This document shows, one piece after another, positions 1 through 64,000 of a stretch of 64,000 bases of DNA. Made by a program: the position numbers and the translations under genes. This DNA comes from Sulfurovum lithotrophicum (GTDB lineage Bacteria; Campylobacterota; Campylobacteria; Campylobacterales; Sulfurovaceae): positions 1,860,001 through 1,924,000 of the forward strand of contig NZ_CP011308.1 of NCBI RefSeq assembly GCF_000987835.1. Direction: 5' to 3'. How positions within the stretch are numbered: position 1 is the stretch's first letter; each line of letters opens with the position of its first letter. The notes under the pieces are model-generated. The model was not told where the DNA came from, made no database searches, and was given only the letters and a program-made list of their open reading frames with translations.

Positions 1-430
1 GATCGACCGGCTTCTCAATGCGTGAAAGGTCCGTCTCTTCCTGCGTATGGATCCAGCTTTCCACTTTGACGCTCATATCGTTCATCCAGTTGCCCGTATC
101 GACCGAGAGATCCTTGATATGTTTGAAGACCGGCAACGGCAACAGGGTGATCTTTCCATCCTCAAATTCGTTCGTACGTGTCTTACATGCCAGTCTGGGC
201 TTCCCGTTGACCACCATGGAGCAGCTTCCGCAGATCCCCGCACGGCATACAAAGTCAAAACTGAGGTCATGGTCCATCTTCGACCATATCTGTATCAGTG
301 CGATATAGAGTGTCATACCCGGTGTTTCAGTCAATGTATAGGTCTGGTACTCCGGTTTGGAATCCTTGTCCTGAGGATTGTAACGGAAAACGGTGATCTC
401 TATCTCTCTGTAATTTTCATTCTCAGGCAT
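1..430 (-). CDS. frdB: fumarate reductase iron-sulfur subunit, C-terminus outside window
   Basis: This is the N-terminal 143 residues of the iron-sulfur subunit that carries electrons between the FrdC haems and the FrdA flavin at the inner face of the membrane. The [2Fe-2S] ligands are visible as CRAGICGSC followed by a later Cys in RLACKT. The ATG at 430 overlaps the end of frdA by eight bases, so the two are translationally coupled. The gene runs off the left edge, so the ferredoxin-like half with the [3Fe-4S] and [4Fe-4S] clusters cannot be seen. Family identity is secure. Confidence 0.95.
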
Positions 431-2408
431 ATCCTACTCCTACTCTTTCATTTTTATGTTTCAGGTTCCCCGGCAGTTCATAGTCGAGCAGTGCTTCCTG
501 AACGGTGAAACGGTCGACAGTATCAAGTATTTTTTTGATCGCTTCTATCTCGGCTTCTCTCTGTGCGCTCAAGGGATTTGCGATAAGAGAATCTTTCCTT
601 CCATACCCCCTGAAAGCCGGCGGCATCTCCATCTCCATGATGTCGATCTCTTCATAGTGGATCGTCGGAAGCGTATCTTCTTCATTCGGCCAGGTAGTGA
701 TGGTACGCTTGAGCCAGTGCATATCGTCCCGCTTGGGGAAATCTTCCCGGTAATGCGCCCCACGGCTCTCGGTTCTCTGCAGTGCCCCTTTGGCTACACA
801 CAGTGCCAGTTTGAGCATCTTGGTGACACGGTAGACCTCGTTGAGCCCCGGGTTGTTCCCCATACTTTTGGACTCGACCGTGATCTCTTTGGTCTTTTTG
901 AGCAGCTCTTCAAGCTGGTGCACCGCATCGAGCAGGTCGTCACCGTTCCTGAATATTCCTACTTTATCCTGCATGATGTTACGCATTTCATCCTTAATGT
1001 CAAAAATGTTCAGACCACCGTCCCTTTCCAGTATCTCTTTCAGGTAATTCACCTGTTTCTGTAAATGCTCCTCTATCACGGAAGTGTTGGTATTGAGATG
1101 GGTCTCTTCGCAATACTGTGCAAAATACTCACCTACGATCATACCCGAGACCACCGCTTCACTGACCGAGTTTCCTCCCAGTCTGTTAAAACCGTGCAGG
1201 TCCCAGCATGCTGCTTCGCCTGCACTGAAGAGGCCCTTCATCGTCGTACTCTCACCTGTTGGCTTGACCCGTATACCGCCCATGGAGTAATGCTGCATAG
1301 GCAGTACGGGCATCCAGCCCTTTTCACCTTCATCCGCAGGGTCTATGCCGTTGAAACTGATGGCGATATCCTGTACGTCTCGCAGGTTTTTCTCTATGTG
1401 TTCACGCCCCAGAATGGAAATGTCGAGCCACAGATGGTCGCCATAGGGTGATTTGACCCCTTTGCCTTTTCTGATATGCTCTATCATCCGGCGGCTCACC
1501 ACGTCTCTTGAGGCAAGCTCTTTCTTTTCGGGTTCATAGTCAGGCATAAAACGGTACCCGTCCTTGTCACGCAGCACACCACCGTCCCCGCGGCACCCTT
1601 CTGTCAGCAGTATGCCCGAAGGTACGATCGGTGTGGGGTGGAACTGTACCGCTTCCATGTTGCCCAGTTCGGCGATCCCTGTTTCAAGCGCAATGGCCGT
1701 ACCGATCCCCTTACAGATGATCGCATTGGTCGACTGTTTGTAGATACGACCGTAGCCACCGGTGGCGATCATTGTTCCACGCGCCACATAGGCGATAAGC
1801 TCTCCGTTGATCAGGTCACGCACCACAACACCGTGGCAGACTCCCTGATCATGAATAATAGAGATCGCTTCCTTTTTATCGTGGATGGTCACATCCCGCT
1901 TCAACGCTTCGTTCGCAACAGCATAGAGCATCGTATGCCCCGTAGCATCGGATGTGTAACAGGTACGCCACTTCTTCGTTCCGCCGAAATCACGCGCATT
2001 GATGAGACCGTACGCCTCTTCACGCTCCGTGATCGTCTCTTTTTTCCCATTGATGACCACGGTATGGTCACCCTTGCCAATACGGCTCCATGGCACACCC
2101 CAGGCCGCCAGTTCACGTATCGCTTTGGGTGCGGTGGTCACGAACATACGTGCAACCCTCTGGTCACAGCCCCAGTCGCTTCCTTTTACCGTGTCAGCGA
2201 AGTGGACATCTTCATTGTCTCCTTCTCCCATGATGGAGTTGGCGAGACTCGCCTGCATACCGCCCTGTGCAGCTGCCGAGTGAGAACGTTTCACCGGCAC
2301 CATACTCAGCACCATAGTATCAAGCCCTTTCTCTCTGGCAGCGATGGCGGAACGCAATCCCGCCAGACCCCCGCCTACGATCAATGCATCGGTATATATT
2401 ATCTTCAT
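423..2408 (-). CDS. frdA: fumarate reductase flavoprotein subunit
   Basis: Catalytic subunit that reduces fumarate to succinate with electrons from menaquinol; it may run in reverse. The protein has 661 residues (Wolinella enzyme about 656). It shows the dinucleotide motif VGGGLAG (residues 11-17), the covalent FAD histidine in HSAAAQGG at His43, HPTP around 257, and the catalytic arginine in [11 protein letters not shown] at Arg301, the same number as in Wolinella. It sits between frdC (ATGA overlap) and frdB (overlap), in the usual C-A-B order. No truncation or missing catalytic residue was seen. Confidence 0.97.
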
Positions 2409-3163
2409 TTTTTCTGCTCCACATATCTTTTTCCGTAATCATTCTGATGTTCGTAACCTATCTTCATGTAGGTTCCCAAAGAAGCCAGGCCTAGAAGCAG
2501 GTAGACTCCGACAAGAAGCTTGATAATCGCCCGGCTTTTTCTTCTGTTGGCCCGCGGATCTTTCCCGTCGAACCACCCCCATTTAATGATAAGGCGGTAC
2601 ATACCGATACCCCCGTGCAGCACGACTGAGATAAGCAGCACCAGATACATCGGCCACATCAGGTCACTGTAAATTCTGTCCGACGAAGCGTAGGGTCCTA
2701 TGTTCTCCGGCTGCGTCATCATCATATAGAGGTGAATGGAGCCCAGAAAGAACATGATAAACCCCGTCGTGATCTGTATGTACCAAAGATTCGTATCATT
2801 ATGGGCAAGGAGTGCTTTATGCTCTATGTAGCGGCGATACTCATGATAAGAAGAGGGGAATTTGCGCAAAGCCACACCCGCATGCACGACAAAGAGTGAA
2901 AAGATGATCACTGCCAGTGCAGAAATGATCAGCGGTTCTCCCCCTTCGATAAAGGGTTCTCCTTCGAAGAGTTTGGTCAGCCTGTACATTGCCTCTTTCC
3001 CCAGAAGGATGGAAGATTCGAACAGGAGATGAAACATAATGAACAGTGCCAGAAAGAGCCCTGAAACACTTTGCAGAAAATCGATCCTTGCAGGCATTCT
3101 GCTTTTTCGTTTGCCACTGTCCTTCCCTGTCAGGAGTTCCGTAGTATATTCCCGGTTCAACAT
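2405..3163 (-). CDS. frdC: fumarate reductase dihaem cytochrome b subunit
   Basis: Membrane anchor that oxidises menaquinol and holds two b haems. It has 252 residues and five hydrophobic segments. The axial ligands appear as His45, His94, His144 and His183, each one more than the known Wolinella positions (44, 93, 143, 182), so the alignment is unambiguous. Glu67 matches the quinol-site Glu66. The residue two before the last haem histidine is Val181, where Wolinella has Glu180 of the proton E-pathway (see findings). It is the first gene of the frd operon, with an AAGGA ribosome site before the ATG. Confidence 0.96.
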
Positions 3164-3186
3164 GATTTTCCTTGCTAGTGATATAA

Positions 3187-3197
3187 ATTATATTATA
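3187..3197 (-). promoter_or_regulatory. candidate -10 region for frdCAB
   Basis: Two overlapping TATAAT hexamers read on the minus strand, 24-34 bases upstream of the frdC ATG, in an AT-rich divergent intergenic region shared with adk. No clear -35 is seen, as is common in Campylobacterota. Confidence 0.5.
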
Positions 3198-3310
3198 ACT
3201 AAATAATGAATATGGGCACGTTAAAATACGCTACAATGCTCTTCCTCATCCATTTTTCTTTTTTTGCTTTTTTCTCTTGATAATAAGGCCATTTTAACAC
3301 TACAATTTGA

Positions 3311-3316
3311 TATAAT
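3311..3316 (+). promoter_or_regulatory. candidate -10 box for adenylate kinase
   Basis: TATAAT lies 22 bases before the adk start codon and is followed by a good ribosome site (AAAGGAG at 3328-3333). This supports the ATG at 3339 rather than the longer upstream reading frame. Confidence 0.5.
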
Positions 3317-3338
3317 ATTGCAATATAAAGGAGAAGTT

Positions 3339-3893
3339 ATGCCAAAAAAACTCATATTGATCATCGGTGCGCCCGGAGCGGGAAAATCCACCCAAGCAGA
3401 AATGCTTGCCCAGAAATATCCTGAGAAGATCACAAGTTACTCTACAGGTGAACTGTTGAAACAAGAGACCCAGAGCGGTTCAGCTGTCGGAAGGATCATC
3501 AGTGATTATTTCTATAAAGGTCATCTCGTACCTTCTTCCATCATCATTGATGTCGTACTTGATGCTATCAAAGCGGCACCGACCGATGTCGTGGTCATAG
3601 AAGGGTTCCCCAGAAAAGAGAAGCAGGTAAAACTCTTTGGAGATGTACTCTTTTCCCATAAAGATATCGAACTTGTCAATGTGATCGAGCTCTCAGTGAG
3701 TGACATTGCAGGAAAAGAAAGATTTACCGGTTCTGAAGAGATCTATGAAAATGAACTGCAGGCATACAAAGAGACTATTGCCGAAGTAGAGAAATACTAT
3801 AAAGAACATGACCTTCTCAAAGTGGTTGACGCAGAAGCTCCGCTTGACGAGACCTTCAGGCAGATCGAAGTGATCATCCAGGATAAGATCTAA
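3339..3893 (+). CDS. adk: adenylate kinase-like protein with reduced LID region
   Basis: 184-residue P-loop nucleoside monophosphate kinase. The N-terminal half is canonical: GAPGAGKST (10-18), the STGELL NMP-binding motif and EGFPR. The second half departs from the family: after KER the GRR/RxDD arginines are absent and replaced by TGSEE, and the arginine in the later helix is Glu (YENELQAY). Length resembles the short epsilonproteobacterial Adk. It may still be the cell's AMP kinase, a weakly active enzyme, or a kinase for another nucleotide. Divergent from frdCAB, convergent with murC. Confidence 0.8.
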   Translation: MPKKLILIIGAPGAGKSTQAEMLAQKYPEKITSYSTGELLKQETQSGSAVGRIISDYFYKGHLVPSSIIIDVVLDAIKAAPTDVVVIEGFPRKEKQVKLFGDVLFSHKDIELVNVIELSVSDIAGKERFTGSEEIYENELQAYKETIAEVEKYYKEHDLLKVVDAEAPLDETFRQIEVIIQDKI

Positions 3894-3904
3894 GCCCTGT
3901 TATC

Positions 3905-3932
3905 GCGTGACCTGCCAAAAATTAGGTCACGC
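3905..3932. terminator. bidirectional hairpin between adk and murC
   Basis: A perfect 9-bp stem (GCGTGACCT / AGGTCACGC) with a 10-base loop lies between two convergent genes. T-rich sequence follows on the plus side. It could serve as terminator for both. Confidence 0.65.
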
Positions 3933-3941
3933 TCTATTGTT

Positions 3942-5255
3942 TTACGCTTCACCGCGTATCTGATAGGTGATATCTCCCGCACCGAATGCAGCAACAAGCC
4001 CTTCACTGTACTCACGAATGACATGCCCGTCCTTGATAACCTTGACGATACCGTCTTCTTTGGTCACTGAATCTGCCATCAGCAGTTTGTAACGGCTGAA
4101 CGCTCCTTTCAGGTCAATGTCCACTTCCAGTTCTCCCGCAGACCAGATAGGCAGAATGACCAGTTCATTTGCACCCTCGAAGCACTCTACAAAAGCAGGA
4201 AGGTTGTCAATGGTCCTTGAGTACTTATGCGGCTGCCAGATCACGTTGAGCTGCGTAAAGCCGCGCAGTGCCTCATAGGTCTTGAGAGAGTGCATGGTCA
4301 CTTTGATCTCCGTAGGATGATGCCCATAGTCATCAATGACCACACAGTTCTCTGTATTCTGTACAATATCAAACCGTTTTTTGATCCCTTTGTAGCTGCG
4401 AAGACGGCTGCGCAGTGCTTCGATACCTTCACCCATTTTCAGCGCAGCCAGAATCGCCAAAGCCGCATCCAGAGCAATATGTTCCCCAAAACCGAAGACT
4501 TCAAAGGCTCCAAGATCCAGCAGTTCAAATCGTGTATGCGGTTCACCGTTGACCAGTACAAACTCTATGTTGCTGATATCTCTGGAAGGATAGAGCTTGA
4601 TACTCTCCATATCGAGTGAAGCAAGAAATTCATCTTCGGCATTGATGACACATGTTTTCGCCAATGAGAGGAAATTTTTATAGGCATTGTAAAAACGTTC
4701 TTCATCATACTCGTAATACTCCATATGCTCCGGTTCCACATTGGTCACGATAGCCAAAGTCGGATTGGAGTTCAGAAAGCTCTCGTCACTCTCGTCCGCC
4801 TCAAAGACCACTTTGTCGTTTGGGAAGTTACGCACGTTGGAACCGAACTCTTTTGAGATCGCTCCTATGAGGGCATTGGACTCCGGGATGAGCGATGCCA
4901 GCATAGAGGATGTGGTACTTTTCCCATGCGCACCGCCTACGGCATAGACCTCTTTGTCATCCAGAATGAACTTCAGTACCTCTTTACGGGAAAGCAGTTC
5001 TATTCCCAACTCTTTGGCTCTTTGGTATTCCGGATTGTTCGGACGTACCGCTGCAGAGTAAATGACCCTGTCTGCCCCTTCTACAGCATCTGCATAATGA
5101 GGAATAGTGATCTTCGCATCGAAATTCATTGCAAGATCATTGGTAATCTCAGTCTGCCTGATATCTGATCCGGAGATCTTATGGCCGTCATTGTATAGGA
5201 ATTTTGCCAGTGCAGAAAGACCGATACCGCCTATGCCTATAAAGTGTATTTTCAT
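3942..5255 (-). CDS. murC: UDP-N-acetylmuramate--L-alanine ligase
   Basis: Cytoplasmic Mur ligase that adds L-alanine to UDP-MurNAc using ATP, the first step of stem-peptide synthesis. The 437-residue protein starts with the UDP-binding GIGGIG (7-12) and has the Mur-ligase ATP loop GAHGKSTT (108-115), an FEADESDESF metal/substrate motif and a DDYGHHPTE motif, all typical of MurC. A REP-like palindrome lies just upstream of the start. It is convergent with adk across a shared hairpin. Confidence 0.96.
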   Translation of the reverse strand: MKIHFIGIGGIGLSALAKFLYNDGHKISGSDIRQTEITNDLAMNFDAKITIPHYADAVEGADRVIYSAAVRPNNPEYQRAKELGIELLSRKEVLKFILDDKEVYAVGGAHGKSTTSSMLASLIPESNALIGAISKEFGSNVRNFPNDKVVFEADESDESFLNSNPTLAIVTNVEPEHMEYYEYDEERFYNAYKNFLSLAKTCVINAEDEFLASLDMESIKLYPSRDISNIEFVLVNGEPHTRFELLDLGAFEVFGFGEHIALDAALAILAALKMGEGIEALRSRLRSYKGIKKRFDIVQNTENCVVIDDYGHHPTEIKVTMHSLKTYEALRGFTQLNVIWQPHKYSRTIDNLPAFVECFEGANELVILPIWSAGELEVDIDLKGAFSRYKLLMADSVTKEDGIVKVIKDGHVIREYSEGLVAAFGAGDITYQIRGEA

Positions 5256-5277
5256 CCTAGTCCTTCTATTCTCATTT

Positions 5278-5303
5278 GCTGCTGTGGAGATACAGCACCC
5301 TAC
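5278..5303 (-). repeat. REP-like palindrome (GTAG type)
   Basis: Read on the minus strand it is GTAG followed by GGTGCTGT, a short loop and ACAGCAGC. It belongs to the dispersed family described in the findings. The TAG of its GTAG is the stop codon of the gene ending at 5300. Confidence 0.7.
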
Positions 5304-5899
5304 GCGTTCTGATCTTTTTCAAGCACTTTCAATTCCTCTTTCCCCTGCGCGACATACTTGGCATACATCGTCAGAAGAATGTCGTTTGGTTGCACGAAGC
5401 TCTGGATGAAAAGCGCCAGAGGATCGTTGGGGTCTATGTCACCCACATCCACCAGATTGTCGATGAAGTCATCAAAGCCCATCCCTGACATCACGGCAGC
5501 GGCATGGATCATCATGGCATCCTTGAGTCCTGGGTGGTCCATTGTGTGATGCAGGACAAGGAACATCTCTTTGGCTGCCTTCTGGTCATTCTCGCTGTAC
5601 CGCTGAATGGCATGTTCATAGATCGCTCTGGCAATAGCCTTCTCTTCTTCATCGTTCATGTTGAAAGATCTGTGTTCAACAAGATATTGGGAAAGCTTGT
5701 CAAAAGCAGTGTTGACAATATAGGTAAAGATCTCATTGATCTCATCTTCATCTGCTTCGATGACAAGCTGTGCATCGAGCAGCTGATATCCTTTGGCAAT
5801 GCTCTCTTCTGCTTTGCACTCCTCTTCCAAACGTTTGATATTGGCAAGAAACTCAGGATCTTTTTTGAGCTCTTCTACGTGTATTTCCGGCATTTCCAT
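5300..5899 (-). CDS. conserved hypothetical protein, acidic and helical
   Basis: 199 residues, strongly acidic, predicted mainly alpha-helical, with no signal peptide or membrane segment, so it is probably cytosolic. I recognise no catalytic motif. It follows the DapC-like aminotransferase by two bases with a good ribosome site (AAAGGA), so the two are almost certainly co-transcribed. Its stop codon is supplied by a REP-like element. Function unknown. Confidence 0.75.
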   Translation of the reverse strand: MEMPEIHVEELKKDPEFLANIKRLEEECKAEESIAKGYQLLDAQLVIEADEDEINEIFTYIVNTAFDKLSQYLVEHRSFNMNDEEEKAIARAIYEHAIQRYSENDQKAAKEMFLVLHHTMDHPGLKDAMMIHAAAVMSGMGFDDFIDNLVDVGDIDPNDPLALFIQSFVQPNDILLTMYAKYVAQGKEELKVLEKDQNA

Positions 5900-5901
5900 T
5901 T

Positions 5902-7041
5902 TTATCCTTTATTTTTTAATTCCTCGTTCAAGACTGCAATACGCTCCAACGCTTCTCTTGTTTTATCCGCTTCATAGACAAGCGCCAGCCTGACATAGCC
6001 TTTGCCTTCTCCTTCACGTCCAAGGAACGATCCGGGGAGCACTTTGAGATTGTACTTTTCATAGAGTTTGACGGTAAAATCTATCTCATCATCAACTTCA
6101 AGCCAGATGTAGAAGGTGGCCTCGGGTGCTTCCACACCCAGGACCTCTTTGGCGATCTCAAAATTCTTTCTGTATTTCTGTCTGAATCCCTCCACATGTT
6201 CCTGGTCGGCCCATGCTACCGCAGCAGCCTCCTGCAACGGCAAGGGAGAAGCGCACCCCACATAGGTGCGGTACACCATATAGGCTTTGAGTATTTCTGC
6301 ATCTCCCGCAATAAAGCCGCTTCTAAGACCCGGTGCGGAAGAGCGTTTCGAAATGGAGTTGATCACCAGGATATTCCTGAAATCCTCATTGCCCGCTTCG
6401 ATGCTGGCATTGAGCAGGGAAGGTACGGGGTCATTGAGGTAAAGATCGGCATAACATTCATCATTGAGCAGAACGAATTCATGTTTAAGAGCGAGTTTGA
6501 CCCACTTTTTCATCTCCTCCATATCCATGACCGAACTGGTCGGGTTGTTCGGAGAGTTGAGAATGACCAGATTCGCCTCGGCCAGCATAAACTCATCCAC
6601 CTCCGGCTGAAAACCGTTGTCTTTGTTCAGGTTCAGATAGACCACATCTCCCCTGCTCGCTTTTGCCGCTCCCTCGTAGATCTGGTAGAAAGGATTGGGA
6701 AAGACCATCAGGGCTCTCTCGGCATCATGCAGCAGGAACTGCGGAAAATTGAAAAGTACTTCACGGGTACCGAAAGTCGGAATGATCTGTGTGTTGTCCA
6801 GACTCAAGCCAAAACGCTTTTGCAGATAGGTCAGCATCCCTTCGCGCAGAACTGCTTCGCCTGCAGTTTTGGGGTACTTGTTCAGCAGCGATGCATTGTC
6901 ACAGAGCGCATCCAAAATAAACTGCGGCGTTGCAAACTGCGGTTCACCTATGGTCAGGCTCAATGGTGCAAAATCATTGTTTGGCGTTACGTTCTCAAGA
7001 AGTTGGTTGAGTTTTTCAAAGGGATAGGTTTCGAAGTTCAT
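5902..7041 (-). CDS. dapC: class I PLP aminotransferase, probable succinyldiaminopimelate aminotransferase
   Basis: Fold-type I aminotransferase of 379 residues. It shows NSPNNPTSS (substrate/PLP aspartate region), NDECYADLY, and the PLP lysine in NSISKRSSAPGLRSG, with the arginine that binds the carboxylate in YVRLALV near the end. The SISKRS..PGLR pattern is typical of the DapC/DapL-like group used for lysine and diaminopimelate synthesis in Campylobacterota. The exact substrate is inferred, not proved. First gene of a two-gene unit with the acidic hypothetical. Confidence 0.8.
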   Translation of the reverse strand: MNFETYPFEKLNQLLENVTPNNDFAPLSLTIGEPQFATPQFILDALCDNASLLNKYPKTAGEAVLREGMLTYLQKRFGLSLDNTQIIPTFGTREVLFNFPQFLLHDAERALMVFPNPFYQIYEGAAKASRGDVVYLNLNKDNGFQPEVDEFMLAEANLVILNSPNNPTSSVMDMEEMKKWVKLALKHEFVLLNDECYADLYLNDPVPSLLNASIEAGNEDFRNILVINSISKRSSAPGLRSGFIAGDAEILKAYMVYRTYVGCASPLPLQEAAAVAWADQEHVEGFRQKYRKNFEIAKEVLGVEAPEATFYIWLEVDDEIDFTVKLYEKYNLKVLPGSFLGREGEGKGYVRLALVYEADKTREALERIAVLNEELKNKG

Positions 7042-7122
7042 GTATGCTCTGTATTTTTAGGAGATTATACCGAAGATGGGGTTAAAATTTGAAAACCGTA
7101 GAAACCTGCGCTCCTTTGGTGA

Positions 7123-7258
7123 CTAAAGCGATCCTCCAAGACGTGCGAACTCTATCCTTGCAGCAATATCTTCCAGACGGTCGATGATCTTCAGGTTCTT
7201 TCTGATGTATTTTCCATACTGCAATAGTAGTATGGATTGATAACATTTTTATTACAGT
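7123..7258 (-). pseudogene. open remnant with no good start
   Basis: The 232-base gap between 7042 and 7273 holds a short minus-strand frame of about 40 codons ending in IEFARLGGSL before a TAG. It lacks an ATG and a ribosome site, and its codons look more coding-like than random. It may be the tail of a decayed gene or just a chance frame. Confidence 0.2.
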
Positions 7259-7273
7259 AGCGATCCCCTAAAG

Positions 7274-7549
7274 CTATATCTTCTTCAATATCCTTTTTTT
7301 TGAAGAGATAATGAGTGCGATCCCGAGGAGCAGCATGAGTATGAGAAAAAAAGCCAGATACATATCGGTATTGAAACCGCAGGAACGGTCACATACGACA
7401 CCACCCACCGGACACAGATACTGATCACCGCAAACCTGCTTGCCGATGAAAGCGGAGATCAGGCCTGTTGTTCTGTCTATGATAAGAACAAGCAGTGAAA
7501 TAACACTGAGATAGATACCCGCTTTTTGTTTGAGTCTACGTTTTCTCAT
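7274..7549 (-). CDS. small two-helix membrane protein with Cys-rich loop
   Basis: 91 residues. It has an Arg/Lys-rich N-terminus, a membrane helix (about 11-33), a central loop with CGDQYLCPVGGVVCDRSC, a second helix (about 63-83) and a basic C-terminus. By the positive-inside rule both ends are cytosolic and the four-cysteine loop is periplasmic, suggesting disulfides or metal binding. It follows no recognised family. It lies 24 bases upstream of the dacB-like stop region on the same strand but with its own ribosome site. Confidence 0.6.
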   Translation of the reverse strand: MRKRRLKQKAGIYLSVISLLVLIIDRTTGLISAFIGKQVCGDQYLCPVGGVVCDRSCGFNTDMYLAFFLILMLLLGIALIISSKKRILKKI

Positions 7550-7573
7550 GAACTTTAAGCCTTCTCTCTATAA

Positions 7574-9307
7574 TTAGTAAAGCGTTGCCGATTTACGGCC
7601 TGCCGCATTCTTCTCTTCCACAAGAAATGCACCCGAAGAGATCTTCTCTCTGACCTTCTTCAGCACTTCTTCCGCGGTATCCTTGCCCGTGTAGCTGCCG
7701 ATAAAGACTTTGTAGCCATCCTCTTTCTTTATCCTGTATGTCAGTCCCAGCTTTGATATGTTGGAAAGGTAGTAGTCGTTAGGCGGTTTTGAAAAGGAGC
7801 CTGCCTGGATACTGTAACGTACACTCTTTGCCTGGGGAGAAGGTTTTTTTTGTCCTGTTTTATCAGGCAGTGGCATACTTTTTGGTTCTGTTTTTGCCGT
7901 ATAGACACCCCGTCCCTTGTAGCTCACCAGCCATTTGATGATATTATTCTGCAGCTGTGCCGCTTTCCATCTGCCTTTCGTGGTATTAACCAGGATCACT
8001 GCTGTATAGACTCTGCCGTTTCTGCTTTTGACATAGCCGGCAATGTTCTTCACACGTTTCAATGTCCCTGTCTTCATCCAGGCACGCTTACGTACAATGG
8101 TCCCGCGAAAACGTCTTTTGATCGTGCCATCCACTCCGGCGATGGAGAGTGTGTTCATCCATCTCTGTCCATACCTTCTGTAAGCATCATCCAGTATATC
8201 TGCCAGCAGTTTTGCCGTGAGTCTTGACGACCTTGAAAGCCCGCACCCGTTATCAATATGCAGAGGACCGCTCTTGAGCGCTCCCCTGCTTTTGAGAATG
8301 TACTCCACTGCCTGCCTGCCTTTTGAAAGTGTCGCAGGTGCGCCGTACAGCTTGGCACCCAGCAGAAGTAAAATATGCCGTGCATAGAGATTGTTGGATT
8401 TTTTCGCCGTTTTTGAAATGATCTTTTCCAGCGGTCTGGAGGTGTGCGTAAAGAGCTCTTTGGCATCTTTGGGGATTTTGTTGAGCCGGAAACCACCTTG
8501 TACCAAAACATTTGATTTCTGCAAAGCATCTTTCAGTGCATAATAGAACGATTTGTAGGGTTTGGTAATGACCTGGCAAAGCTTGCGTGTACCGCAGCGC
8601 TTTGAGATAGGTCCCTTCAGCAATACAGTCGTAGGATTTTGTTTCTTATCCACTTTGAATGAAGGCCAGGAGTAGCGTCCCCTGCAGGGTTTGTTGACTG
8701 GCTTGAGCTTATTCACCACTCTGTAGCTTGCATCCGGAATTTCTTTTGTCACTACATTTTTTTTGGGTGTGATACAGATGGTACTGACCCGCTCATTGAA
8801 CATCATGGCATCAGGCATTGCATTGTAGGGGCTGTAGGTATGCTGGTCGAAACCGGAATTGTCTTTGGTCCCTACTTTGAAGTAGCTCCGGTCAATGACG
8901 ATATTGCCGGTGATCTTCTGTATACCTTTGGCTTTGATATGCTCAACGATTGTTGGCAGGTCTTTGTTTGAGAGCGTTGGGTCACCAAAGCCTTTGACGA
9001 GAAGATCGCCGTAGAGCACTCCGTCTTTGATCTTTCCCCGGCGGTAGAATTTCGTGGGCCAGCGATAGTTGAAACCAAGCTTCAGTACAGCTGCATAGGT
9101 AGATAGAACTTTAACCACAGATGCCGGTGTACGTGATCTGTCGGCATTGAGTGAAGCGACCACACGTTTGCTGCTCCCTGCTTCTTTGATATAGATACTG
9201 ATATCTTTTTTCGGTATTCCCGATTTGCCTATGATCTGGTTTATCCCGGAAGGCAAGGCATAGATATACATTGTCAGGGCAAAGAACCATACGATACTTC
9301 TCTTCAT
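7574..9307 (-). CDS. dacB: D-alanyl-D-alanine carboxypeptidase/endopeptidase (PBP4 family) with C-terminal SPOR domain
   Basis: Periplasmic low-molecular-weight penicillin-binding protein of 577 residues. The start at 9307 gives a signal peptide (MKRSIVWFFAL) and leaves five bases after the upstream gene. Peptidase S13 motifs are all present: SVVK (63-66), KKSNN (SxN) and MKTGT. After the peptidase comes a Pro/Lys/Gln linker and about 70 residues of SPOR-type sequence (YSIQAGSFSKPPN ... YKVFIGSYTGK), which in other proteins binds denuded septal glycan. The fusion suggests the enzyme acts at the division site. Confidence 0.85.
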   Translation of the reverse strand: MKRSIVWFFALTMYIYALPSGINQIIGKSGIPKKDISIYIKEAGSSKRVVASLNADRSRTPASVVKVLSTYAAVLKLGFNYRWPTKFYRRGKIKDGVLYGDLLVKGFGDPTLSNKDLPTIVEHIKAKGIQKITGNIVIDRSYFKVGTKDNSGFDQHTYSPYNAMPDAMMFNERVSTICITPKKNVVTKEIPDASYRVVNKLKPVNKPCRGRYSWPSFKVDKKQNPTTVLLKGPISKRCGTRKLCQVITKPYKSFYYALKDALQKSNVLVQGGFRLNKIPKDAKELFTHTSRPLEKIISKTAKKSNNLYARHILLLLGAKLYGAPATLSKGRQAVEYILKSRGALKSGPLHIDNGCGLSRSSRLTAKLLADILDDAYRRYGQRWMNTLSIAGVDGTIKRRFRGTIVRKRAWMKTGTLKRVKNIAGYVKSRNGRVYTAVILVNTTKGRWKAAQLQNNIIKWLVSYKGRGVYTAKTEPKSMPLPDKTGQKKPSPQAKSVRYSIQAGSFSKPPNDYYLSNISKLGLTYRIKKEDGYKVFIGSYTGKDTAEEVLKKVREKISSGAFLVEEKNAAGRKSATLY

Positions 9308-9312
9308 TCCAC

Positions 9313-10470
9313 TCACTTCTTTTCCCTGTAGGCTTTTTCTAATCTCTGCATCGCTTCCTGCAGAACTTTTCTGGATGTCGCAATGTTCAAACGCATGAAA
9401 CCGTCTCCGCATTCTCCGAAACTCTTTCCGTCATTAAGACCGAGTTTGGCTTTCTGAATGAAAAATTGTACCAGATTTTCATGAGTCATTCCCATCGCAC
9501 GGCAGTCAAGCCACATCAGAAAGGTCGCTTCGGTCTCTACCGGAATGATGGGAATCCGGTGTTCTTCCAAATAGGTTTTCACAAAATAAATATTCCCCAG
9601 CAAATATTCTTTTAAAGCCTCAAGCCACACCTCACCCTTTTCATAAGCACTCATCAGCGCTTCAATACCGAAAGGGTTTCCATTGGTGATACCCGATTTG
9701 TCCTGCTCGAGTCTGTAGGCTCTGCGCAGACGGGCATTGGGGATGACGGAAAAGGAAGTGTTCAGTCCTGCCACATTGAAGGTTTTTGATGGTGCGTTGA
9801 GTATCACACAGTGTTTTTGGGCCTTTTCAAAACTGCCTAAGACATGATGCTCTTTTCGGAACACCATATCGGCATGGATCTCATCGGAGACGATCGTTAC
9901 ATTATTCTCAACGCAAAGTTTGATGATCTGTTCAAGTTCCAACCTGTCCCATGCTCGTCCTGTAGGATTGTGCGGAGAGCAGAGCAGAAAAAGTTTCGCC
10001 TCTTTCGCTTTGGTTTCAAAATCGGCAAAGTCGATCATATATTTTTCATCTTGATAGAGCAAAACATTCTCAAGCACTTTGCGTTTTCTGTGCTTGACCG
10101 AGGAGACAAAAGGCGGGTAGATCGGTGTCTGGACGAGTATGCCGTCCCCTTTTTCCGTATAGGCTTCAATGGCAAAATTCATAGAGGGAACGACCCCGTA
10201 ACAGGGTACGATCCATTCTCTCTCTATCTGCCAGCCGTACCTTTTGGCATACCAGGATTCTATTGCGTCATAATAGCGTTCCGGATAGACCGTATAGCCG
10301 TAAAGAGGATGCTTTGCCCTTTTGATCAGTGCATCCTGCACACAGACAGGGGAAGCCAGGTCCATATCGGCCACCCACATGGGCAGAAGATCATCAGTGC
10401 CAAATTTCCTGACGGCATCATCATACTTGGTCGCGTAGGTACCGCTTCTATCTACGGCTTCAAACATCAT
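9313..10470 (-). CDS. ovoB: MalY/PatB-type PLP C-S lyase, probable ovothiol sulfoxide lyase
   Basis: 385-residue fold-type I enzyme of the cystathionine beta-lyase (MalY/PatB) branch: CSPHNPTGR, VSDEIHADMVF and the PLP lysine in NAPSKTFNVAGL (Lys229). The ATG at 10470 overlaps the ovoA stop as ATGA, so translation is coupled. In ovothiol synthesis a PLP C-S lyase (OvoB) cleaves the sulfoxide made by OvoA. The overlap with ovoA makes that role the most likely one, but a general cysteine-S-conjugate lyase cannot be excluded. Confidence 0.75.
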   Translation of the reverse strand: MMFEAVDRSGTYATKYDDAVRKFGTDDLLPMWVADMDLASPVCVQDALIKRAKHPLYGYTVYPERYYDAIESWYAKRYGWQIEREWIVPCYGVVPSMNFAIEAYTEKGDGILVQTPIYPPFVSSVKHRKRKVLENVLLYQDEKYMIDFADFETKAKEAKLFLLCSPHNPTGRAWDRLELEQIIKLCVENNVTIVSDEIHADMVFRKEHHVLGSFEKAQKHCVILNAPSKTFNVAGLNTSFSVIPNARLRRAYRLEQDKSGITNGNPFGIEALMSAYEKGEVWLEALKEYLLGNIYFVKTYLEEHRIPIIPVETEATFLMWLDCRAMGMTHENLVQFFIQKAKLGLNDGKSFGECGDGFMRLNIATSRKVLQEAMQRLEKAYREKK

Positions 10471-12584
10471 TGCTTTTCCCAAACAGTCATTTCTGCAATA
10501 GTGTGTTGATGTTTTCTTGCGGTCTCCTGTATGACAAAGGGAACATCCCTTCTGTCTATCAGTCTGAAATCTTTTTCCAATATCTCCGTAAGTCCCTCGA
10601 AGGTACTCACACTCTCCCCGTCTCTTTTACAGCCGCCTATCCATTTCTCTTTGGGCGTGGACTCCTCCTGCCAGGTGTAGGGGGAGGTCAGAACGAAGAG
10701 ACCGCCTTCATTTAATCGCGGGGCAATGGAATCCAGGAATTTTTTCGGATCATACAGCCTGTCCAGCAGGTTCCCTGCAAAGATCAGATCGAAGTTATCA
10801 AAGAGTGGTTTAAGATTACAGGCATCCGCCTGCCAGAAAACGACCTTCTGCCGTTCCTTCTCCAGACCAAGCTGTGCCAAAGAGACTTCATGGAAGGACT
10901 CCAGTTCACCTTCTGTAGGCATCACATAGCGAAGCGTGCCGCTTTCCTTGAGCTTCTGAGCCTCCTGTATAAACCTCGCGGAGAAATCCACCCCTATCAC
11001 CTCATCGAAGTGACGTGCCAGTTCAAAGGTGCTTCTTCCGATAGCACAACCGATATCAAAAGCCCGCCGTTTTGGTTTCTCTTTCATATATTCAGCAATC
11101 AGAGAAGCACATTTGGCAGGATAGTTCTCCACTCCCAACCTGTTCTCAGCCCAGCCGAAATGGCAGTATTGGGAGATGATACTGTCCGTTGTGTAGGGAT
11201 TGGTCGTCACTTTCTCATCATAACTGCTCTCAACATAGCGAAATCCTGCATGCTGATAGAAATGCCGCCTGAAAGCATATCGGCTCGTTTCAAGCGCCAA
11301 ATTGCCGCAGCTGATCCACGAACCGCCTTTGATGAGATTGTGTTTCCCGTCAAAAGTCGGTACCGTAAAATCATCATAGACCGGATGCACTGCAAAACCT
11401 TCAAAAGGATAGATCGGTGTACGGCTCCACTGCCATACATTCCCGACAACATCATAAAATCCGTTATGCGCATACCGGTCGACCGGTACGGAAGAGGCGG
11501 TAATTCTCAGGTCTATGTTCCCCGGCACCTCTGTCCCCAAAGACCATTCGGTATATCCTGGTACGTCTGCAACACTTCTCAGACGCATGTATTCATCTTC
11601 TGTTGGCAGGGAGATCAGCTTCTTCTCTTTTTTGCCCAGCCAGCGGCAAAAGGCTTCCGCTTCCAGACAGTTCACCTCCACCGGCCAGTTCATTGGCAGA
11701 GGGATCTCCGAGAGCATGGTACGCAAACGGTAACCGCTTGTCTGGCTCTCGTCTTCTATCCAGAAGAGAGGATGCTTTGCTCCGGTATAGCTTCTCCAGG
11801 CAATACCCTCTTCACCCCAGAAAGTATCATTCTCATAGCCACCGGTCTTTACGAACTCCAGATACTCGGCATGGGAAACAAGATACCTGGAAACTTTGAA
11901 TGCGGGGACATCCGCCTCATGGTGGCCGTATTCATTGTCCCATCCGAAATAGTCGGCATTTTTTCCTTTACCCAGAAGCACCCTGCCGCCTGCTACATCA
12001 AGCAACTCATTCTCCGGTGCTTCACCGGATGCTTCACAAGTATTCCAAAGTTCTGTTTCCTGCAGCATTGTAAGAGGAAGCTGACGTATCAGAACGGAAG
12101 AGGTCTCAAGATGGATATTCTCATGCTCGACCCCCATCAGAATCACCCACCAGGGCGAATCCTGTGTAATGGGCAGTGTCAGAGGAAGGGTGTCGATAAG
12201 TTTGGAAACCAGAGTATAGACCTCCTCCCTGTATGCCTGTGTATGTGAAAGGGTCGGCCAGTTGTAGTGTTGTTCGTTGAGGTCGTCCCAGCTCATTTCA
12301 TCCACTCCGACCGCGAAGATGGATTCCAGTTCAGCATCGATGCGTTTGTCAATGATCTTGGCAAGTTTGAGTTTGTTGATGAAAAATGTAGCGGTATGGC
12401 CGTAATAAAAAATGATTGGGTGGCGGAGAGGATCCGCCTTGATGAAGTAAGCCTCTTCTTTGGCTACAGTTTTAAAAAGTGATTCGTACCGTTTAAAGCA
12501 GTATTGAAAATAGTGTTTGATCTCAGAGCGTTTCAGCTCACTGTCATCCCCTGTAAGTGCCGGCATCTGAATTACAAGTTCCAT
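10467..12584 (-). CDS. ovoA: 5-histidylcysteine sulfoxide synthase/methyltransferase
   Basis: First enzyme of ovothiol A synthesis: it joins cysteine and histidine with O2 on a non-haem iron, and the C-terminal domain methylates the product. The 705 residues show the full three-part order: DinB-like domain with iron ligands His63 and HENIHLE (154-160), an FGE-sulfatase domain (GNVWQWSR, IKGGSWIS, SRYAFRRH), and a class I methyltransferase with FDIGCAIGRSTFELA (509-523). The product would be a thiol antioxidant, fitting an organism meeting oxygen and sulfide. Confidence 0.92.
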   Translation of the reverse strand: MELVIQMPALTGDDSELKRSEIKHYFQYCFKRYESLFKTVAKEEAYFIKADPLRHPIIFYYGHTATFFINKLKLAKIIDKRIDAELESIFAVGVDEMSWDDLNEQHYNWPTLSHTQAYREEVYTLVSKLIDTLPLTLPITQDSPWWVILMGVEHENIHLETSSVLIRQLPLTMLQETELWNTCEASGEAPENELLDVAGGRVLLGKGKNADYFGWDNEYGHHEADVPAFKVSRYLVSHAEYLEFVKTGGYENDTFWGEEGIAWRSYTGAKHPLFWIEDESQTSGYRLRTMLSEIPLPMNWPVEVNCLEAEAFCRWLGKKEKKLISLPTEDEYMRLRSVADVPGYTEWSLGTEVPGNIDLRITASSVPVDRYAHNGFYDVVGNVWQWSRTPIYPFEGFAVHPVYDDFTVPTFDGKHNLIKGGSWISCGNLALETSRYAFRRHFYQHAGFRYVESSYDEKVTTNPYTTDSIISQYCHFGWAENRLGVENYPAKCASLIAEYMKEKPKRRAFDIGCAIGRSTFELARHFDEVIGVDFSARFIQEAQKLKESGTLRYVMPTEGELESFHEVSLAQLGLEKERQKVVFWQADACNLKPLFDNFDLIFAGNLLDRLYDPKKFLDSIAPRLNEGGLFVLTSPYTWQEESTPKEKWIGGCKRDGESVSTFEGLTEILEKDFRLIDRRDVPFVIQETARKHQHTIAEMTVWEKQ

Positions 12585-12605
12585 AAACCGATCCCCGACA
12601 TGTTC

Positions 12606-12944
12606 TTAAAAATCGGCTTTCTCTTTCGCACTCTCGATCATGGAAACGAATATCGTATAGAGGTTGGCAATTACCGCACCAATGACCAGGCCAACAGCGA
12701 TCCTGTCGTTATCATAAAACTGCAGTGCGAAAAATGCCGGTATCAGGTGAAGGTCAGCGACCAGCGAACCGGCAAGAAGTTCCGCTGAGAGGATGTTCCG
12801 CACTCCGATCTTCAGAATGGTTGAAACCACATTTACCGACCCGGCGATAAAGAGTGCTACCGTTGAATTCTCGTACAAGAACGCCGCCGATGTCGTCAGT
12901 GACATCAACGTAAAAAAGATATAAAAAACCTTACCCCATTGCAT
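12606..12944 (-). CDS. small membrane protein, possibly DUF6394 family
   Basis: 112 residues with three or four hydrophobic helices and a charged C-terminus (ESAKEKADF). It resembles the short uncharacterised Campylobacterota membrane proteins I would place in DUF6394, but I cannot verify that. A strong ribosome site (AAAGGAG) sits between the start and the upstream secDF terminator hairpin. It precedes ovoA by 21 bases on the same strand, so it may be co-transcribed with the ovothiol genes. Confidence 0.65.
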   Translation of the reverse strand: MQWGKVFYIFFTLMSLTTSAAFLYENSTVALFIAGSVNVVSTILKIGVRNILSAELLAGSLVADLHLIPAFFALQFYDNDRIAVGLVIGAVIANLYTIFVSMIESAKEKADF

Positions 12945-12964
12945 TATCCCACTCCTTTAAAAAA

Positions 12965-12983
12965 GCTTTTCTTTAAGAAAAGC
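12965..12983 (-). terminator. intrinsic terminator after secDF
   Basis: On the minus strand a 7-bp stem (GCTTTTC / GAAAAGC) with a 5-base loop is followed directly by a run of Ts. It ends 79 bases after the secF stop and just ahead of the next gene's ribosome site. Confidence 0.6.
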
Positions 12984-13062
12984 ATACCACAACTCTTCAT
13001 TTTTCACTCTTAACTCTTTTTTAGCTTCGCTTTTTGATCAGAAGAGAAGATGCACTTTAACG

Positions 13063-14034
13063 CTAAAGTGTTCCGCCTTCATACATCTGGCGCATCTTCT
13101 CTTTCTCTTTCTCTCTCTTGAGCTTTTCCGCCTCTTTCTCCCTGAAGCTTGATACATCAAAGCCAAGCCACATCAGGATCGGGGAAGCCACGAAGATCGA
13201 AGAGTAGGTACCGACGACGACACCTACAAGCAGCGTGAAACTGAAACCTCTGATGATCTCTCCGCCGAAAAGGAAGAGGGTCAGCACAACAAAGAACGTC
13301 GTTAATGAAGTCAGTGTCGTTCTTGAGAGGGTCTGCGTAACCGACTCATCAATGATCGATGCCAGTTCCGGTTTTTTGATCGTTCTGATCCCTTCACGGA
13401 TTCGGTCGAAAACAATGATCGTATCGTTCAGGGAATACCCCAGAATGGTCAAAAGCGCTGCAAGCGTATCTAGGTTCACCTCGATACCGAAAAGTACTAC
13501 CGCACCCATGGCAATGGTGACATCGTGTACCAGAGCCATGACCGAAGCAACGGCAAATCGCCACTCGAACCGGAAAGAGACATAGATGAGAATACCGAGG
13601 ATCGCAAGGAACATCGACATGATCCCTTTTTCACGAAGCTCGGAACCGACTTTGGCACCGACCATGTCTACCCGTCTCACTTCGAACTTCCCTGTATCTT
13701 TCAACAGCTGCGTCATCTTGTCACTGATGTCTTCACCCAGTGCTTTTGAACTCATCTTTGTGCGGATAACGACTTCATCATCACTTCCGAAGTAGGTCAC
13801 ACTCGCACCTTCATAGTTTTTGTCTACACTGATAGCTTTACGTACTTTTTCTATGGGGGCTTTGCCCTCATATTTAACCTGAACGAGCGTACCACCCGCA
13901 AAATCGATCCCGTAGTTGAATCCTTTGGTGAAGATCAGCCCCAGAGAGAGGATCACCACCACAACGGAGAGAATACCGAAACGTTTGCTTTGGCTCATCA
14001 AAGAGAGCGGTTTTTTCAGTCTGAACAGTTCCAT
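13063..14034 (-). CDS. secF: protein translocase subunit SecF
   Basis: Six-helix inner-membrane partner of SecD that uses the proton gradient to help late export through SecYEG. 323 residues, with the FNYGIDFAGGTLVQ entry motif and the GYSLNDTIIVFDRIRE signature of SecF. It abuts secD (shared base at 14034). A charged Lys/Glu-rich C-terminal tail follows the last helix. Normal length and gene order. Confidence 0.97.
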   Translation of the reverse strand: MELFRLKKPLSLMSQSKRFGILSVVVVILSLGLIFTKGFNYGIDFAGGTLVQVKYEGKAPIEKVRKAISVDKNYEGASVTYFGSDDEVVIRTKMSSKALGEDISDKMTQLLKDTGKFEVRRVDMVGAKVGSELREKGIMSMFLAILGILIYVSFRFEWRFAVASVMALVHDVTIAMGAVVLFGIEVNLDTLAALLTILGYSLNDTIIVFDRIREGIRTIKKPELASIIDESVTQTLSRTTLTSLTTFFVVLTLFLFGGEIIRGFSFTLLVGVVVGTYSSIFVASPILMWLGFDVSSFREKEAEKLKREKEKEKMRQMYEGGTL

Positions 14035-15614
14035 TATTTTGCCCCCTCTGTTTTAATACCGAACCAGAGGTTCAGTTTCTCTTTACGCATTTTCGGAAGC
14101 AGCCACTGGTAGATACCGTGTGTTCCGACGATCGCCGTCAGCATCGAAGCCAAAATACCGATACTCATCGTAAGAGCAAAACCCTTGATGGCACCCGTAC
14201 CGTAGGCATAGAGTACGACCGCTGCGATCAGCGTGGTCACGTTGGCATCCAGAATGGCTGTAAAGGCATTGTCATATCCGTCCTCTATCGATTTGGCTAT
14301 CGATTTTCCTTCATGCAGCAGTTCACGGATACGTTCATTAATGATAACGTTTGCATCCACTGCCATACCCACTGTCAGGACGATACCCGCCATACCCGGC
14401 AGTGTCAGGGTCGCACCAAAGAGCGACATGATCGCAAGGATCAGGAAAAGGTTTCCTATAAGCGCTACGTTCGCGATCACCCCCGCCATACTGTAGTAGA
14501 TGACCATGAAAGCGATCACCAGAATGAAACCGAGTGCCAATGCGATAGAACTCGCCTTGATACTGTCCGCACCCAGGCTTGGGCCGACAGAACGCTTCTC
14601 CATCACGAAGACCGGAGCAAGCAAAGCCCCGGAACGCAGTGCGATCGCGATATCATGCGCCTCTTCCAGCTTGAAGTTACCCGAGATCTGCACATGTCCG
14701 CCGCCGATTCTCTCACGGATCACCGGTGCCGAATAGACTTTGTTGTCCAGCACGACAGCCATACGCTTGCCCACTGCTTTTGCAGTAAAGTCACCGAATA
14801 TCTTGGCTCCCTGACCGTTGAGTGAGAAATTGATCACCGGCATATTGCTTTTATCGAAGCCTACTTTAGCATCGGTCAGCATGGAGCCGTCAAGTACGGG
14901 GATCTGGCGAAGAAGATACTTCTCGTTCGTATTGACATCCTTGAGGATGACATCCCCGTAGCTTTTTGCCTCTGCCGCACTCATGGTCGATACCCTTGCC
15001 GCACGGTCCTCATCGACCGCCATAAGCTGAAGGTGTGCCGCTCTGGCGATGAGTTCACGGATACGCTGTTCATCCGCCTGCGTTTTGATACCCGGCACTT
15101 CGACCAGGATCTTGTCTTCACCCTGTTTGGCTACCGTCGGTTCAGCCAGGCCGAACTCGTTCAGTCTGTTCCTGATGGTATCGACCGCCTGCTTGATGGC
15201 ATTCTGTTTGGTCCTTGCCATCTCTTTGGACGTCATCTGCACAGTGAACTTCATACCGTTCTGGTTTATAACGATCCCCGGGATCTCTTTTTTCAAAAGC
15301 GCAGTCGCCTTGGTCACATCGTCACTGTCGAGAAGTTCGAAAGTTACTTTGTCACCGTCAACCATACGAAGGTCGTCAAAAATGATCTCTTCATCGTCAA
15401 AAACATACTTGACCGTTCCGGCTATCGATTTTGTACGGGAGGCAATAGCAACATCACTTTTGATCCCAAGGAGCATATGAAGTCCTCCCTGCAGGTCAAG
15501 CCCGAGAGTGATCTTCTTCCCGCTCTCGCTTTGCATAAGAGAGGGAATGGAGAATACCACACCGAAGATCAGTGCGAAAATAAAGAGTATTACTCTGAAA
15601 TTAAGCGTTTTCAT
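14034..15614 (-). CDS. secD: protein translocase subunit SecD
   Basis: Export accessory subunit with a large periplasmic domain. 526 residues from the ATG at 15614, chosen because family members begin MKxxNxR; an in-frame ATG nine codons upstream is possible. Seen: GLDLQGGLHMLLG after the first helix, the P1 domain, SGNFKLEEAHDIAIALRSG and GMAVDANVIINERIREL in the membrane half. Overlaps yajC by 14 bases and abuts secF. Confidence 0.96.
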   Translation of the reverse strand: MKTLNFRVILFIFALIFGVVFSIPSLMQSESGKKITLGLDLQGGLHMLLGIKSDVAIASRTKSIAGTVKYVFDDEEIIFDDLRMVDGDKVTFELLDSDDVTKATALLKKEIPGIVINQNGMKFTVQMTSKEMARTKQNAIKQAVDTIRNRLNEFGLAEPTVAKQGEDKILVEVPGIKTQADEQRIRELIARAAHLQLMAVDEDRAARVSTMSAAEAKSYGDVILKDVNTNEKYLLRQIPVLDGSMLTDAKVGFDKSNMPVINFSLNGQGAKIFGDFTAKAVGKRMAVVLDNKVYSAPVIRERIGGGHVQISGNFKLEEAHDIAIALRSGALLAPVFVMEKRSVGPSLGADSIKASSIALALGFILVIAFMVIYYSMAGVIANVALIGNLFLILAIMSLFGATLTLPGMAGIVLTVGMAVDANVIINERIRELLHEGKSIAKSIEDGYDNAFTAILDANVTTLIAAVVLYAYGTGAIKGFALTMSIGILASMLTAIVGTHGIYQWLLPKMRKEKLNLWFGIKTEGAK

Positions 15615-15891
15615 TACCTGTTTCAACCTTTTTTGCCACATAGGCTTTGTCGAGTTTCACTACAGTGTCATCATTTAGTTTGATTTTGATAAAATCTTCT
15701 TCGACTTTAATGATAGTAGCGATAAGCCCGCCACTGGTAATGATCTTATCACCTTTTTCAAGGCTTGTAAGCATCTCTTTGTGTGCTTTGACCTGCTTCT
15801 GCTGTGGTCTAATGATCAAAAAATAGAAAATCGCGAATAAGATGATAAGCGGTAGAAACGAACCTATCATGCTTCCTTGTTCTGCTCCCAT
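15601..15891 (-). CDS. yajC: preprotein translocase auxiliary subunit YajC
   Basis: 96-residue single-span membrane protein of the SecDF-YajC complex. The N-terminal helix ends in FYFLIIRPQQKQ and is followed by the soluble GDKIITSGGLIATI motif, both diagnostic. First gene of the minus-strand sec operon. Its start codon lies only 10 bases from the divergent lnt start, so the lnt promoter must lie inside yajC and the other way round. Confidence 0.95.
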   Translation of the reverse strand: MGAEQGSMIGSFLPLIILFAIFYFLIIRPQQKQVKAHKEMLTSLEKGDKIITSGGLIATIIKVEEDFIKIKLNDDTVVKLDKAYVAKKVETGNENA

Positions 15892-15901
15892 AGGAATCCT
15901 T

Positions 15902-17224
15902 TTGAGTAAATTGAGAAATTTTCGAAGTTATTTTAGCACCTTTGTACTAACAAGAGGCTTGAGCATCGCGCTTCTGGGTTCTGCCTTTATCTACCTTGAG
16001 CACTGGGGTTTCTCCGTACTCTGGCTCAATACCATTTTGGGAATCTCCTTTCTTTACCTGCTCCTCTCCTCAGACAGAAGTATCTGGCTGATCACGGGAT
16101 TCTTCCTCGGTATTTTCTGGTTCTGGTGGATCGCCCTGAGCTTCAAGCACTACCATATGCCCTGGGCCATTCCGATCGTTGTGATTGTCATGGGACTGCT
16201 TTATGGCACACTCTTTTGGGCCATTGCTTTTCTGGCAGAAAAAATCCCAACTATCAATAAAAGTGTTGCAATACAACTTAAACCGACACTCTTCACTCTT
16301 CATTCTTCACTCTTCACTCTGAGCCTAAAAGCCCTCGGCCTTTTGGGACTAAGCTACATCCACCCCTTCGGCTTCGACTGGTTCAAGCCCGAACTGATCT
16401 TCGTCGAAAGCTATTTCGGAATACAGAAGTGGCAATTTGCGATTATCCTTGCCGGTATTGTATTGACGTTATGGAAAAAACAGTATGCCTATCTGTTTCT
16501 TGTGCTTTTCGCCTGGCAGCCTCTACCCACGACAGAAATACACCTTCCTCAAGATATTCGCATTGTCACGACATACACCAGCGTGGAAGAGAAATGGGAC
16601 AAAACCTTGCATCCTCAACAGTTCAATGCCCTCTTTTCCTCCATAGATAAAGCCATCGATGAGAACAAAAGTCTGGTGATCCTGCCCGAGTCGGTCTTCC
16701 CGGTATTTCTCAAACGCTCGGTATCTTTAATGCAGGCACTTAGAGAGAGGTCAAAGAAAATAGCCATCGTTGCAGGAGGACTCTACTGGGATAGTAAAAC
16801 ACCAAGGAACTCGACCTACATTTTCACTGACGATAACATGCAGATAGCCAACAAAGTCCTGCTGGTCCCTTTTGGGGAGAGCAACCCACTGCCCGACTTC
16901 CTGAGTGACTGGGTCAATAAAGTCTTTTATGACGGGGCAGTAGACTACAAAGCTGACAGCAATGTGACCGACTATACCATTAACGGTATACGTTACAGGA
17001 ATGCCATCTGTTTTGAAGCGACTTCTGAAAAACTCTATGAGGGCAGACCGGAACATATGATCGCACTAAGCAACAACGGCTGGTTCACACCCTCCATTGA
17101 GCCGACTTTGCAGAAACTGCTGTTACAATACTACAGCAGAAAGTACGATACGACTATCTATCATGCTGTCAATATGGCAGAATCGTATATCGTGCAGAAC
17201 GGAGAGGTAAGGAGTACCCCATAA
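15902..17224 (+). CDS. lnt: apolipoprotein N-acyltransferase
   Basis: Adds the third acyl chain to lipoproteins at the outer face of the inner membrane. I favour the TTG start at 15902, six bases after AGGA, giving 440 residues; an ATG at 15842 would overlap yajC. The N-terminal half is hydrophobic helices. The C-terminal nitrilase domain has the triad in ILPESVFP (Glu), NKVLLVPFGE (Lys) and NAICFEAT (Cys). An in-frame simple-sequence tract encoding TLFTLHSSLFTLSL lies between the halves. Overlaps yidD. Confidence 0.9.
   Translation: MSKLRNFRSYFSTFVLTRGLSIALLGSAFIYLEHWGFSVLWLNTILGISFLYLLLSSDRSIWLITGFFLGIFWFWWIALSFKHYHMPWAIPIVVIVMGLLYGTLFWAIAFLAEKIPTINKSVAIQLKPTLFTLHSSLFTLSLKALGLLGLSYIHPFGFDWFKPELIFVESYFGIQKWQFAIILAGIVLTLWKKQYAYLFLVLFAWQPLPTTEIHLPQDIRIVTTYTSVEEKWDKTLHPQQFNALFSSIDKAIDENKSLVILPESVFPVFLKRSVSLMQALRERSKKIAIVAGGLYWDSKTPRNSTYIFTDDNMQIANKVLLVPFGESNPLPDFLSDWVNKVFYDGAVDYKADSNVTDYTINGIRYRNAICFEATSEKLYEGRPEHMIALSNNGWFTPSIEPTLQKLLLQYYSRKYDTTIYHAVNMAESYIVQNGEVRSTP
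16287..16320 (+). repeat. in-frame CTTCA(C/T)T simple repeat within lnt
   Basis: A tract of degenerate ACTCTTC/ATTCTTC units. A related phrase lies at 12991-13020 in the gap after secF. It adds a Ser/Thr/Leu-rich patch to Lnt. Confidence 0.6.
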
Positions 17225-17586
17225 ATAGCAAAAAATTCTGGACAGCACCCATCAAGGGATACCAGTATATTTCCAAAATGCTGCCGGCAAACTGCCGCTA
17301 CTACCCCAGCTGCTCGGAGTATGCCAAATGGCAGTTCGAGTTCAATGCCCCGCACAAAGCTCTGGTGGCCAGCACCCTACGCATTTTGAGGTGCAATCAG
17401 CTCTTTGACGGGGGCATAGACTACCCCGTCGTTACGTTTGTGCCCCCCGGACACGATGCTTTACGCAAACTTAATGCTTTTTGTGGCAAAATGAAAGTTA
17501 TCTACTGGTTCGTACCCAAGGACGAAACCCGTTCCCAATACTATGTCATAAAGGATTTTGATGCCATCAACAACAGTGAGACTTGA
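17221..17586 (+). CDS. yidD: membrane protein insertion efficiency factor YidD, probable ATA start
   Basis: Small membrane-associated protein linked to YidC. The YidD signature is clear: YQYISKMLPANCRYYPSCSEYA. The first ATG (17278) would remove the conserved YQYIS helix. An AAGGAG at 17209-17214 points, with a 6-base spacer, to ATA at 17221, giving 121 residues and an ATAA overlap with the lnt stop. No ATG, GTG or TTG lies in frame at a suitable place. Family identity is secure; the start is inferred. Its end overlaps pyrC. Confidence 0.85.
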   Translation: MNSKKFWTAPIKGYQYISKMLPANCRYYPSCSEYAKWQFEFNAPHKALVASTLRILRCNQLFDGGIDYPVVTFVPPGHDALRKLNAFCGKMKVIYWFVPKDETRSQYYVIKDFDAINNSET

Positions 17587-18583
17587 TGCTCCGCTCGACA
17601 TGCACCTGCACCTTAGAGACGGTGAGATGCTTAACAACATCGCCAAAGAAAGTGCGCAGACTTTCAGCGGTGCTGTCGTCATGCCCAACCTCGTACCACC
17701 TGTCAGCAGCAAAGCGGAGATTGTCGCCTATAGAGAACGTATTATGAAAGCCATCGGTGAGGAGAGCTTCATTCCCTACATGACACTCTTTTTCAAACCT
17801 GAATACGACAGGGTTTTTCTCGAATCCCTTAGGGAAGATCTCACATCCATCAAACTCTACCCTGCCGGTATCACGACCAACTCCGAAGGAGGGGTAAGCG
17901 GTTTCGATGTAGAAGAACTTCGGCCTACACTTGAAGCAATGAGCGATCTAAATATCCCTCTCTGCATCCACGGCGAGACCAACGGATTTGTGATGGACCG
18001 TGAAGCACAATTCGTTCCCATTTACGAAAAGCTTGCCACTGCGTTCCCGAAACTCAAAATTATCATGGAGCATATCACGACCAAAGAGAGCGTGGAAGCA
18101 CTGGAGAGATTCGATAACCTCTATGCCACGATCACCTTGCACCACCTTCTCATTACCCTTGATGACGTAGCAGGAGGCATGCTGCAGCCGCATCTCTTCT
18201 GCAAACCCATCGCCAAGCGTCCCGAGGACAGGGAAGCACTGCTGAACATTGCGCTAAAAGCCCATCCCAAAGTGATGTTCGGGTCTGACTCCGCACCACA
18301 CCCTAAACATGCCAAAGAGGCTTGCGGCTGTGCGGCAGGTGTCTTTACCGCACCCATTGCCCTGCAGGTACTCACCGAACTTTTTGAAACACATAATTCA
18401 CTTGACAACCTACAGGCATTCATTTCGGGAAATGCCCGGCAGGTTTACGGTATAACCCCTCTTAAGAAGCAGGTCATTCTAGAGAAAAAACCTTTTACTG
18501 TCCCGGCAGACTACAAAGGTGTCGTACCTATGTATGCAGGAGAGAGATTGGCCTATTCCATCAGAGAGGTCAAACATGGATAA
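17561..18583 (+). CDS. pyrC: dihydroorotase, class II
   Basis: Zinc enzyme that closes carbamoyl aspartate to dihydroorotate in pyrimidine synthesis. 340 residues, E. coli PyrC type. Metal ligands: His15 and His17 in MHLHLRDG, the carbamylated lysine in SIKLYPAG, the HGETNG histidine, the EHITTKES histidine, and the FGSDSAPHPK aspartate. Overlaps yidD by 26 bases and the carbonic anhydrase by 8, so these genes form one tight operon. Confidence 0.95.
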   Translation: MPSTTVRLDAPLDMHLHLRDGEMLNNIAKESAQTFSGAVVMPNLVPPVSSKAEIVAYRERIMKAIGEESFIPYMTLFFKPEYDRVFLESLREDLTSIKLYPAGITTNSEGGVSGFDVEELRPTLEAMSDLNIPLCIHGETNGFVMDREAQFVPIYEKLATAFPKLKIIMEHITTKESVEALERFDNLYATITLHHLLITLDDVAGGMLQPHLFCKPIAKRPEDREALLNIALKAHPKVMFGSDSAPHPKHAKEACGCAAGVFTAPIALQVLTELFETHNSLDNLQAFISGNARQVYGITPLKKQVILEKKPFTVPADYKGVVPMYAGERLAYSIREVKHG

Positions 18584-19220
18584 CCGTCTCAAGGAATTTG
18601 AAACCGGGCATGAATCCTTCAGAAAGATCGCTTTTAACAAGAGCAAAGAACGTTTCCGGAAACTGGTCGAGGAAGGACAGAATCCCAAAGCCCTTTTCAT
18701 AGGATGCAGTGACTCCAGGGTCATGCCTGCCATGATCACAAGTTCCAGACCCGGAGACCTCTTTATTGTCAGAAATATCGGCAACTTCGTAGCTCCTTTC
18801 AATCCGGATGCAGATTTCCATGCTACCGCTTCCGCTATTGAGTATGCGGTCAGCATTCTTGAAGTCTCCGATATTATTGTCTGCGGACATTCGGACTGCG
18901 GTGCCATTGCCGCGCTCTATAAGGAGATCAGGCAGACACCGGAGAATATCCATACGGTCAAATGGCTTGAGCTGGGACAGGAAGCCAAGAAAGTGGCCCT
19001 TCTTACCCACCGTAACAGTGGGAAAGAGGTCTTACAGCGTTACACGGAGAAGATCTCCGTTGTCTTCCAACTTGACAACCTTCTTAGCTATCCTGGCGTC
19101 AAAAAAAGGGTTGAGGAGGGCACGCTTTTTCTTCATGGCTGGCATTACAATATTGAGAATGGTGAGATAGTCTATTATGACGATGAAAATTTCGAATTCA
19201 AACCATTAAGCCAAAAGTAA
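18576..19220 (+). CDS. can: beta-class carbonic anhydrase
   Basis: Zinc enzyme that interconverts CO2 and bicarbonate. 214 residues. Zinc ligands and the Asp/Arg dyad are in GCSDSR (Cys44, Asp46, Arg48) and GHSDCG (His105, Cys108). The ATG at 18576, after AGAGAGG, overlaps pyrC by eight bases. Location downstream of pyrC suggests bicarbonate supply for carbamoyl phosphate or CO2 fixation, which is inference. Confidence 0.93.
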   Translation: MDNRLKEFETGHESFRKIAFNKSKERFRKLVEEGQNPKALFIGCSDSRVMPAMITSSRPGDLFIVRNIGNFVAPFNPDADFHATASAIEYAVSILEVSDIIVCGHSDCGAIAALYKEIRQTPENIHTVKWLELGQEAKKVALLTHRNSGKEVLQRYTEKISVVFQLDNLLSYPGVKKRVEEGTLFLHGWHYNIENGEIVYYDDENFEFKPLSQK

Positions 19221-19228
19221 TAATAATG

Positions 19229-19234
19229 TATAAT
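19229..19234 (+). promoter_or_regulatory. candidate -10 box for cysK
   Basis: TATAAT 25 bases before the cysK ATG, followed by an AGGAGAG ribosome site. Confidence 0.5.
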
Positions 19235-19259
19235 TTTACATAATAAATTAGGAGAGCAG

Positions 19260-20180
19260 ATGATCGCGAATAGTATTGAAGACCTCATAGGCAACACCCC
19301 GCTTGTAAAAATAAACTTTCTTTCTGAGAGTACTGGGACTACGATCCTCGGAAAGTGTGAATTCATGAACCCTACCTCTTCGGTCAAGGACAGGATCGCG
19401 TCCAATATGATCAACCAGGCTATAAAACAGGGAAGGATCACCAAAGAGAGTACGATCATCGAACCCACAAGCGGAAATACCGGTATTGGACTGGCAGCGG
19501 TCTGTGCAGCAAAAGGTTTGAAGCTCATTCTTACCATGCCAGATTCCATGAGTATAGAGAGACGAAAACTGCTGGCTTATCTTGGTGCGGAACTTATTCT
19601 GACCCCTTCCGCAAACGGGATGAACGGCGCTATTGATAAAGCTCTCTCTCTGGAAAAAGAGATCGACAATGCCATCGTACTGCAGCAGTTCAGCAACAAG
19701 GACAATCCAGATATCCACAGAAAGACCACAGCAAAGGAGATCCTTCACGATACGGAAGGAAAGGTCGATATCTTTGTCGCTGCTGTAGGGACCGGCGGGA
19801 CGCTGACCGGAACTTCGGAAGTCCTCAAGGCGGAGATCCCCTTACTTGAAGCCATTGCAGTCGAGCCGGAAAACTCTGCCGTACTTTCCGGCAGGCCGGC
19901 AGGTGCCCATAAGATCCAGGGAATTGGTGCAGGTTTTGTTCCTGAAATACTCAACACCCATATCTACAACGAGGTCATCTCTGTCAGCAATGAAGATGCT
20001 TTTATGATGGCACAGAAAGTCGCAAAAAAAGAGGGACTGCTGGTTGGTATCTCATCGGGTGCCAACCTTTATGCCGCTTCACTGGCTGCGTCCAGACCCC
20101 AGAACAAAGGCAAGACGATCGTAACTATTCTTTGTGACACAGCGGAACGCTACCTCTCTACAGAGTTATTCGACATCTAA
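19260..20180 (+). CDS. cysK: cysteine synthase A (O-acetylserine sulfhydrylase)
   Basis: PLP enzyme making cysteine from O-acetylserine and sulfide. 306 residues. The PLP lysine is Lys43 in TSSVKDR; PTSGNTGIG binds the substrate carboxylate and GTGGTLTG the phosphate. The C-terminal SSGAN motif is also present. Own promoter visible upstream; the class IV aminotransferase follows after 15 bases. Confidence 0.95.
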   Translation: MIANSIEDLIGNTPLVKINFLSESTGTTILGKCEFMNPTSSVKDRIASNMINQAIKQGRITKESTIIEPTSGNTGIGLAAVCAAKGLKLILTMPDSMSIERRKLLAYLGAELILTPSANGMNGAIDKALSLEKEIDNAIVLQQFSNKDNPDIHRKTTAKEILHDTEGKVDIFVAAVGTGGTLTGTSEVLKAEIPLLEAIAVEPENSAVLSGRPAGAHKIQGIGAGFVPEILNTHIYNEVISVSNEDAFMMAQKVAKKEGLLVGISSGANLYAASLAASRPQNKGKTIVTILCDTAERYLSTELFDI

Positions 20181-20195
20181 GAGCAACGACAACAC

Positions 20196-20786
20196 ATGCA
20201 AACTGCTTCTCCTCTTCTGCTTGAAACCATCAAAACAGAGGATGGAACAGTTTTTAACCTCCCCTACCATCAGGCACGCTTTGATCACAGCAGAAAAGCA
20301 CTTTTCAATACAGACGATACCTTGGATCTCTCAAAGATCATTGACACACCTCCAAAAGGCCTCTACCGCTGCCGTATCCTTTACGATACCAATATACGAT
20401 CTGTCGATTACATCCCCTATATCCCCAAAAAAATCCATACATTACGGGTCATTCCTTCAGACATTGAGTATATCTACAAGTATGCCGACAGGGAAGCTTT
20501 CAATATACTTCTGAGAAAAAACAGTGATGTCGATGAGATTATCATTGAAAAAGAGGGCCTGCTGACTGATACTACCATTTCCAACATTGCTTTTTACGAT
20601 GGCAAAAAATGGCTCACCCCGGCAAAACCGCTGCTTCAGGGTACCATGAGAGCCAAACTGATAAGTGAGGGATTCCTGAGAGAAGCAGATATCTCAAAAG
20701 AGATGCTTGGCAGATTTACACATGTAGCTTTAATCAATGCTATGCTAGGATTTAAAATTCTAAACCATCTCGAGATACAACACTAA
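20196..20786 (+). CDS. class IV PLP aminotransferase, PabC-like
   Basis: 196 residues, shorter than typical branched-chain aminotransferases. It contains the lysine motif EYIYKYADR, EIIIEKEGLLTDTTISNI (the Glu-Gly and T/S-N motifs of the fold) and WLTPAKPLLQGTMR, which closely fit aminodeoxychorismate lyase (PabC) and the PabC halves of fused PabB-PabC proteins. Likely role: last step to 4-aminobenzoate for folate. The substrate is inferred. Same strand and close to cysK. Confidence 0.75.
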   Translation: MQTASPLLLETIKTEDGTVFNLPYHQARFDHSRKALFNTDDTLDLSKIIDTPPKGLYRCRILYDTNIRSVDYIPYIPKKIHTLRVIPSDIEYIYKYADREAFNILLRKNSDVDEIIIEKEGLLTDTTISNIAFYDGKKWLTPAKPLLQGTMRAKLISEGFLREADISKEMLGRFTHVALINAMLGFKILNHLEIQH

Positions 20787-20792
20787 AGGGAT

Positions 20793-21260
20793 ATGATGAC
20801 AATGAACCTTTTCCAGACAGCGCAATACCGGACACTGATGAAAGAGCATATACATAAAACTATTATATATCTTTTTGAACAGGATCAGGATTTTGCCATT
20901 GCCTGTGAAACGAAACATGTCACCTTCGATCCGGAACTTCCTGCCGAGATCAAAGAGACGTTCAACGAAACCGTACTCTTCGTCATAAGCGGCTATACCT
21001 TTGAAAGTGCAAAGATCAATGATGAATATTTTATATTTGAAGCGGGGTTTGGAAGCGAGAATTTCGGATCGGCCGTGCATGTGCCCTTGCTTGCGATCAA
21101 ACAGATTTTCGTCGGCGAGCATCCCATCGTGATCAATCTTGCAGAGTCTGCGATCGTCCCAAAACAGGCTGACAAAGCAAAGAACTCCAAAGCAAAGAAC
21201 TCCATGGAAGCGCTACTAAACAATCCTGAAAATAAAAAACTTCTTAAAAAGAAGCAGTAA
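20793..21260 (+). CDS. hypothetical protein with possible SspB-like fold
   Basis: 155 residues. The central stretch FGSENFGSAVHVPLLAIKQIFVGE resembles the end of the SspB ClpXP-adaptor core, and it is followed by a low-complexity Lys/Asn/Ala linker and a short basic tail (NKKLLKKKQ), reminiscent of SspB's disordered tail with a ClpX-binding peptide. I infer a possible protease adaptor; the resemblance is weak. Seven bases after the PabC-like gene. Confidence 0.5.
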   Translation: MMTMNLFQTAQYRTLMKEHIHKTIIYLFEQDQDFAIACETKHVTFDPELPAEIKETFNETVLFVISGYTFESAKINDEYFIFEAGFGSENFGSAVHVPLLAIKQIFVGEHPIVINLAESAIVPKQADKAKNSKAKNSMEALLNNPENKKLLKKKQ

Positions 21261-21276
21261 CGCTTCTTCTCTCTCC

Positions 21277-22179
21277 TTAGCAGCGGCCTGCGAGGATGTA
21301 GTCTACCACATTATCCACATAGGCATTATGCTTGTTCTCTTTTGAATATACAATATAGAACTTGCGTATCATCGTATAGCCTCTGAGTCTTGACTCAAAA
21401 AGTTCTTCACTGGCCACTTCGTCTGCGATCGCATGTCTTGAAATAATGGAAACCACAGGTTTGTCCACATTTTTTTTGCTCTTCTTGATCGTTTGCAATA
21501 CTGCAGTTGTGTTGCTCACTTCGGAGACAACATCGAAACTTTTACATGAGACACCGAGGTCATCAAATACTTCAGAAACAACCTTTCTCGTGTGTGAACT
21601 CTCTTCGCGACACACCCATCTGTAGTTATATAGCTCTTCAGTTTTAAGTATTTTTGGAATAGGTACATTGCTTACAACAACTAGTTCATCTTCAAGCCAC
21701 TCTCTGTAGATCATATCGCTGTCCATCACAGGCGATTCGATCAGGCCGACATCGAGTTTTCTCTCTTTGAGTTTCTCAATAATATTTGCACTCATATCAA
21801 TACTGAGGTTTACATCGTTGTTAATCGCTTTGCTCATGGCATTGAGACACTCTCCCGGAATCACATAGGTTCCTATGGTATAGGAAGCTCCCAGTCGGAA
21901 AGTCATCTTTTTATTGATGATCTTCAGAATATCTTTTTCTGCCTCATGGATCTCTTTTTCAAGTTTTGACGCGATCTTGTAGAGTTCTTCACCTTCGGGA
22001 GTCAATTTGATACCGTTCTTTTTTCTTTCAATGATCTTGACAGCCAAATACTTTTCAATGAATTTGATCTGCTGTGTCACTGCCGGCTGGGAGATGCCCA
22101 GTTTCGCCGATGCTTTTGAAAAACTTCTTTCACGGGCTACCGTGAGGAATGTTTCGAGTTTTACAAAATCCTTTAACAT
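21277..22179 (-). CDS. LysR-family transcriptional regulator
   Basis: 300 residues: N-terminal winged helix (LETFLTVARERSFSKASAKLGISQPAVTQQIKF region, residues 7-40) and a periplasmic-binding-like effector domain. It lacks an obvious specific target. Convergent with the SspB-like gene and divergent from uvrD, so it may control neither of its neighbours. The 205-base gap to uvrD is AT-rich and could hold its own operator. The effector is unknown. Confidence 0.9.
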   Translation of the reverse strand: MLKDFVKLETFLTVARERSFSKASAKLGISQPAVTQQIKFIEKYLAVKIIERKKNGIKLTPEGEELYKIASKLEKEIHEAEKDILKIINKKMTFRLGASYTIGTYVIPGECLNAMSKAINNDVNLSIDMSANIIEKLKERKLDVGLIESPVMDSDMIYREWLEDELVVVSNVPIPKILKTEELYNYRWVCREESSHTRKVVSEVFDDLGVSCKSFDVVSEVSNTTAVLQTIKKSKKNVDKPVVSIISRHAIADEVASEELFESRLRGYTMIRKFYIVYSKENKHNAYVDNVVDYILAGRC

Positions 22180-22348
22180 TATCTGTCCTTATTGTATTAA
22201 TTTACTCAATTAATTTTTTATATAGAAATTATAACGCAGTTTCCTTAAAATATATAAGCTCCTCTTATTAATGTTATATTAACTTTTCTCATCCATTTTT
22301 GTAAACAGAGCGATCGTAATGATACCCTCATGCTTAAAGATAAAACGA

Positions 22349-22354
22349 TATAAT
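22349..22354 (+). promoter_or_regulatory. candidate -10 box for uvrD-truB-ispE
   Basis: TATAAT in an AT-rich tract, 31 bases before the uvrD ATG, with AGGAGAG as the ribosome site. Confidence 0.45.
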
Positions 22355-22384
22355 ATATACTATATATAGGAGAGTGACGATCAA

Positions 22385-24451
22385 ATGGAACAGATACTGA
22401 ATGAACTCAATCCCTCACAACGTGAAGCGGTAGAACATATTGACGGTACTATGCTCATACTTGCAGGTGCCGGCAGCGGGAAGACCAAAACACTCACTGC
22501 CAGACTTGCCTATCTTGTCGGAGAGGTCGGCATCGATCCTGCCAATACACTCACCCTCACCTTTACGAACAAAGCGGCTTCTGAAATGCGAGAGCGTGCA
22601 CTCAGACTTATGCCGACAAAGGTTTCCTACCCTCCTCTTCTGTGTACCTTCCATAAATTTGGTCTGCTTTTTTTAAAGTTTCACATCGAAAAACTGGGAC
22701 GCAGCAACAACTTCGTGATCATCGACAGCGATGACAAAAAAAGGCTGTTGCGTTCCATCGCCAAAGAGCTGAAGATCGACCTGAATCTTTCTTTCATCGC
22801 TTCTGAGGTCTCCAAATATAAGAACTCCCTGCTTAGCCCTGAAGTGGTCATACAGAAAGCGGAACTACCCGACTACAAGAAAGTAGCCAGGATCTATGAA
22901 CAGTACCAGGCGAATATCGAAGAGAACAATCTGGTCGATTTTGACGATCTTCTGATGCTAACCTACAAGATACTCGACGAGAACGAGGCGCTGAGACGAG
23001 AGACCAGCAACCGCTACAAATACATTATGGTAGACGAATACCAGGATACCAACGAACTGCAGTTCCGTCTGCTTGAACATCTCTGCTCCGAACACAATAA
23101 CCTCTGTGTCGTAGGAGATGATGACCAGAGTATCTACGGATGGAGAGGTGCGAACATACGCAATATCCTTGAATTCGCCGATTATTTCGAAAATACGAAA
23201 ACGGTCAAGCTGGAGACGAACTACCGCTCTACCGAACCAATCCTCAAAGCAGCCAATGCGCTTATCGAGCATAACTCCACAAGACTGGGGAAAAAGCTTA
23301 TTTCGCACAAAGGAGAAGGTAAAGAAGTCAAACTCCTTCACTCTCTCGATGAAGCCATGGAAGCCAAAGCCATCGCTCATGAGATACATGGGCTCATCAA
23401 TTCAGGAGTGGATCCTGATGAGATCGCTGTACTCTACCGCATCAATGCCCTTTCTCGTTCACTTGAAGAGGGCTTCAGCAAAGAGGGGCTTGCCTTCAAA
23501 CTTATTGGCGGTATGCGTTTCTACGAACGTGCGGAAATCAAAGATATCATCTCCTACTTCAGAGTACTGGCGAATCCTCATGACGACTTCTCACTGATCC
23601 GTATCATCAACAAACCCAAACGCGGCATAGGGAAGGCTTCCATTGAGAAGCTGCAAAAAGCCGCGTTCGATTCCCATCTGTCGCTCTATGAATATATTGA
23701 GCAGAGTATCGGTGGGGAACTGCCTGTTGTGGTCAGTAAAAAAGTATCGGGTGCATTGGCAAAACTGCTGGAGGACATAGAGATCCTGCGTGAAGAGATG
23801 CGGACTTCTATGGGCAACTTCATCACCCTTTTTGAAGAGCGCATCAAACTCAAAGACCATTATGCCGCTATGGTGGACGGTTTTGACCGCATCCTAAATA
23901 TCGACGAATTCTACGGCTATTTCCGTGACGCTGTCATAAAGAACCCTGACCTCACACTTGATGAATTCCTCAACGACATCTCTCTGCAAAGCGACCAGGA
24001 CCAGATAGAGGAGAATGCCGTTACGATTATGAGCATCCATGCTGCCAAAGGGCTGGAGTTCGAACACCTCTTCGTTATCGGACTTGAAGAAGAGTTCTTC
24101 CCGTTGCTGGGAGAGGGAAACAATATGGAAGAAGAACGGCGTCTGGGCTATGTCGCCATTACCCGTGCCAAATCCGACCTGACACTATGTTATGTCGACA
24201 GCCGATTCTACAAAGGCCGGCGGAAAATGATAGACAAAAGCCGTTTTCTCGGAGAGGCAGGCCTCATACAGGATGCATCACTCAAGATCACCAAACAGGC
24301 TGCCTTCAAAAAGGGCGATCTCGTCAAACACAAGATCTTCGGTATCGGACGGGTCCAGGCTGCGACCAAATCGGGCAAAGAATATAAACTGCTCATCAAT
24401 TTCGGCGGGAACAAGAAAGAGATATTGAGTTCTTTTGTGCAGTCGATATAA
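22385..24451 (+). CDS. uvrD: ATP-dependent 3'-5' DNA helicase, UvrD/PcrA/Rep type
   Basis: Superfamily 1A helicase for repair and replication restart. 688 residues. Motifs in order: Q motif LNPSQREAV, Walker A AGAGSGKTKT, Ia TFTNKAASEM, II VDEYQDTN, III GDDDQSIYGWRGA, IV TNYRS, V IHAAKGLEF, VI VAITRAKS. A C-terminal extension (KGDLVKHKIFGIGRV) matches the PcrA/UvrD Tudor-like tail that binds RNA polymerase. First gene of a unit with truB and ispE. Confidence 0.95.
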   Translation: MEQILNELNPSQREAVEHIDGTMLILAGAGSGKTKTLTARLAYLVGEVGIDPANTLTLTFTNKAASEMRERALRLMPTKVSYPPLLCTFHKFGLLFLKFHIEKLGRSNNFVIIDSDDKKRLLRSIAKELKIDLNLSFIASEVSKYKNSLLSPEVVIQKAELPDYKKVARIYEQYQANIEENNLVDFDDLLMLTYKILDENEALRRETSNRYKYIMVDEYQDTNELQFRLLEHLCSEHNNLCVVGDDDQSIYGWRGANIRNILEFADYFENTKTVKLETNYRSTEPILKAANALIEHNSTRLGKKLISHKGEGKEVKLLHSLDEAMEAKAIAHEIHGLINSGVDPDEIAVLYRINALSRSLEEGFSKEGLAFKLIGGMRFYERAEIKDIISYFRVLANPHDDFSLIRIINKPKRGIGKASIEKLQKAAFDSHLSLYEYIEQSIGGELPVVVSKKVSGALAKLLEDIEILREEMRTSMGNFITLFEERIKLKDHYAAMVDGFDRILNIDEFYGYFRDAVIKNPDLTLDEFLNDISLQSDQDQIEENAVTIMSIHAAKGLEFEHLFVIGLEEEFFPLLGEGNNMEEERRLGYVAITRAKSDLTLCYVDSRFYKGRRKMIDKSRFLGEAGLIQDASLKITKQAAFKKGDLVKHKIFGIGRVQAATKSGKEYKLLINFGGNKKEILSSFVQSI

Positions 24452-24464
24452 AAGGTTACTTTTG

Positions 24465-25325
24465 ATGAATCGGTTATTTGTCGTCAACAAACCTATTTTC
24501 CGCACCTCCAACGGATACATGGGATATGTCAAAAGAAAATACAACACGAAAAAAGTAGGGTTTTCCGGTACGCTGGATCCTTTTGCCACGGGTTGCCTCA
24601 TTGTGGCTACGGGACAGTACACCAAACTCTTCCAATACCTCGATAAGACACCTAAAAGCTACAAAGCCACTTTATGGCTTGGAGCAAACTCCCCCAGTCT
24701 CGATATCGAAAAGGTCGACTCCATAAAGGATGCACCACTGTTTGATCAGGCAGCTATAGAAATGATTTTGGACTCCCTCAAAGGCGAACTGACCTACTAT
24801 CCTCCCAAGTTCTCTGCAAAAAAAGTCAACGGAAAGAGGGCCTATGAACTGGCACGCGAAGGAAAAGAGATAGACTTAAAGCAGATCACATCGACCATCT
24901 ATGAGATCAAGCTGATTACCTATAACCATCCTTTCATCCATTTTGAAGCAACGGTGAGTGAAGGGACCTATATCCGGAGCCTCGGTGCGCTCATCTCAGA
25001 CAGACTGGATGTAGATGCCACACTCTCCTCTTTGCACCGTATCCATGAAGGGGCATTCTGCTATGACAATGAAAAAGCGCTTAACCCTTTTGACTACCTT
25101 TCCATTCCAAAAAACATCTACACAGGGGATGATGAATATCTTGAACTTGGGAAAAAACTCTCTGTCGATTATTTTGAGGCTAAAGAGAATGGTATTTACC
25201 TCATAGAGACTTCAAACTTTTTCTCCATTATTGAAATCATCGGGGAAGCGGTGAAATACCGATTTAACCGCATACCTAAATTCGAGGGGGATGCATGTAC
25301 AGCATCAGAGCATACGCAAAAGTAA
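24465..25325 (+). CDS. truB: tRNA pseudouridine(55) synthase
   Basis: Makes pseudouridine 55 in the T loop of tRNAs. 286 residues from ATG 24465. The catalytic aspartate is Asp38 in SGTLDPFATG; KSYKATL and YIRSL motifs follow. Begins 13 bases after uvrD and its 3' end overlaps ispE by 31 bases, so translation is probably coupled. Confidence 0.95.
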   Translation: MNRLFVVNKPIFRTSNGYMGYVKRKYNTKKVGFSGTLDPFATGCLIVATGQYTKLFQYLDKTPKSYKATLWLGANSPSLDIEKVDSIKDAPLFDQAAIEMILDSLKGELTYYPPKFSAKKVNGKRAYELAREGKEIDLKQITSTIYEIKLITYNHPFIHFEATVSEGTYIRSLGALISDRLDVDATLSSLHRIHEGAFCYDNEKALNPFDYLSIPKNIYTGDDEYLELGKKLSVDYFEAKENGIYLIETSNFFSIIEIIGEAVKYRFNRIPKFEGDACTASEHTQK

Positions 25326-26062
25326 ACATTTTTTTGAAGATCACCGGCCATGAGAACGGCTATCATACTCTGCTCTCCCGCTTTATGCGCGTGAATGACC
25401 TTTACGATACCATCACTATTGTTCCCGGAACATTTGACAGTTTTACACTGGAAGGATGTAAAGGGGTGCCTCTACATTCCAATACGATATACAAAGCGTA
25501 TGAAGCACTGCTCGAACCCTTCCCGAAACTTGAAGATTTCTTCAAGTCGCATAAAGTCGTGGTGGAAAAATCCATCCCCTCACAGGCGGGACTTGGCGGA
25601 GGCAGCTCTGATGCAGGGGCGTTCATGCGTCTTATAAATTCACTTTCACAAAACCCTCTCAGTACCGATGCACTGGCCAAACTCGGCAGCGGCATCGGGG
25701 CGGATGTTCCTTTTTTTGTCTACAACTATCCCAGTGCCAATGTACGCGGTTTTGGAGAGATCGTCGAGCCATTCAGAGAAAGACCCCTCCAACTGGAGCT
25801 TTTTACACCCGATATCGGATGTGACACAGCCAAAGTCTACCAAGCCTACCACAAGTACCTCTTGCGAACTTTGGACCCAAAATCCTTCTTCGGATGGGAA
25901 AACATAGATTCAAGAACGCTCCTACAGCTCATTGCAGACCCCATCGCCCTCAATGACCTCTATCCTGCAGCACTTTCCACCTGTCCCAAACTGGAAAAAC
26001 TCGATACCAAAGGGTGGTTCTTCAGCGGCAGCGGTAGCACTTTCTTTCGTGTGAAGGACTAA
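25295..26062 (+). CDS. ispE: 4-diphosphocytidyl-2-C-methyl-D-erythritol kinase
   Basis: GHMP kinase of the non-mevalonate isoprenoid pathway. 255 residues. AYAKVNIFL at the start, the ATP loop PSQAGLGGGSSDAG, and the C-terminal SGSGSTFF motif. It starts 31 bases inside truB and converges with the next gene, the two stop codons overlapping by four bases. Confidence 0.95.
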   Translation: MYSIRAYAKVNIFLKITGHENGYHTLLSRFMRVNDLYDTITIVPGTFDSFTLEGCKGVPLHSNTIYKAYEALLEPFPKLEDFFKSHKVVVEKSIPSQAGLGGGSSDAGAFMRLINSLSQNPLSTDALAKLGSGIGADVPFFVYNYPSANVRGFGEIVEPFRERPLQLELFTPDIGCDTAKVYQAYHKYLLRTLDPKSFFGWENIDSRTLLQLIADPIALNDLYPAALSTCPKLEKLDTKGWFFSGSGSTFFRVKD

Positions 26063-26634
26063 GTCGCGTTCGCGATGATCTGATCTCTGATCTCTTTGGC
26101 CGTATGGCCGCTCTCTTCATCCAGTTCACCGACCAGATCAGCGCGTATATAGACCGTCAGTTTTGCCAGGGCTTCTGAGAGCATATCTTCATCTTTCATG
26201 CTTACATGCCTGTCTTCTGCGATCATTTTATTGAAAATATCCAGAAAATGTTCATATTCTTCCAATACGCTAGGTGAAGCGAAGATGGCTAGACGGTGCG
26301 TGTGGAACTTCAAGCGTGTCAGGTCATCGGCAGTAATGTCTTTGTGGATCACCATCTCTTCAATGGTATCGATGAGCTTTTGATAGGTCTCGGTTTTCAG
26401 CTCGATGAACTTGATGCTCTGCTCTTTCTCCAGCTCCACGGAAGTCTGCTTGTTCAGCAGGAGCGCCGTGATCAGAATGGTCGCCAGTGTCCCCAGGACT
26501 ATCAGAATGATCTCCTGGGTAAAAGGCATCTTGTCGCTCATATGATAGGCGAGACGAAGAAAGAAATAGCCTCCAATAAAGACAACCGCACTCATCAGCA
26601 TCATTACTTTGTTGTTTTCAAACCATTTTTGCAT
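26059..26634 (-). CDS. membrane protein with two N-terminal helices and soluble domain
   Basis: 191 residues: helix at about 11-31, helix at about 42-61, then about 130 residues predicted alpha-helical and charged, likely in the cytosol. I recognise no domain. It stands alone between convergent ispE and the heat-shock cluster. Function unknown. Confidence 0.7.
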   Translation of the reverse strand: MQKWFENNKVMMLMSAVVFIGGYFFLRLAYHMSDKMPFTQEIILIVLGTLATILITALLLNKQTSVELEKEQSIKFIELKTETYQKLIDTIEEMVIHKDITADDLTRLKFHTHRLAIFASPSVLEEYEHFLDIFNKMIAEDRHVSMKDEDMLSEALAKLTVYIRADLVGELDEESGHTAKEIRDQIIANAT

Positions 26635-26687
26635 CTGTAGTTGTCCTTATGGGAGAGTAGTGTAGAAAGTATAGTACAGCTTAGCTG

Positions 26688-26724
26688 ATGATAGGGTGGG
26701 AGAACAGTCTCCCTGAGCCTATCA
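26688..26724. terminator. palindromic hairpin after the hsp20 pair
   Basis: TGATAGG and CCTATCA pair around an inner GGGAGA / TCTCCC stem. It includes the stop codon of the downstream small heat-shock gene. No strong T run on the minus side, so a terminator role is only likely. Confidence 0.5.
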
Positions 26725-27147
26725 CTTTACGCTAATGCTTTTCGCTTTTCTGGATTCCTCTTTTTCGAGAGTGATGTAGAGCCTTCCATCTTCAAATTTA
26801 GCATCCACTGTGTCTTTGTCGATGCCTTCTGGCAATACGAACGAACGTGAGATAAGGCCGAAATTGCTCTCACAGAGATAATAATCCTCTTTCTTCACTT
26901 CATTCTTCATTTTGCGCGTCGCCTTGACCGTCAGTATATTGTCTTCCACTTTCAGCTCGATATCCTTCTTGTCAACCCCGGGAAGATCAATCTCAATACG
27001 GAAAGCGTCACTCCCCTTTTTGGCAAGGTTGGCAAAAGGAAGATGGCTGGCCACATTGGCAAAACTCTCCTTCGCAACTTCAAGTCCATGTTCCACTTTC
27101 TCTTCGACTGTATTGGCTACATCTTTTGCTGTTTTTACTACATCCAT
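26722..27147 (-). CDS. small heat-shock protein (Hsp20/alpha-crystallin), second copy
   Basis: 141 residues. An alpha-crystallin domain runs from about residue 46: FRIEIDLPGVDKKDIELKVEDN, then the terminal GRLYITLEKEE, with a short I/V-x-I/V-like tail (SISVK). The N-terminal arm is Ala/Val rich and unlike that of the upstream copy. ATP-independent holdase chaperone. Downstream of the other hsp20, separated by a structured 146-base gap. Confidence 0.9.
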   Translation of the reverse strand: MDVVKTAKDVANTVEEKVEHGLEVAKESFANVASHLPFANLAKKGSDAFRIEIDLPGVDKKDIELKVEDNILTVKATRKMKNEVKKEDYYLCESNFGLISRSFVLPEGIDKDTVDAKFEDGRLYITLEKEESRKAKSISVK

Positions 27148-27198
27148 TGCTGGCTCCTTTCATTACATTTTTTTATAGTTATTTAATATTTTAAACCA

Positions 27199-27285
27199 GT
27201 AGTTCATACAATGCGACAAGCCTTGCTCTGTCCCCGAAGGGGCGGCTTCGCCGTTAGCAAGGCGCCGGAGTATTGCATGAACTAC
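27199..27285. repeat. cloverleaf-like palindromic element between the two hsp20 genes
   Basis: Outer 16-base arms (27199-27214 and 27270-27285) match in 14 positions; inner arms GCCTTGCT / AGCAAGGC (27220-27227, 27256-27263) match fully; between them are two short hairpins, CCCCGAAGGGG and GGCGGCTTCGCC. GC-rich core in an AT-rich gap. Both ends read GTAGTTCAT outward, like the REP tetranucleotide. Could be a mobile palindrome or an mRNA structure tuning the second hsp20. Confidence 0.7.
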
Positions 27286-27293
27286 GCTAAAAC

Positions 27294-27731
27294 TTACTTG
27301 ATCTCTATTTTTTTAGGTTTTTTCTCTTCTTCTTTGAGTTTGGGAATGACCACTTCAAGCACACCGTCCCTGGACTCCGCATGAATGTTCTCTACATCTA
27401 CTTTCTCAGGAAGGGTGAAACTTCTTGAAAATTTTCCGTAGGCACTCTCTACTTTATAGTAGTCTTCTTCTTTGACCTCATCTTTCATTTTTCTCTCACC
27501 GGAGATAGTCAGGATATTGTCTTCTGTAGTGATCTCAATATCCTCCTTCTTGATACCCGGAAGATCAATCTCTACATGGTAGGCATCCTCACCTTCTCTT
27601 GTATTTACTCTTGGTACAAAAGAGGCAATGGCACCCTCCTCTCTTGTCACATCCAAATTCTGCATCAATGAATTGAACAAGTCGAAACTTTTTTTCACTT
27701 CGTTATATGGGTTATATTTTGTTACTAACAT
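27294..27731 (-). CDS. small heat-shock protein (Hsp20/alpha-crystallin), first copy
   Basis: 145 residues with the standard layout: N-terminal arm, alpha-crystallin domain (YHVEIDLPGIKKEDIEITTEDN to DGVLEVVIPKLKEE) and a terminal KKIEIK where I-x-I can dock on a neighbour. Ribosome site AAGGAG. It has its own upstream region with a 7-bp dyad. The pair resembles class A/B Hsp20 partners in other bacteria, which form mixed oligomers; that is inference. Confidence 0.93.
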   Translation of the reverse strand: MLVTKYNPYNEVKKSFDLFNSLMQNLDVTREEGAIASFVPRVNTREGEDAYHVEIDLPGIKKEDIEITTEDNILTISGERKMKDEVKEEDYYKVESAYGKFSRSFTLPEKVDVENIHAESRDGVLEVVIPKLKEEEKKPKKIEIK

Positions 27732-27756
27732 TTTTGACTCCTTTATTCTTTATAAC

Positions 27757-27775
27757 TTTAGTCTCATGGACTAAA
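27757..27775. promoter_or_regulatory. dyad upstream of hsp20
   Basis: TTTAGTC and GACTAAA separated by 5 bases, 26-44 bases before the hsp20 ATG. It does not match the CIRCE element of HrcA. A candidate operator. Confidence 0.35.
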
Positions 27776-27876
27776 TCTGAATAAATTATAAAAAATAAGA
27801 GGGAAAGATGAATGCTACTTTAGTTGCATTTATCTATATTTTCGGTAAAAATATACACCCGAAAAGTTGAAAAGGT

Positions 27877-28545
27877 TTAAAAGAGATTGATCTTATCGAG
27901 TAGTTTTCTCGTATCGACGATCTGTATGTTCTTGTTCTTTGTCTCGATGGTACCATCAGCTTTCAGCGCTTTTAGATGGCGTTCGACCACATGACGTACC
28001 GTACCGATGAGTTTGGCGATCTCCGTATGGGAAAGGCCCTGTATGAGATTATATTTCATCAGATTGTTTGGATCAAGGTTTTGAAGAAGCAGTTTGATAA
28101 GCCGCTCTGAGGTACTGAATAAGGAGAGATCCGTTGCCAACTCTTCCATCTGGCGCATCTGGCGGGCCAGATAGGGAAAGAATTTGCTGTTGAACTCTTT
28201 GTTGGTAGAGATAAGCTCCCTGACGAATTCTATAGGCATCTGCAGCACTTCACTTTCTTCAAGCGCCTCATACATCACATCATGTTCCTTGCCGTCAAGC
28301 AGCACGATCGTATCGAACATATCGCCTTCCCGAAAAATAAAGATCGTCTGCTCTTTGGCATTGTTCAGATTCAGCTGGTAGCTCTTGATCTTCCCCCGGA
28401 TCACAACGTAGAAATAGCGTATCAGTTCACCCTGCGTAAAAAGTGTTTCACCTTTTTTGAACATGATGCGTCTGGTATGACGGCTGATCTCACTGACGGT
28501 CATCTCGTCCAGACCGGAAAAAGGAAGCAACGTATATTGTGACAT
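27877..28545 (-). CDS. Crp/Fnr-family transcriptional regulator
   Basis: 222 residues: cyclic-nucleotide-binding-like beta-roll (about 15-125), dimerisation helix (RQMRQMEELATDLSLF), and a C-terminal winged helix (GLSHTEIAKLIGTVRHVVERHLKALK, 168-193). There is no N-terminal Cys cluster, so it is not an Fnr-type iron-sulfur sensor; ligand unknown. It follows the VF530-type gene by nine bases. Confidence 0.9.
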   Translation of the reverse strand: MSQYTLLPFSGLDEMTVSEISRHTRRIMFKKGETLFTQGELIRYFYVVIRGKIKSYQLNLNNAKEQTIFIFREGDMFDTIVLLDGKEHDVMYEALEESEVLQMPIEFVRELISTNKEFNSKFFPYLARQMRQMEELATDLSLFSTSERLIKLLLQNLDPNNLMKYNLIQGLSHTEIAKLIGTVRHVVERHLKALKADGTIETKNKNIQIVDTRKLLDKINLF

Positions 28546-28554
28546 CTCGGCTCC

Positions 28555-28779
28555 CTATTTCGCGATCGTTCTAAGATAGAGGTTTTCAACCTTGGTACGT
28601 GCCCAGGGTGTTCTGCGGAGAAACTTCAGGCAGGAGTTAATGGAGGGGTCATGTTTGAAACAGCGAATATTGATTCGTTCCGCCAGCTCATCCCAGCCGA
28701 ACTCCTCTACCAGTTCGTTCACTATATGTTTGAGGTTGATACCGTGCAGCGGATTGTTCCTGTGTTCATTTTTTTCCAT
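28555..28779 (-). CDS. VF530-type small DNA-binding protein
   Basis: 74 residues matching the VF530 (DUF2132) family: [46 protein letters not shown]. Members are small helical proteins thought to bind DNA. First gene of a two-gene unit with the Crp/Fnr regulator and divergent from smpB. Confidence 0.85.
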
Positions 28780-28808
28780 GTAACATCATACCATTAATAG
28801 ACTCAAAA

Positions 28809-28851
28809 ATGGGTACCTCTAATAACTATAGAGGTGCCCATATGCTATAAT
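28809..28851 (+). promoter_or_regulatory. operator-like hairpin overlapping smpB promoter
   Basis: A 13-bp inverted repeat (28809-28821 with 28829-28841, one G-T) with a 7-base spacer is followed at once by an extended -10, GCTATAAT (28844-28851). The dyad covers the -35 position of the smpB promoter. Confidence 0.55.
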
Positions 28852-28878
28852 TCCGGAAAAACAAAGCAAAGGCAGACA

Positions 28879-29340
28879 TTGGCCATCAATATCGTAGCAC
28901 AGAACAAAAAAGCCAGACACGATTATGAGATACTTGAAAAGTTCGAGGCGGGTATCGTCCTTTCAGGGGCAGAAGTAAAGGCCCTGCGTGCCAAACGCAC
29001 CAACCTTTCCGATGCTTTCTGCCGTTTCATCAAGGGTGAACTCTATCTGATGAACGCCCATATCGCCCATCTTGAAACCGCCAACAAATATTTCACCCCC
29101 GATACCCGTGCCCCAAGGAAACTGCTTTTGCATAAAAAAGAACTGGAGAAACTTTATGTCAAAGTACACAAGGACGGCCTAACCATTGTGCCCCTGATGA
29201 TCTATTTCAATGAACGCAATTACGCCAAAGTGAGCATTGCCATCGCCAAAGGGAAGAAGCTGCACGACAAGCGCGCGGACATGAAAGCCAAAACACTTGA
29301 CAGGGAAGCCAAAACGGCGATGAAGAACCGCTCCTACTGA
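28879..29340 (+). CDS. smpB: SsrA-binding protein SmpB
   Basis: Carries tmRNA to stalled ribosomes for trans-translation. 153 residues from the TTG at 28879, chosen because it follows AAAGG and because homologues start close to this NKKARHDYEI motif. The GIVLSGAEVKALR motif and the basic C-terminal tail (KTLDREAKTAMKNRSY) are diagnostic. The last seven bases overlap the convergent membrane protein gene. Confidence 0.95.
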   Translation: MAINIVAQNKKARHDYEILEKFEAGIVLSGAEVKALRAKRTNLSDAFCRFIKGELYLMNAHIAHLETANKYFTPDTRAPRKLLLHKKELEKLYVKVHKDGLTIVPLMIYFNERNYAKVSIAIAKGKKLHDKRADMKAKTLDREAKTAMKNRSY

Positions 29341-30260
29341 GCCTGGTATTTTTTTCTTTCTTTTTTGAATCGATCGTATCTCGAAATACGTTTGCTTCTT
29401 TGCTCTTTTTGTTTTTCCCGTTTTTGCTTCAACTGCTGCTGCCTGTTAGGTTCAAAGGCACGAAGCTCCCTTAACTGTTTGTAGGCAGGCACCCTTTTAT
29501 ATCCGATGAATTTATAGATCATCCTGCGTGTCTTTCCCAACAGCCACTTCAGGCTCCTTTGTACAGGATAATGAAAAAGTCTGCCCACACGCTCCTCGAA
29601 CCACCTGAAACTCTTTCGTACTGTGCGATACATCCAGTGTATACTGTTTGTCAGGAAAGGAACTTTCTCCAGCAGATCCAGCAGCCATGAAAATATCACT
29701 ACCTCGATAATAGGTGCCAGCCAGCTTCCCCAGATATAGTCCGTGAAGAAATAGAGTATGGATGCACCCGCTTTGAGTACAATGGCCAAAAGAAATGACC
29801 AAACCTTGGCAATGAATACTTTCAATGCCAGCATCGTACCCATAAATTTACCTACATAACCCAGTGAGCCCAAAAAAGCGAAAGCTGTAATGATCTTCTT
29901 TGTCAGAGGAAATGATATGAAATTCTTTTTGACATGGCTGAGAAGACGTTTCAGATCCAGTGCAATGTGGTTGAGAAAATGTATCTTGAAATGGTAAGTA
30001 AATACACGCTCAATCAGATAACGTTTTCCAAGCCCTGTAGCAGAGAGGAACAGTATCTTCTTCAAAAATATCTTGAGGATGAACTTGCCTTTTACAAGAA
30101 AAAAAGCAGTTAGTATGGCTATGAGATTCTCTTTGGCAAAATGGTACATATCTTCTACCCATTTCCACACCATATCATGAAGGGGCCTGACCTCTATGGC
30201 AAGCCCAATGATGATGACAAAAGCCGTGAAGACCCAGAACAAGACCGGTCGTTTTCCCAT
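29334..30260 (-). CDS. conserved membrane protein with basic C-terminal tail
   Basis: 308 residues, four or more hydrophobic segments broken by Lys/Arg-rich loops, and a final 50 residues very rich in Lys, Arg, Gln and Glu (coiled-coil-like). No known domain is seen. Paired with the next membrane protein upstream (six bases apart), which shares the W-W/K-rich style. They sit below rplS. Function unknown. Confidence 0.65.
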   Translation of the reverse strand: MGKRPVLFWVFTAFVIIIGLAIEVRPLHDMVWKWVEDMYHFAKENLIAILTAFFLVKGKFILKIFLKKILFLSATGLGKRYLIERVFTYHFKIHFLNHIALDLKRLLSHVKKNFISFPLTKKIITAFAFLGSLGYVGKFMGTMLALKVFIAKVWSFLLAIVLKAGASILYFFTDYIWGSWLAPIIEVVIFSWLLDLLEKVPFLTNSIHWMYRTVRKSFRWFEERVGRLFHYPVQRSLKWLLGKTRRMIYKFIGYKRVPAYKQLRELRAFEPNRQQQLKQKREKQKEQRSKRISRYDRFKKERKKYQAQ

Positions 30261-30266
30261 ACCTGT

Positions 30267-30842
30267 TTACTTCTTCAACGCTTGCTTGAGGTTGTAATAG
30301 ATCTTTTTGATCCTTGTGACAAAAGGAGATTCTTTACTAAAATATTTTATTTTGACAGACCGCCAGAACTGCCTGATCTTCTCTTTGGTCGTTTTGAGTT
30401 TCAACATCGTACTTTGGTATATCTCCAGTGACTTCAGCCAGTCTATCGCAGCCATGATCTTTTCGTAGATCCACTTGAACCAACCAAACTGCATCAGTTT
30501 CTCCTCGGTCACACGGAACATCCAGAAAGTAAAGGCCGCAATGGGGATCTTGGAAAGATAGAGTACAAGCCCCATAAGAATATGCCCGCTCACAAACATA
30601 TACCCTGCATAGAGTCCAAACGCTTCAACAGAAGCCAGCATAATCACAAAGATGACCAGGATCACATAACGATTGACCCCATGCAGTTTTGCTTCGACCT
30701 TTTGAAGGATCTTCAGCGAATGTACATACTTATAGACCGGGTAGGCTACTCCCTCCCAAATTATCTCTTCAAGAAGTATAAAGGTAATGACAAGCAGCAG
30801 TTGCAACAGTGTAATGAGTTTGTGTTTAATGGTTGACAGCAT
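30267..30842 (-). CDS. conserved membrane protein, partner of the downstream gene
   Basis: 191 residues with about three hydrophobic segments and a basic C-terminal region. Together with the neighbour it forms a two-gene unit of uncharacterised membrane proteins. No motif recognised. Confidence 0.65.
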   Translation of the reverse strand: MLSTIKHKLITLLQLLLVITFILLEEIIWEGVAYPVYKYVHSLKILQKVEAKLHGVNRYVILVIFVIMLASVEAFGLYAGYMFVSGHILMGLVLYLSKIPIAAFTFWMFRVTEEKLMQFGWFKWIYEKIMAAIDWLKSLEIYQSTMLKLKTTKEKIRQFWRSVKIKYFSKESPFVTRIKKIYYNLKQALKK

Positions 30843-30988
30843 CTTAATAATATCCTGAGTGGTTTTGAAAAAAGATATTATATCTGATTTATTGTTTAAA
30901 ATTTGGAGATTAAAGAAAGTGAAGATTTTTTTGGTTTGCTGTAGTTTAAAAATGTAAAATAGATTATTTTGTTTGAGTTGTACTTAGA

Positions 30989-31046
30989 TTTGTGGGTTTG
31001 AGTAAAGGAGCTTACGAATAGTAAGTGACTGCACCCATCCCACAAA
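30989..31046 (+). ncRNA. structured element downstream of rplS, copy 1
   Basis: Outer stem TTTGTGGG / CCCACAAA (30989-30996 with 31039-31046); at the tip, GCTTAC / GTAAGT with pentaloop GAATA (31010-31026), closed by a G-C pair and a GA/GA internal loop (31008-31009, 31027-31028). Same plan as the copy near tsf (63174-63232). The non-Watson-Crick pair (G-T) is allowed on this strand. Whether it is transcribed is unknown. Confidence 0.55.
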
Positions 31047-31071
31047 GTTGAGTGCAAATCGAACAAAAGAA

Positions 31072-31431
31072 CTATTTTCTTCGAAGTTCTTTGATTCTTG
31101 CAGCCTTACCCTTAAGCTCTCTAAGATAGAACAGTTTCGCTCTTCTTACTCTACCTTTTCTGAGTACTTCGATACTCTCGATGCTGTCAGAGTAAAGCGG
31201 GAAGATTCTCTCTACGCCTACAGAGTTCGCTCCCATCTTTCTTACCATGAAAGTTCTGCCTGTACCCTGACCTCTGATCGCGATACAAAGACCTTCAAAG
31301 TTCTGTACTCTTTCTTTGGAACCTTCTTTGATTCTTACTGCCACTCTTACAGTGTCACCCGCTCTGAATTCGGGAATATTTCTGTTTTCCAATTGTGCTT
31401 TTTCAAAGCTTTCAATGTATTTGTTTCTCAT
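31072..31431 (-). CDS. rplS: 50S ribosomal protein L19
   Basis: 119 residues. [32 protein letters not shown] and [29 protein letters not shown] are L19 hallmarks. Last gene of the rpsP-khpA-rimM-trmD-rplS operon, three bases after trmD. Its stop codon is TAG, followed by TTCTT, as in the sequence after tsf. Confidence 0.97.
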
Positions 31432-31434
31432 CGG

Positions 31435-32118
31435 TTATACCTTCTTTTTGTATAAGTCTGGTCGAAAGAACTTTGTTTTGCACAAAGCCAACCCTCTTTT
31501 TAAGTCCGTGATTTTACTATGATTACCCTTTAAGAACTCTGAAACAACTTCATTATTCTCATAATTCACCGGTTTGGTAAAGGAAGGAGCTTCCAGCAAT
31601 GATGCTTCGAAGCTCTCAACTTCGAGAGAAACGCTGTTCCCCAGTACCCCTTTCACATTTCTTGCCACGGCATCGCATACAACCATACTTGCCAGCTCTC
31701 CGCCCGTCAGAATGAAATCACCGATAGAAAAGAGTTCATCCGCGTGTTCTTCTATGACACGTTCATCGATCCCCTCGTAGCGTCCGCTGACAAAAACAAG
31801 ATGTTCTTTTTTTGCCAGTCGTTTTGCATCATTCTGCTTGAAAGGTTTGGCAACAGGAGAAAGAAAAACGATATGGGCTGAAAGGGATTCACTTTTGATC
31901 TTTGCAAGTGTATCCATCAGCGGCTGCGGTGTCATCAGCATGCCCGCTCCGCCGCCGATCATCGGTGCATCGACACGATTGTGCTTGTCTATTGTAAGGT
32001 CGCGCGGGTTGTAGAAATCGATAGATATCTTCCCGTCATCAATAGCACGTTTGAGAATGGAATCGGAGAAATACCCCTTAATGATATTGGGGAAAAGTGT
32101 TACGAAAGAAAAGTGCAT
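31435..32118 (-). CDS. trmD: tRNA (guanine(37)-N1)-methyltransferase
   Basis: Makes m1G37, which prevents frameshifting. SPOUT-family knot: VFVSGRYEGIDERVIEEHADELFSIGDFILTGGE. 227 residues from the ATG at 32118, whose A is the last base of the rimM stop (TGATG). Normal gene position. Confidence 0.96.
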   Translation of the reverse strand: MHFSFVTLFPNIIKGYFSDSILKRAIDDGKISIDFYNPRDLTIDKHNRVDAPMIGGGAGMLMTPQPLMDTLAKIKSESLSAHIVFLSPVAKPFKQNDAKRLAKKEHLVFVSGRYEGIDERVIEEHADELFSIGDFILTGGELASMVVCDAVARNVKGVLGNSVSLEVESFEASLLEAPSFTKPVNYENNEVVSEFLKGNHSKITDLKRGLALCKTKFFRPDLYKKKV

Positions 32119-32654
32119 CAACTTGCTTCCAAAATGTCTTTCGCATCTTTGACATGAACGATCTTACTTTTTTCATCTGTATTGATCATATAACGGTCAA
32201 TATAGGGTACAAGGAAATTCTTGGGAAGACCTGCATCAACCAAAGCCTTATCAGTTTTGATGGAAAGATAGTCGACATCTGCCAGACGCTGTATGTCATC
32301 CACCACACCCAGTACCTCATCATTCTGCTTTACCGTACATCCGATCACATCGAACCAAAAGTGCTGGCCCTCTTCAAGTGGACATAGTTCCTTGGTCTGT
32401 GCTTCATCGGCATAGAGCTTTGTATTGGTCAGTTTTTTAGCCGTATCAATACTTTCATACCCCTGAAAACGGATGGTCCCGCGTTTGAAGTTGATATCGG
32501 ATATCGTCAGTTCGCCGCGGTTGCTCTGATAGCTGTTCCCCACTTTGAACTGTTCGGGAAAATCAGTATGAAGATGGAGTTTCAGATCACCCCAGAGCCC
32601 TACAGTTCGCCCGATCTGAGCGATAAAAAATTTTTCATTGATTTGTTTTTGCAT
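32118..32654 (-). CDS. rimM: ribosome maturation factor RimM
   Basis: 178-residue 30S assembly factor with an N-terminal RimM domain (IAQIGRTVGLWGDLKLHLHTD) and a C-terminal PRC barrel (EEGQHFWFDVIGCTV..). Overlaps trmD by one base and lies 11 bases after khpA. Confidence 0.93.
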   Translation of the reverse strand: MQKQINEKFFIAQIGRTVGLWGDLKLHLHTDFPEQFKVGNSYQSNRGELTISDINFKRGTIRFQGYESIDTAKKLTNTKLYADEAQTKELCPLEEGQHFWFDVIGCTVKQNDEVLGVVDDIQRLADVDYLSIKTDKALVDAGLPKNFLVPYIDRYMINTDEKSKIVHVKDAKDILEAS

Positions 32655-32665
32655 GAAGTTCTGTT

Positions 32666-32908
32666 TCAGCCTGCCGCTTTGACATTGACACGGTAATTCT
32701 TACCGCCTTTTGCTTTACAGCCGGAGATGACTGTTTTGATAGAATTAATCATTCTTCCCTCTTTACCGATGAGTTTGCCTACATCTTCACTGTTGGCAAA
32801 GATCGTAATCTCATCGAATCCCTCATCCACTTCCATGATCTCCAGAGAAATATCCTCTGGATTATTCACAAGTAGCCGACAGTAGGAAAGAAGGAAGTCT
32901 CTGACCAT
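32666..32908 (-). CDS. khpA: KH-domain RNA-binding protein KhpA
   Basis: 80 residues, nearly all one type II KH domain with the GKLIGKEGRMINSIKT loop. Small RNA-binding factor always beside rpsP and rimM in this group. Five bases after rpsP. Confidence 0.92.
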   Translation of the reverse strand: MVRDFLLSYCRLLVNNPEDISLEIMEVDEGFDEITIFANSEDVGKLIGKEGRMINSIKTVISGCKAKGGKNYRVNVKAAG

Positions 32909-32913
32909 TGAGA

Positions 32914-33144
32914 CTATTTTTTACCTGCTAGTCTTTTGACAGTCGGACTCATCTGTGCACCGACAGAAAGCCAATAGTTCAGTCTCTCTTCATCAAGCGT
33001 AAGCTCTTTGTTTTCAGATACCGGGTTGTAGTGACCGATCGCTTCGATCCAGCCACCGTCTCTTCTCTTTCTGCTGTCTGTTACTACGATTCTGTAAAAC
33101 GGCTTCTTTTTTCTACCCATTCTTGTCATTCTGATCATTGTCAT
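32914..33144 (-). CDS. rpsP: 30S ribosomal protein S16
   Basis: 76 residues. The start [20 protein letters not shown] and the [17 protein letters not shown] motif are typical. First gene of its operon; the leader has a weak hairpin (33174-33199 on the minus strand). The 188-base gap to ffh holds no gene. Confidence 0.97.
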
Positions 33145-33332
33145 GTTTCATCCTTAATATTTTTCTTTTGTTTTATGTACGCCCCGAGGAAAGGACATAC
33201 ATTTTTGTAACAAGTTCTGACAACTACTTTTTAATGACGTAAAGTACTCATCAAAACTTTGTAAATTCTTTTGGAACGCGATTTTACCATAATGATTATA
33301 AAGTTTTTATTAAACTGGTCTTATCCCGGTAT

Positions 33333-34691
33333 TTAACGTGTCATTCCCGGGAAACCGCCACCGCCCTGCATCTGCTTCATCATATCCTGCATCTGCTTCA
33401 TACCACCCTTGCCTGACATCTTCTTTGCCATTTTCGCAGCAGACTTGAACTGCTTGAGTTGGCGGTTGACCTGCATTTGACTAAGACCGGAACCTGCTGC
33501 CAAACGTCTTTTACGTGTATTGTTGAGAAGGTCCGGGTTTTCTCTCTCTTTTGGCGTCATGGAGGAGACCATCGCTTTGATCATTTTGATCTCATCTGAA
33601 TTCTCAAGGTCCATGTCTCCGATCTGCTTGGCCATATTGCCCATACCCGGGATCATTCCCATGATGGACTTCATGCTCCCAAGCTTTTTCATCTGCTCCA
33701 TCTGATCAAGGAAGTCATTAAAGTTAAACTGGCCCTTCTTGATCTTCTGTGTCATACGTTTGGCTTCTTTGGGGTCGATCGCCGCGGCAGCTTTCTCCGC
33801 AAGAGACTCCACATCTCCTGCACCCATCAGACGGCTGACGATACGGTCAGGGATGAACTGCTCAAGGTCAGGCATCTTCTCACCCGCACCGATAAAGCGG
33901 AGTGGTACACCTACCTGCTGCGTCAGACCGAGCGCCACGCCCCCTTTGGAGTCACCGTCGAACTTGGTAAGGATCACACCGGTAATACCGATCTTATCCT
34001 TAAAGGTCTGTGCCGTTCTGACAGCATCCTGCCCCGTCATTGCATCCGCCACATAAAAGAGTTCGTCAGGATTAGCTACCTTTTTGACCTCAGCCAGCTC
34101 ATCCATCAGCTCATCATCGATGGCAAGACGGCCGGCGGTATCTATTAGTACTACATCGTACAGTTCGTCTTCGGCTTTTTTCAGCCCTCTTTTGACGATC
34201 TCGGTCGGCTTGGCATTCTCGTCGGCTACCAGGTCCACATCGATCTGCGAAGTGATCTGTCTTAACTGCTCCACAGCAGCAAGTCTCTGAAGGTCAGCTG
34301 CAACGACCAGTACTTTTTTCTTTTTCTGCTCTTTGAGAAAATAGGCCAGTTTACCTGTCGTGGTCGTTTTACCCGATCCCTGAAGACCGATCATCAATAC
34401 AACGGTCGGCGGTTTGGAAGCGAAAGTAAAACCTTTCGGTGCGCCTTCTATGGTCAAAATATCTGTCAGTTTGTCCTGAAGTGCTTTAAGGAAATTGTCT
34501 TTCCCAACCCCGTTCTTTTTGGTCTCCAACTCAACACTTGAGATGAGATCCTTGACCACTTTGTGATGTACATCTGCTTTCAAAAGTGACTTTTTAAGCT
34601 CTGCAGTGGCTTTTTTCAATGCCTTTTCATCATCGTGAAAACGGATCTTTCCAATGGCATTTTTAAAACTGTCGGTTAATGTATCGAACAT
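33333..34691 (-). CDS. ffh: signal recognition particle GTPase Ffh
   Basis: 452 residues: N domain, G domain with GLQGSGKTTTTGKLA, DTAGRL and TKFDGDSKGG, and a Met-rich M domain (MIPGMGNMAK.. KMSGKGGMKQMQDMMKQMQ) that binds SRP RNA and signal peptides. Member of the conserved rluA-ffh-rpsP string. Confidence 0.97.
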   Translation of the reverse strand: MFDTLTDSFKNAIGKIRFHDDEKALKKATAELKKSLLKADVHHKVVKDLISSVELETKKNGVGKDNFLKALQDKLTDILTIEGAPKGFTFASKPPTVVLMIGLQGSGKTTTTGKLAYFLKEQKKKKVLVVAADLQRLAAVEQLRQITSQIDVDLVADENAKPTEIVKRGLKKAEDELYDVVLIDTAGRLAIDDELMDELAEVKKVANPDELFYVADAMTGQDAVRTAQTFKDKIGITGVILTKFDGDSKGGVALGLTQQVGVPLRFIGAGEKMPDLEQFIPDRIVSRLMGAGDVESLAEKAAAAIDPKEAKRMTQKIKKGQFNFNDFLDQMEQMKKLGSMKSIMGMIPGMGNMAKQIGDMDLENSDEIKMIKAMVSSMTPKERENPDLLNNTRKRRLAAGSGLSQMQVNRQLKQFKSAAKMAKKMSGKGGMKQMQDMMKQMQGGGGFPGMTR

Positions 34692-34742
34692 TTTCTACCT
34701 TATTTATGCAATTATATTGACGCGATTTTACCCAATTTGGAC

Positions 34743-35480
34743 TTATTTGTATCTTGCGATATCTTTGGGCTCTTTGGCATTGAACTCATAATCGAGTATC
34801 TTCATCTTTGCCGAGTGCAGCAGGATACGCTTGGACTGTGTACGGCTTCCGTACTGTTCATCGCCCACAACCGGATGGCCGATATGCGCCAGATGCACTC
34901 TGATCTGGTGTGTTCTGCCTGTTGTGATATCGATCTTGACTTTGGACTTCTTCCCCTGTACCTCTTCAGGATGTACGACCGTATGTGCTTTTTTGCCGCG
35001 TATAGGGTCGATCATGGAGAAAGCCTTTCCTTTCTTGACGGTGAAAATGGGTTCATCGATCTCCATCTTTTCATAGATCACGCCATCCACCCACGCTACA
35101 TAATGTTTCTCTACTCTTCTGTTTTTGAATTCCTTGACTGCTTTTTTGATGAACTCCTCATTACGCCCAAGCAGCAGTACACCGGAGGTATCACGATCCA
35201 ACCTGTGCAGCAACTCCGCCCCCTCAATGGCATCCTGTATTTCGTAACTGTCCACCTGTGCCGGTTTGTTCACAGCAATGATATCTTCATCCTCATAGAG
35301 AATCTCAATATCTTCAGGGTACTCGATACGGAATCTCGTCTCCGTATTGATCTCTGCCCTTGCGATCCTGACCTTTCGGTCATCTACAAACACGAGTCCT
35401 CTGTCTATCAGCTCTTTTGCCTTGTTGTTGGAGATACCCTGCTGTTGTGCCAATACCTTGTATGCTTTATCTGTAGCCAT
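34743..35480 (-). CDS. RluA-family pseudouridine synthase
   Basis: 245 residues: a short S4-like N-terminal domain (YKVLAQQQGISNNKAKELID) and an RluA catalytic domain with HRLDRDTSG (catalytic Asp) and GRTHQIRVHLAHIGHPVVGD. Uridine target in rRNA or tRNA cannot be told. 51 bases upstream of ffh. Confidence 0.93.
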   Translation of the reverse strand: MATDKAYKVLAQQQGISNNKAKELIDRGLVFVDDRKVRIARAEINTETRFRIEYPEDIEILYEDEDIIAVNKPAQVDSYEIQDAIEGAELLHRLDRDTSGVLLLGRNEEFIKKAVKEFKNRRVEKHYVAWVDGVIYEKMEIDEPIFTVKKGKAFSMIDPIRGKKAHTVVHPEEVQGKKSKVKIDITTGRTHQIRVHLAHIGHPVVGDEQYGSRTQSKRILLHSAKMKILDYEFNAKEPKDIARYK

Positions 35481-35515
35481 TTTTATCCTTGTTGTTAGGG
35501 TTGTGTTTTGTACCC

Positions 35516-35800
35516 TTATATTGTTTCAAGCCACGCTTCAAACTGCTCTGTACGCGGAAATTCGACGATTTTTATCTTGCTGTTCTGTCCTGACTTGAAA
35601 ACGATATCACCTTTGCTGACTTTGAAACTTTTCGCAAGGAACTTTACCAATTCTTTATTTGCCGCACCTTCGACCGCCGGTGCCTTAATACGTATTTTGA
35701 TCGCATCATCTCCATAGATCTCACAAAATTCATTTCTGCTTGCCGCAGGCTGTGCCTTGATACGCAGACTGACTTTTGTATCATGAACTTCATAGAACAT
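35516..35800 (-). CDS. DUF167/YggU-family protein
   Basis: 94 residues from the ATG at 35800 (after GGATGAGAGG). The family motif VKAQPAASRNEF-like (here IKAQPAASRNE) and APAVEGAANKELVKFLAKSFKVSKGDI are clear. Conserved, small, function unknown. Followed closely by the pseudouridine synthase on the same strand. Confidence 0.9.
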   Translation of the reverse strand: MFYEVHDTKVSLRIKAQPAASRNEFCEIYGDDAIKIRIKAPAVEGAANKELVKFLAKSFKVSKGDIVFKSGQNSKIKIVEFPRTEQFEAWLETI

Positions 35801-35867
35801 CCTCTCATCCTTGCAATTTTTTACTACTATGAGCAAAAAAGAGTTATCATTACACCATATTTTATGC

Positions 35868-35873
35868 TATAAT
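35868..35873 (+). promoter_or_regulatory. extended -10 promoter for the glycine-zipper lipoprotein
   Basis: TATGCTATAAT: TGC plus TATAAT, 39 bases before the ATG, with GGAGG as a strong ribosome site. Confidence 0.6.
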
Positions 35874-35911
35874 TAATATGTAATTATAACCAAAAAAACG
35901 GAGGTAACCCC

Positions 35912-36214
35912 ATGAAAAAATTTCATTTAGCATTTTTAAGCATCACTGGTGCAGCTGTAATCGCAATGACAGGCTGTGCTTCAACAGGAACCAGTACAAC
36001 AACGGATGGTGCATTGATCGGTGCAGCCGGAGGTGCTTTGGTAGGCCAGGCAGTCGGACATAATACCCGCTCAACGCTTGCAGGTGCAGCTATCGGTGGT
36101 CTGGCAGGTGCTGCCATCGGTGCCAATGAGGAACAGAAAAACAGAAGATACTATAGAGATGAGTATGGGTACACCTACTACATCGGCAGTGACGGTAGAC
36201 GTTATTACCAATAA
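35912..36214 (+). CDS. glycine-zipper outer-membrane lipoprotein
   Basis: 100 residues: type II signal peptide with lipobox MTGC, then a Gly/Ala zipper (GALIGAAGGALVGQAVG and GAAIGGLAGAAIGA) and a Tyr/Arg-rich C-terminus. Similar to OmpA/SlyB-like small lipoproteins. Its gene has a strong promoter and a REP-type hairpin just after it, so it is probably well expressed. Envelope function inferred. Confidence 0.85.
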   Translation: MKKFHLAFLSITGAAVIAMTGCASTGTSTTTDGALIGAAGGALVGQAVGHNTRSTLAGAAIGGLAGAAIGANEEQKNRRYYRDEYGYTYYIGSDGRRYYQ

Positions 36215-36221
36215 ACAAGCA

Positions 36222-36240
36222 GGCGGGTTTACCCGTCTAC
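36222..36240 (-). repeat. REP-like palindrome at the end of waaA
   Basis: Core hairpin CGGGT / ACCCG. Minus strand reads GTAG then the palindrome, and this TAG is the stop codon of waaA. Lies between convergent genes and may also end transcription. Confidence 0.6.
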
Positions 36241-37418
36241 ATATCTTTTGTAAGTGCATCCTCGATACTTTTGTAAATGGGTGCAATATTTGTACGTATT
36301 TTGATGTGTGTAGGTTTCAGTACCGCGTGCTGCAAAAGCCTTCTCGATAGATTAAAAGCCTCTACAACAGCGATACCTTCCACTGCTTCAAAAATATCTT
36401 TCTGGTTGAAGTAGTGCTTTCCTGAAATGATCTTACATCCAAACTGTGCCGCTTCTGCCGCATTGTGTCCGCCTATGGGTTCAAAAGCACCTCCCAATAT
36501 GACGATATCTGAAATCGCATAAAGGTTGACCAACTCACCTAACAGGTCTACGACTACAATATCACTCTCTATCGTCTTATTTTCTGAATACTTCTGCATG
36601 CTCAGGCCATGTGCTTTGGCAAAAGCTTCAGCCATCTGTACCACCTTCCTAAAACGTTCAGGATGCCTCGGGACCAGAAGCAGCCTGACATTCCCTTCCT
36701 GCTGTTTCAATGCTGCATAGGCTTCAAGGATCAAACTCTCCTCCCCATCATGTGTACTTGCCCCACAGAGAAGCAGACCTTCCGGTTTCACCAGCTGCTT
36801 CGTAGGAGAAGGCAGTTTGGAGAGCTTGATGTTTCCCGTAACCGTTACATTTTTGGCCCCCAGTGACTCAAGGCGTGCTTTGTCTTCATAGGTCTGTGCA
36901 TAGACTTCATCGATATGTTTGAATATCTGTCTGTAAAGCCATGCCATCTTTTGATATTTGGGAAAAGAGCGATCACTCATGCGTGCATTGATGAGCAGTG
37001 TTTTAGCCCCTTTTCGCTTTGCAAGGGCAAAAAGAAGATACCAAAACTCCGCTTCCATGACCAGCAGGACCTTCTGGGGTCTCATCCAGAAAAAGAGCAG
37101 GGGTTCAAAGGGAAGATACCTGCTCTCTTGAGTATAGTCGCGTATAGCATCAAAACCTGTCTGTGTTGTCGTACTCATACGTAAAAGTTCTTCGGGCAAT
37201 GCATCCACAAGCGGTTTGATCGCTTTTGCTTCCCCGAAAGAACATGAGTGGAACCAGACACCATTTGGTTTGAAAGGTTTATTTTTCCATAAAAAGAATC
37301 GTGCAGGAATGGATCGTCGGTATTTGGTTTTGAAGGAAAAAAGAAACAGAAAGGGAATGGCTAAAAAATAAATGAGGAAGGAGAGTAATGAATAAAAAAA
37401 GAAAAATATTTTATCCAC
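36237..37418 (-). CDS. waaA: 3-deoxy-D-manno-octulosonic acid (Kdo) transferase
   Basis: Adds Kdo to lipid A on the cytosolic face. GT-30 family, 393 residues from the GTG at 37418, which lies five bases after GGAG; the ATG further up falls inside a REP-like palindrome. N-terminal membrane helix, then FHSCSFGEAKAIKPL, STTTQTGFDA, GASTHDGEE, LVPRHPERF and GGAFEPIGGHNAAE. Flanked by REP-like elements on both sides. Confidence 0.92.
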   Translation of the reverse strand: MDKIFFFFYSLLSFLIYFLAIPFLFLFSFKTKYRRSIPARFFLWKNKPFKPNGVWFHSCSFGEAKAIKPLVDALPEELLRMSTTTQTGFDAIRDYTQESRYLPFEPLLFFWMRPQKVLLVMEAEFWYLLFALAKRKGAKTLLINARMSDRSFPKYQKMAWLYRQIFKHIDEVYAQTYEDKARLESLGAKNVTVTGNIKLSKLPSPTKQLVKPEGLLLCGASTHDGEESLILEAYAALKQQEGNVRLLLVPRHPERFRKVVQMAEAFAKAHGLSMQKYSENKTIESDIVVVDLLGELVNLYAISDIVILGGAFEPIGGHNAAEAAQFGCKIISGKHYFNQKDIFEAVEGIAVVEAFNLSRRLLQHAVLKPTHIKIRTNIAPIYKSIEDALTKDM

Positions 37419-37433
37419 TCTAACTCCATTCGC

Positions 37434-37492
37434 GTAGGATGGATTCATCCACCATAAGAAGCTATTTCAAAGGTAGGTAAACCCACCCCTAC
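37434..37492. repeat. pair of REP-like palindromes upstream of waaA
   Basis: Plus copy 37434-37453 (GTAGGATGGAT..ATCCACC) and minus copy 37472-37492 (GTAGGGGTGGGT..ACCTACC), head-out as in a BIME. Sits between waaA and the zinc-ribbon gene. Confidence 0.6.
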
Positions 37493-37498
37493 TGTAGC

Positions 37499-38218
37499 TT
37501 ATGCCTCTTCAGTAACTTTTTCAATATAAAGAATTCTGCCGCAGTGAGGACAGTTGACGATCTCGTCACCTCTAATCACTTCTGCATAGCTTTTGTCATT
37601 GAGTTTCATAAAACATCCGTAACATGCCTGTTTCTTTACAGGAACAACTGCGGTATTGCCTGCCCAGATACGGATTTTCTCATAAAAAGAAAGTACCTTC
37701 TGCTCAATGTTTCTGCTGAGTTCTTCTCTCTGAATGAAAAGATCGCTTTTACTTTTTTCGATCTCTGCTTTTTCAAGGGAAACTTCACTGTTGATCTCTG
37801 ACAGTTCAGCAGTCAAAAGCTTCACTTTAGCTTCTGCTTCGGCAAGCAGCTCTTTTTTTGTTTCATTGATAGCCTGAAGTCTTTCGATCTCTTCATTGGC
37901 AAAGGTCATCTTCTCTTTGGCGATATCTTCTTCGAGAGAAAGTGCTTTCATCTCTTTTTCGGTTGAGATCTCTTTGGATTTCTTTACATTGGACGCCAAC
38001 TGTTCATTCAGGAACGTCAGTTGCTCGTTAAAGGCTTTGATCTTCTCTTCGTTATCTTCAATGGCAGAAGTAAGTGCATCCACTTCAGACTGGGCAGCAT
38101 CCAATTTCTTCTGTACTTTTGCTACTTTTTTGTCAGCGGCTTCAAGCTGCGGATTGTAACTGTCGATCGCTTTGTCAATTTTTGAAAGCTCTATCAGTTC
38201 TTGTAAATGTTTGTTCAA
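37499..38218 (-). CDS. flgZ: zinc-ribbon coiled-coil protein (FlgZ/HP0958 type)
   Basis: 239 residues: a long coiled coil (about 20-180) ending in a C4 zinc ribbon, CYGCFMKL..CPHCGRILY. Same plan and gene position as Helicobacter HP0958, which supports RpoN and flagellin mRNA handling. Whether this organism is flagellated cannot be judged here. Confidence 0.85.
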   Translation of the reverse strand: MNKHLQELIELSKIDKAIDSYNPQLEAADKKVAKVQKKLDAAQSEVDALTSAIEDNEEKIKAFNEQLTFLNEQLASNVKKSKEISTEKEMKALSLEEDIAKEKMTFANEEIERLQAINETKKELLAEAEAKVKLLTAELSEINSEVSLEKAEIEKSKSDLFIQREELSRNIEQKVLSFYEKIRIWAGNTAVVPVKKQACYGCFMKLNDKSYAEVIRGDEIVNCPHCGRILYIEKVTEEA

Positions 38219-38249
38219 TCTCTATCCTTTGGGGGTTTTGAGGGTTTTT

Positions 38250-38978
38250 TCAAAGTGTTTCCATATGAAACGGGTTTTTAGAATTCGCAATTATAGCCAA
38301 AATAGGTAAAACTTTCAATTCAGCCAAAAGTACTTCGGCAAAAAAGCACTCGCTTTCATAATGCCCGATGTCCACCATCATCAACTCTTCACTCATAGCT
38401 TTCATTGCATCATGATACTTGATATCACCCGTCAAAAAGCAGTCTGCCTCAACCTCATTCATAAGTGATGCACCCGCTCCAGTGGTCATCGCAATGGATG
38501 TTATCTTCTCTTTTTTGCCGATCACTTTAAGAGTCGGAAGCCGCAGTTTTTCTTTGAGCAAAGCAAGCAGTTCATGGTAGTGCCATTCACCTTCTGTCAT
38601 ACAGATAAAAGGTTCCTGGGATGCCATTTCAAACCCAAGGACTTTTTCGAAAACATAACGGTTCAGGTGCGTCTGGTCAAAGTTGGTATGCAGTGCGATA
38701 AGTGACTGTTTTTTCAGTATCATCTTCTCAAGGAGGTTGGAAGGGTACTTGGCAAAATCAAGCTGCGTAAGGTTACCGAATATCAGCGGATGATGTACTA
38801 CAAAAAGGGTACCTTCTTTGGCTTCTTCTATCATGTCACTGTCGATATCCAGTGAGACGACGATCTGCGGGACCTCACGTTTCATCTCACCGACGATCAG
38901 TCCGGAGTTGTCCCATTTCTCCTGGAGTTCAAAGGGGGAAAGTTTGTCCAGAAAATCATATACTTCCTGTAGCTTCAT
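38250..38978 (-). CDS. Nif3-like dinuclear metal-centre protein
   Basis: 242 residues. The family motifs WDNSGLIVG, FVVHHPLIFG and HTNFDQTHLN, plus the late DIGHYESE, carry the metal ligands. Often annotated GTP cyclohydrolase 1 type 2; true role unclear. Located between the zinc-ribbon gene and glyQ, as in other members of the phylum. Confidence 0.93.
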   Translation of the reverse strand: MKLQEVYDFLDKLSPFELQEKWDNSGLIVGEMKREVPQIVVSLDIDSDMIEEAKEGTLFVVHHPLIFGNLTQLDFAKYPSNLLEKMILKKQSLIALHTNFDQTHLNRYVFEKVLGFEMASQEPFICMTEGEWHYHELLALLKEKLRLPTLKVIGKKEKITSIAMTTGAGASLMNEVEADCFLTGDIKYHDAMKAMSEELMMVDIGHYESECFFAEVLLAELKVLPILAIIANSKNPFHMETL

Positions 38979-38989
38979 ATTATTCCTTC

Positions 38990-39065
38990 GTAGGGTGCTG
39001 TGCCCTCACAGCACCTTTCTATTGATATATTATTTCATTGGTGCCGTCAGGGGACAGCACCCTAC
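38990..39065. repeat. BIME: two head-out REP-like palindromes
   Basis: Left copy 38990-39015 and right copy 39040-39065, 22 of 26 bases the same after inversion, around an AT-rich spacer. The left copy is identical to 61089-61114 on the opposite strand. Between Nif3 and glyQ. Confidence 0.8.
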
Positions 39066-39078
39066 AATAATCCGCAAT

Positions 39079-39963
39079 CTATGTACCACGTACTCTTTGG
39101 TTACGCTCCTCTTCCTGCGCTTTATACAACTGCGCACAACCGATGGAAAGCTCACGCACTTTCAGAATGTAGTTCTGTCTCTGCGCCTGAGAGATCGCTT
39201 TTCTGGCATCCAGTACATTGAAGGCATGCGATGCGATCATACACTGGTCATAGGCAGGAAGCGGTAGTCCTGCTTCAAGACAGAGCTTGCACTCATTACT
39301 GGCATCTTCGAAATGTTGAAAAAGTTTTTCTACCGTTGCAACTTCAAAGTGGTATTTGGAAAATTCATATTCGCTCTCTTTGTGCACATCCGCATAAGTC
39401 GTCACTTCATCACCATTCCTGTTCCAAACGATGTCAAATACCGACTCCACCCCCTGAAGGTACATTGCCAGTCTCTCGGTACCGTAAGTGATCTCCACGG
39501 CTACCGGATCGCAGGTGATCCCTCCTACCTGCTGAAAGTAGGTGAATTGTGTCACTTCCATACCGTCAAGCCAGACTTCCCAGCCAAGGCCCCAGGCACC
39601 CAGTGTCGGTGATTCCCAGTTATCCTCGACAAAACGGATATCATGTTCTTTGAGGTTGAGGCCAAGATACTCCAAGGATTTAAGGTAAAGCTCCTGGATA
39701 TTGTCCGGACTCGGCTTGATCAATGCCTGGAACTGGTAGTAGGCACCAAGCCTGTTAGGGTTTTCTCCGTAACGTCCGTCGGTCGGACGACGCGACGGTG
39801 CCACGTAGGCAGCTGCCCACGGCTTTGAATCCAAACTTCTCAGCAGTGTAGCAGGGTGAAAGGTCCCTGCTCCCGCCGGAATATCATACGGCTGGACAAT
39901 ATTGCATCCCTGCTCTGCCCAGTATTGTTGGAGTTTTAGTAATAGTTCACTAAATGTTAGCAT
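39079..39963 (-). CDS. glyQ: glycyl-tRNA synthetase alpha subunit
   Basis: Catalytic subunit of the alpha2beta2 bacterial GlyRS. 294 residues: [43 protein letters not shown]. The start overlaps the stop of the nuclease-like gene by seven bases, and its ribosome site (AAGGAA) lies inside that gene. The beta subunit is not in the window. Confidence 0.96.
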
Positions 39964-40478
39964 GCTAATTCCTTTTTAAAATGTTTTTTGTATTCATGTG
40001 TAAACCATTGAACGTCATTCGTATATATTTCATCAAAGTATTCACCTTTATATCTCTCTAAACCGAACTGTACTTCATTCTTTTCAATTCCACGTCGCCA
40101 CCGTGCTACACCATCTTTATATACTACACAATAAATAAATTTATACTCTCTTTTATTTACACTATTATCAGAGAATATTTCTTCGAGTACGGTCTTTCCA
40201 TTAGTTAACTTTTTAGTTATTTGTTCCCTATCAATTTCACTGTATTTTTGATTTTTAAACTCAATACAATAAACTTTTTCCCCATCTATTAAAAGAGCAT
40301 CATAAGAAGCAGGCTGTTTTGTTGGGTATTGCTCTTTAACAATTTTATCAAAATCATAAACAAGTTGACTTTCATCTTGACACAAATAGATACTATTTTT
40401 ATTATCAAAGCTAGTCTCTTTAAGAGTAGACACTTGTACAGAGAAATTAGACTCAAAAATAAATGTAGCATCAGCCAT
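39957..40478 (-). CDS. putative PD-(D/E)XK-type nuclease of a two-gene cassette
   Basis: 173 residues from the ATG at 40478, which overlaps the ATPase stop by eight bases. The middle shows an Asp60 in ASYDALLI, then after a turn Glu73-x-Lys75 in YCIEFKNQ, the spacing and beta-strand context of a PD-(D/E)XK nuclease core. The rest is Lys/Glu/Tyr-rich and unknown to me. Base composition is far lower in GC than the flanking genes, as is the ATPase gene, suggesting shared transfer. Function inferred from motif and partner. Confidence 0.6.
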
Positions 40479-41835
40479 TTTGCAACTTTTCGCTATCCAT
40501 TTCATCAAACACATCAAATGGCTCAGATAATTTCTCAAAAATTTTTGATAAAGTATCTGAATTGTTATTATCTACTTTATTAATATTTCCATTTTCTGCT
40601 AAATAAAAATCTGCCGTAATCTTTTCTCTTTCACTATATCGTTGCAGAGCTTCAATCATATAAGGGCTATGTGAAGTAACCAGTACTGTAATATTAGCTT
40701 TCACTAAGTTTGTAATCAATTCTGCGTATTTTATTTGCCACTTTGGATGCAAATGGACTTCAGGTTCATCTAAAATTAACAAAGATCTCTCATCAATGAA
40801 CCCACTTTTTACTAACATTTGAATAATCCCAAAAGATTTAATCCCTGTTGCAGTGTTAATACTATTAAAAGTTTCTCCATTTGCTGAAATAAAAATAAAG
40901 TCTTTTGCTTTTTTGTTGTACTTAATATTACCTTTGATAATTCCAAATAATTGATTTACTAAATCATCTGTCGTTTCATCACTAAAAAACATATCAAAAT
41001 CTGAAAAATCTTCAATATAAACTGACTCTTTTAATTTCGAAATTAAATCTTTAACATGCAATGTTGTATTAGGTCTTTTGTTCAATAAAATTCTGTCATC
41101 TTTCTCTACTTCTTCAAAGTATGTTTTTGAATTTTCTATTGATTCAAATAACTGCAACAAGACCGGTGTTTCGATAAAAGAAGCATCCGTAAAATAAAGC
41201 TCATCATAGATATGAAAATGTTTAACTTTATTCTTTGACATTTCAACATCAAAAATTATATTCTCGCCCTCTGTTCCCTTAATAAAAGAAGATTTTTGAT
41301 CAAAATTTTGATTAGTTACTTTCCCTTTAAATTCTGAAATCAAAACTTTTTGAAATGCTCTCTTCTGAATTTCAGTTTTATTTTCTTTTGTTAATGCAAT
41401 TTTTTTTAAATCCAATAATTTTTTTTCCGACTCAATGATTAGTGAAGCATCTTTTGTTTCTATCGAATCAAACAATGATTGTTGTTTCAATGTATCTAAG
41501 ATTTTTAATCTTTCATCAATGGCGTTAATTAAAGAAGTTCTTTTAATATCTCTTATAAATGCTGGGGGATAAAAAATTTTTCTTATTTCAATATTCTTTG
41601 AATAATCAACTTTTCGTCGTAATTGAAAATAATTTTTTTCAATTAAAGAAAATATTCTTTCTTCTTTGCCTTCCTCTAAATCTTCTTTATATCTACTACT
41701 TGCTTTTATGATAGAAAATATTATCTTTCCAACTGTACTTTTACCAGTATTATTTTCTCCAGCTATTACAGTAAGCCCATCTAACTTAACATTAGCTTCC
41801 TTAATCATACCGATATTTTTTAACTGAAATTCCAT
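40471..41835 (-). CDS. ABC/OLD-type AAA ATPase of a two-gene cassette
   Basis: 454 residues. Walker A GENNTGKST (26-34), signature-like ATGIKSFG (329-336), Walker B SLLILDEPEVHLHP (351-364) and H-loop TSHSPYM (387-393), with about 290 residues of mostly helical insertion between the ends of the ATP site: the SMC/OLD-type layout of defence ATPases (AAA_15/AAA_21). No Toprim domain follows; instead a separate nuclease-like gene overlaps it. GC is roughly 25-30 percent against about 45 in neighbours. Starts 26 bases after purE. Confidence 0.85.
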   Translation of the reverse strand: MEFQLKNIGMIKEANVKLDGLTVIAGENNTGKSTVGKIIFSIIKASSRYKEDLEEGKEERIFSLIEKNYFQLRRKVDYSKNIEIRKIFYPPAFIRDIKRTSLINAIDERLKILDTLKQQSLFDSIETKDASLIIESEKKLLDLKKIALTKENKTEIQKRAFQKVLISEFKGKVTNQNFDQKSSFIKGTEGENIIFDVEMSKNKVKHFHIYDELYFTDASFIETPVLLQLFESIENSKTYFEEVEKDDRILLNKRPNTTLHVKDLISKLKESVYIEDFSDFDMFFSDETTDDLVNQLFGIIKGNIKYNKKAKDFIFISANGETFNSINTATGIKSFGIIQMLVKSGFIDERSLLILDEPEVHLHPKWQIKYAELITNLVKANITVLVTSHSPYMIEALQRYSEREKITADFYLAENGNINKVDNNNSDTLSKIFEKLSEPFDVFDEMDSEKLQNG

Positions 41836-41861
41836 ACCTACCCTTTATTTGCAATATACAA

Positions 41862-42356
41862 TTACAGTATCGTTTCGATCTCGGAAGAGTCAAGCTCTAC
41901 TTTCTTTGCTTTGGAAATACGGTCTTCCTGAAGCTTGACTTTGAGCTCATCATCCTGAAGTGCCATGATCTGGATAGCAAGGTAGGCCGCATTGACCGCA
42001 CCTGCCTTACCGATGGCTACAGTTCCGACAGGCATTCCGCCCGGCATCATGACTGTACTGAGAAGGGCATCTTCTCCTCTAAGCGGTCCGCTCTCCATTG
42101 GTACGCCCAGTACCGGCTTGATCGTACTTGCTGCAAGAGCACCCGCAAGGTGTGCCGCCATTCCCGCTGCCGCAATAAATACCTGCGTACCCTTTTCTTC
42201 AGCTTCTTTGATGTAGTTCTTTGTTCTTTCCGGAGACCTGTGTGCCGAAGAGATGATCATCTCATAAGGTACACCGAACTTTTCCAGGGTCTTTGCACTC
42301 TCTTCCATAATAGTGTAGTCGCTTTTGCTTCCCATTACGATCGATACGAATTTCAT
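41862..42356 (-). CDS. purE: N5-carboxyaminoimidazole ribonucleotide mutase
   Basis: 164 residues from the ATG after AAGGAAGC at 42356. Class I PurE motifs: VMGSKSDY, SAHRSPERT, AAAGMAAHLAG, and MPGGMPVGTVAIG. De novo purine step. 10 bases after trhP. Confidence 0.96.
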   Translation of the reverse strand: MKFVSIVMGSKSDYTIMEESAKTLEKFGVPYEMIISSAHRSPERTKNYIKEAEEKGTQVFIAAAGMAAHLAGALAASTIKPVLGVPMESGPLRGEDALLSTVMMPGGMPVGTVAIGKAGAVNAAYLAIQIMALQDDELKVKLQEDRISKAKKVELDSSEIETIL

Positions 42357-42366
42357 TTGCTTCCTT

Positions 42367-43707
42367 TTATGTTGATTTTGGTTCAAGATTCATAGGAGTG
42401 GACTCCTCTATGAGCCCTTTTTTCTCCAGTGCCTCGGCGATCTTTCTTCGAAGAATCGTATAGCCCGGTAAAGGCGTAGGCAGAACCAGTGCATTCAGAT
42501 TACCGCTGTGTACGCATTCCAGTTCTTTGCCGTCGACTGTGACGATCTTTTTGAACGTCAGCCAGTACTGTCCGTTGACCTCATCTATCTTTCCATATTC
42601 ATTGTCGACGAGTTCCACACTTGCTCCCACAGGCAGAACGATCTCAACAGAGTCGCCTGCACAGGTCTTGTCCTTGCATCGCCATGTCGTACCATCTTCT
42701 CCAACAAGCCCGGCCACCTGATGTGTTCCGTACTGGATGGAAAATTCATGAGACTCAGCATCGCTCTTTTCGAAGGGACGCGAGGTCAGGTAGGCATCGG
42801 TAAATCCGCGGTTCTGTGTAGTATTCAGCTCTCTCTGGTAGCGTGAAGCATCAAAGTCTTTGGTATAGTAGTCATCGATGGCATGACGGTACGCCTTTGT
42901 AACCACCCCTGCATAATAGGGTGACTTTGTACGACCTTCGATCTTAAGAGAGTCGATCACACCGCTGTCAAGTATCTCATCGATATGCGAAGCCATGTTC
43001 ATATCTTTGGCATTCATGATATAGGTTCCGATCCCCTCTTCCTCATCGAGTCTGAAGGTCGTCCCGCTTTCGGGATTGTGGGCATAAACTTCATAGGGGA
43101 AACGGCAGTCGTTCGCACAGGAACCTCTGTTGGGAACGCGCCCTGTCTGCAAAGCCGAGATAAGACAGCGTCCCGAGTAGGCGAAGCACATCGAACCGTG
43201 CACAAAGACTTCGAGTTCCAGATCGGGGATCACCGATTTGATCGCTTCACAGTCTTTAAGGCTGATCTCACGTGCCACGATGATACGCTTCACACCCAGA
43301 TCATAATAAACCTCCGCATCCATTGCATTCATAACGTTGGCCTGTGTAGAGAGGTGAATGGGAATATCCGGTGCGATCCTTTTGGCGATCTTGACTACCC
43401 CGGGACTTGAGACGATAAGCGCATCAGGCTTCAGCTCTGCCATTTTGGCGATGTGGTTCTCATAAAGCCTTATCTGCGAATTGAACGGAAAGGAGTTGAC
43501 CGTACAGTAGACCTTCTTGCCTCTCTCATGGGCATAGGCTATCCCTTGGGCAAAAGAATCCATGTCAAACTCTTTTCCCGAACGGATACGCAGAGAGAAA
43601 GTGCTGGTACCGCCATAGACGGCATCTGCCCCGTAGTTGAGTGCGATCTTCATCTTTTCAAGGTTTCCTGCGGGTGCTAAAAGTTCTACTTTGTTATGTG
43701 CTGTCAT
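42367..43707 (-). CDS. trhP: U32-family protein, TrhP-type tRNA hydroxylation enzyme
   Basis: 446 residues. VFVHGSMCFAYSGRCLIS with further Cys (NRGSCANDCRFPY) forms the [4Fe-4S] set of YegQ/TrhP proteins, which hydroxylate U34 of tRNAs using prephenate. Often called peptidase U32; the peptidase role is doubtful. Heads the operon trhP-purE-(cassette)-glyQ. Divergent from the PHP gene. Confidence 0.85.
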   Translation of the reverse strand: MTAHNKVELLAPAGNLEKMKIALNYGADAVYGGTSTFSLRIRSGKEFDMDSFAQGIAYAHERGKKVYCTVNSFPFNSQIRLYENHIAKMAELKPDALIVSSPGVVKIAKRIAPDIPIHLSTQANVMNAMDAEVYYDLGVKRIIVAREISLKDCEAIKSVIPDLELEVFVHGSMCFAYSGRCLISALQTGRVPNRGSCANDCRFPYEVYAHNPESGTTFRLDEEEGIGTYIMNAKDMNMASHIDEILDSGVIDSLKIEGRTKSPYYAGVVTKAYRHAIDDYYTKDFDASRYQRELNTTQNRGFTDAYLTSRPFEKSDAESHEFSIQYGTHQVAGLVGEDGTTWRCKDKTCAGDSVEIVLPVGASVELVDNEYGKIDEVNGQYWLTFKKIVTVDGKELECVHSGNLNALVLPTPLPGYTILRRKIAEALEKKGLIEESTPMNLEPKST

Positions 43708-43803
43708 TCCTATCCTAACTGTTCAATCGTGCGCAGGCTGGGTTTGCCCACTGATAAATGGCTCTTATTTTACCCTATTAGTAGTAAAGAACAGTTTTTA
43801 TGC

Positions 43804-43809
43804 TAAAAT
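43804..43809 (+). promoter_or_regulatory. extended -10 box very close to the PHP gene start
   Basis: TATGCTAAAAT with the -10 hexamer ending seven bases before the ATG at 43816, and no Shine-Dalgarno sequence in between. A transcript from here would be leaderless. Confidence 0.4.
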
Positions 43810-43815
43810 CATCAC

Positions 43816-44607
43816 ATGAATAAAAGAACACGAATAGATTTGCACAACCATACAGCACGCTGCAACCACGCTGAAGGCACTATTGATGAATACATCCAAA
43901 AAGCCATCGATCTCGGCATTGATATCTACGGTTTCTCTGAGCATGCCCCGATGGATTTTGATGAAAAATACCGCCTGCCTTTGTGTGATATGGATGCCTA
44001 TGTCAATGATGTACTCTCTGCCAAAGAGAGGTACAAAGACCAGATCAAGATACTGCTCGGATATGAAGTGGACTGGCTTCCCGGACATATGGAGAAGAAT
44101 GTACTTAATGCCGATGTGGATTACCTCATCGGTTCGGTACACTTCATCGATAAGTGGAGTTTTGACAACCCGGAATTCATAGGCGGCTGGAAGAACAGGG
44201 ATATCGACGAAATATGGCAAGCCTATTTCGAAGCGACCAAGGCGATGGCCGATTCGGGAAAATTTGACATTGTCGGGCACCTGGATCTCATTAAGGTCTT
44301 CAAGTATCTCCCAAAGACCGATACCCGAATTCTTGCAAAAGAGGCACTTCAGAGCATTAAAAAGTCCAAGATGGTCATAGAGCTTAATACCGCCGGACTG
44401 CGTAAACCCATTGGCGAGATATACCCCTCAAAAGCACTGCTTCAGGAAGCCTATGCATTAGATATCCCCATTACTTTTTCTTCGGATGCACACAGTGTGG
44501 AGCAGGTGGGATTTGCTTATGAGAAGGCTGTAGCACTTGCAAAAGAGATCGGATACACCAAAGCTGTTACTTTTGAAGGCCGTGATAGGGAATTGGTTAT
44601 TTTTTAG
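43816..44607 (+). CDS. PHP-family histidinol-phosphatase
   Basis: 263 residues. Metal ligands: DLHNHTARCNH, SEHAPMD, GYEVDW, SVHFID, GHLDLIK, SSDAHSVEQ. Sequence fits HisK/HisJ histidinol phosphate phosphatase (histidine synthesis), although other phosphoester substrates are possible. Lacks a ribosome site before its ATG. 70 bases before glnA. Confidence 0.85.
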   Translation: MNKRTRIDLHNHTARCNHAEGTIDEYIQKAIDLGIDIYGFSEHAPMDFDEKYRLPLCDMDAYVNDVLSAKERYKDQIKILLGYEVDWLPGHMEKNVLNADVDYLIGSVHFIDKWSFDNPEFIGGWKNRDIDEIWQAYFEATKAMADSGKFDIVGHLDLIKVFKYLPKTDTRILAKEALQSIKKSKMVIELNTAGLRKPIGEIYPSKALLQEAYALDIPITFSSDAHSVEQVGFAYEKAVALAKEIGYTKAVTFEGRDRELVIF

Positions 44608-44641
44608 GCAAAAAATCTGAAAAAACTTAATGATTAGTGGC

Positions 44642-44647
44642 TATAAT
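44642..44647 (+). promoter_or_regulatory. extended -10 promoter for glnA
   Basis: GGCTATAAT, 30 bases before the glnA ATG; ribosome site AGGAGA. No sigma-54 -24/-12 pair is seen. Confidence 0.6.
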
Positions 44648-44677
44648 AGTAGATACTAAAATTTATAGGAGAAATTA

Positions 44678-46108
44678 ATGGGTAAGTTCGTTAACAACAT
44701 AGACGAGTTTTTTAAATACTGTGAGGAGAATGAAGTAGAGTTTGTTGATCTTCGTTTCACAGACATCAAAGGTGCATGGCATCACTTGACATACAGAATG
44801 AGTGCGGTAAACGCTGAAAACCTTGAGAACGGTTTCCCGTTTGACGGTTCTTCCATCGAAGCATGGCAGCCGATCAATGAATCAGATATGATCTTGAAAG
44901 CGGATGTACCGACAGCATTCCTCGATCCTTTTACAGCTGATTCCACGATCATCGTATTCTGTGATGTGTATGATATCTACAAAGGACAGCTTTATGAAAG
45001 ATGTCCAAGGTCTATCGCCAAGAAAGCATTGCAGCATGCTGAAGAGATCGGTATTGCCGATGCAGCATACTTTGGACCGGAAAACGAGTTCTTCATTTTT
45101 GACCATGTAGAATTCACGGACAGTATCAATGAAGCGGGATACAGAGTTGACTCTGAAGAGGGTGAATGGAACGATCCTTCAAGATTCGATGATATAGGGA
45201 ACATGGGTCACAGACCAAGAACCAAAGGCGGTTACTTCCCGGTTCAGCCGACGGATTCCATGGTGGATCTTAGAGCTGAAATGATGCTCCTTTTGGAAGA
45301 AGTAGGTCTTGAAGTGGTTCTTGGTCACCATGAAGTGGCACAGGCACAAGGTGAGATCGGTATCGTATTCTCTGACATCATCGGTGCAGCAGATAACGTC
45401 CAGAAGTACAAGTATGTCGTCAAGATGGTAGCACACCTCAACGGTAAATCTGCAACATTCATGCCAAAACCACTCTTCGGTGACAATGGTAACGGTATGC
45501 ACGTACACCAGTCTCTCTGGAAAGACGGCAGCAACCTTTTCTACGAAGAAGGTAACTACGGTAACCTTTCGGAAATGGCAATCAATTATACAGGCGGTAT
45601 CTTTAAACATGCAGCAGCTGTTGCGGCATTTACAAACCCGAGTACTAACTCTTACAAGAGGCTTGTCCCTGGATTTGAAGCACCATCTATCCTGACTTAC
45701 TCAAGCCAGAACAGATCAGCTTCTTGTCGTATCCCTTACGGTGCAGGTGAGAAAGCAACACGTATAGAGATGCGTTTCCCTGACTCAACAGCATGTCCAT
45801 ATCTTGCATTTGCAGTTATGATGATGGCAGGTCTTGACGGTATCAAGAACAAAACTATACCGGTCGGTCCGATGGATGAAGATCTCTTTGAACTTTCTCT
45901 TGATGAGATCCGTGAAAAAGGTATCCCTCAAATGCCTCATACACTACGTGAAGCACTTGAAGGTCTTATCAAAGATAACGATTTCCTTAAGCCTGTCTTC
46001 ACACCAGAGTTCCTCGATGCATATCAGCACTATATGTTCGAGAGACAAGTATGGCCAGACGAATCTCGCCCGACAGCATTTGAGTTCAAGACAACTTACT
46101 CTTGCTAG
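44678..46108 (+). CDS. glnA: glutamine synthetase, type I
   Basis: 476 residues, dodecameric [41 protein letters not shown] and the [11 protein letters not shown] tail motif are present. At the regulatory site where enteric GSI has adenylylated Tyr397, this protein has Phe404 in DEDLFELS, so GlnE-type control is not possible. Followed by a CCCGGG hairpin. Confidence 0.97.
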
Positions 46109-46114
46109 CACCTC

Positions 46115-46139
46115 TTCCCGGGGATATCTTTCCCGGGAA
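46115..46139. terminator. hairpin after glnA
   Basis: TTCCCGGG and CCCGGGAA around a 9-base loop, just after the glnA stop. The T tract after it is weak. Confidence 0.5.
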
Positions 46140-46148
46140 ATTTCCCCC

Positions 46149-46174
46149 GGTACTGTCAGAAGACAATATCCTAC
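46149..46174 (-). repeat. REP-like palindrome between glnA and antiporter
   Basis: Minus strand GTAG followed by the GTCTTCTGACA variant also seen in the 51427 and 61026 elements. Confidence 0.6.
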
Positions 46175-46199
46175 ATTTTCCCATACTAAATCTAATATT

Positions 46200-47507
46200 T
46201 CAATGGACGAATAACTTTGTCTCCTCCTCTTTTTTGAAGAAGGTAAAATATGCCCATAGTGTGGTGCCGTACACAAAGATAGAAAGTATCACCACACCGG
46301 TCGTCACCGCTTCAAAGAGTACTTTGTATTCGTAATCTGCCGGTATCATATGGACCAGGATAATGGAGAGTGCCCCTTTCATCCCAGAGAAAGTAAGGAT
46401 GAACCATCCCTCAAACCCTACCGGCTTGATAGAATCGATCGTCTTGCCAAAGAAAGCGAACTTTGCCATAGAGAGTGCACGGATCAGTGTCGTGACAGCG
46501 AACATAATCAAAATTTCCATTCTGTAGTGCCACAATGTCTTAAAGTCCACCATCTCCGCCAACACAAAGAAGATCATGACCGCTGCGATATAACCGAATT
46601 CTTTCGCCATTTCATAAATATACTCCAGGCGCTCCCTGGTCGTTGCAACAACGGAACTCATACGCAAAGTACGCATAAAACTCTTGCGTTTTTTTTCTTC
46701 CGTCTCTTCGAGTACCATAATGTCCATATCGATCCAGGCTTTGGTAGCGATGATCGCAGTAATCAGCGTCAAAATACCGCTCACATGCATCTCTTCACCC
46801 AGAACATAGGCCGCATACCCTTCTATAACAAAGGCAAACAGTTCACCCCGCCTGTCCGAGAAAAGCTTCATCAGCATATAGAAAACGTATCCGATCACCA
46901 ACCCCATACCGATACTTACGGCAAACACACGCAGAGCTTCAGTAGTTGCATGCAACGCATCGATCTGACCGCTCATCATCCAGGGGAGTCCTATGAAAAA
47001 GAACGCTATGACCGCTGTAGCATCGTTACCCAGTGATTCACCCTCAATAAGTACTTTGATGTCATGGCTTATCCCTTTGAAATGGGAAAGAACGGACTGT
47101 ACAGAGACTGCATCGGTCGCCATATTGATCGCAAAGAGAGAAACATAGGCACCAAGCGTCAACCCTTCGAAGACATCAAGATAATAGAGACTGGCACCCA
47201 CAGTAATGGAGAGTGCCACCGCGATCACAGCCAGATAGAAGATGCTCCAGCCATGTTTTTTGATATCGGAAAATCCAAGATGCAGCGCATCACCCATAAA
47301 AATAAGGGGAATACAGAAAATGATGATCGTATCGAAGTGTGCTGCCATGTCTATGGGAACTGCTGCTTTGAAATAGGTATAGATAAGGTAGGAGCCGATG
47401 AGAAGCAAAAACACGGAAGGTATCTTTATCTTGTTGGCCAGGGCATCTGAGAAGATCACCAGACTCAGTATGGTGATCAGCATTATTTCAGGGGCAAAAC
47501 TGTGCAT
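46200..47507 (-). CDS. CPA1/CPA2-type cation/proton antiporter
   Basis: 435 residues with about 12 hydrophobic helices. SLGNDATAVIAFFFIG is the paired-Asn/Asp ion site of Na+/H+ (NhaP-like) exchangers. Probably exchanges Na+ or K+ for protons in the inner membrane. Convergent with glnA; its stop is 26 bases beyond a REP-like palindrome. Confidence 0.85.
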   Translation of the reverse strand: MHSFAPEIMLITILSLVIFSDALANKIKIPSVFLLLIGSYLIYTYFKAAVPIDMAAHFDTIIIFCIPLIFMGDALHLGFSDIKKHGWSIFYLAVIAVALSITVGASLYYLDVFEGLTLGAYVSLFAINMATDAVSVQSVLSHFKGISHDIKVLIEGESLGNDATAVIAFFFIGLPWMMSGQIDALHATTEALRVFAVSIGMGLVIGYVFYMLMKLFSDRRGELFAFVIEGYAAYVLGEEMHVSGILTLITAIIATKAWIDMDIMVLEETEEKKRKSFMRTLRMSSVVATTRERLEYIYEMAKEFGYIAAVMIFFVLAEMVDFKTLWHYRMEILIMFAVTTLIRALSMAKFAFFGKTIDSIKPVGFEGWFILTFSGMKGALSIILVHMIPADYEYKVLFEAVTTGVVILSIFVYGTTLWAYFTFFKKEEETKLFVH

Positions 47508-47574
47508 AATTCTCCTTTAAAATATTAAACCCGGAATTTGCAACAGCGATCAGTAACCTCTTGCATAATCCAAG

Positions 47575-49734
47575 TTAAAACATTGTACCACTGTCCCTGG
47601 AGGCGGGTACGACAGGTTCATTCCTTGTCGGATGCAGAGGATCGTCATTATTGACGGGTCCTTCCTTGATGACCTCATCGTCAATGTTGATCGTTTCTGC
47701 AAAAGGGCTCTCTTCCTCGGGGCTGATATCAGTATCATCATCCGGATGCTGTACCGGGGTATCTGAATCCCAGATATCCATGATATCCTCTGATGGAGCT
47801 GTCGTCTCTTCTGTTTCATGCTTCTCTTCAGGCAGAGGGGAGGTCTTGGTATAGAGCTCGCTTTTGCCTTTGTATTCTCCTCTGTAGACACCTTCGGGAA
47901 TATCGAACGTTCGTTTTGTCTCAGGATATGCCTTGATCAGTTCTTTGAAGTAGTAGGCAAATGCCGGTGCCGCCAGCGCACCTCCTGTCGCTTTCTTGCC
48001 AATGGGCCTGTTGTTGTCGCGCCCGAACCAGGAGATCACTTCGATCGTTGGAGAGTATCCGCAGAACCAGGCATCAACGCCATTATTCGTCGTACCAGTC
48101 TTTCCGGCAAGCTCTATCCCCTGGACACGTGCATTTTTACCTGTCCCCCGCTTGACGACATCCATCAGTATGTCCGTCATCAGGTATGCCTGTTCGGGTG
48201 TGGTGAAATTGGCGATCTCTTTGGGCCGTGTTTCGTAAATGACCGCTCCCTCTTTGGAGACCACCTTGGAGATCAGTCTGGGCTCTATCATATGCCCGCC
48301 GTTGGCAAAGACCGAGAAGATCTGTGCCATTTTCATAGGAGAGAGGCCGAGATTCCCCAGTGCAATGGACATATCTCTGGGGATATGGGGCACATCGAGA
48401 AACGCCAGACGCTTTCGGATGGTACTCACCCCGATCTCCGAGACAAGGTTGATCGTTGCAAGGTTTCTGGAATGCACCAGTGCTTCCCTGAGCGGGATGA
48501 ACCCTTTAAAATCCCTCTCGTAGTTCTTGGGTGCCCATACTTTGGGTTTGCCGTTCTCATAGTACTGGAACGTTCGGGCAAGGTCCGTCAGCGGACTGGC
48601 AGGGTTGTAGCCCATATCGAGTGCTGTCTGGTAAATGAAAGGCTTGAAGGCTGAACCGGGCTGCCTGAGCGTCTGTGTGGCACGGTTGAATGCCGACTTC
48701 CTATAATTCACTCCTCCTATCATAGCCAGTATATCGCCTGTTTTACTTTCCACAGCCACAAAAGCTGTATTGATGGTTGAGGTCTCCGGCTTTTCCCTGT
48801 ATTTTTCCAATACTTTTTTATAGGCATATTTTACTGCTTCTCTTGCGATCTTCTGCTGTTTCATATCGATGGTCGTATAAATCTGGTATCCGGCGGTTTT
48901 GATATCATCCCCACGCCCTTTGAAACGCCTGATCACCTCATCCACGATATAGGGGGCGATGTTCTGTGTCAGCGAGGTTTTATAGACTTTTGGAGACTCT
49001 TTGACCGCTTTGAGGTACTCACTCTCCGTCAGCCATCCCAGACTTTTCATACGGTAGAGAACATTGTTGGCACGGTTGAGTGCACGCTTGTAATGTCTTA
49101 TAGGGTTATAGTAACTCGGTGCATTGGGCAGACCGACTAGAAGCGCCATCTCTTTGAGTGTCAGTTCATCAAGTTCCTTGTGAAAATAGCCGTTGGCTGC
49201 CGTTTTGATACCAAAATAGTTGTTCCCGTAGGAGATTTCGTTGAGATAACGCTCGATGATCTGTTCTTTGGTCAATTCATGCTCGATCTTGAGTGCCAGT
49301 ATCGCCTCTTTGATCTTTCTCGCCAGTTTTTTCTCGTTGGTAAGGATCTTGTTCTTGATCAGCTGCTGTGTCAGGGTACTTCCACCTTCCACGAACTTCC
49401 CGGCTTTGATATCTTTGACAATGGCACGGATAATCGCATCCGGATTCACCCCGCTGTGTTCAAAGAACTTCGTATCTTCCATCGCGATAAGCCCTTCGAC
49501 CAGATGGCTTGGAAGCTCATCATACCTTGCATAGAGACGGTGTTGCTTGTTGAACACATACGCGAGTTTCTTCCCGTTCCTGTCCAGGATGACCGAAGAG
49601 ATCTCGGGCTGATAATTGATCAGTTTGTCCGCATCCAGAGAGATCTCTTCATAGGCATAGATGAATGCCGCCGTCAACGCAACAATGAAGATGATCATCA
49701 AAATGATGGAGCCTTTGATCAAACTGCTGAACAC
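47575..49734 (-). CDS. pbpA: class A penicillin-binding protein (PBP1A type)
   Basis: 719 residues. N-terminal membrane helix, GT51 glycosyltransferase (AMEDTKFFEHSG, GGSTLTQQLIKN, RKIKEAILALKIE, YLNEISYG), then transpeptidase with GSAFKPF, SRN, and GKTGTTN. The last 85-90 residues are acidic and disordered. Bifunctional peptidoglycan polymerase at the outer face of the inner membrane. Followed upstream on the strand by bioF and maf, 14 bases away. Confidence 0.93.
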   Translation of the reverse strand: MFSSLIKGSIILMIIFIVALTAAFIYAYEEISLDADKLINYQPEISSVILDRNGKKLAYVFNKQHRLYARYDELPSHLVEGLIAMEDTKFFEHSGVNPDAIIRAIVKDIKAGKFVEGGSTLTQQLIKNKILTNEKKLARKIKEAILALKIEHELTKEQIIERYLNEISYGNNYFGIKTAANGYFHKELDELTLKEMALLVGLPNAPSYYNPIRHYKRALNRANNVLYRMKSLGWLTESEYLKAVKESPKVYKTSLTQNIAPYIVDEVIRRFKGRGDDIKTAGYQIYTTIDMKQQKIAREAVKYAYKKVLEKYREKPETSTINTAFVAVESKTGDILAMIGGVNYRKSAFNRATQTLRQPGSAFKPFIYQTALDMGYNPASPLTDLARTFQYYENGKPKVWAPKNYERDFKGFIPLREALVHSRNLATINLVSEIGVSTIRKRLAFLDVPHIPRDMSIALGNLGLSPMKMAQIFSVFANGGHMIEPRLISKVVSKEGAVIYETRPKEIANFTTPEQAYLMTDILMDVVKRGTGKNARVQGIELAGKTGTTNNGVDAWFCGYSPTIEVISWFGRDNNRPIGKKATGGALAAPAFAYYFKELIKAYPETKRTFDIPEGVYRGEYKGKSELYTKTSPLPEEKHETEETTAPSEDIMDIWDSDTPVQHPDDDTDISPEEESPFAETINIDDEVIKEGPVNNDDPLHPTRNEPVVPASRDSGTMF

Positions 49735-49748
49735 ATAAAACCTTTTTT

Positions 49749-50855
49749 TTAATTATTAAATGATTGTAGCGAAGTATCGCTAATGAGCTGCAATGCCTTT
49801 TTCAAACATTTTTTTGAGACACCAAGCCTGGGAATGACACGCAGTATGGGAGACGCTACCGTGGGCTGTCTTATTGCACCGACGAGGAAGCCTTTATCCA
49901 TCAGTGTTTTTTGCAGCCGAAGTGCTTCTTTGTTGTTCTTCACGGGGATGGGAATGATCAGGCTTTCGCTTTTTATCCCCAATACCTCTTCTACGATCCT
50001 GAGCCTTGCATCGATCTTCACCCGGTATCTGGCCGCCTTTTTGCTTACCGTTTTGATGTTGATCAGCGCCAATGCCGTATCAAGGACCGATGGAGCCGTG
50101 GAGTAGATGACCGGCTTGGCCCTGTTCTCCAGAAAAGAGATGATCTCCCTGCCTGCAAGTATATAGGCACCGTAACTGCCGTATGCTTTACCCAGTGTCC
50201 CCATCTTGATATGGTTCGGTGATATCTCTATCCCGTAATGTTCAAATACACCCAATAGGTTTTTACCCAGTACTCCCGAACTGTGTGCTTCATCGATGAT
50301 AAGCAGTGCACTGTTCTCCCCGGCTATATCAAATACCTCCCTGCTACATACCTCACCGCTCATGGAGTAGACACCCTCAACGGCAATGATCTGACGTTTG
50401 GCAGGATAGTGTGACATTTTCTCTCTAAGGTCCCCCGCATCGTTATGCCTGAAAAAAACGACCCGATCCTTTAGCAGTCCGGTCGCCATCATCCCAGAAG
50501 CATGATACTCTTCATCCATAAAAAGCATATCGTGCTTGCGCACCAGTGCTTCCACCAGTGACATATTCGCCAGAAAACCGGAGCCCACGACCAGTCCCGA
50601 TTCAAACCCGTTCAATGTACTGAGTGTCTCTTCGAAATACCGATGTACAGGATGGTATCCGTTAACAAGCATACTGGCCCTGGGGGCAAAGATATCATAC
50701 TCATCCATCAGTGTACAGAGCTTTTTCAGCTGGCCTTTGTCCTCCGCCAGTCCGAGATAGTCATTCGAAGCTAGATCGGTCAGATCTTCATTGAAAAGTT
50801 TTCGCTCTCTGAAACGCCCTGCTTTTTTCAGGGCTTTGAGTTCGTTCTCATACAT
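49749..50855 (-). CDS. bioF: 8-amino-7-oxononanoate synthase
   Basis: 368-residue alpha-oxoamine synthase that joins pimeloyl thioester and alanine for biotin. DLASNDYLGL, EGVYSMSGEV, IIDEAHSSGVLG and the PLP lysine in GTLGKAYGSYG match. Abuts maf (stop and start one base apart). Confidence 0.9.
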   Translation of the reverse strand: MYENELKALKKAGRFRERKLFNEDLTDLASNDYLGLAEDKGQLKKLCTLMDEYDIFAPRASMLVNGYHPVHRYFEETLSTLNGFESGLVVGSGFLANMSLVEALVRKHDMLFMDEEYHASGMMATGLLKDRVVFFRHNDAGDLREKMSHYPAKRQIIAVEGVYSMSGEVCSREVFDIAGENSALLIIDEAHSSGVLGKNLLGVFEHYGIEISPNHIKMGTLGKAYGSYGAYILAGREIISFLENRAKPVIYSTAPSVLDTALALINIKTVSKKAARYRVKIDARLRIVEEVLGIKSESLIIPIPVKNNKEALRLQKTLMDKGFLVGAIRQPTVASPILRVIPRLGVSKKCLKKALQLISDTSLQSFNN

Positions 50856-51416
50856 CTATTGCTTCACCCACTCTATCCAGGGAAGCAGTGCCTCCACTTG
50901 CAGTCCCATAGCGGTACTTTCATATCCATCCACTGATTTGATGTATTTTTTGCAAAACCCTTCGACCATGCATCCGCCTGCCTTCCCCTGCCAGAGTTCA
51001 CTTTCAAGATAAGCCTCGAGGTCATCTACATCAAACTTTGCAAAATGGTAATGGGTTGCAGAGGTATTGGTAAAAAGAAATGCTTTGGTTTTAAAATGCA
51101 CAGAGGAGATGATGGAAATACATGAACCGCTCTGCAAAGAGAGGATACGTCTGGCATCCTCCCTGTTTTTAGGCTTTCTGAGTATCTCCCCCTCCGCCGT
51201 AGCAATTACGCTGTCTGCAGTCAGTAACGGGATATCCGATCCATAGCGTTTTTCAGCAGCCTGCAGTTTGCCTTTGCTTGCCAGATAGACAAAATCTTTT
51301 GCAACATCGGTCACGATCTGATCTTCATTGAAATCAACAGATTTTTGCTCAAATTCAATACCGAACTTCTCTAACAGATACGCTCTTGACTCAGAAGCCG
51401 AACATAAACAAATCAT
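50856..51416 (-). CDS. maf: Maf-family nucleotide pyrophosphatase
   Basis: 186 residues. CSASESRAYLLEKFG at the start, then LTADSVIA and KPKNREDARRIL. House-cleaning hydrolase for modified dTTP/UTP type nucleotides. Starts 11 bases from a BIME and ends next to bioF. Confidence 0.88.
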   Translation of the reverse strand: MICLCSASESRAYLLEKFGIEFEQKSVDFNEDQIVTDVAKDFVYLASKGKLQAAEKRYGSDIPLLTADSVIATAEGEILRKPKNREDARRILSLQSGSCISIISSVHFKTKAFLFTNTSATHYHFAKFDVDDLEAYLESELWQGKAGGCMVEGFCKKYIKSVDGYESTAMGLQVEALLPWIEWVKQ

Positions 51417-51426
51417 AGATACCTCC

Positions 51427-51521
51427 GTAGGGTGCTGTCTCCTGACAACACCGATAATTTAATATATATCAAAGGTGCTGTGAGGGCCCAAAGGAAGTGC
51501 CCGTGGTGCACAGCACTCTAC
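51427..51521. repeat. BIME with a 22-base insertion in one palindrome
   Basis: Left copy 51427-51452, right copy 51474-51521. The right copy holds an extra 22 bases at the tip of the hairpin. Its terminal GTAG gives the stop codon of the CopD-like gene. Confidence 0.75.
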
Positions 51522-52051
51522 AAGCCTCTCAGCGTAATACCCAGCCAGATTGCAGCGATACCAAGCACGATATTGATCGGGAGTAAAAGTTTCGGGATGA
51601 TGGCTACCGTCTCTTTGGCTGCAGGAAGTTCACCCGCATCAAAAAGTTTCTGTGCCTTTCTGCGTTTGACATACATCCATGTAAAGTTCAGTGTCATGAC
51701 CACCCATATCACCTCTTTGACATGAACGATCTGATAGGTCGCATAGGCTGTTTCACTGAGAATATTTCCGGAAGCACTGACTGCTGCCGCACGGAAACCA
51801 AGACCGACCGCCATAATGACAGCCGTCAGAATGATGAGCAAAATAAAAGGCTTAACGATATTGAAGAATCTTCCGGTGATCGCCAGCGTTCTTCCCAGTC
51901 TTACTTTCGGGTCTTCTATGAGCTGCAGGTTCGGATGGACTGCCAGTCGTATGGCGATCATTCCCCCTACCCAGACAAAGGCCGAAAATACATGCAAAAA
52001 CACGATCTCATGCGCATAAGTGCCGAAAAGATCAACCATTCCGGACTTCAT
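51518..52051 (-). CDS. CopD-like membrane protein
   Basis: 177 residues from ATG 52051. Four or five hydrophobic helices; HEIVFLHVFSAFVWVGGM and IVHVKEVIWVVM have histidines placed as in CopD/HemJ-like haem or copper membrane proteins. Exact role unknown. Begins one base after the alaS stop (TAAT ATG) and ends in the BIME. Confidence 0.7.
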   Translation of the reverse strand: MKSGMVDLFGTYAHEIVFLHVFSAFVWVGGMIAIRLAVHPNLQLIEDPKVRLGRTLAITGRFFNIVKPFILLIILTAVIMAVGLGFRAAAVSASGNILSETAYATYQIVHVKEVIWVVMTLNFTWMYVKRRKAQKLFDAGELPAAKETVAIIPKLLLPINIVLGIAAIWLGITLRGL

Positions 52052-52052
52052 A

Positions 52053-54626
52053 TTAATTTCCGCCCTCAAGTATCTCGCTCAGGTAGACTTTCGCTTCTTC
52101 AAGTGCCGTCGTGATCTTGGAAGCATCTTTTCCTCCGGCCTGTGCGAAGTCCGGACGGCCGCCACCGCCACCACCGACGATAGGCGCGATCGCTTTGATC
52201 CAGTCACCTGCTTTGATCGGAGTATTCTTCGAACCGGCCGCCAAGAGTACCTTGTCACCCTTTTTCTGGAAAAGCATGACGGCAACATTATCATATTTGT
52301 TCTTGACATCATCGATCATCGATTTGATGTCGCCGTTTTCTACCTCTTCGACGATGACATTGACACCATTGACATCAACTGTGCTCAACTCTTTTTGAGA
52401 TGCGCTCATGGCTGAGGCTACTTCACTTTTAAGTGTTTTTATCTGCTCTTTGAGTTTGGCGATCCCTGCAATCGGGTTTTGGTTCTTGACCTCTTCCTTG
52501 ATCTGCGAGAGTTCCTCTCTGATCGCTTTAACCTTTTCAACGGCTGCCCTGCCGCAGATAGCCTCTATACGTCTCACCCCTGCACTCACACCGCTCTCTT
52601 TAGTGATCATAAAGAGGCCTATCTGTGCCGTATTATCCACATGGGTACCCCCGCAGAGTTCGATGGAAGCGTCACCCATACTGACAACACGTACTTCATT
52701 GCCGTACTTTTCTCCAAACAGTGCCATGGCACCTGCTTTCTTCGCCTCATCCACACTCATAATCTCCGTCTTTCTCGGAATGGCACGGCTGATCTTATCA
52801 TTCACCCATGCTTCCACCTTTTCTATCTCTTCGGCTGTCATCGCTTTAGGATGGGAGAAGTCAAAACGAAGTCTTTTGTCATCATTGAGTGAACCCGCCT
52901 GGGCAATGTGGTCCCCGAGGATCGCACGCAAACCTGCATGCAGCAGGTGTGTCGCAGAATGGTGCTTTTCGATCTCTGCACGGCTTGGATCGACCACAGC
53001 TTTCACCTCATCACCCACAGAGAGTTTTCCCTCCACTTCGGAAAGGTTCAGGTCAAGGAATTTTTTCGTATCTTTCACTGTTACCTGCTCACTGCTACCT
53101 GCTACCTCGATCGTTCCGCGATCGCCCACCTGTCCTCCGGACTCGGCATAGAACGGTGTCTTTTCAAGCAGTACCCAGCCTTTGCCATTTATGGCATCTG
53201 TCTTTTTGAAATTCTCATCGAGCAGTGCCAGTACTTTTGTTGTTACTTCCTGTGTTTCATAACCGACAAATTCATTTGTGTTGAACGCTTCTTTAAGCAG
53301 CTTGAAGTCACCTGTCGTCGCTGCATCACCCGTACCTTTCCAGTTCGCTTTGGACTGGGCTTTCTGTGCTTCCATCTTTTTGTTGAAAGCATCGATGTCC
53401 AGTCTGATATTCTTCTCTCTAAGCATATCTTCGGTCAGATCCAGAGGGAAACCGAAAGTATCATAAAGTTTGAACGCCACTTCCCCGTTAAAGACATCCT
53501 GCGTATTTTTAAGCTCTTCGTTAAAGAGTTTGATCCCCGCTTCAATGGTCTCGAAGAAACGCTCCTCTTCCATCTTCATCGATGTTTTGATCGCTTCGGC
53601 TCTACTGACAAGATAGTCGTACTGTTTTCCCATAAGGTCTACCAGCGTATCGACGAGTTTGTACATGAACGGTTCACGCAGTCCCAGAAGATATCCGTGA
53701 CGGATGGCTCTACGCATGATGCGTCTAAGTACATACCCTCGTCCCTCTTTGTCGAAGTTAACACCCTGTGCCAAAAGGAAAGAGACAGAACGGAGATGAT
53801 CGGCAATGACCCTGTAGGAAGCGGAATTCGGTGCATCAAAATCGTACGGCTTTCCTACCAGTTCGCCTATCTTCTCCAGGAAAGGCATGAAGAGTGAGGA
53901 GTGGTAGTTGTTGAATACGCCCTCTTTGATGGCAACGACCCTTTCAAGCCCCATACCTGTATCGATACTTGGTTTCGGCAGCGGATTGAGCGTACCCTTT
54001 TCGTCTCTTTCGTACTGCATGAAAACAAGGTTCCAGATCTCAAGGAAACGGTCACCCTCTCCGCCCATAATATCCTCTTCAGAATGAAAGTGCTCTTCCC
54101 CCTGGTCATAGAATATCTCCGAACATGGACCGCACGGACCGGTATCACCCATCTGCCAGAAGTTGTCTTTGTCACCAAAACGCATGATGCGATCTTCGGA
54201 GATGTATTTCTTCCAGATATCGTACGCTTCATCGTCACTGTCATGTACGGTCACCCAGATCTTCTCCACAGGCAGGTCCAGATATTTTTCATCGGTCACG
54301 AACTCCCAGGCATAGGCTATGGCTTCTTCTTTGAAATAATCTGCAAAAGAGAAATTACCCAGCATTTCAAAAAGCGTATGGTGGCGCGCTGTGTAGCCTA
54401 CATTGTCGAGGTCGTTGTGTTTTCCTCCCGCTCTCAGGCAGGTCTGCGAAGAGGTAGCTCTCGGCGGGTTCGGAATAGGCGCTTCGCCTGTAAAGATGTT
54501 CTTGAACTGTACCATCCCGGCATTGGTGAACATCAGCGTCGGATCATCCGGTACCAGAGGTGAACTCGGTATAAGTTTATGGCCTTTGCTCTGAAAATAG
54601 TCTAAAAATGATTTTCTAATATCCAT
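52053..54626 (-). CDS. alaS: alanyl-tRNA synthetase
   Basis: 857 residues. Class II core ([48 protein letters not shown]), editing domain with [12 protein letters not shown] and CGGTHVDN, and the C-Ala domain with [16 protein letters not shown] simple repeat encodes a small insertion (AGSSEQ) between the core and editing domain. Confidence 0.97.
53077..53106 (+). repeat. CTGCTACC-type simple repeat within alaS
   Basis: Units of CTG(C/T)(T/C)ACCTG in frame inside the editing region; on the protein this is the [11 protein letters not shown] segment, where other AlaS proteins have a shorter loop. Confidence 0.5.
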
Positions 54627-54718
54627 GAAGAAATATCCTGCGTTATAAATTGGGATATTTTAGCCAATTTGTGGTTATTGGGAGGTTATATATCTGTTTT
54701 GGATAGGTCTGTTTGAAT

Positions 54719-54743
54719 GCAGGGTGGCGCATTTATGCCCACC
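54719..54743 (+). repeat. REP-like palindrome (GCAG variant)
   Basis: GCAG then GGTGGCGCAT..ATGCCCACC, between divergent alaS and the lipoprotein gene end. Confidence 0.45.
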
Positions 54744-54767
54744 TTCCTCTTTTTAGTTCATGTTTGC

Positions 54768-55208
54768 CTAAAGATAGAATTTGCAGAAAGCATCTGCGGG
54801 ATATTCAAAATATCCGAAGATATCTGTTGTTCCCTCTGTCGCTTCAGAACCATTGTTGCAACTGTAGGGTATGTCATCTTTCCCCTCTCCAAGATCATCT
54901 GCGATATAGAGAGGTTCTTCATCCACCGCTACCGTGCCGTTGAAACCATAAAGGTCGAACTCACAGCGTTCTCCGGGAACAAAAGTAAATGCACCCCTTC
55001 TTGTCGTGACATCCTCTGCAGAGATCGCACCATCAGGTGCATAGCAGGTATAGGGAACATATGCTGCACCCGAGCCTGTGAGATCATCCATTAAAAACAA
55101 TGTAACAAGTTCAGGACCAGGATCCACTAGAACCACATCTGTATCGCATCCGCTCAACACAAACACGGCAGCACCAGTAAGTATCAAGCCTGTTATTCTC
55201 TTTTTCAT
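54768..55208 (-). CDS. hypothetical lipoprotein
   Basis: 146 residues. Lipobox FVLSGC after a hydrophobic signal, then a mature part rich in Asp, Gly, Tyr and four Cys that could form two disulfides. No known domain. Probably outer membrane or periplasmic. Confidence 0.7.
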   Translation of the reverse strand: MKKRITGLILTGAAVFVLSGCDTDVVLVDPGPELVTLFLMDDLTGSGAAYVPYTCYAPDGAISAEDVTTRRGAFTFVPGERCEFDLYGFNGTVAVDEEPLYIADDLGEGKDDIPYSCNNGSEATEGTTDIFGYFEYPADAFCKFYL

Positions 55209-55281
55209 ACATAATTCCTCATATATCTTTTTAATACCATACCGGCAAATTGTGTCATTTTTGTGAGGAGTGTCTTATTTG

Positions 55282-55674
55282 CTACTGATTCCACTTTCTG
55301 ATCTTGTTGTGGCAGGAGACACACTGATTCAGCACCTTGGTATAGTTCGTCAACGCAGAGTGCTTCTTGCCTTCATCCATATTTATATTGAGTTTGTTTG
55401 CATATCTTGTAATATTTTTTGCCTGGTCTCTGGCAAATGATGTACTATAATCCATATCTGTTTTTGGTGCAATCTCGATATTTTTGGATGCTGCTTTAAG
55501 GCTTTCCACACCATCATGTACCAGCTTCTTGTTGTTATATAAAATACCTCTCTGTACTTCCGAGAGAGCATCTGCCATCGTACGCATATCTTTGATCCTG
55601 TCGTCCTGACTGTAAGCATACAAACCTGACACCAATATGCCTAACACCATAAATATTACAAATGTTTTTTTCAT
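55282..55674 (-). CDS. periplasmic monohaem cytochrome c with C-terminal CXXCH
   Basis: 130 residues: signal peptide (MKKTFVIFMVLGILVSGLYA), four-helix-like mature part, and the haem site CVSCH at the very end. This is the layout of cytochrome c' type (DUF-like) proteins. Redox partner unknown. Confidence 0.85.
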   Translation of the reverse strand: MKKTFVIFMVLGILVSGLYAYSQDDRIKDMRTMADALSEVQRGILYNNKKLVHDGVESLKAASKNIEIAPKTDMDYSTSFARDQAKNITRYANKLNINMDEGKKHSALTNYTKVLNQCVSCHNKIRKWNQ

Positions 55675-55712
55675 GGTCTTTCCCTTTTATTCAATTTATT
55701 TAAATCATTATA

Positions 55713-56729
55713 TCAGATTTTTTCATAGTTTTTTAAAAGATTTGCGATCTGTTTGCTTCCATCTTTTTCTACTATCTCCATTAATCCTCTACTTTTAGCC
55801 TCAAGATCTTCGTTCAGCAATGCTAATACCTTTTGTGTATCGATCTCCTCTTCTCTCATGATCCATGCCAGATCCTTTTCTACCAGGAACTGTGCATTGT
55901 AGTACTGGTGGTCACTGGCCGCATAGGGATATGGTATGAAAAGTGTTGGCATAGCAGTTGCCGAAAGCTCCCAAAGTGTCGAAGCCCCGGCTCTTGCAAT
56001 AGCAAAATCCGCTTCTTTCATGTACTCTGCCAATTTTGTGGTAAATCCGAAGACATCCACTTCAATCCCAAGATCATCATAGGCTTTTTGCACTTCGTCA
56101 ATATTCTTCTCTCCAGCCTGATGGATAATCCTGATACCTTTCCTCCTGAGTTTCGGTGCGATCTCAAGGGCCAGTTTGTTAATAGCTTTGGCTCCCTGTG
56201 AACCACCGAGAAAGATGATAGTCTCAACCTTTTTTCTTACACGTGCGTTCTCAAAAAAAATCTCTTTGATCGGGTAGGCTTTAATCGGACTCTCTTCAAG
56301 ATAGGAGCTGATAAACGCTGCCGCATAGGGTCTGAGAAGTTTGTTTAAAGAACCCAGCGCGGCATTCTGCTCATGTATGATCAGAGGCACACCGGCTGAT
56401 TTGGCGGCAAAAGCTGTAGCACCAGAAGAGAATCCGCCTACGGAGAAGACCACTTTGGCATCATATTTTTTTAGGAGTTTACGGGCTTTCATTATTGCCT
56501 GCAGCATCATCCAAAGTGACTTGAGTTTGGCCAAACCTCTTTGATTGACCACACCGCGTGTCTCCAGGAAGTAGGTCTCTGTAAAATCTCCATCACTTTC
56601 AAACCACTGTCTGTCCTGCCCCATTGTGGAGCCGATATAGATGAGTTCTTCACCTTTCAACTGCTCTTTTACTGCTTTGATGATGGCAAGATGTCCGCCT
56701 GTACCGCCTCCTGTCATGATAATGCTCAT
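55713..56729 (-). CDS. murG: UDP-GlcNAc--undecaprenyl-PP-MurNAc-pentapeptide transferase
   Basis: 338 residues from the ATG at 56729 (after AAAGGAG). GGGTGGHLAI, FSVGGFSSG, HEQNAALGS, FLGGSQGAKAIN and IARAGASTLWEL. Makes lipid II on the inner leaflet. Downstream of ftsW, separated by a REP-like palindrome. Confidence 0.95.
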   Translation of the reverse strand: MSIIMTGGGTGGHLAIIKAVKEQLKGEELIYIGSTMGQDRQWFESDGDFTETYFLETRGVVNQRGLAKLKSLWMMLQAIMKARKLLKKYDAKVVFSVGGFSSGATAFAAKSAGVPLIIHEQNAALGSLNKLLRPYAAAFISSYLEESPIKAYPIKEIFFENARVRKKVETIIFLGGSQGAKAINKLALEIAPKLRRKGIRIIHQAGEKNIDEVQKAYDDLGIEVDVFGFTTKLAEYMKEADFAIARAGASTLWELSATAMPTLFIPYPYAASDHQYYNAQFLVEKDLAWIMREEEIDTQKVLALLNEDLEAKSRGLMEIVEKDGSKQIANLLKNYEKI

Positions 56730-56787
56730 TTTTTCTCCTTTAAGCCTTTCGGCATTGTGTGTGACTGTATGCGATATTTCTCCATCT

Positions 56788-56809
56788 GGTGGGCTATTGC
56801 CCACCCTAC
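56788..56809 (-). repeat. REP-like palindrome between ftsW and murG
   Basis: Minus strand GTAG followed by GGTGGGC..GCCCACC; seven-base stem, four-base loop. Confidence 0.6.
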
Positions 56810-56826
56810 ACGCTCCTCGCTACCCC

Positions 56827-58011
56827 TTACAGCATTTTCCCGTTACGGTCCCGGGGGACTTTTTTGGAAACCATCAGCACCATACCTATGGCTACACAGG
56901 CGGCTATGATGTGTGATCCGCCGTAACTCAGGAACGGTACGGCGATCCCCTTGATCGGCGTAATACCGGCGATACCGTAAGCGTTGAGTATAAAAGCAAA
57001 AGATATCAGCAGACCCACACCGATACTGAAAAGGTAGTACATCGGGTTCTTTACTTTCGATGCGATTTTGAAGATGCGGAACACGATGAAAAGGACGGTC
57101 AGTGTCACCAGGACAAGCCCCGCATACCCCAGCTCTTCAGTGATTCCCGCCAGGATAAAGTCCGTATGCACCTCCGAAAGATAGCCCAGCTTGAACTGTC
57201 CGTTCCCCAGGCCCTTCCCAAAGAGGCTGCCGTTGTGTATAGCGTTGAGCGAGTTGGATATCTGATAGGGCTCCTTGGCTGTTGTCGTTACCCGCAACGT
57301 CTCAAGCCGTTCAAAAGGCAGGACAGAAAGGATGCTGTCCTGTACCGTACTCCACCAACTCTTTATTCTTGCCATGCGGTGCGGTGCAAAGAAGATCAAG
57401 CCGATGAATGCGACAAAAATACCCGAGAGCACCGTCAGAAAAAATTTCCATGAACTGCCGACAAAGAGGAACATCACCATCAGGGTTCCTCCAAGAACCA
57501 CGACCTGCCCCAAGTCTTTCTGAAAAACAGCAATGAGCACAACCGCGGCCATGAATACAATGATATAGGGCATGAAGGACCTAACTTCATCTATAAAACC
57601 CGTATGGCCGCGCTGCCCAAATTTACGTGAAAAGCTCCAGGCCAGAAAAAAGACAAATCCAACTTTGAAGAATTCTACCGGTGCCAGGGAAATGGGTCCC
57701 AAGTGTATCCACCGTTTGGCACCCCCGACCGCCTTCACCAAAGATGAGGGCATGAACTGCATAGCGACCATCAGTATAAAAAATATCAAAAAGAGGCTCA
57801 ACCCCACCGGTACGAACCATTTTTCCGGGTCCAATCTGCTCAAGATGACCATGGAGGTAAAGGCGATGAAGATCGAAATACTCTGCCTGAGAAAAAAATG
57901 AAAATTATCATAATGAAAGTGCAGTACCGTATAGGTAGAGAGCGAATAACTCATAACCATTGAAAGTGTCAGGAGTGCTATGACTGCTGCCAAAAGAGGT
58001 TTGTCTATCAT
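56827..58011 (-). CDS. ftsW: SEDS-family septal peptidoglycan polymerase FtsW
   Basis: 394 residues, about ten hydrophobic helices. GNGQFKLGYLSEVHTDFILAGI and GIAVPFLSYGGSH are SEDS hallmarks. Pairs with FtsI in septum synthesis; the ftsI gene diverges 87 bases away, sharing the promoter region. Confidence 0.92.
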   Translation of the reverse strand: MIDKPLLAAVIALLTLSMVMSYSLSTYTVLHFHYDNFHFFLRQSISIFIAFTSMVILSRLDPEKWFVPVGLSLFLIFFILMVAMQFMPSSLVKAVGGAKRWIHLGPISLAPVEFFKVGFVFFLAWSFSRKFGQRGHTGFIDEVRSFMPYIIVFMAAVVLIAVFQKDLGQVVVLGGTLMVMFLFVGSSWKFFLTVLSGIFVAFIGLIFFAPHRMARIKSWWSTVQDSILSVLPFERLETLRVTTTAKEPYQISNSLNAIHNGSLFGKGLGNGQFKLGYLSEVHTDFILAGITEELGYAGLVLVTLTVLFIVFRIFKIASKVKNPMYYLFSIGVGLLISFAFILNAYGIAGITPIKGIAVPFLSYGGSHIIAACVAIGMVLMVSKKVPRDRNGKML

Positions 58012-58098
58012 GCTGTCTTCTTTAAATCCATATTAATTAGTATTTTAACGCATTTAATAGATAACTTTGTTAAAATTGCATATTAAACAGGGAAATTC

Positions 58099-60147
58099 AT
58101 GAACAAAAATATAAAAAATATGGTACTGCACCAAAGAAAGAACAAGATCAGCTTTCTTTTTATCCTGCTGGTCGCTACCATGGCTATTTTTCTCTTTTCC
58201 GTACTCAAAACCATTCTCTCCCCAAGAGATATTCCCAGTCAATATACCATCGTCCATGACCGTTCTCTGCGCGGCGATATCATCTCTGCGGACAACTATA
58301 CCCTCAGCCGATCCCAGAAGACTTACCAGGCAGTTATTCATGGTGCAAGTATCGACCCTGCAAAACGCAAGGCATTCGTCAGGCTTTTCAGTATCTACAG
58401 TGGGATCCCCGAAGAGGATGTACTCAAAAAGTTCAAAGACAAAAACGGCAAAGATTTCCGTGGAAATATCGTACTTGCAAAAGATATCAACTTCAAATCC
58501 GCCATGCAGCTCAAAGAGTTGGCCTACAAACTAAGAAAACTGGGAGCATTCAAGACCACCAAGACCAGCAGCGGTATCGAAGTACTCTACGGACTCGATA
58601 TTGTAGAAAACGGAGAGACAAGGGAATTCCCTCTCAAAGATGTGCTTAGCCCAGTCCTTGGTTATGTCAGGAACAGAAATGAAGAGCGCTACAGTAGACC
58701 ACACGGTATCAAAGGATTGGAGCGCAAGTATGAAAAACACATCACTTCCAAGAAGAACGGCTACTTCAAGGGAGAAAGAGATGTTGTTGCTTCGGTCATC
58801 CACAATAAGAACAGCATAGAGATGCCCCGCGTCGACGGGATGGACCTCCACCTCAATGTGCCTCTTGCTTTCCAGAGAAGGATCGAACTGATGATCGACC
58901 GGATGAAAGCCAGTATCGATGCGGACGAGATTCTTGCCGGGGTCATGGAGAGCAGTACAGGGAAAGTACTTGCTCTTGCCAGTACAGAACGCTATGACCC
59001 GCGTCATATTCACAACAAAGATATTTCTGCACTCGACCCAAAATTTTCCGAATACGCCTATGAAGCCGGTTCTGTCATCAAACCCCTTACGCTCGCCATT
59101 GCCCTGAACCACAAAGTAGTCACGCCCGATACCTGGTTCAATACCTATAACGGGAAACTGAAGATCGGCAAACGCCGTACTATCTCCGATGATGAAAAAT
59201 TCGATGCTCTCACCGCCACCGATATCATCGTGCACTCCTCCAATGTCGGGATCTCCCAAATATCATGGAGACTGACGGGACAGCAATTCAGAGACGGGCT
59301 CATTAAATTCGGCCTCTCAAAACCTTCGGGCCTGGATCTTTCACGTGATGTTCCCGGGAGGATCAAGTCTCTTCATCTTCTGAATAACAACATGCATAGA
59401 GCCAACTCCTCCTACGGTTACGGTATGCTTGTCACCTTTGCCCAGCTCTTCAAAGCCTATTCTGCCTTCAACAATAACGGTGTCGCAGTTACGCCCCGCC
59501 TGGTGGATTATCTTTCAGATGACAAGGGGAACCGCTACACCCTGGAGCCAAAAGAGGGTGACCTCAAAGCAGTAGAAAAGAAGGCAGCCGGACAAATACA
59601 TGACATTCTGCTTGAAGTCGTCAAACGCGGGACGGGAGTCAAAGCGCAATACCCTGGGCTGGAGATCGGAGGCAAGACCGGTACGGCACATATCGCCAAA
59701 GGCGGGCGTTACGTTAGAGAGTACCACAGCTCTTTCTACGGTTTTGCCAATGACAAAGAGGGACATAAATATACCATTGGGGTTTTGGTGATACGTGCCA
59801 AAAAATACCATAAATATTTCGCTTCACAATCTGCGGTCCCGACATTCAGACGCATCGTTGACATCCTTGTAGAGCTTGACTACCTCAAACCTGAGGGCGG
59901 CAAGATAGATACACTCTCTCCCATCAAACTGGACAAACCCAAAGAGGACAACGGCACCATGCCAGAGCGTACGAATGTTAAAAATCCTTCGATCAATGAA
60001 CTCTTCGAAATGAAGTCCAAGCCCAAACCAAAGCCGAAAAGGAAAAAGAGACCAGCGGCAAAACCAAAACCCAAACCGAAACCACCGGTCAGAAAACCAC
60101 TCACAAAAGAGAAGATAGAAGAGCTTTCTGCAGAAGACCTCTTTTAG
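58099..60147 (+). CDS. ftsI: class B penicillin-binding protein FtsI/PBP3
   Basis: 682 residues. N-terminal membrane helix (about 18-38), pedestal domain, transpeptidase with AGSVIKPL, HSSNVG and KTGTAH. The last 45 residues are a Lys/Pro tail with several KPKPKPK runs. Septal crosslinking enzyme. Confidence 0.93.
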   Translation: MNKNIKNMVLHQRKNKISFLFILLVATMAIFLFSVLKTILSPRDIPSQYTIVHDRSLRGDIISADNYTLSRSQKTYQAVIHGASIDPAKRKAFVRLFSIYSGIPEEDVLKKFKDKNGKDFRGNIVLAKDINFKSAMQLKELAYKLRKLGAFKTTKTSSGIEVLYGLDIVENGETREFPLKDVLSPVLGYVRNRNEERYSRPHGIKGLERKYEKHITSKKNGYFKGERDVVASVIHNKNSIEMPRVDGMDLHLNVPLAFQRRIELMIDRMKASIDADEILAGVMESSTGKVLALASTERYDPRHIHNKDISALDPKFSEYAYEAGSVIKPLTLAIALNHKVVTPDTWFNTYNGKLKIGKRRTISDDEKFDALTATDIIVHSSNVGISQISWRLTGQQFRDGLIKFGLSKPSGLDLSRDVPGRIKSLHLLNNNMHRANSSYGYGMLVTFAQLFKAYSAFNNNGVAVTPRLVDYLSDDKGNRYTLEPKEGDLKAVEKKAAGQIHDILLEVVKRGTGVKAQYPGLEIGGKTGTAHIAKGGRYVREYHSSFYGFANDKEGHKYTIGVLVIRAKKYHKYFASQSAVPTFRRIVDILVELDYLKPEGGKIDTLSPIKLDKPKEDNGTMPERTNVKNPSINELFEMKSKPKPKPKRKKRPAAKPKPKPKPPVRKPLTKEKIEELSAEDLF

Positions 60148-60149
60148 AA

Positions 60150-60974
60150 TTAAATCCAGATATTGTCGATGAGTCTGGTTTTCCCCACCCAAGCGGCTAC
60201 CAGAATAATGGTGTTGCCTATCTCCACCTTTTCAAGCGATCTGAGCTGACGGTCCACAATAGCCACGTATTCCACACGGTCCGTTTCAGAAAGTACCTGC
60301 AACATCTCTTTTTTAATGATATTCACATTCACTTCACCCTGCATCACCATCTTTGTGGCACGTTTGAGAGAATGAGAGAGAGACAAAGCTCGCTGTTTCT
60401 CCTTTTTATTCAGGTAGACATTGCGGCTGCTCAATGCCAGGCCGTTCTCATCCCTTACGATCTCACAGGGGACAATCTGTATATCCATAAAATAGTTTCT
60501 GACCATCTGTGAAATGAGCACAAGCTGCTGTGCATCTTTTTTTCCGAAGTAGGCTCGGGTAGCACCACTAAGATTGAGCAGTTTCATGACCACCTGAAGC
60601 ATCCCGTCAAAATGCCCCGGCCGCTTCTCCCCTTCCAGAATGTACCCACGTACCGCCGGTGCACCTATGCAGAGTTCATCCCTCTCGTACATCTGTCCGA
60701 TCGTCGGCATAAAGACAATATCCACCCCTGCCACTTCACAGATCTTCCTGTCAGCTTCTTCCTTTCTGGGATAGGCATCGAGGTCTTCCCCTTCAAGGAA
60801 CTGTGTCGGATTGACAAAGATCGAAACAATGAGATAATCATTCTCTCTTTTCGCCTGTTGAATGAGAGAGAGATGGCCCTGGTGAAGCGCACCCATCGTC
60901 GGCACGAATCCGATGCTTCCGTTTAGTCTCTTTCTGGCCTCCTGTAACTCTTCTATGGTACGTGCAATGATCAT
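60150..60974 (-). CDS. panC: pantothenate synthetase
   Basis: 274 residues. [37 protein letters not shown] and the SSRNVYL motif. Joins pantoate and beta-alanine. Convergent with ftsI, ending two bases from its stop. Confidence 0.96.
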
Positions 60975-61025
60975 CTCTAACCCTCTATTTTGTTATATTT
61001 TGGTAAAATCATATCAAAATATTAC

Positions 61026-61114
61026 TGTGGGGTATTGTCTCCTGACAACACTAAAAACCATTTTTACATTGGAACCCTAACATTCATTGGTGCTGTGAGG
61101 GCACAGCACCCTAC
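61026..61114. repeat. BIME upstream of prfB
   Basis: Left copy 61026-61051 (GTGG variant), right copy 61089-61114, the latter an exact inverse of 38990-39015. Fills most of the gap between panC and prfB. Confidence 0.75.
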
Positions 61115-61135
61115 AAAATAAAGGAACTTTTTCAC

Positions 61136-62230
61136 GTGGATGCATATGAATACGGCGAACTTTTGAAAACCCTCTCCAAAAAAATGGAGAATATTAGCAA
61201 TATAGTCAAGCCTGACGAGCTGAAAAAACGTCTCGGTGAAATAGAAGAGATGCAGCAGGACCCCAACTTCTGGAATGATGCTGCAAATGCAGGAAAGATC
61301 TCCCAGGAGAAAACAAGAACTGAGCGTATTCTGGAAACCTATCATAATGCCAATGATGCGGTCTATGATGCCATTGAGTATTTCGAGATGGCCAAAGCCG
61401 AGAAGGATGAAGAGACACTTGAGATGCTCTATGAAGATGCTGAATCTCTCAAAGAGCGCACCAATGCCCTTGAGGTACAGATGATGCTTAGCGGTGAGCA
61501 TGACAGCAACAATGCCATTGTCTCCATCCACCCCGGTGCAGGCGGTACCGAGAGTCAGGACTGGGCGAGCATGCTCTACCGTATGTATTTACGCTGGGCG
61601 GAGCGTCACGGCTTCAAGGTCGAAGTGCTTGACTACCAGCCGGGAGAAGAAGCGGGCATTAAAGATGTCTCCTTTATTATCAAGGGAGAGAATGCCTACG
61701 GATACCTCAAAGTGGAGAACGGCATTCACAGACTGGTACGTATCAGCCCCTTTGACTCCAACGCCAAGCGCCACACTTCTTTCACTTCTGTCATGGTCTC
61801 TCCCGAGATCGACGACGACATCGATATAGAAATAGAGGATAAAGACCTTCGCATAGACACCTACCGTGCCTCAGGTGCAGGAGGACAGCATGTCAACAAA
61901 ACCGAATCAGCCATCCGTATCACCCATGAGCCTACAGGCATCGTGGTACAGTGCCAGAACGACCGAAGCCAGCACAAAAACAAGTCAGCGGCAATGAAAA
62001 TGCTCAAATCGCGCCTCTACGAATACGAAATGGCAAAAAAACAGGCGGAGATAGACGGAGTGGAAAAATCGGACATCGGCTGGGGACACCAGATACGCTC
62101 CTACGTCATGCAGCCTTATCAGCAGGTCAAAGATACCAGAAGCGGACAGGCATTCACCAATGTTGATTCTATTCTGGACGGAGATATAGACAAACTTTTG
62201 GAAGGCGTACTGATCTCACAGGCAAAATAG
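61136..62230 (+). CDS. prfB: peptide chain release factor 2
   Basis: 364 residues in one unbroken frame from a GTG start (61136), so no programmed frameshift. The SPF (ISPFDSN) stop-codon motif and [11 protein letters not shown] catalytic GGQ loop are present. Reads UGA and UAA. Confidence 0.96.
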
Positions 62231-62250
62231 ATTTTGTACTCTCCCTTTCC

Positions 62251-62272
62251 GGTGCGCAGTTGCGCACCCTAC
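62251..62272 (-). repeat. REP-like palindrome after prfB
   Basis: Minus strand GTAG then GGTGCGC..GCGCACC. Its TAG is the stop codon of the 42-residue membrane peptide gene. Confidence 0.65.
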
Positions 62273-62397
62273 AGTTCTTCTTTGTCTTTCTTCTTTTCAA
62301 TATATTTGGAGAGTGTTTTCGTTACCACTATGGCTGATATGAATGCCAAAACGATCATTGAAACGGTATAGATCACATTTGTAATATCCACTTTCAT
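62269..62397 (-). CDS. 42-residue single-pass membrane peptide
   Basis: MKVDITNVIY, one hydrophobic helix (about residues 10-28), then a Lys-rich end (KKKDKEEL). The ATG overlaps the ABC ATPase stop as ATGA, a strong sign of a real coupled gene. Its stop comes from a REP-like element. Possible small partner of the ABC system. Confidence 0.65.
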   Translation of the reverse strand: MKVDITNVIYTVSMIVLAFISAIVVTKTLSKYIEKKKDKEEL

Positions 62398-63044
62398 ACA
62401 CGTTTCTCCAGTTTTCTCTCTTCAAGTTTATAGACAGCGTCACAGCGTTCCGCCATACTCTCGTCATGGGTGACCAGTACCAATGCTGCATCATGCTCTT
62501 TGATATATGCTGTAAGTACATCCATGACCAACTCGGCAGTCTCTTTGTCCAGATTTCCCGTAGGCTCATCCGCAAAGATGATACGTGGTTTTTTATTTAA
62601 AACCCTGGCAATGGAAACCCGCTGCTGTTCTCCTCCTGAAAGTTCGGAAGTCTTATGCGCCATCAGATGGTCTATCTCCAGCTTTTTCAGTATTTTCCTG
62701 TCTATACTTTCGCCTGAAAGCATCGTCGCTACAGAGATGTTCTCCATGGCACTCATCCCCTTGAAAAGATAATGGAACTGAAAAATGATCCCTATATCAT
62801 AGCGTCTGAACGCTTCTATATCTCTCTCTTTCAAGGTGTAGAGTTCATGTTCAAAAAGGGTGACACTCCCTGTATTGGGTTTTAAAAAAGTCGAGAAAAT
62901 ATGCAGAAGTGTCGACTTTCCGCTGCCGCTGCGCCCGACAATCGCCGCACTCTGTTTTGCTGCGATACTGAAATGAATGTCTGAAAAAAGCGGATAGTCA
63001 AAACTGTGGGAAATACCGGTAGCTTCCAATAATGGTCGGGACAT
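62394..63044 (-). CDS. ABC transporter ATPase, LolD/FtsE-like
   Basis: 216 residues. VGRSGSGKSTLL (Walker A), LSGGEQQRVSIARVL (signature), IIFADEPTGNLD (Walker B), VTHDE. Of the MacB/LolD group. No permease gene is adjacent; only the 42-residue membrane peptide overlaps it. Confidence 0.88.
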   Translation of the reverse strand: MSRPLLEATGISHSFDYPLFSDIHFSIAAKQSAAIVGRSGSGKSTLLHIFSTFLKPNTGSVTLFEHELYTLKERDIEAFRRYDIGIIFQFHYLFKGMSAMENISVATMLSGESIDRKILKKLEIDHLMAHKTSELSGGEQQRVSIARVLNKKPRIIFADEPTGNLDKETAELVMDVLTAYIKEHDAALVLVTHDESMAERCDAVYKLEERKLEKRV

Positions 63045-63173
63045 TACATACCTTTGGATAATTTTGGGTATTTTAACATAAAAAGAGGAAATGGATGATT
63101 GGTTAGTAGAAAGATAGAATTATGACAAATATCTATTTTTGGAAAATATGATAGTCTTCTGATTTATTGTAGA

Positions 63174-63232
63174 TTTGAGGGTTGTTGTTTGGGAACATAC
63201 AATAAGTATGTGACCAAACAAACTCCTTCAAA
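63174..63232 (+). ncRNA. structured element downstream of tsf, copy 2
   Basis: Outer stem TTTGAGGG / CCTTCAAA (63174-63181 with 63225-63232, one G-T), middle stem TTGTTTGG / CCAAACAA, GA/GA internal loop (63193-63194, 63212-63213), tip stem ACATAC / GTATGT with pentaloop AATAA. Same geometry as the rplS copy, with compensatory base changes. Confidence 0.55.
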
Positions 63233-63255
63233 GATGCGATGAAGCAGAAGAACTA

Positions 63256-64000
63256 TTATGCCATTTGCTTGGCTACTTCTGCGGCGAAGTCTTCTTCCTC
63301 AACTTCGATACCCTCACCTACTTCAAGTCTTACAAAGTGTACGATCTCAGCTGAACCACCGGCTGCTTTCGCTTTTTCCTGTACGTATTCAAATACCGTC
63401 TTGCTGTCATCCATAACGAATTTTTGATCAAGAAGACACTGTTCCTGATCAAGTGTTGTGTTGTCAGAGATAAATCTTGCCAGTTTTCCAGGAAGGATCT
63501 TGTCCCAGATCTTTTCAGGTTTGCCTTCTGCAGCAAGTTCTGCTTTAAGAGCCTCTTCTGCAGCAGCCATTACTTCATCCGTCAACTGGCTCATAGAGAT
63601 GTACTGAGGAACATTCTTTTCAGTTTTCCCCAAACGTCTAAGCTCTTCATTCTCTGTTTCGATCGCTACGATTCTACCTTTGGTCTCGTCTTCAACGAAC
63701 TTAGGGTCAAAATCTTTGTAAGAGAGTGTAGATGGTGCCATCGCAGCCGCATGCATTGCTACTTCTTTAAGAACCGGCGTCATTGCTTCCGCTGTTTTCG
63801 CTGAATCACATTTCGCTTCGATAATAACACCATTCTGTGCATTTGAGTGAACATAACCGTTTACCGCAGTCGTTTCATCTCCAACGATCAGTGCTGCTCT
63901 TCTTACAACAAGTTTTTCACCGATAATGGCGATCTGCTGAGAAAGGAAGTCAGCGAACGGCTCACCATTGATAGTAGAGTTGTTGATCGCTTCCGCGTCA
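63256..64000 (-). CDS. tsf: elongation factor Ts, N-terminus outside window
   Basis: Guanine-nucleotide exchange factor for EF-Tu. 247 residues are visible in one frame to the window edge, including the dimerisation and C-terminal modules (KLVVRRAALIVGD, YVHSNAQNGVIIEAKCDS, KEVAMHAAAMAP). Its stop TAA is followed by TAGTTCTT, as after rplS. Confidence 0.95.
   Translation of the reverse strand, partial: DAEAINNSTINGEPFADFLSQQIAIIGEKLVVRRAALIVGDETTAVNGYVHSNAQNGVIIEAKCDSAKTAEAMTPVLKEVAMHAAAMAPSTLSYKDFDPKFVEDETKGRIVAIETENEELRRLGKTEKNVPQYISMSQLTDEVMAAAEEALKAELAAEGKPEKIWDKILPGKLARFISDNTTLDQEQCLLDQKFVMDDSKTVFEYVQEKAKAAGGSAEIVHFVRLEVGEGIEVEEEDFAAEVAKQMA

Follow-up and report, generated by a model that had tools for sequence, protein, structure and literature searches.

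Two minus-strand genes in the analysed window (64,000 nucleotides of the Sulfurovum lithotrophicum genome) are each adjoined at the 3' end by a palindromic element: rplS, encoding the 50S ribosomal protein L19 (31072–31431; NCBIfam TIGR01024, E 9.5e-47), and tsf, encoding elongation factor Ts (63256–64000 and extending beyond the window end; NCBIfam TIGR00116, E 1.3e-96). At rplS, the full hairpin as modelled occupies 30965–31071 on the plus strand and scores 110.8 bits (E 1.6e-26) with R1, a covariance model built from six Sulfurovum copies that include this one. The tsf copy occupies 63150–63257 on the plus strand, with its right edge overlapping the tsf stop codon, and scores 99.3 bits with R1, which was also trained on it. 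An independent model, R2, matches 30973–31063 (E 2.3e-8) and 63152–63255 (E 5.2e-7), and these are the only R2 matches in the window. The same two sites are the window's only exact matches to the core pattern. The initial annotation had placed a hairpin at 30989–31046 (plus strand), which is the inner 58-nt portion of the rplS copy, and another at 63174–63232, and we confirm the positions and stems of both.

Each site forms a single imperfect hairpin of ~107 nt, with the stop codon of the host gene (rplS or tsf) in its outermost helix. Read on the plus strand from the tip outward, a pentaloop is followed by a 6-bp stem, a G.A/G.A tandem, two base pairs and, in most copies, a second tandem. After these come a variable stem, one of 8 bp (TTTG..CAAA) and a third tandem (GTA-GA-TTTG / CAAA-GA-TG), which in the rplS copy of this genome is GA/GT. 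Next come 9 bp, one purine-purine mismatch and 10 bp, and outermost a helix in which the adjoining gene takes part with its last codons and its stop. The tip stem, a G.A tandem and a G.T pair make up the core, which is GGAGCTTACGAATAGTAAGTGAC at 31007–31029 (plus strand) in the rplS copy and GGAACATACAATAAGTATGTGAC at 63192–63214 (plus strand) in the tsf copy, and forms the centre in common with Escherichia coli ERIC. At rplS, the two halves of the outermost helix are AAAATAG (30956–30962, plus strand) and CTATTTT (31072–31078, plus strand), the latter being the other-strand reading of the rplS stop and last codon. Because the 9 bp, the mismatch, the 10 bp and the stop-codon helix all lie outside the inner stem, the element comprises ~107 nt plus ~7–10 bp. 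The 8-bp stem that the initial annotation regarded as outer is thus real but internal to a longer hairpin, and the sequence it found repeated after both stops, TAGTTCTT, is indeed shared but is the right arm of the outer helix. Its GA/GA tandem mismatch is also present, but a hairpin can have as many as three such G.A tandems. When folded alone, both inner hairpins are more stable than all 200 dinucleotide shuffles on both strands, with z scores at the two sites of −5.2 and −7.2 for the plus strand and −4.0 and −5.3 for the minus strand.

ERIC has served for decades as a typing target and has been regarded as a parasite of enteric genomes. According to reviews, it is a palindromic element, 127 bp long and non-autonomous, that occurs in Enterobacteriaceae and Vibrionaceae (PMC2229807, PMC10969869). 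We consider that both sites in the window are very probably non-coding palindromic repeats of this type, i.e., members of the ERIC/IRU superfamily. The central sequence GGAGCTTAC..GTAAGTGACTG of ERIC, IRU and RU-1 is the same in the Sulfurovum element, the shared centre being GGAG-CTTAC-N5-GTAAG-TGACTG, and both are imperfect palindromes of 100–130 nt, intergenic and dispersed in multiple copies per genome (here 11). A 44-nt ERIC core, comprising both classical primer sites and the sequence between them, is present in 5395 of 5426 E. coli genomes, and this 44-nt match confirms the sequences of the primers, ERIC1R and ERIC2. The conserved inverted repeat at the centre, where the primer sites lie, reads GGAGCTTACATAAGTAAGTGACTG in E. 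coli and GGAGCTTACGATAAGTAAGTGACTG in one Sulfurovum copy (L056). The core pattern AAGGAGNNTACNNNNNGTANNTGACTGA, with 19 fixed bases, was searched in 257 Gb, for which ~2 chance matches are expected at equal base frequencies, and was found in at least 118 stretches, most of them within long hairpins. Among the matches listed are Bacteroidota, Clostridia, Gammaproteobacteria, Actinomycetota, Campylobacterota and others.

The link to ERIC was examined further with R2, which was built from 29 copies of Bacteroidota, Clostridia, Arcobacter and Actinomycetota, leaving out Sulfurovum and gammaproteobacteria; as the training copies were picked for core and flank motifs, the model favours both. On the held-out E. 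coli, R2 recovers three ERIC loci (E 6e-8, 6e-7 and 1e-6), and over the whole Sulfurovum genome it gives nine matches, every one a known copy. The initial annotation knew of no RNA family of this shape, but the shape is that of the known ERIC palindrome, and the held-out model connects E. coli ERIC with both sites. R1, for which only Sulfurovum copies were used, gave no match as good as E 0.01 at the E. coli ERIC loci. GGAG and TGAC are nearly invariant in the 29 cross-phylum copies, and two motifs that lie beyond the core used for the search, A[AG]GGC (mostly 23–24 nt before it) and AACG (mostly 15–17 nt after it), occur jointly in 35 of 71 non-Campylobacterota copies compared with 2.1 in shuffled sequence. 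The flank motifs of E. coli ERIC, AAGGCG and AACGCAG, are common to the non-Sulfurovum members at comparable places, whereas the Sulfurovum form lacks them and has GTAGATTTG/CAAAGATG in their place. Rfam, at gathering and relaxed thresholds, returned only weak matches to microRNA-like hairpins and other unrelated families, and no family matched at its gathering score. We found no report of ERIC outside gammaproteobacteria in the open-access literature, and since the search covered open access only, this is weak evidence of novelty. The kind of element is already known; as far as our searches reach, its multi-phylum range, the Sulfurovum form, the strict 3'-end placement and orientation at orthologous housekeeping genes, and the way the element covaries with the stop codon of its host are new.

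As for copy number, the two copies in the initial annotation are both real but belong to a set of 11 in the 2.2-Mb genome, all intergenic, as found with R1; BLAST and pattern searches recover eight. R1 also has matches in 22 of the 24 other genomes listed under the same genus. Sulfurovum-genus genomes hold more than 130 copies, and 137 distinct copies were retrieved for analysis, with a main length class of 105–111 nt and further classes of 126–130 nt and 154–158 nt. A class-wide search revealed additional copies in other families of the same order, and the pattern search has matches in 30 of 397 genomes of the class, while the reversed pattern has none in those 30. The covariance search over Campylobacterota that the initial annotation proposed thus yielded both further copies and conservation at orthologous genes. 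One candidate copy (L010) was rejected as a chance match within a gene.

The placement of the element is highly regular. In 130 of 137 copies the right-hand gene lies on the opposite strand with its 3' end at the element, usually within ~12 nt of the edge, and the few exceptions include several spurious ORFs that overlie rplS. Of 133 left-hand neighbours, 108 are on the minus strand. Orthologous hosts recur, namely rplS (17 copies), ilvC (15), fusA (15), porB (10), tsf (9) and guaA (9), as well as typA. In the present genome, the hosts checked are ilvC, rplS, tsf, fusA, guaA, a PorB-type subunit, a MurF-like ligase and typA, with a cytochrome c1-like protein and a cytochrome c as further hosts, and one copy (L023) follows a tRNA-Arg gene. 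With simple ORF calls, an opposite-strand right gene also accompanies 19 of 24 copies from Bacteroidota, 16 of 20 from Clostridia and all 9 further ones from Campylobacterota, where the distance from stop to core is typically 35–50 nt, but orientation is mixed in gammaproteobacteria (7 of 13 by the same ORF calls). Of two E. coli sites inspected, the ybhJ/ybhI copy fits the orientation rule and the pgk/fbaA copy does not. The Sulfurovum form, ~107 nt long and located at gene 3' ends in one orientation, differs from ERIC in these respects.

The earlier description of a conserved, covarying hairpin is borne out by the ilvC and rplS ortholog groups. In a sequence-only alignment of 15 ilvC copies, standard pairs occupy 92.4% of the cells, compared with 38–52% when the partners are slid; the covariation score is 0.451 versus 0.169 ± 0.013 for shuffled data, with no shuffle attaining the observed value, and 120 cells show changes on both sides versus 42.9 ± 5.0. 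Kinship among the sequences inflates such covariation counts, whereas the slid controls preserve it. The picture is the same for the rplS orthologs, with a covariation score of 0.374 versus 0.212. Here, the outer helix also tracks the stop and last codon of the host, such that TAG occurs with CTATTTT and AAAGTAA with TTACTTT. The 8-nt outer arm is exact in 6 of 19 own pairs versus 9 of 228 swapped combinations, or in 14 of 19 versus 69 of 228 if one mismatch is allowed. Taken over all copies, flank complementarity scores 13.9, compared with 10.4 when flanks are exchanged between genes.

Long imperfect palindromes are prone to template-switch correction, and the outer arms mirror the gene end, both of which would agree with a neutral relic, i.e., functionless palindromes kept tidy by such correction between the arms. 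However, the G.A tandems and the single purine mismatch stay uncorrected at fixed places across phyla, and the element is retained at orthologous genes in most species, and we therefore regard a neutral origin of the pattern as improbable.

The initial annotation noted that G-T pairs on the plus strand favour a plus-strand RNA or single-stranded DNA. The better plus-strand fold is confirmed, with standard pairs at 92.4% versus 85.5% on the minus strand for ilvC and 91.2% versus 80.4% for rplS. Exceptions are G.T rather than A.C by 98 to 46, for pairs defined by Watson-Crick majority only, and one G.T pair adjoining a G.A tandem does not vary in either ortholog group. This bias is moderate, and strand-biased mutation could be an alternative source. 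The better plus-strand pairing and the invariant G.T pair nevertheless suggest that the plus strand is, or at one time was, of importance, perhaps in the form of single-stranded DNA, with plus-strand RNA as a candidate only. A plus-strand transcript has no visible source, since 95 aligned left flanks contain no conserved promoter-like signal and the left-hand neighbour is mostly on the minus strand. For the same reasons, and with no Rfam relative, a small RNA gene in its own right on the plus strand, antisense to housekeeping-gene 3' ends, is highly improbable, even though the plus strand is more stable and compensatory changes are seen.

Another explanation is that the plus-strand ERIC hairpin, as single-stranded DNA, is recognised by an enzyme of transposition or replication that acts in trans, with the G.A tandems and G.U pair as recognition marks, and that the stop-codon position reflects target choice and purifying selection. 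Besides the better plus-strand pairing, the invariant G.T beside a G.A tandem and the near-invariance of GGAG/TGAC across phyla, this would account for the several copies per genome, the tandem copies and the similarity of up to 86% between copies in the same genome. Yet copies lie at the same orthologous genes genus-wide and covary with the host stop codon, which indicates a job in place rather than mobility alone, and no enzyme has been linked to the element; the repeat around the Y1 transposase gene at L014 is another one. We therefore judge this explanation to be rather unlikely. To our knowledge, no partner enzyme of ERIC has been described, and neither a transposase nor a target-site duplication (TA in the case of ERIC) was found for the present element. 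Likewise, no recent empty site was found, and the element ends merge with the pairing gene end.

Similarities are noted with the GTAG-tagged REP elements that are associated with RAYT/Y1 transposases, as both are palindromic and extragenic, and GTAG often precedes the inner stem in Sulfurovum. However, GTAG is not kept as a conserved feature in other families or phyla, and the genome's own Y1 gene has another repeat. A RAYT/REP identity was rejected, as none of three Y1_Tnp loci carries the element. One of these loci (L014, G000:C1 ~916642–919977) has a 156-aa Y1-type (IS200-like) transposase gene in a classical RAYT/REP arrangement, with several copies of the palindromic repeat GTAGGGTGTGC / GTAGGGTGTGCAATTGCACACCCTAC in its flanks. 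Another (L013) has a 261-aa Y1-type transposase gene between 29-nt inverted repeats (1085–1113 and 1900–1928; 93% complementary), an arrangement that resembles a complete small insertion element.

Like an intrinsic transcription terminator, the element would form a hairpin in the transcript directly after the stop codon, but it is 2–3 times longer, has conserved mismatches and lacks a clear T-run; T enrichment beyond it is mild (0.44–0.46 versus ~0.37). With a strict hairpin-plus-T-run rule, no terminator scored at the element-bearing rplS ends, and the same rule passed only one of eight element-less ends. At the ends of at least two element-less rplS genes, L351 (identified by script) and L341 (by eye), there is an ordinary hairpin with Ts after it. 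The idea that the element entered the loop of an existing terminator is not supported, as the element-less rplS ends are without the same stem. Between 44001 and 64000 of the window, there are 22 hairpin-plus-T-run sites compared with 16.9 expected from shuffled sequence, which is not a clear enrichment and hints that simple intrinsic terminators are uncommon in this genome region.

In Yersinia, ERIC is co-transcribed, and at 3' ends it exposes an RNase E site in a manner for which orientation is crucial (PMC2229807, PMC10969869). The geometry in Sulfurovum is similar, with the hairpin directly after the stop codon and an outer helix that a terminating ribosome would open, but no match to RNase E/G is found in this genome. 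The route of Yersinia therefore cannot apply unchanged and would require another nuclease step.

Family identity, fold, covariation, position, orientation, vertical retention and stop-codon pairing are directly supported. Taken as a whole, our reading is that an ERIC-type repeat was probably inserted behind stop codons in ancient times and kept as a hairpin at the 3' end of housekeeping transcripts. A mobile palindromic repeat would have settled directly behind stop codons, in a single orientation, before the Sulfurovum radiation, and most copies would have been inherited vertically since then. The element would now be a 3'-end structure of the host mRNA, a long terminal hairpin with the last codons and the stop in its outermost helix, that may replace a simple terminator or a protective 3' stem-loop. 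Each terminating ribosome would then open the outer helix, which could tie transcript 3' ends to translation. The function as a 3'-end hairpin, which we deduce from sequence comparison, is in itself plausible, if a little short of probable. The fold of the minus (mRNA) strand is weaker, with G.A tandems replaced by T.C and the invariant G.T by A.C, and this fits poorly with a purely mRNA-level function.

More tentatively, ERIC may be an old family, not an enterobacterial one but spread throughout bacteria, whose strand-specific fold (G.A tandems and an invariant G.U) is read by some conserved factor, and that in Campylobacterota, Bacteroidota and Clostridia was adopted as a standard transcript 3'-end structure, its outer helix formed with the stop codon and coupling transcript ends to translation. 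If ERIC spans phyla and is located preferentially behind stops in one orientation outside gammaproteobacteria, its spread, its recognition and its 3'-end role become testable by comparison. In Sulfurovum, essential genes, rplS, tsf and fusA among them, thereby have a candidate element at their 3' ends.

Two variations on the single-copy layout were observed. At L057, L076, L098 and L109 (G009), two to three tandem copies, spaced by about one element length, lie behind one gene, and the genes concerned include ilvC, a murF-like gene and guaA. At two further loci, L218 and L334 (the latter being rplS in G018), the ERIC-type core has a second palindrome, GATACCCC..CGCTAAAGCG..GGGGTA, inserted within it or next to it, and at least the 155-nt copy represents a nested insertion of this kind.

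Follow-up and report, generated by a model that had tools for sequence, protein, structure and literature searches.

The window analysed here, a 64,000-nt stretch of the Sulfurovum lithotrophicum genome (contig NZ_CP011308.1, positions 1,860,001 to 1,924,000, from an assembly of one 2.22-Mb contig), carries a two-gene unit on its reverse strand at window positions 39957–41835. Its open reading frames encode a 454-aa ATPase (40471–41835) and an overlapping 173-aa protein (39957–40478); all features described below lie on the same strand and are given in window coordinates. The unit is bordered by purE and glyQ, housekeeping genes of this sulfur-oxidising species. An earlier sequence-only reading had proposed both genes, with their coordinates, the Walker A and B motifs and H-loop of the first and residues D60, E73 and K75 of the second, as well as the flanking genes trhP, purE, glyQ and a Nif3-like gene, and we found all of these as given. 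The two coding sequences share 8 nt, ATGGCTGA (40471–40478), in which the ATPase stop meets the ATG start of the small gene. This start is favoured by the relatives, the ORF finder also listing a longer TTG start (193 aa), and the −8 overlap is repeated in nearly all relatives of nuclease classes 1 and 3 (see below).

The cassette has a GC content of 27.6%, compared with a mean of about 45.8% (standard deviation 2.5, minimum 39.4) for non-overlapping stretches of equal length (1872 nt) elsewhere in the window, which bears out the AT-richness noted earlier; its GC content is low in every host, independent of the host's own GC content. No integrase is associated with the cassette in the window, transposon-like direct or inverted repeats were sought at its ends and only short, chance-like ones were found, and no promoter or terminator of its own was detected above shuffled expectation. 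The likely route is homologous recombination within the genes on either side.

The 454-aa protein is an OLD/SMC-type ABC ATPase, an assignment on which profile searches, motifs, the fold model and structural matches agree, and which the sequence-only reading had anticipated. It matches Pfam AAA_15 (E = 1e-17) and also AAA_21, and PHROGs phrog_14430 along its whole length (1e-68); its best PADLOC matches are HEC-02A (3e-28) and PD-T4-4_A (4e-26), followed by Menshen NsnB, PARIS AriA and Septu PtuA. The AlphaFold2 model (pLDDT 79.7) is closest in Foldseek to Septu PtuA, Rad50 and Gabija GajA, with E values of about 1e-6. The Walker A motif GENNTGKST (residues 26–34; 41734–41760) reads GENDTGKST in relatives, and three further elements contain residues that are invariant: the signature-like motif NTATGIKSF (residues 327–335; 40831–40857), in which G331 and K333 do not vary across 36 ATPases, the Walker B motif LLILDEPEV (residues 352–360; 40756–40782), with E357, P358 and E359, and the H-loop histidine H389 (40669–40671). 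Two regions behave differently: the middle (residues 46–290; 40966–41700), presumed to be a sensor insert, is hypervariable, with mean identities of 0.18–0.21 among relatives, and the C-terminal tail (residues 411–454; 40474–40605), the presumed dock for the nuclease, co-varies with the latter.

We read the small protein, the presumed effector, as a nuclease of the PD-(D/E)XK type from a family without a curated profile, a prediction based on a confident fold model and on the retention of D60, E73, K75 and K90 in 28 relatives from three classes with identities down to about 20%. The full invariant set in these relatives comprises M1, S23, C33, D44, D60, E73, F74, K75, K90 and L140. In the AlphaFold2 model (pLDDT 89.5, pTM 0.86), strands 61–65 and 68–75, helix 84–104 and strand 113–120 have pLDDT values above 90; E73-F-K75 closes one strand, D60 stands just ahead of the partner strand (active-site stretch D60 to K75, 40254–40301), and K90 (40209–40211) lies in the helix that comes next. 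Nearly all best Foldseek neighbours in the PDB are PD-(D/E)XK enzymes, headed by cap-snatching RNA endonucleases, with HincII and N.BspD6I lower down, each match being weak (E of 0.02 or more) and none falling below 0.001. Searching the PDB by sequence returned no match, and PADLOC, Pfam, NCBIfam and PHROGs gave nothing significant for the protein of the window (best NERD, E = 0.024); among its relatives the best Pfam matches, both weak, are NERD (3e-4) and SduA_C (7e-4). These profile searches gave no match to a non-nuclease family, and no HNH match was obtained in the family libraries searched. The dN/dS of the nuclease gene is 0.10–0.29 between close relatives, and the pattern of conservation points to constraint on the active site. 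With the catalytic residues invariant and superfamily enzymes as structural neighbours, the earlier proposal of a PD-(D/E)XK-like partner is upheld.

Occupancy of the purE–glyQ junction and effector classes

A homologue of the small protein is encoded in 34 of the 175 genomes of the bacterial family, and wherever the upstream gene is readable the small gene directly follows a homologue of the ATPase gene, whether intact or broken. Named relatives belong to Sulfurovum and other Campylobacterota. We surveyed the junction, as the sequence-only reading had suggested, in the 110 genomes of the family that have the two genes in tandem on a single contig. Of these junctions, 34 contain a match to the ATPase or to an effector, intact or decayed, and the other 76 contain none, so the pair is not fixed; the empty junctions mostly have purE–glyQ gaps of 24–454 bp, and some of them belong to near-complete genomes. 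The occupied set includes decayed copies, such as L150, in which 85 aa of the ATPase are left, L073, with an internally deleted nuclease, and L164, with a broken ATPase, as well as L169, which is counted although it matches only a lectin-like ORF of L147. The number of pairs in occupied junctions ranges from one to three: three different ones stand in a row in L071, L046 also has three, and L056 and L076 have two. Within the searched family, nearly all homologues of the window's nuclease touch purE or glyQ, an extra copy in draft genome G133 being the exception, and in a second family of the same order the arrangement purE, ATPase, class 2 nuclease and glyQ recurs (L232).

The pairs at the junction contain at least four types of nuclease. 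Class 1, to which the nuclease of the window belongs, has the motif S-F-D-A-L-Y-I followed by C-I-E-F-K-N-Q; the corresponding motifs are S-S-V-D-S-L-L-I and F-V-E-F-K-D in class 2, S-P-D-M-L-Y-I and F-V-E-F-K-S-S in class 3, and C-D-K-V-I-E-C (also given as C-D-x-V-I-E-C) and V-E-E-K-S in class 4. Classes 1 to 3 can be aligned as a single family. Class 4 effectors are always paired with a second ATPase family, which has the N-terminus ELAHFKNFAKLKDT, and their inclusion in the nuclease family of classes 1 to 3 is not supported (hhalign probability 0.2).

The almost constant position in the bacterial family, and co-transcription with purine and translation genes, could suggest a housekeeping or DNA-repair pair of the purE–glyQ operon, consisting of a RecF/RecN-like ATPase and a nuclease and lost in many lineages. 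We regard this as very improbable, given that 76 of the 110 junctions are empty, near-complete genomes included, that the GC content is low in every host, that four nuclease types, tandem pairs and a hypervariable ATPase middle occur, and that plasmids, phages and unrelated loci also carry homologues.

Homologous pairs also exist beyond the family, where they occupy different loci; some are in Campylobacterota, others in the large sulfur bacteria of the Beggiatoa/Thiomargarita group. Related pairs are carried by Klebsiella and Acinetobacter plasmids (NZ_CP103616.1, NZ_CP113936.1) and by a gut phage record (MT835532.1), and the small proteins of the two plasmids and the phage record join the profile family of the window's nuclease (hhalign probability 97.9, E = 6e-13). 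Searches of IMG/VR with ATPase profiles yielded further pairs, one with an integrase nearby (L255), one with a repressor nearby (L257) and one directly before the terS and terL terminase genes (L256), these neighbours being assigned from translations; scans of IMG/VR with the small protein, and with P0001 alone, gave no match, and tblastn with the small protein gave no hit among plasmids and one weak hit among phages. The plasmid, MT835532.1 and IMG/VR pairs have the same gene order as the window but differ in their hosts, in sequence (21–29% identity) and in lying away from glyQ; we found no published name for the plasmid and phage pairs. Carriage by plasmids and phages, once beside terminase genes, supports a role in defence.

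Exchange of ATPase parts and the joint with glyQ

We compared 31 ATPases from the first family region by region. Whether the nuclease class matches or differs, identity is 80% over the N-terminal 45 residues and 66–70% in the core (residues 320–410), and the middle (residues 46–290) is about 20% identical, whereas the tail (residues 411–454) is 63% identical inside a nuclease class and 30% across classes. A Mantel-type test of ATPase-region identity against nuclease identity in 26 pairs gave a rho of 0.92 (p ≤ 0.0005) for the tail, which adjoins the nuclease gene on the DNA, compared with 0.21 and 0.23 for the middle and the core, respectively (p about 0.05 in each case), and 0.09 for the N-terminus; in class 1 alone the tail had a rho of 0.81 and the other regions were not significant. 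These values suggest that the tail is matched to the nuclease. DNA linkage could contribute to the correlation, but because the core, which adjoins the tail, has a rho of 0.23 where the tail has 0.92, it does not appear to be the whole explanation.

The middle, by comparison, varies with little dependence on the nuclease and is exchangeable. L066 and L171, from different genera, have middles that are 93% identical and nucleases of different classes; at the DNA level their middles are about 90% identical, compared with 70–80% in the adjacent housekeeping genes. Conversely, the nucleases of L054 and L060 are 94% identical (DNA) and the first halves of their ATPases are unrelated. The long middle of the window's ATPase is found again in L071, there beside a class 1 nuclease, and in L075, beside one of class 3. 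Such pairs are natural chimeras, and in the simplest reading of these sequences the middle would form one module and the tail together with the nuclease another. We tentatively propose, as a possibility only a little short of even, that the purE–glyQ junction is a dedicated immune locus, at which phage-sensing middles and killing tail–nuclease cassettes are reshuffled by homologous recombination through conserved ATPase segments and flanking genes, with no mobility gene, generating strain-specific combinations. If so, this shuffling of sensors and effectors would resemble the swapping of recognition domains by restriction specificity genes.

On the glyQ side, the nuclease gene is joined to its neighbour by a 7-nt overlap, ATGCTAA (39957–39963), in which the final Cys codon and the stop contain the glyQ start codon; this overlap did not figure in the sequence-only reading. 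The likely ribosome-binding site of glyQ, AAGGAA (39969–39974), lies in the Lys-Glu-Leu codons of the nuclease. The end AAGGAA(T/C)TA-N-N-(A/G)-TG(C/T)-TAA of the class 1 nuclease gene supplies the glyQ start codon and this putative ribosome-binding sequence in most class 1 junctions, where GlyQ begins M/V-L-T-F-S; the usual GlyQ start in empty junctions is M-N-K-x-x-(I/L)-T-F-S. The native glyQ start is mostly kept by classes 2 to 4 and by a class 1 subgroup (L047, L048, L051 and L052). Since most class 1 relatives that lie away from glyQ have the terminal Cys too, this residue is probably not there solely for glyQ. The earlier description of the cassette as inserted in a housekeeping operon is an oversimplification: within the family the cassette behaves as a locus-specific recombining element with ends fitted to glyQ and not as the product of a chance insertion.

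Such a joint raises the question of whether the pair is a selfish one that persists by being welded to an essential gene, its 3′ end providing glyQ with a start codon and a ribosome-binding site. The short GlyQ start of most class 1 junctions, set against the longer one of nearly all empty junctions, fits this explanation, as do the decayed copies, in which deletions within the cassette spare the glyQ-side end (L073 and L150) and the glyQ start is kept (also possibly in L133). Yet a function is indicated by the strong purifying selection on the nuclease and by the exchange of ATPase middles, classes 2 to 4 and some class 1 junctions lack the welded end, and homologues occur at other loci; we give selfish persistence a slim chance of accounting for the pair, although the weld may be additional to a role in defence.

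Proposed function of the pair

Side-by-side encoding of the two genes, the invariant active site and low dN/dS of the nuclease, the patchy and partly decayed presence, the closeness of the ATPase to HEC-02A and PD-T4-4_A, carriage by plasmids and phages and the matching of tail and nuclease lead us to conclude that the cassette is probably a two-gene anti-phage system of the kind that combines an OLD-ABC ATPase with a small PD-(D/E)XK nuclease, with a nuclease family of its own. Two tested anti-phage pairs have this composition: PD-T4-4, and WonAB from a prophage of Vibrio cholerae WASA-1, in which the gene for the OLD-type ABC ATPase is followed by that for the small nuclease (PMC12137116). 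WonAB aborts infection once phage replication has begun and requires the ATPase and nuclease residues, and no escape phage could be obtained (PMC12137116).

By analogy, ATP would drive dimerization of the ATPase, whose C-terminal tail would hold the nuclease and whose variable middle would meet a phage-made trigger. Binding of the trigger would alter the ATPase cycle and switch on the nuclease, which would then cut nucleic acid and stop the infected cell. The substrate is most likely RNA, judging from WonB and from the weak Foldseek matches, in which case the cut would block translation, as proposed for WonB.

The small nuclease could instead act as a restriction-type enzyme, cutting the DNA of the invading phage or plasmid directly and leaving the cell alive. 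A PD-(D/E)XK fold is characteristic of restriction enzymes, the weak Pfam matches are to NERD and the SduA_C domain of Shedu, and the related ATPases PtuA and GajA partner DNA nucleases. We nevertheless consider direct restriction unlikely: the cassette is without a methylase or other self-marking gene, the structural neighbours include the RNA-cutting cap-snatching enzymes, and with the validated WonAB translation is blocked and the genomic DNA stays intact, rRNA or tRNA having been suggested as the target of WonB (PMC12137116).

Two small overlapping genes with a patchy spread and an effector of toxic type are also what would be expected of a toxin–antitoxin pair, with the nuclease as toxin and the ATPase merely as antitoxin, and overproduced WonB is indeed toxic (PMC12137116). 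Its toxicity, however, depends on WonA and on the ATPase activity of the latter (PMC12137116), the reverse of what an antitoxin would do. Furthermore, the ATPase gene comes first and has a hypervariable middle that an antitoxin would not need, and at two loci of draft genome G133 (L059 and L164) an intact nuclease frame stands behind a broken ATPase, a state that should not be tolerated if the ATPase were a plain antitoxin, although assembly errors are possible there. A toxin–antitoxin function is accordingly improbable in our estimation.

An anti-phage role would make this family useful for understanding how OLD-ABC ATPases recognize phages, since it offers natural swap experiments, such as two ATPases whose middles are 93% identical but whose nucleases differ, and almost identical nucleases whose ATPases have unrelated middles. 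The swaps point to the residues expected to sense and those expected to dock, which can be tested by exchanging parts. The pairs would also exemplify defence genes that are kept in a housekeeping operon with no mobility gene and with an end that also serves as the beginning of an essential gene; scans for defence islands would miss sites of this type.

Comparison with known systems

The ATPase falls in the same wide OLD/SMC-ABC fold group as those of Septu, Gabija and PARIS, and the effectors set the cassette apart from all three. The effector of Septu, PtuB, is an HNH protein, whereas the small protein of the window has no HNH match and possesses an E-x-K core; Gabija combines the Toprim of GajA with the UvrD-like helicase GajB, neither of which is found in the cassette; and AriB of PARIS (DUF4435, Toprim-like) has no Pfam or PADLOC match in it. 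The absence of HNH, Toprim and helicase domains remarked on in the sequence-only reading was thereby confirmed.

Closer counterparts are the candidate system HEC-02 of PADLOC, of which HEC-02A is the best PADLOC match of the ATPase and the partner is of similar size with an E-A-K core, and PD-T4-4 of Escherichia coli, of which PD-T4-4_A matches the ATPase (E = 4e-26) and the partner is small with a D...E-x-K core. The nuclease itself could be assigned to neither partner family: hhalign probabilities were 1.1 for PD-T4-4_B and 0.6 for HEC-02B, and both profiles miss the protein of the window. The nuclease family has no PADLOC match, and its separation from PD-T4-4_B and HEC-02B comes from profile comparison.

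The cassette had been put forward as a candidate for an undescribed system. That claim does not stand for the general kind, which is already known, since WonAB and PD-T4-4 share its plan (PMC12137116). New are the purE–glyQ locus, the reshuffling of sensor and effector parts and the joint with glyQ, for none of which did we find a description in the open-access literature, in a search that was not complete. WonAB, compared here by its published plan, has the same parts in the same order as the pair of the window. The matching of tail and nuclease is in line with a published prediction in which WonB is held by the C-terminal extensions of the WonA dimer, and WonAB-related systems likewise differ in their ATPase inserts (PMC12137116). 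The difference lies in the setting and in the variation: WonAB is borne by a prophage, and the paper on it reports no modularity, hypervariable middle, classes of nuclease or fixed locus on the chromosome like those described here.

Alternative effectors and other genes at the purE-glyQ junction

The purE-glyQ junction is also occupied by a second ATPase family (ELAHFKNFAKLKDT...GKPGTGKS), found at loci L046, L056, L129, L157, L160, L126, L134, and L137 and paired with its own class 4 effector, which carries a V-E-E-K-S core and a conserved C-C close to its start. At locus L071, three consecutive ATPase-effector pairs, each with a different effector class, lie in tandem, with a small glutaredoxin-like gene on one side and glyQ on the other (L071:5547-10414). 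Many genomes have a glutaredoxin-like gene of about 85 aa that separates purE from the cassette or from glyQ (loci L062, L063, L071, L076, L126, and others), indicating that the junction takes up non-defence genes as well.

At locus L147, the ATPase has a class 3 tail, but the usual nuclease is absent and a 137-aa lectin-like ORF (L147:891-1301, minus strand) follows in its stead; the encoded protein matches the ricin-type beta-trefoil lectin weakly (Pfam E = 8e-6, below the cut-off). An ORF resembling it is present, without an ATPase, at the purE-glyQ junction of L169.

Broken cassettes and a possible scar

In two cassettes from one draft genome (L059 and L164 of G133), the ATPase frame is broken while the nuclease frame is intact, a combination that would count against the ATPase being a plain antitoxin, with the nuclease as the toxin. 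The broken frames could represent either assembly error or genuine decay. The 973-bp purE-glyQ junction of genome G091 (L133) contains neither a detectable ATPase nor a detectable nuclease. Its glyQ nevertheless has the short start, and the codons just before it (Y-K-R-T-L-A-C-stop) look like those that end a class 1 nuclease gene; the junction is possibly the scar of a lost cassette.

Pairs on phage or mobile contigs

In an IMG/VR phage contig, an ATPase-nuclease pair (L256:7976-9840) is located directly 5' of genes that read as the small and large terminase subunits. Record MT835532.1 is labelled as a phage; however, a MobL-type relaxase gene immediately precedes its ATPase-nuclease pair (L238:2706-7197), and hence the record may represent a mobilisable element instead.
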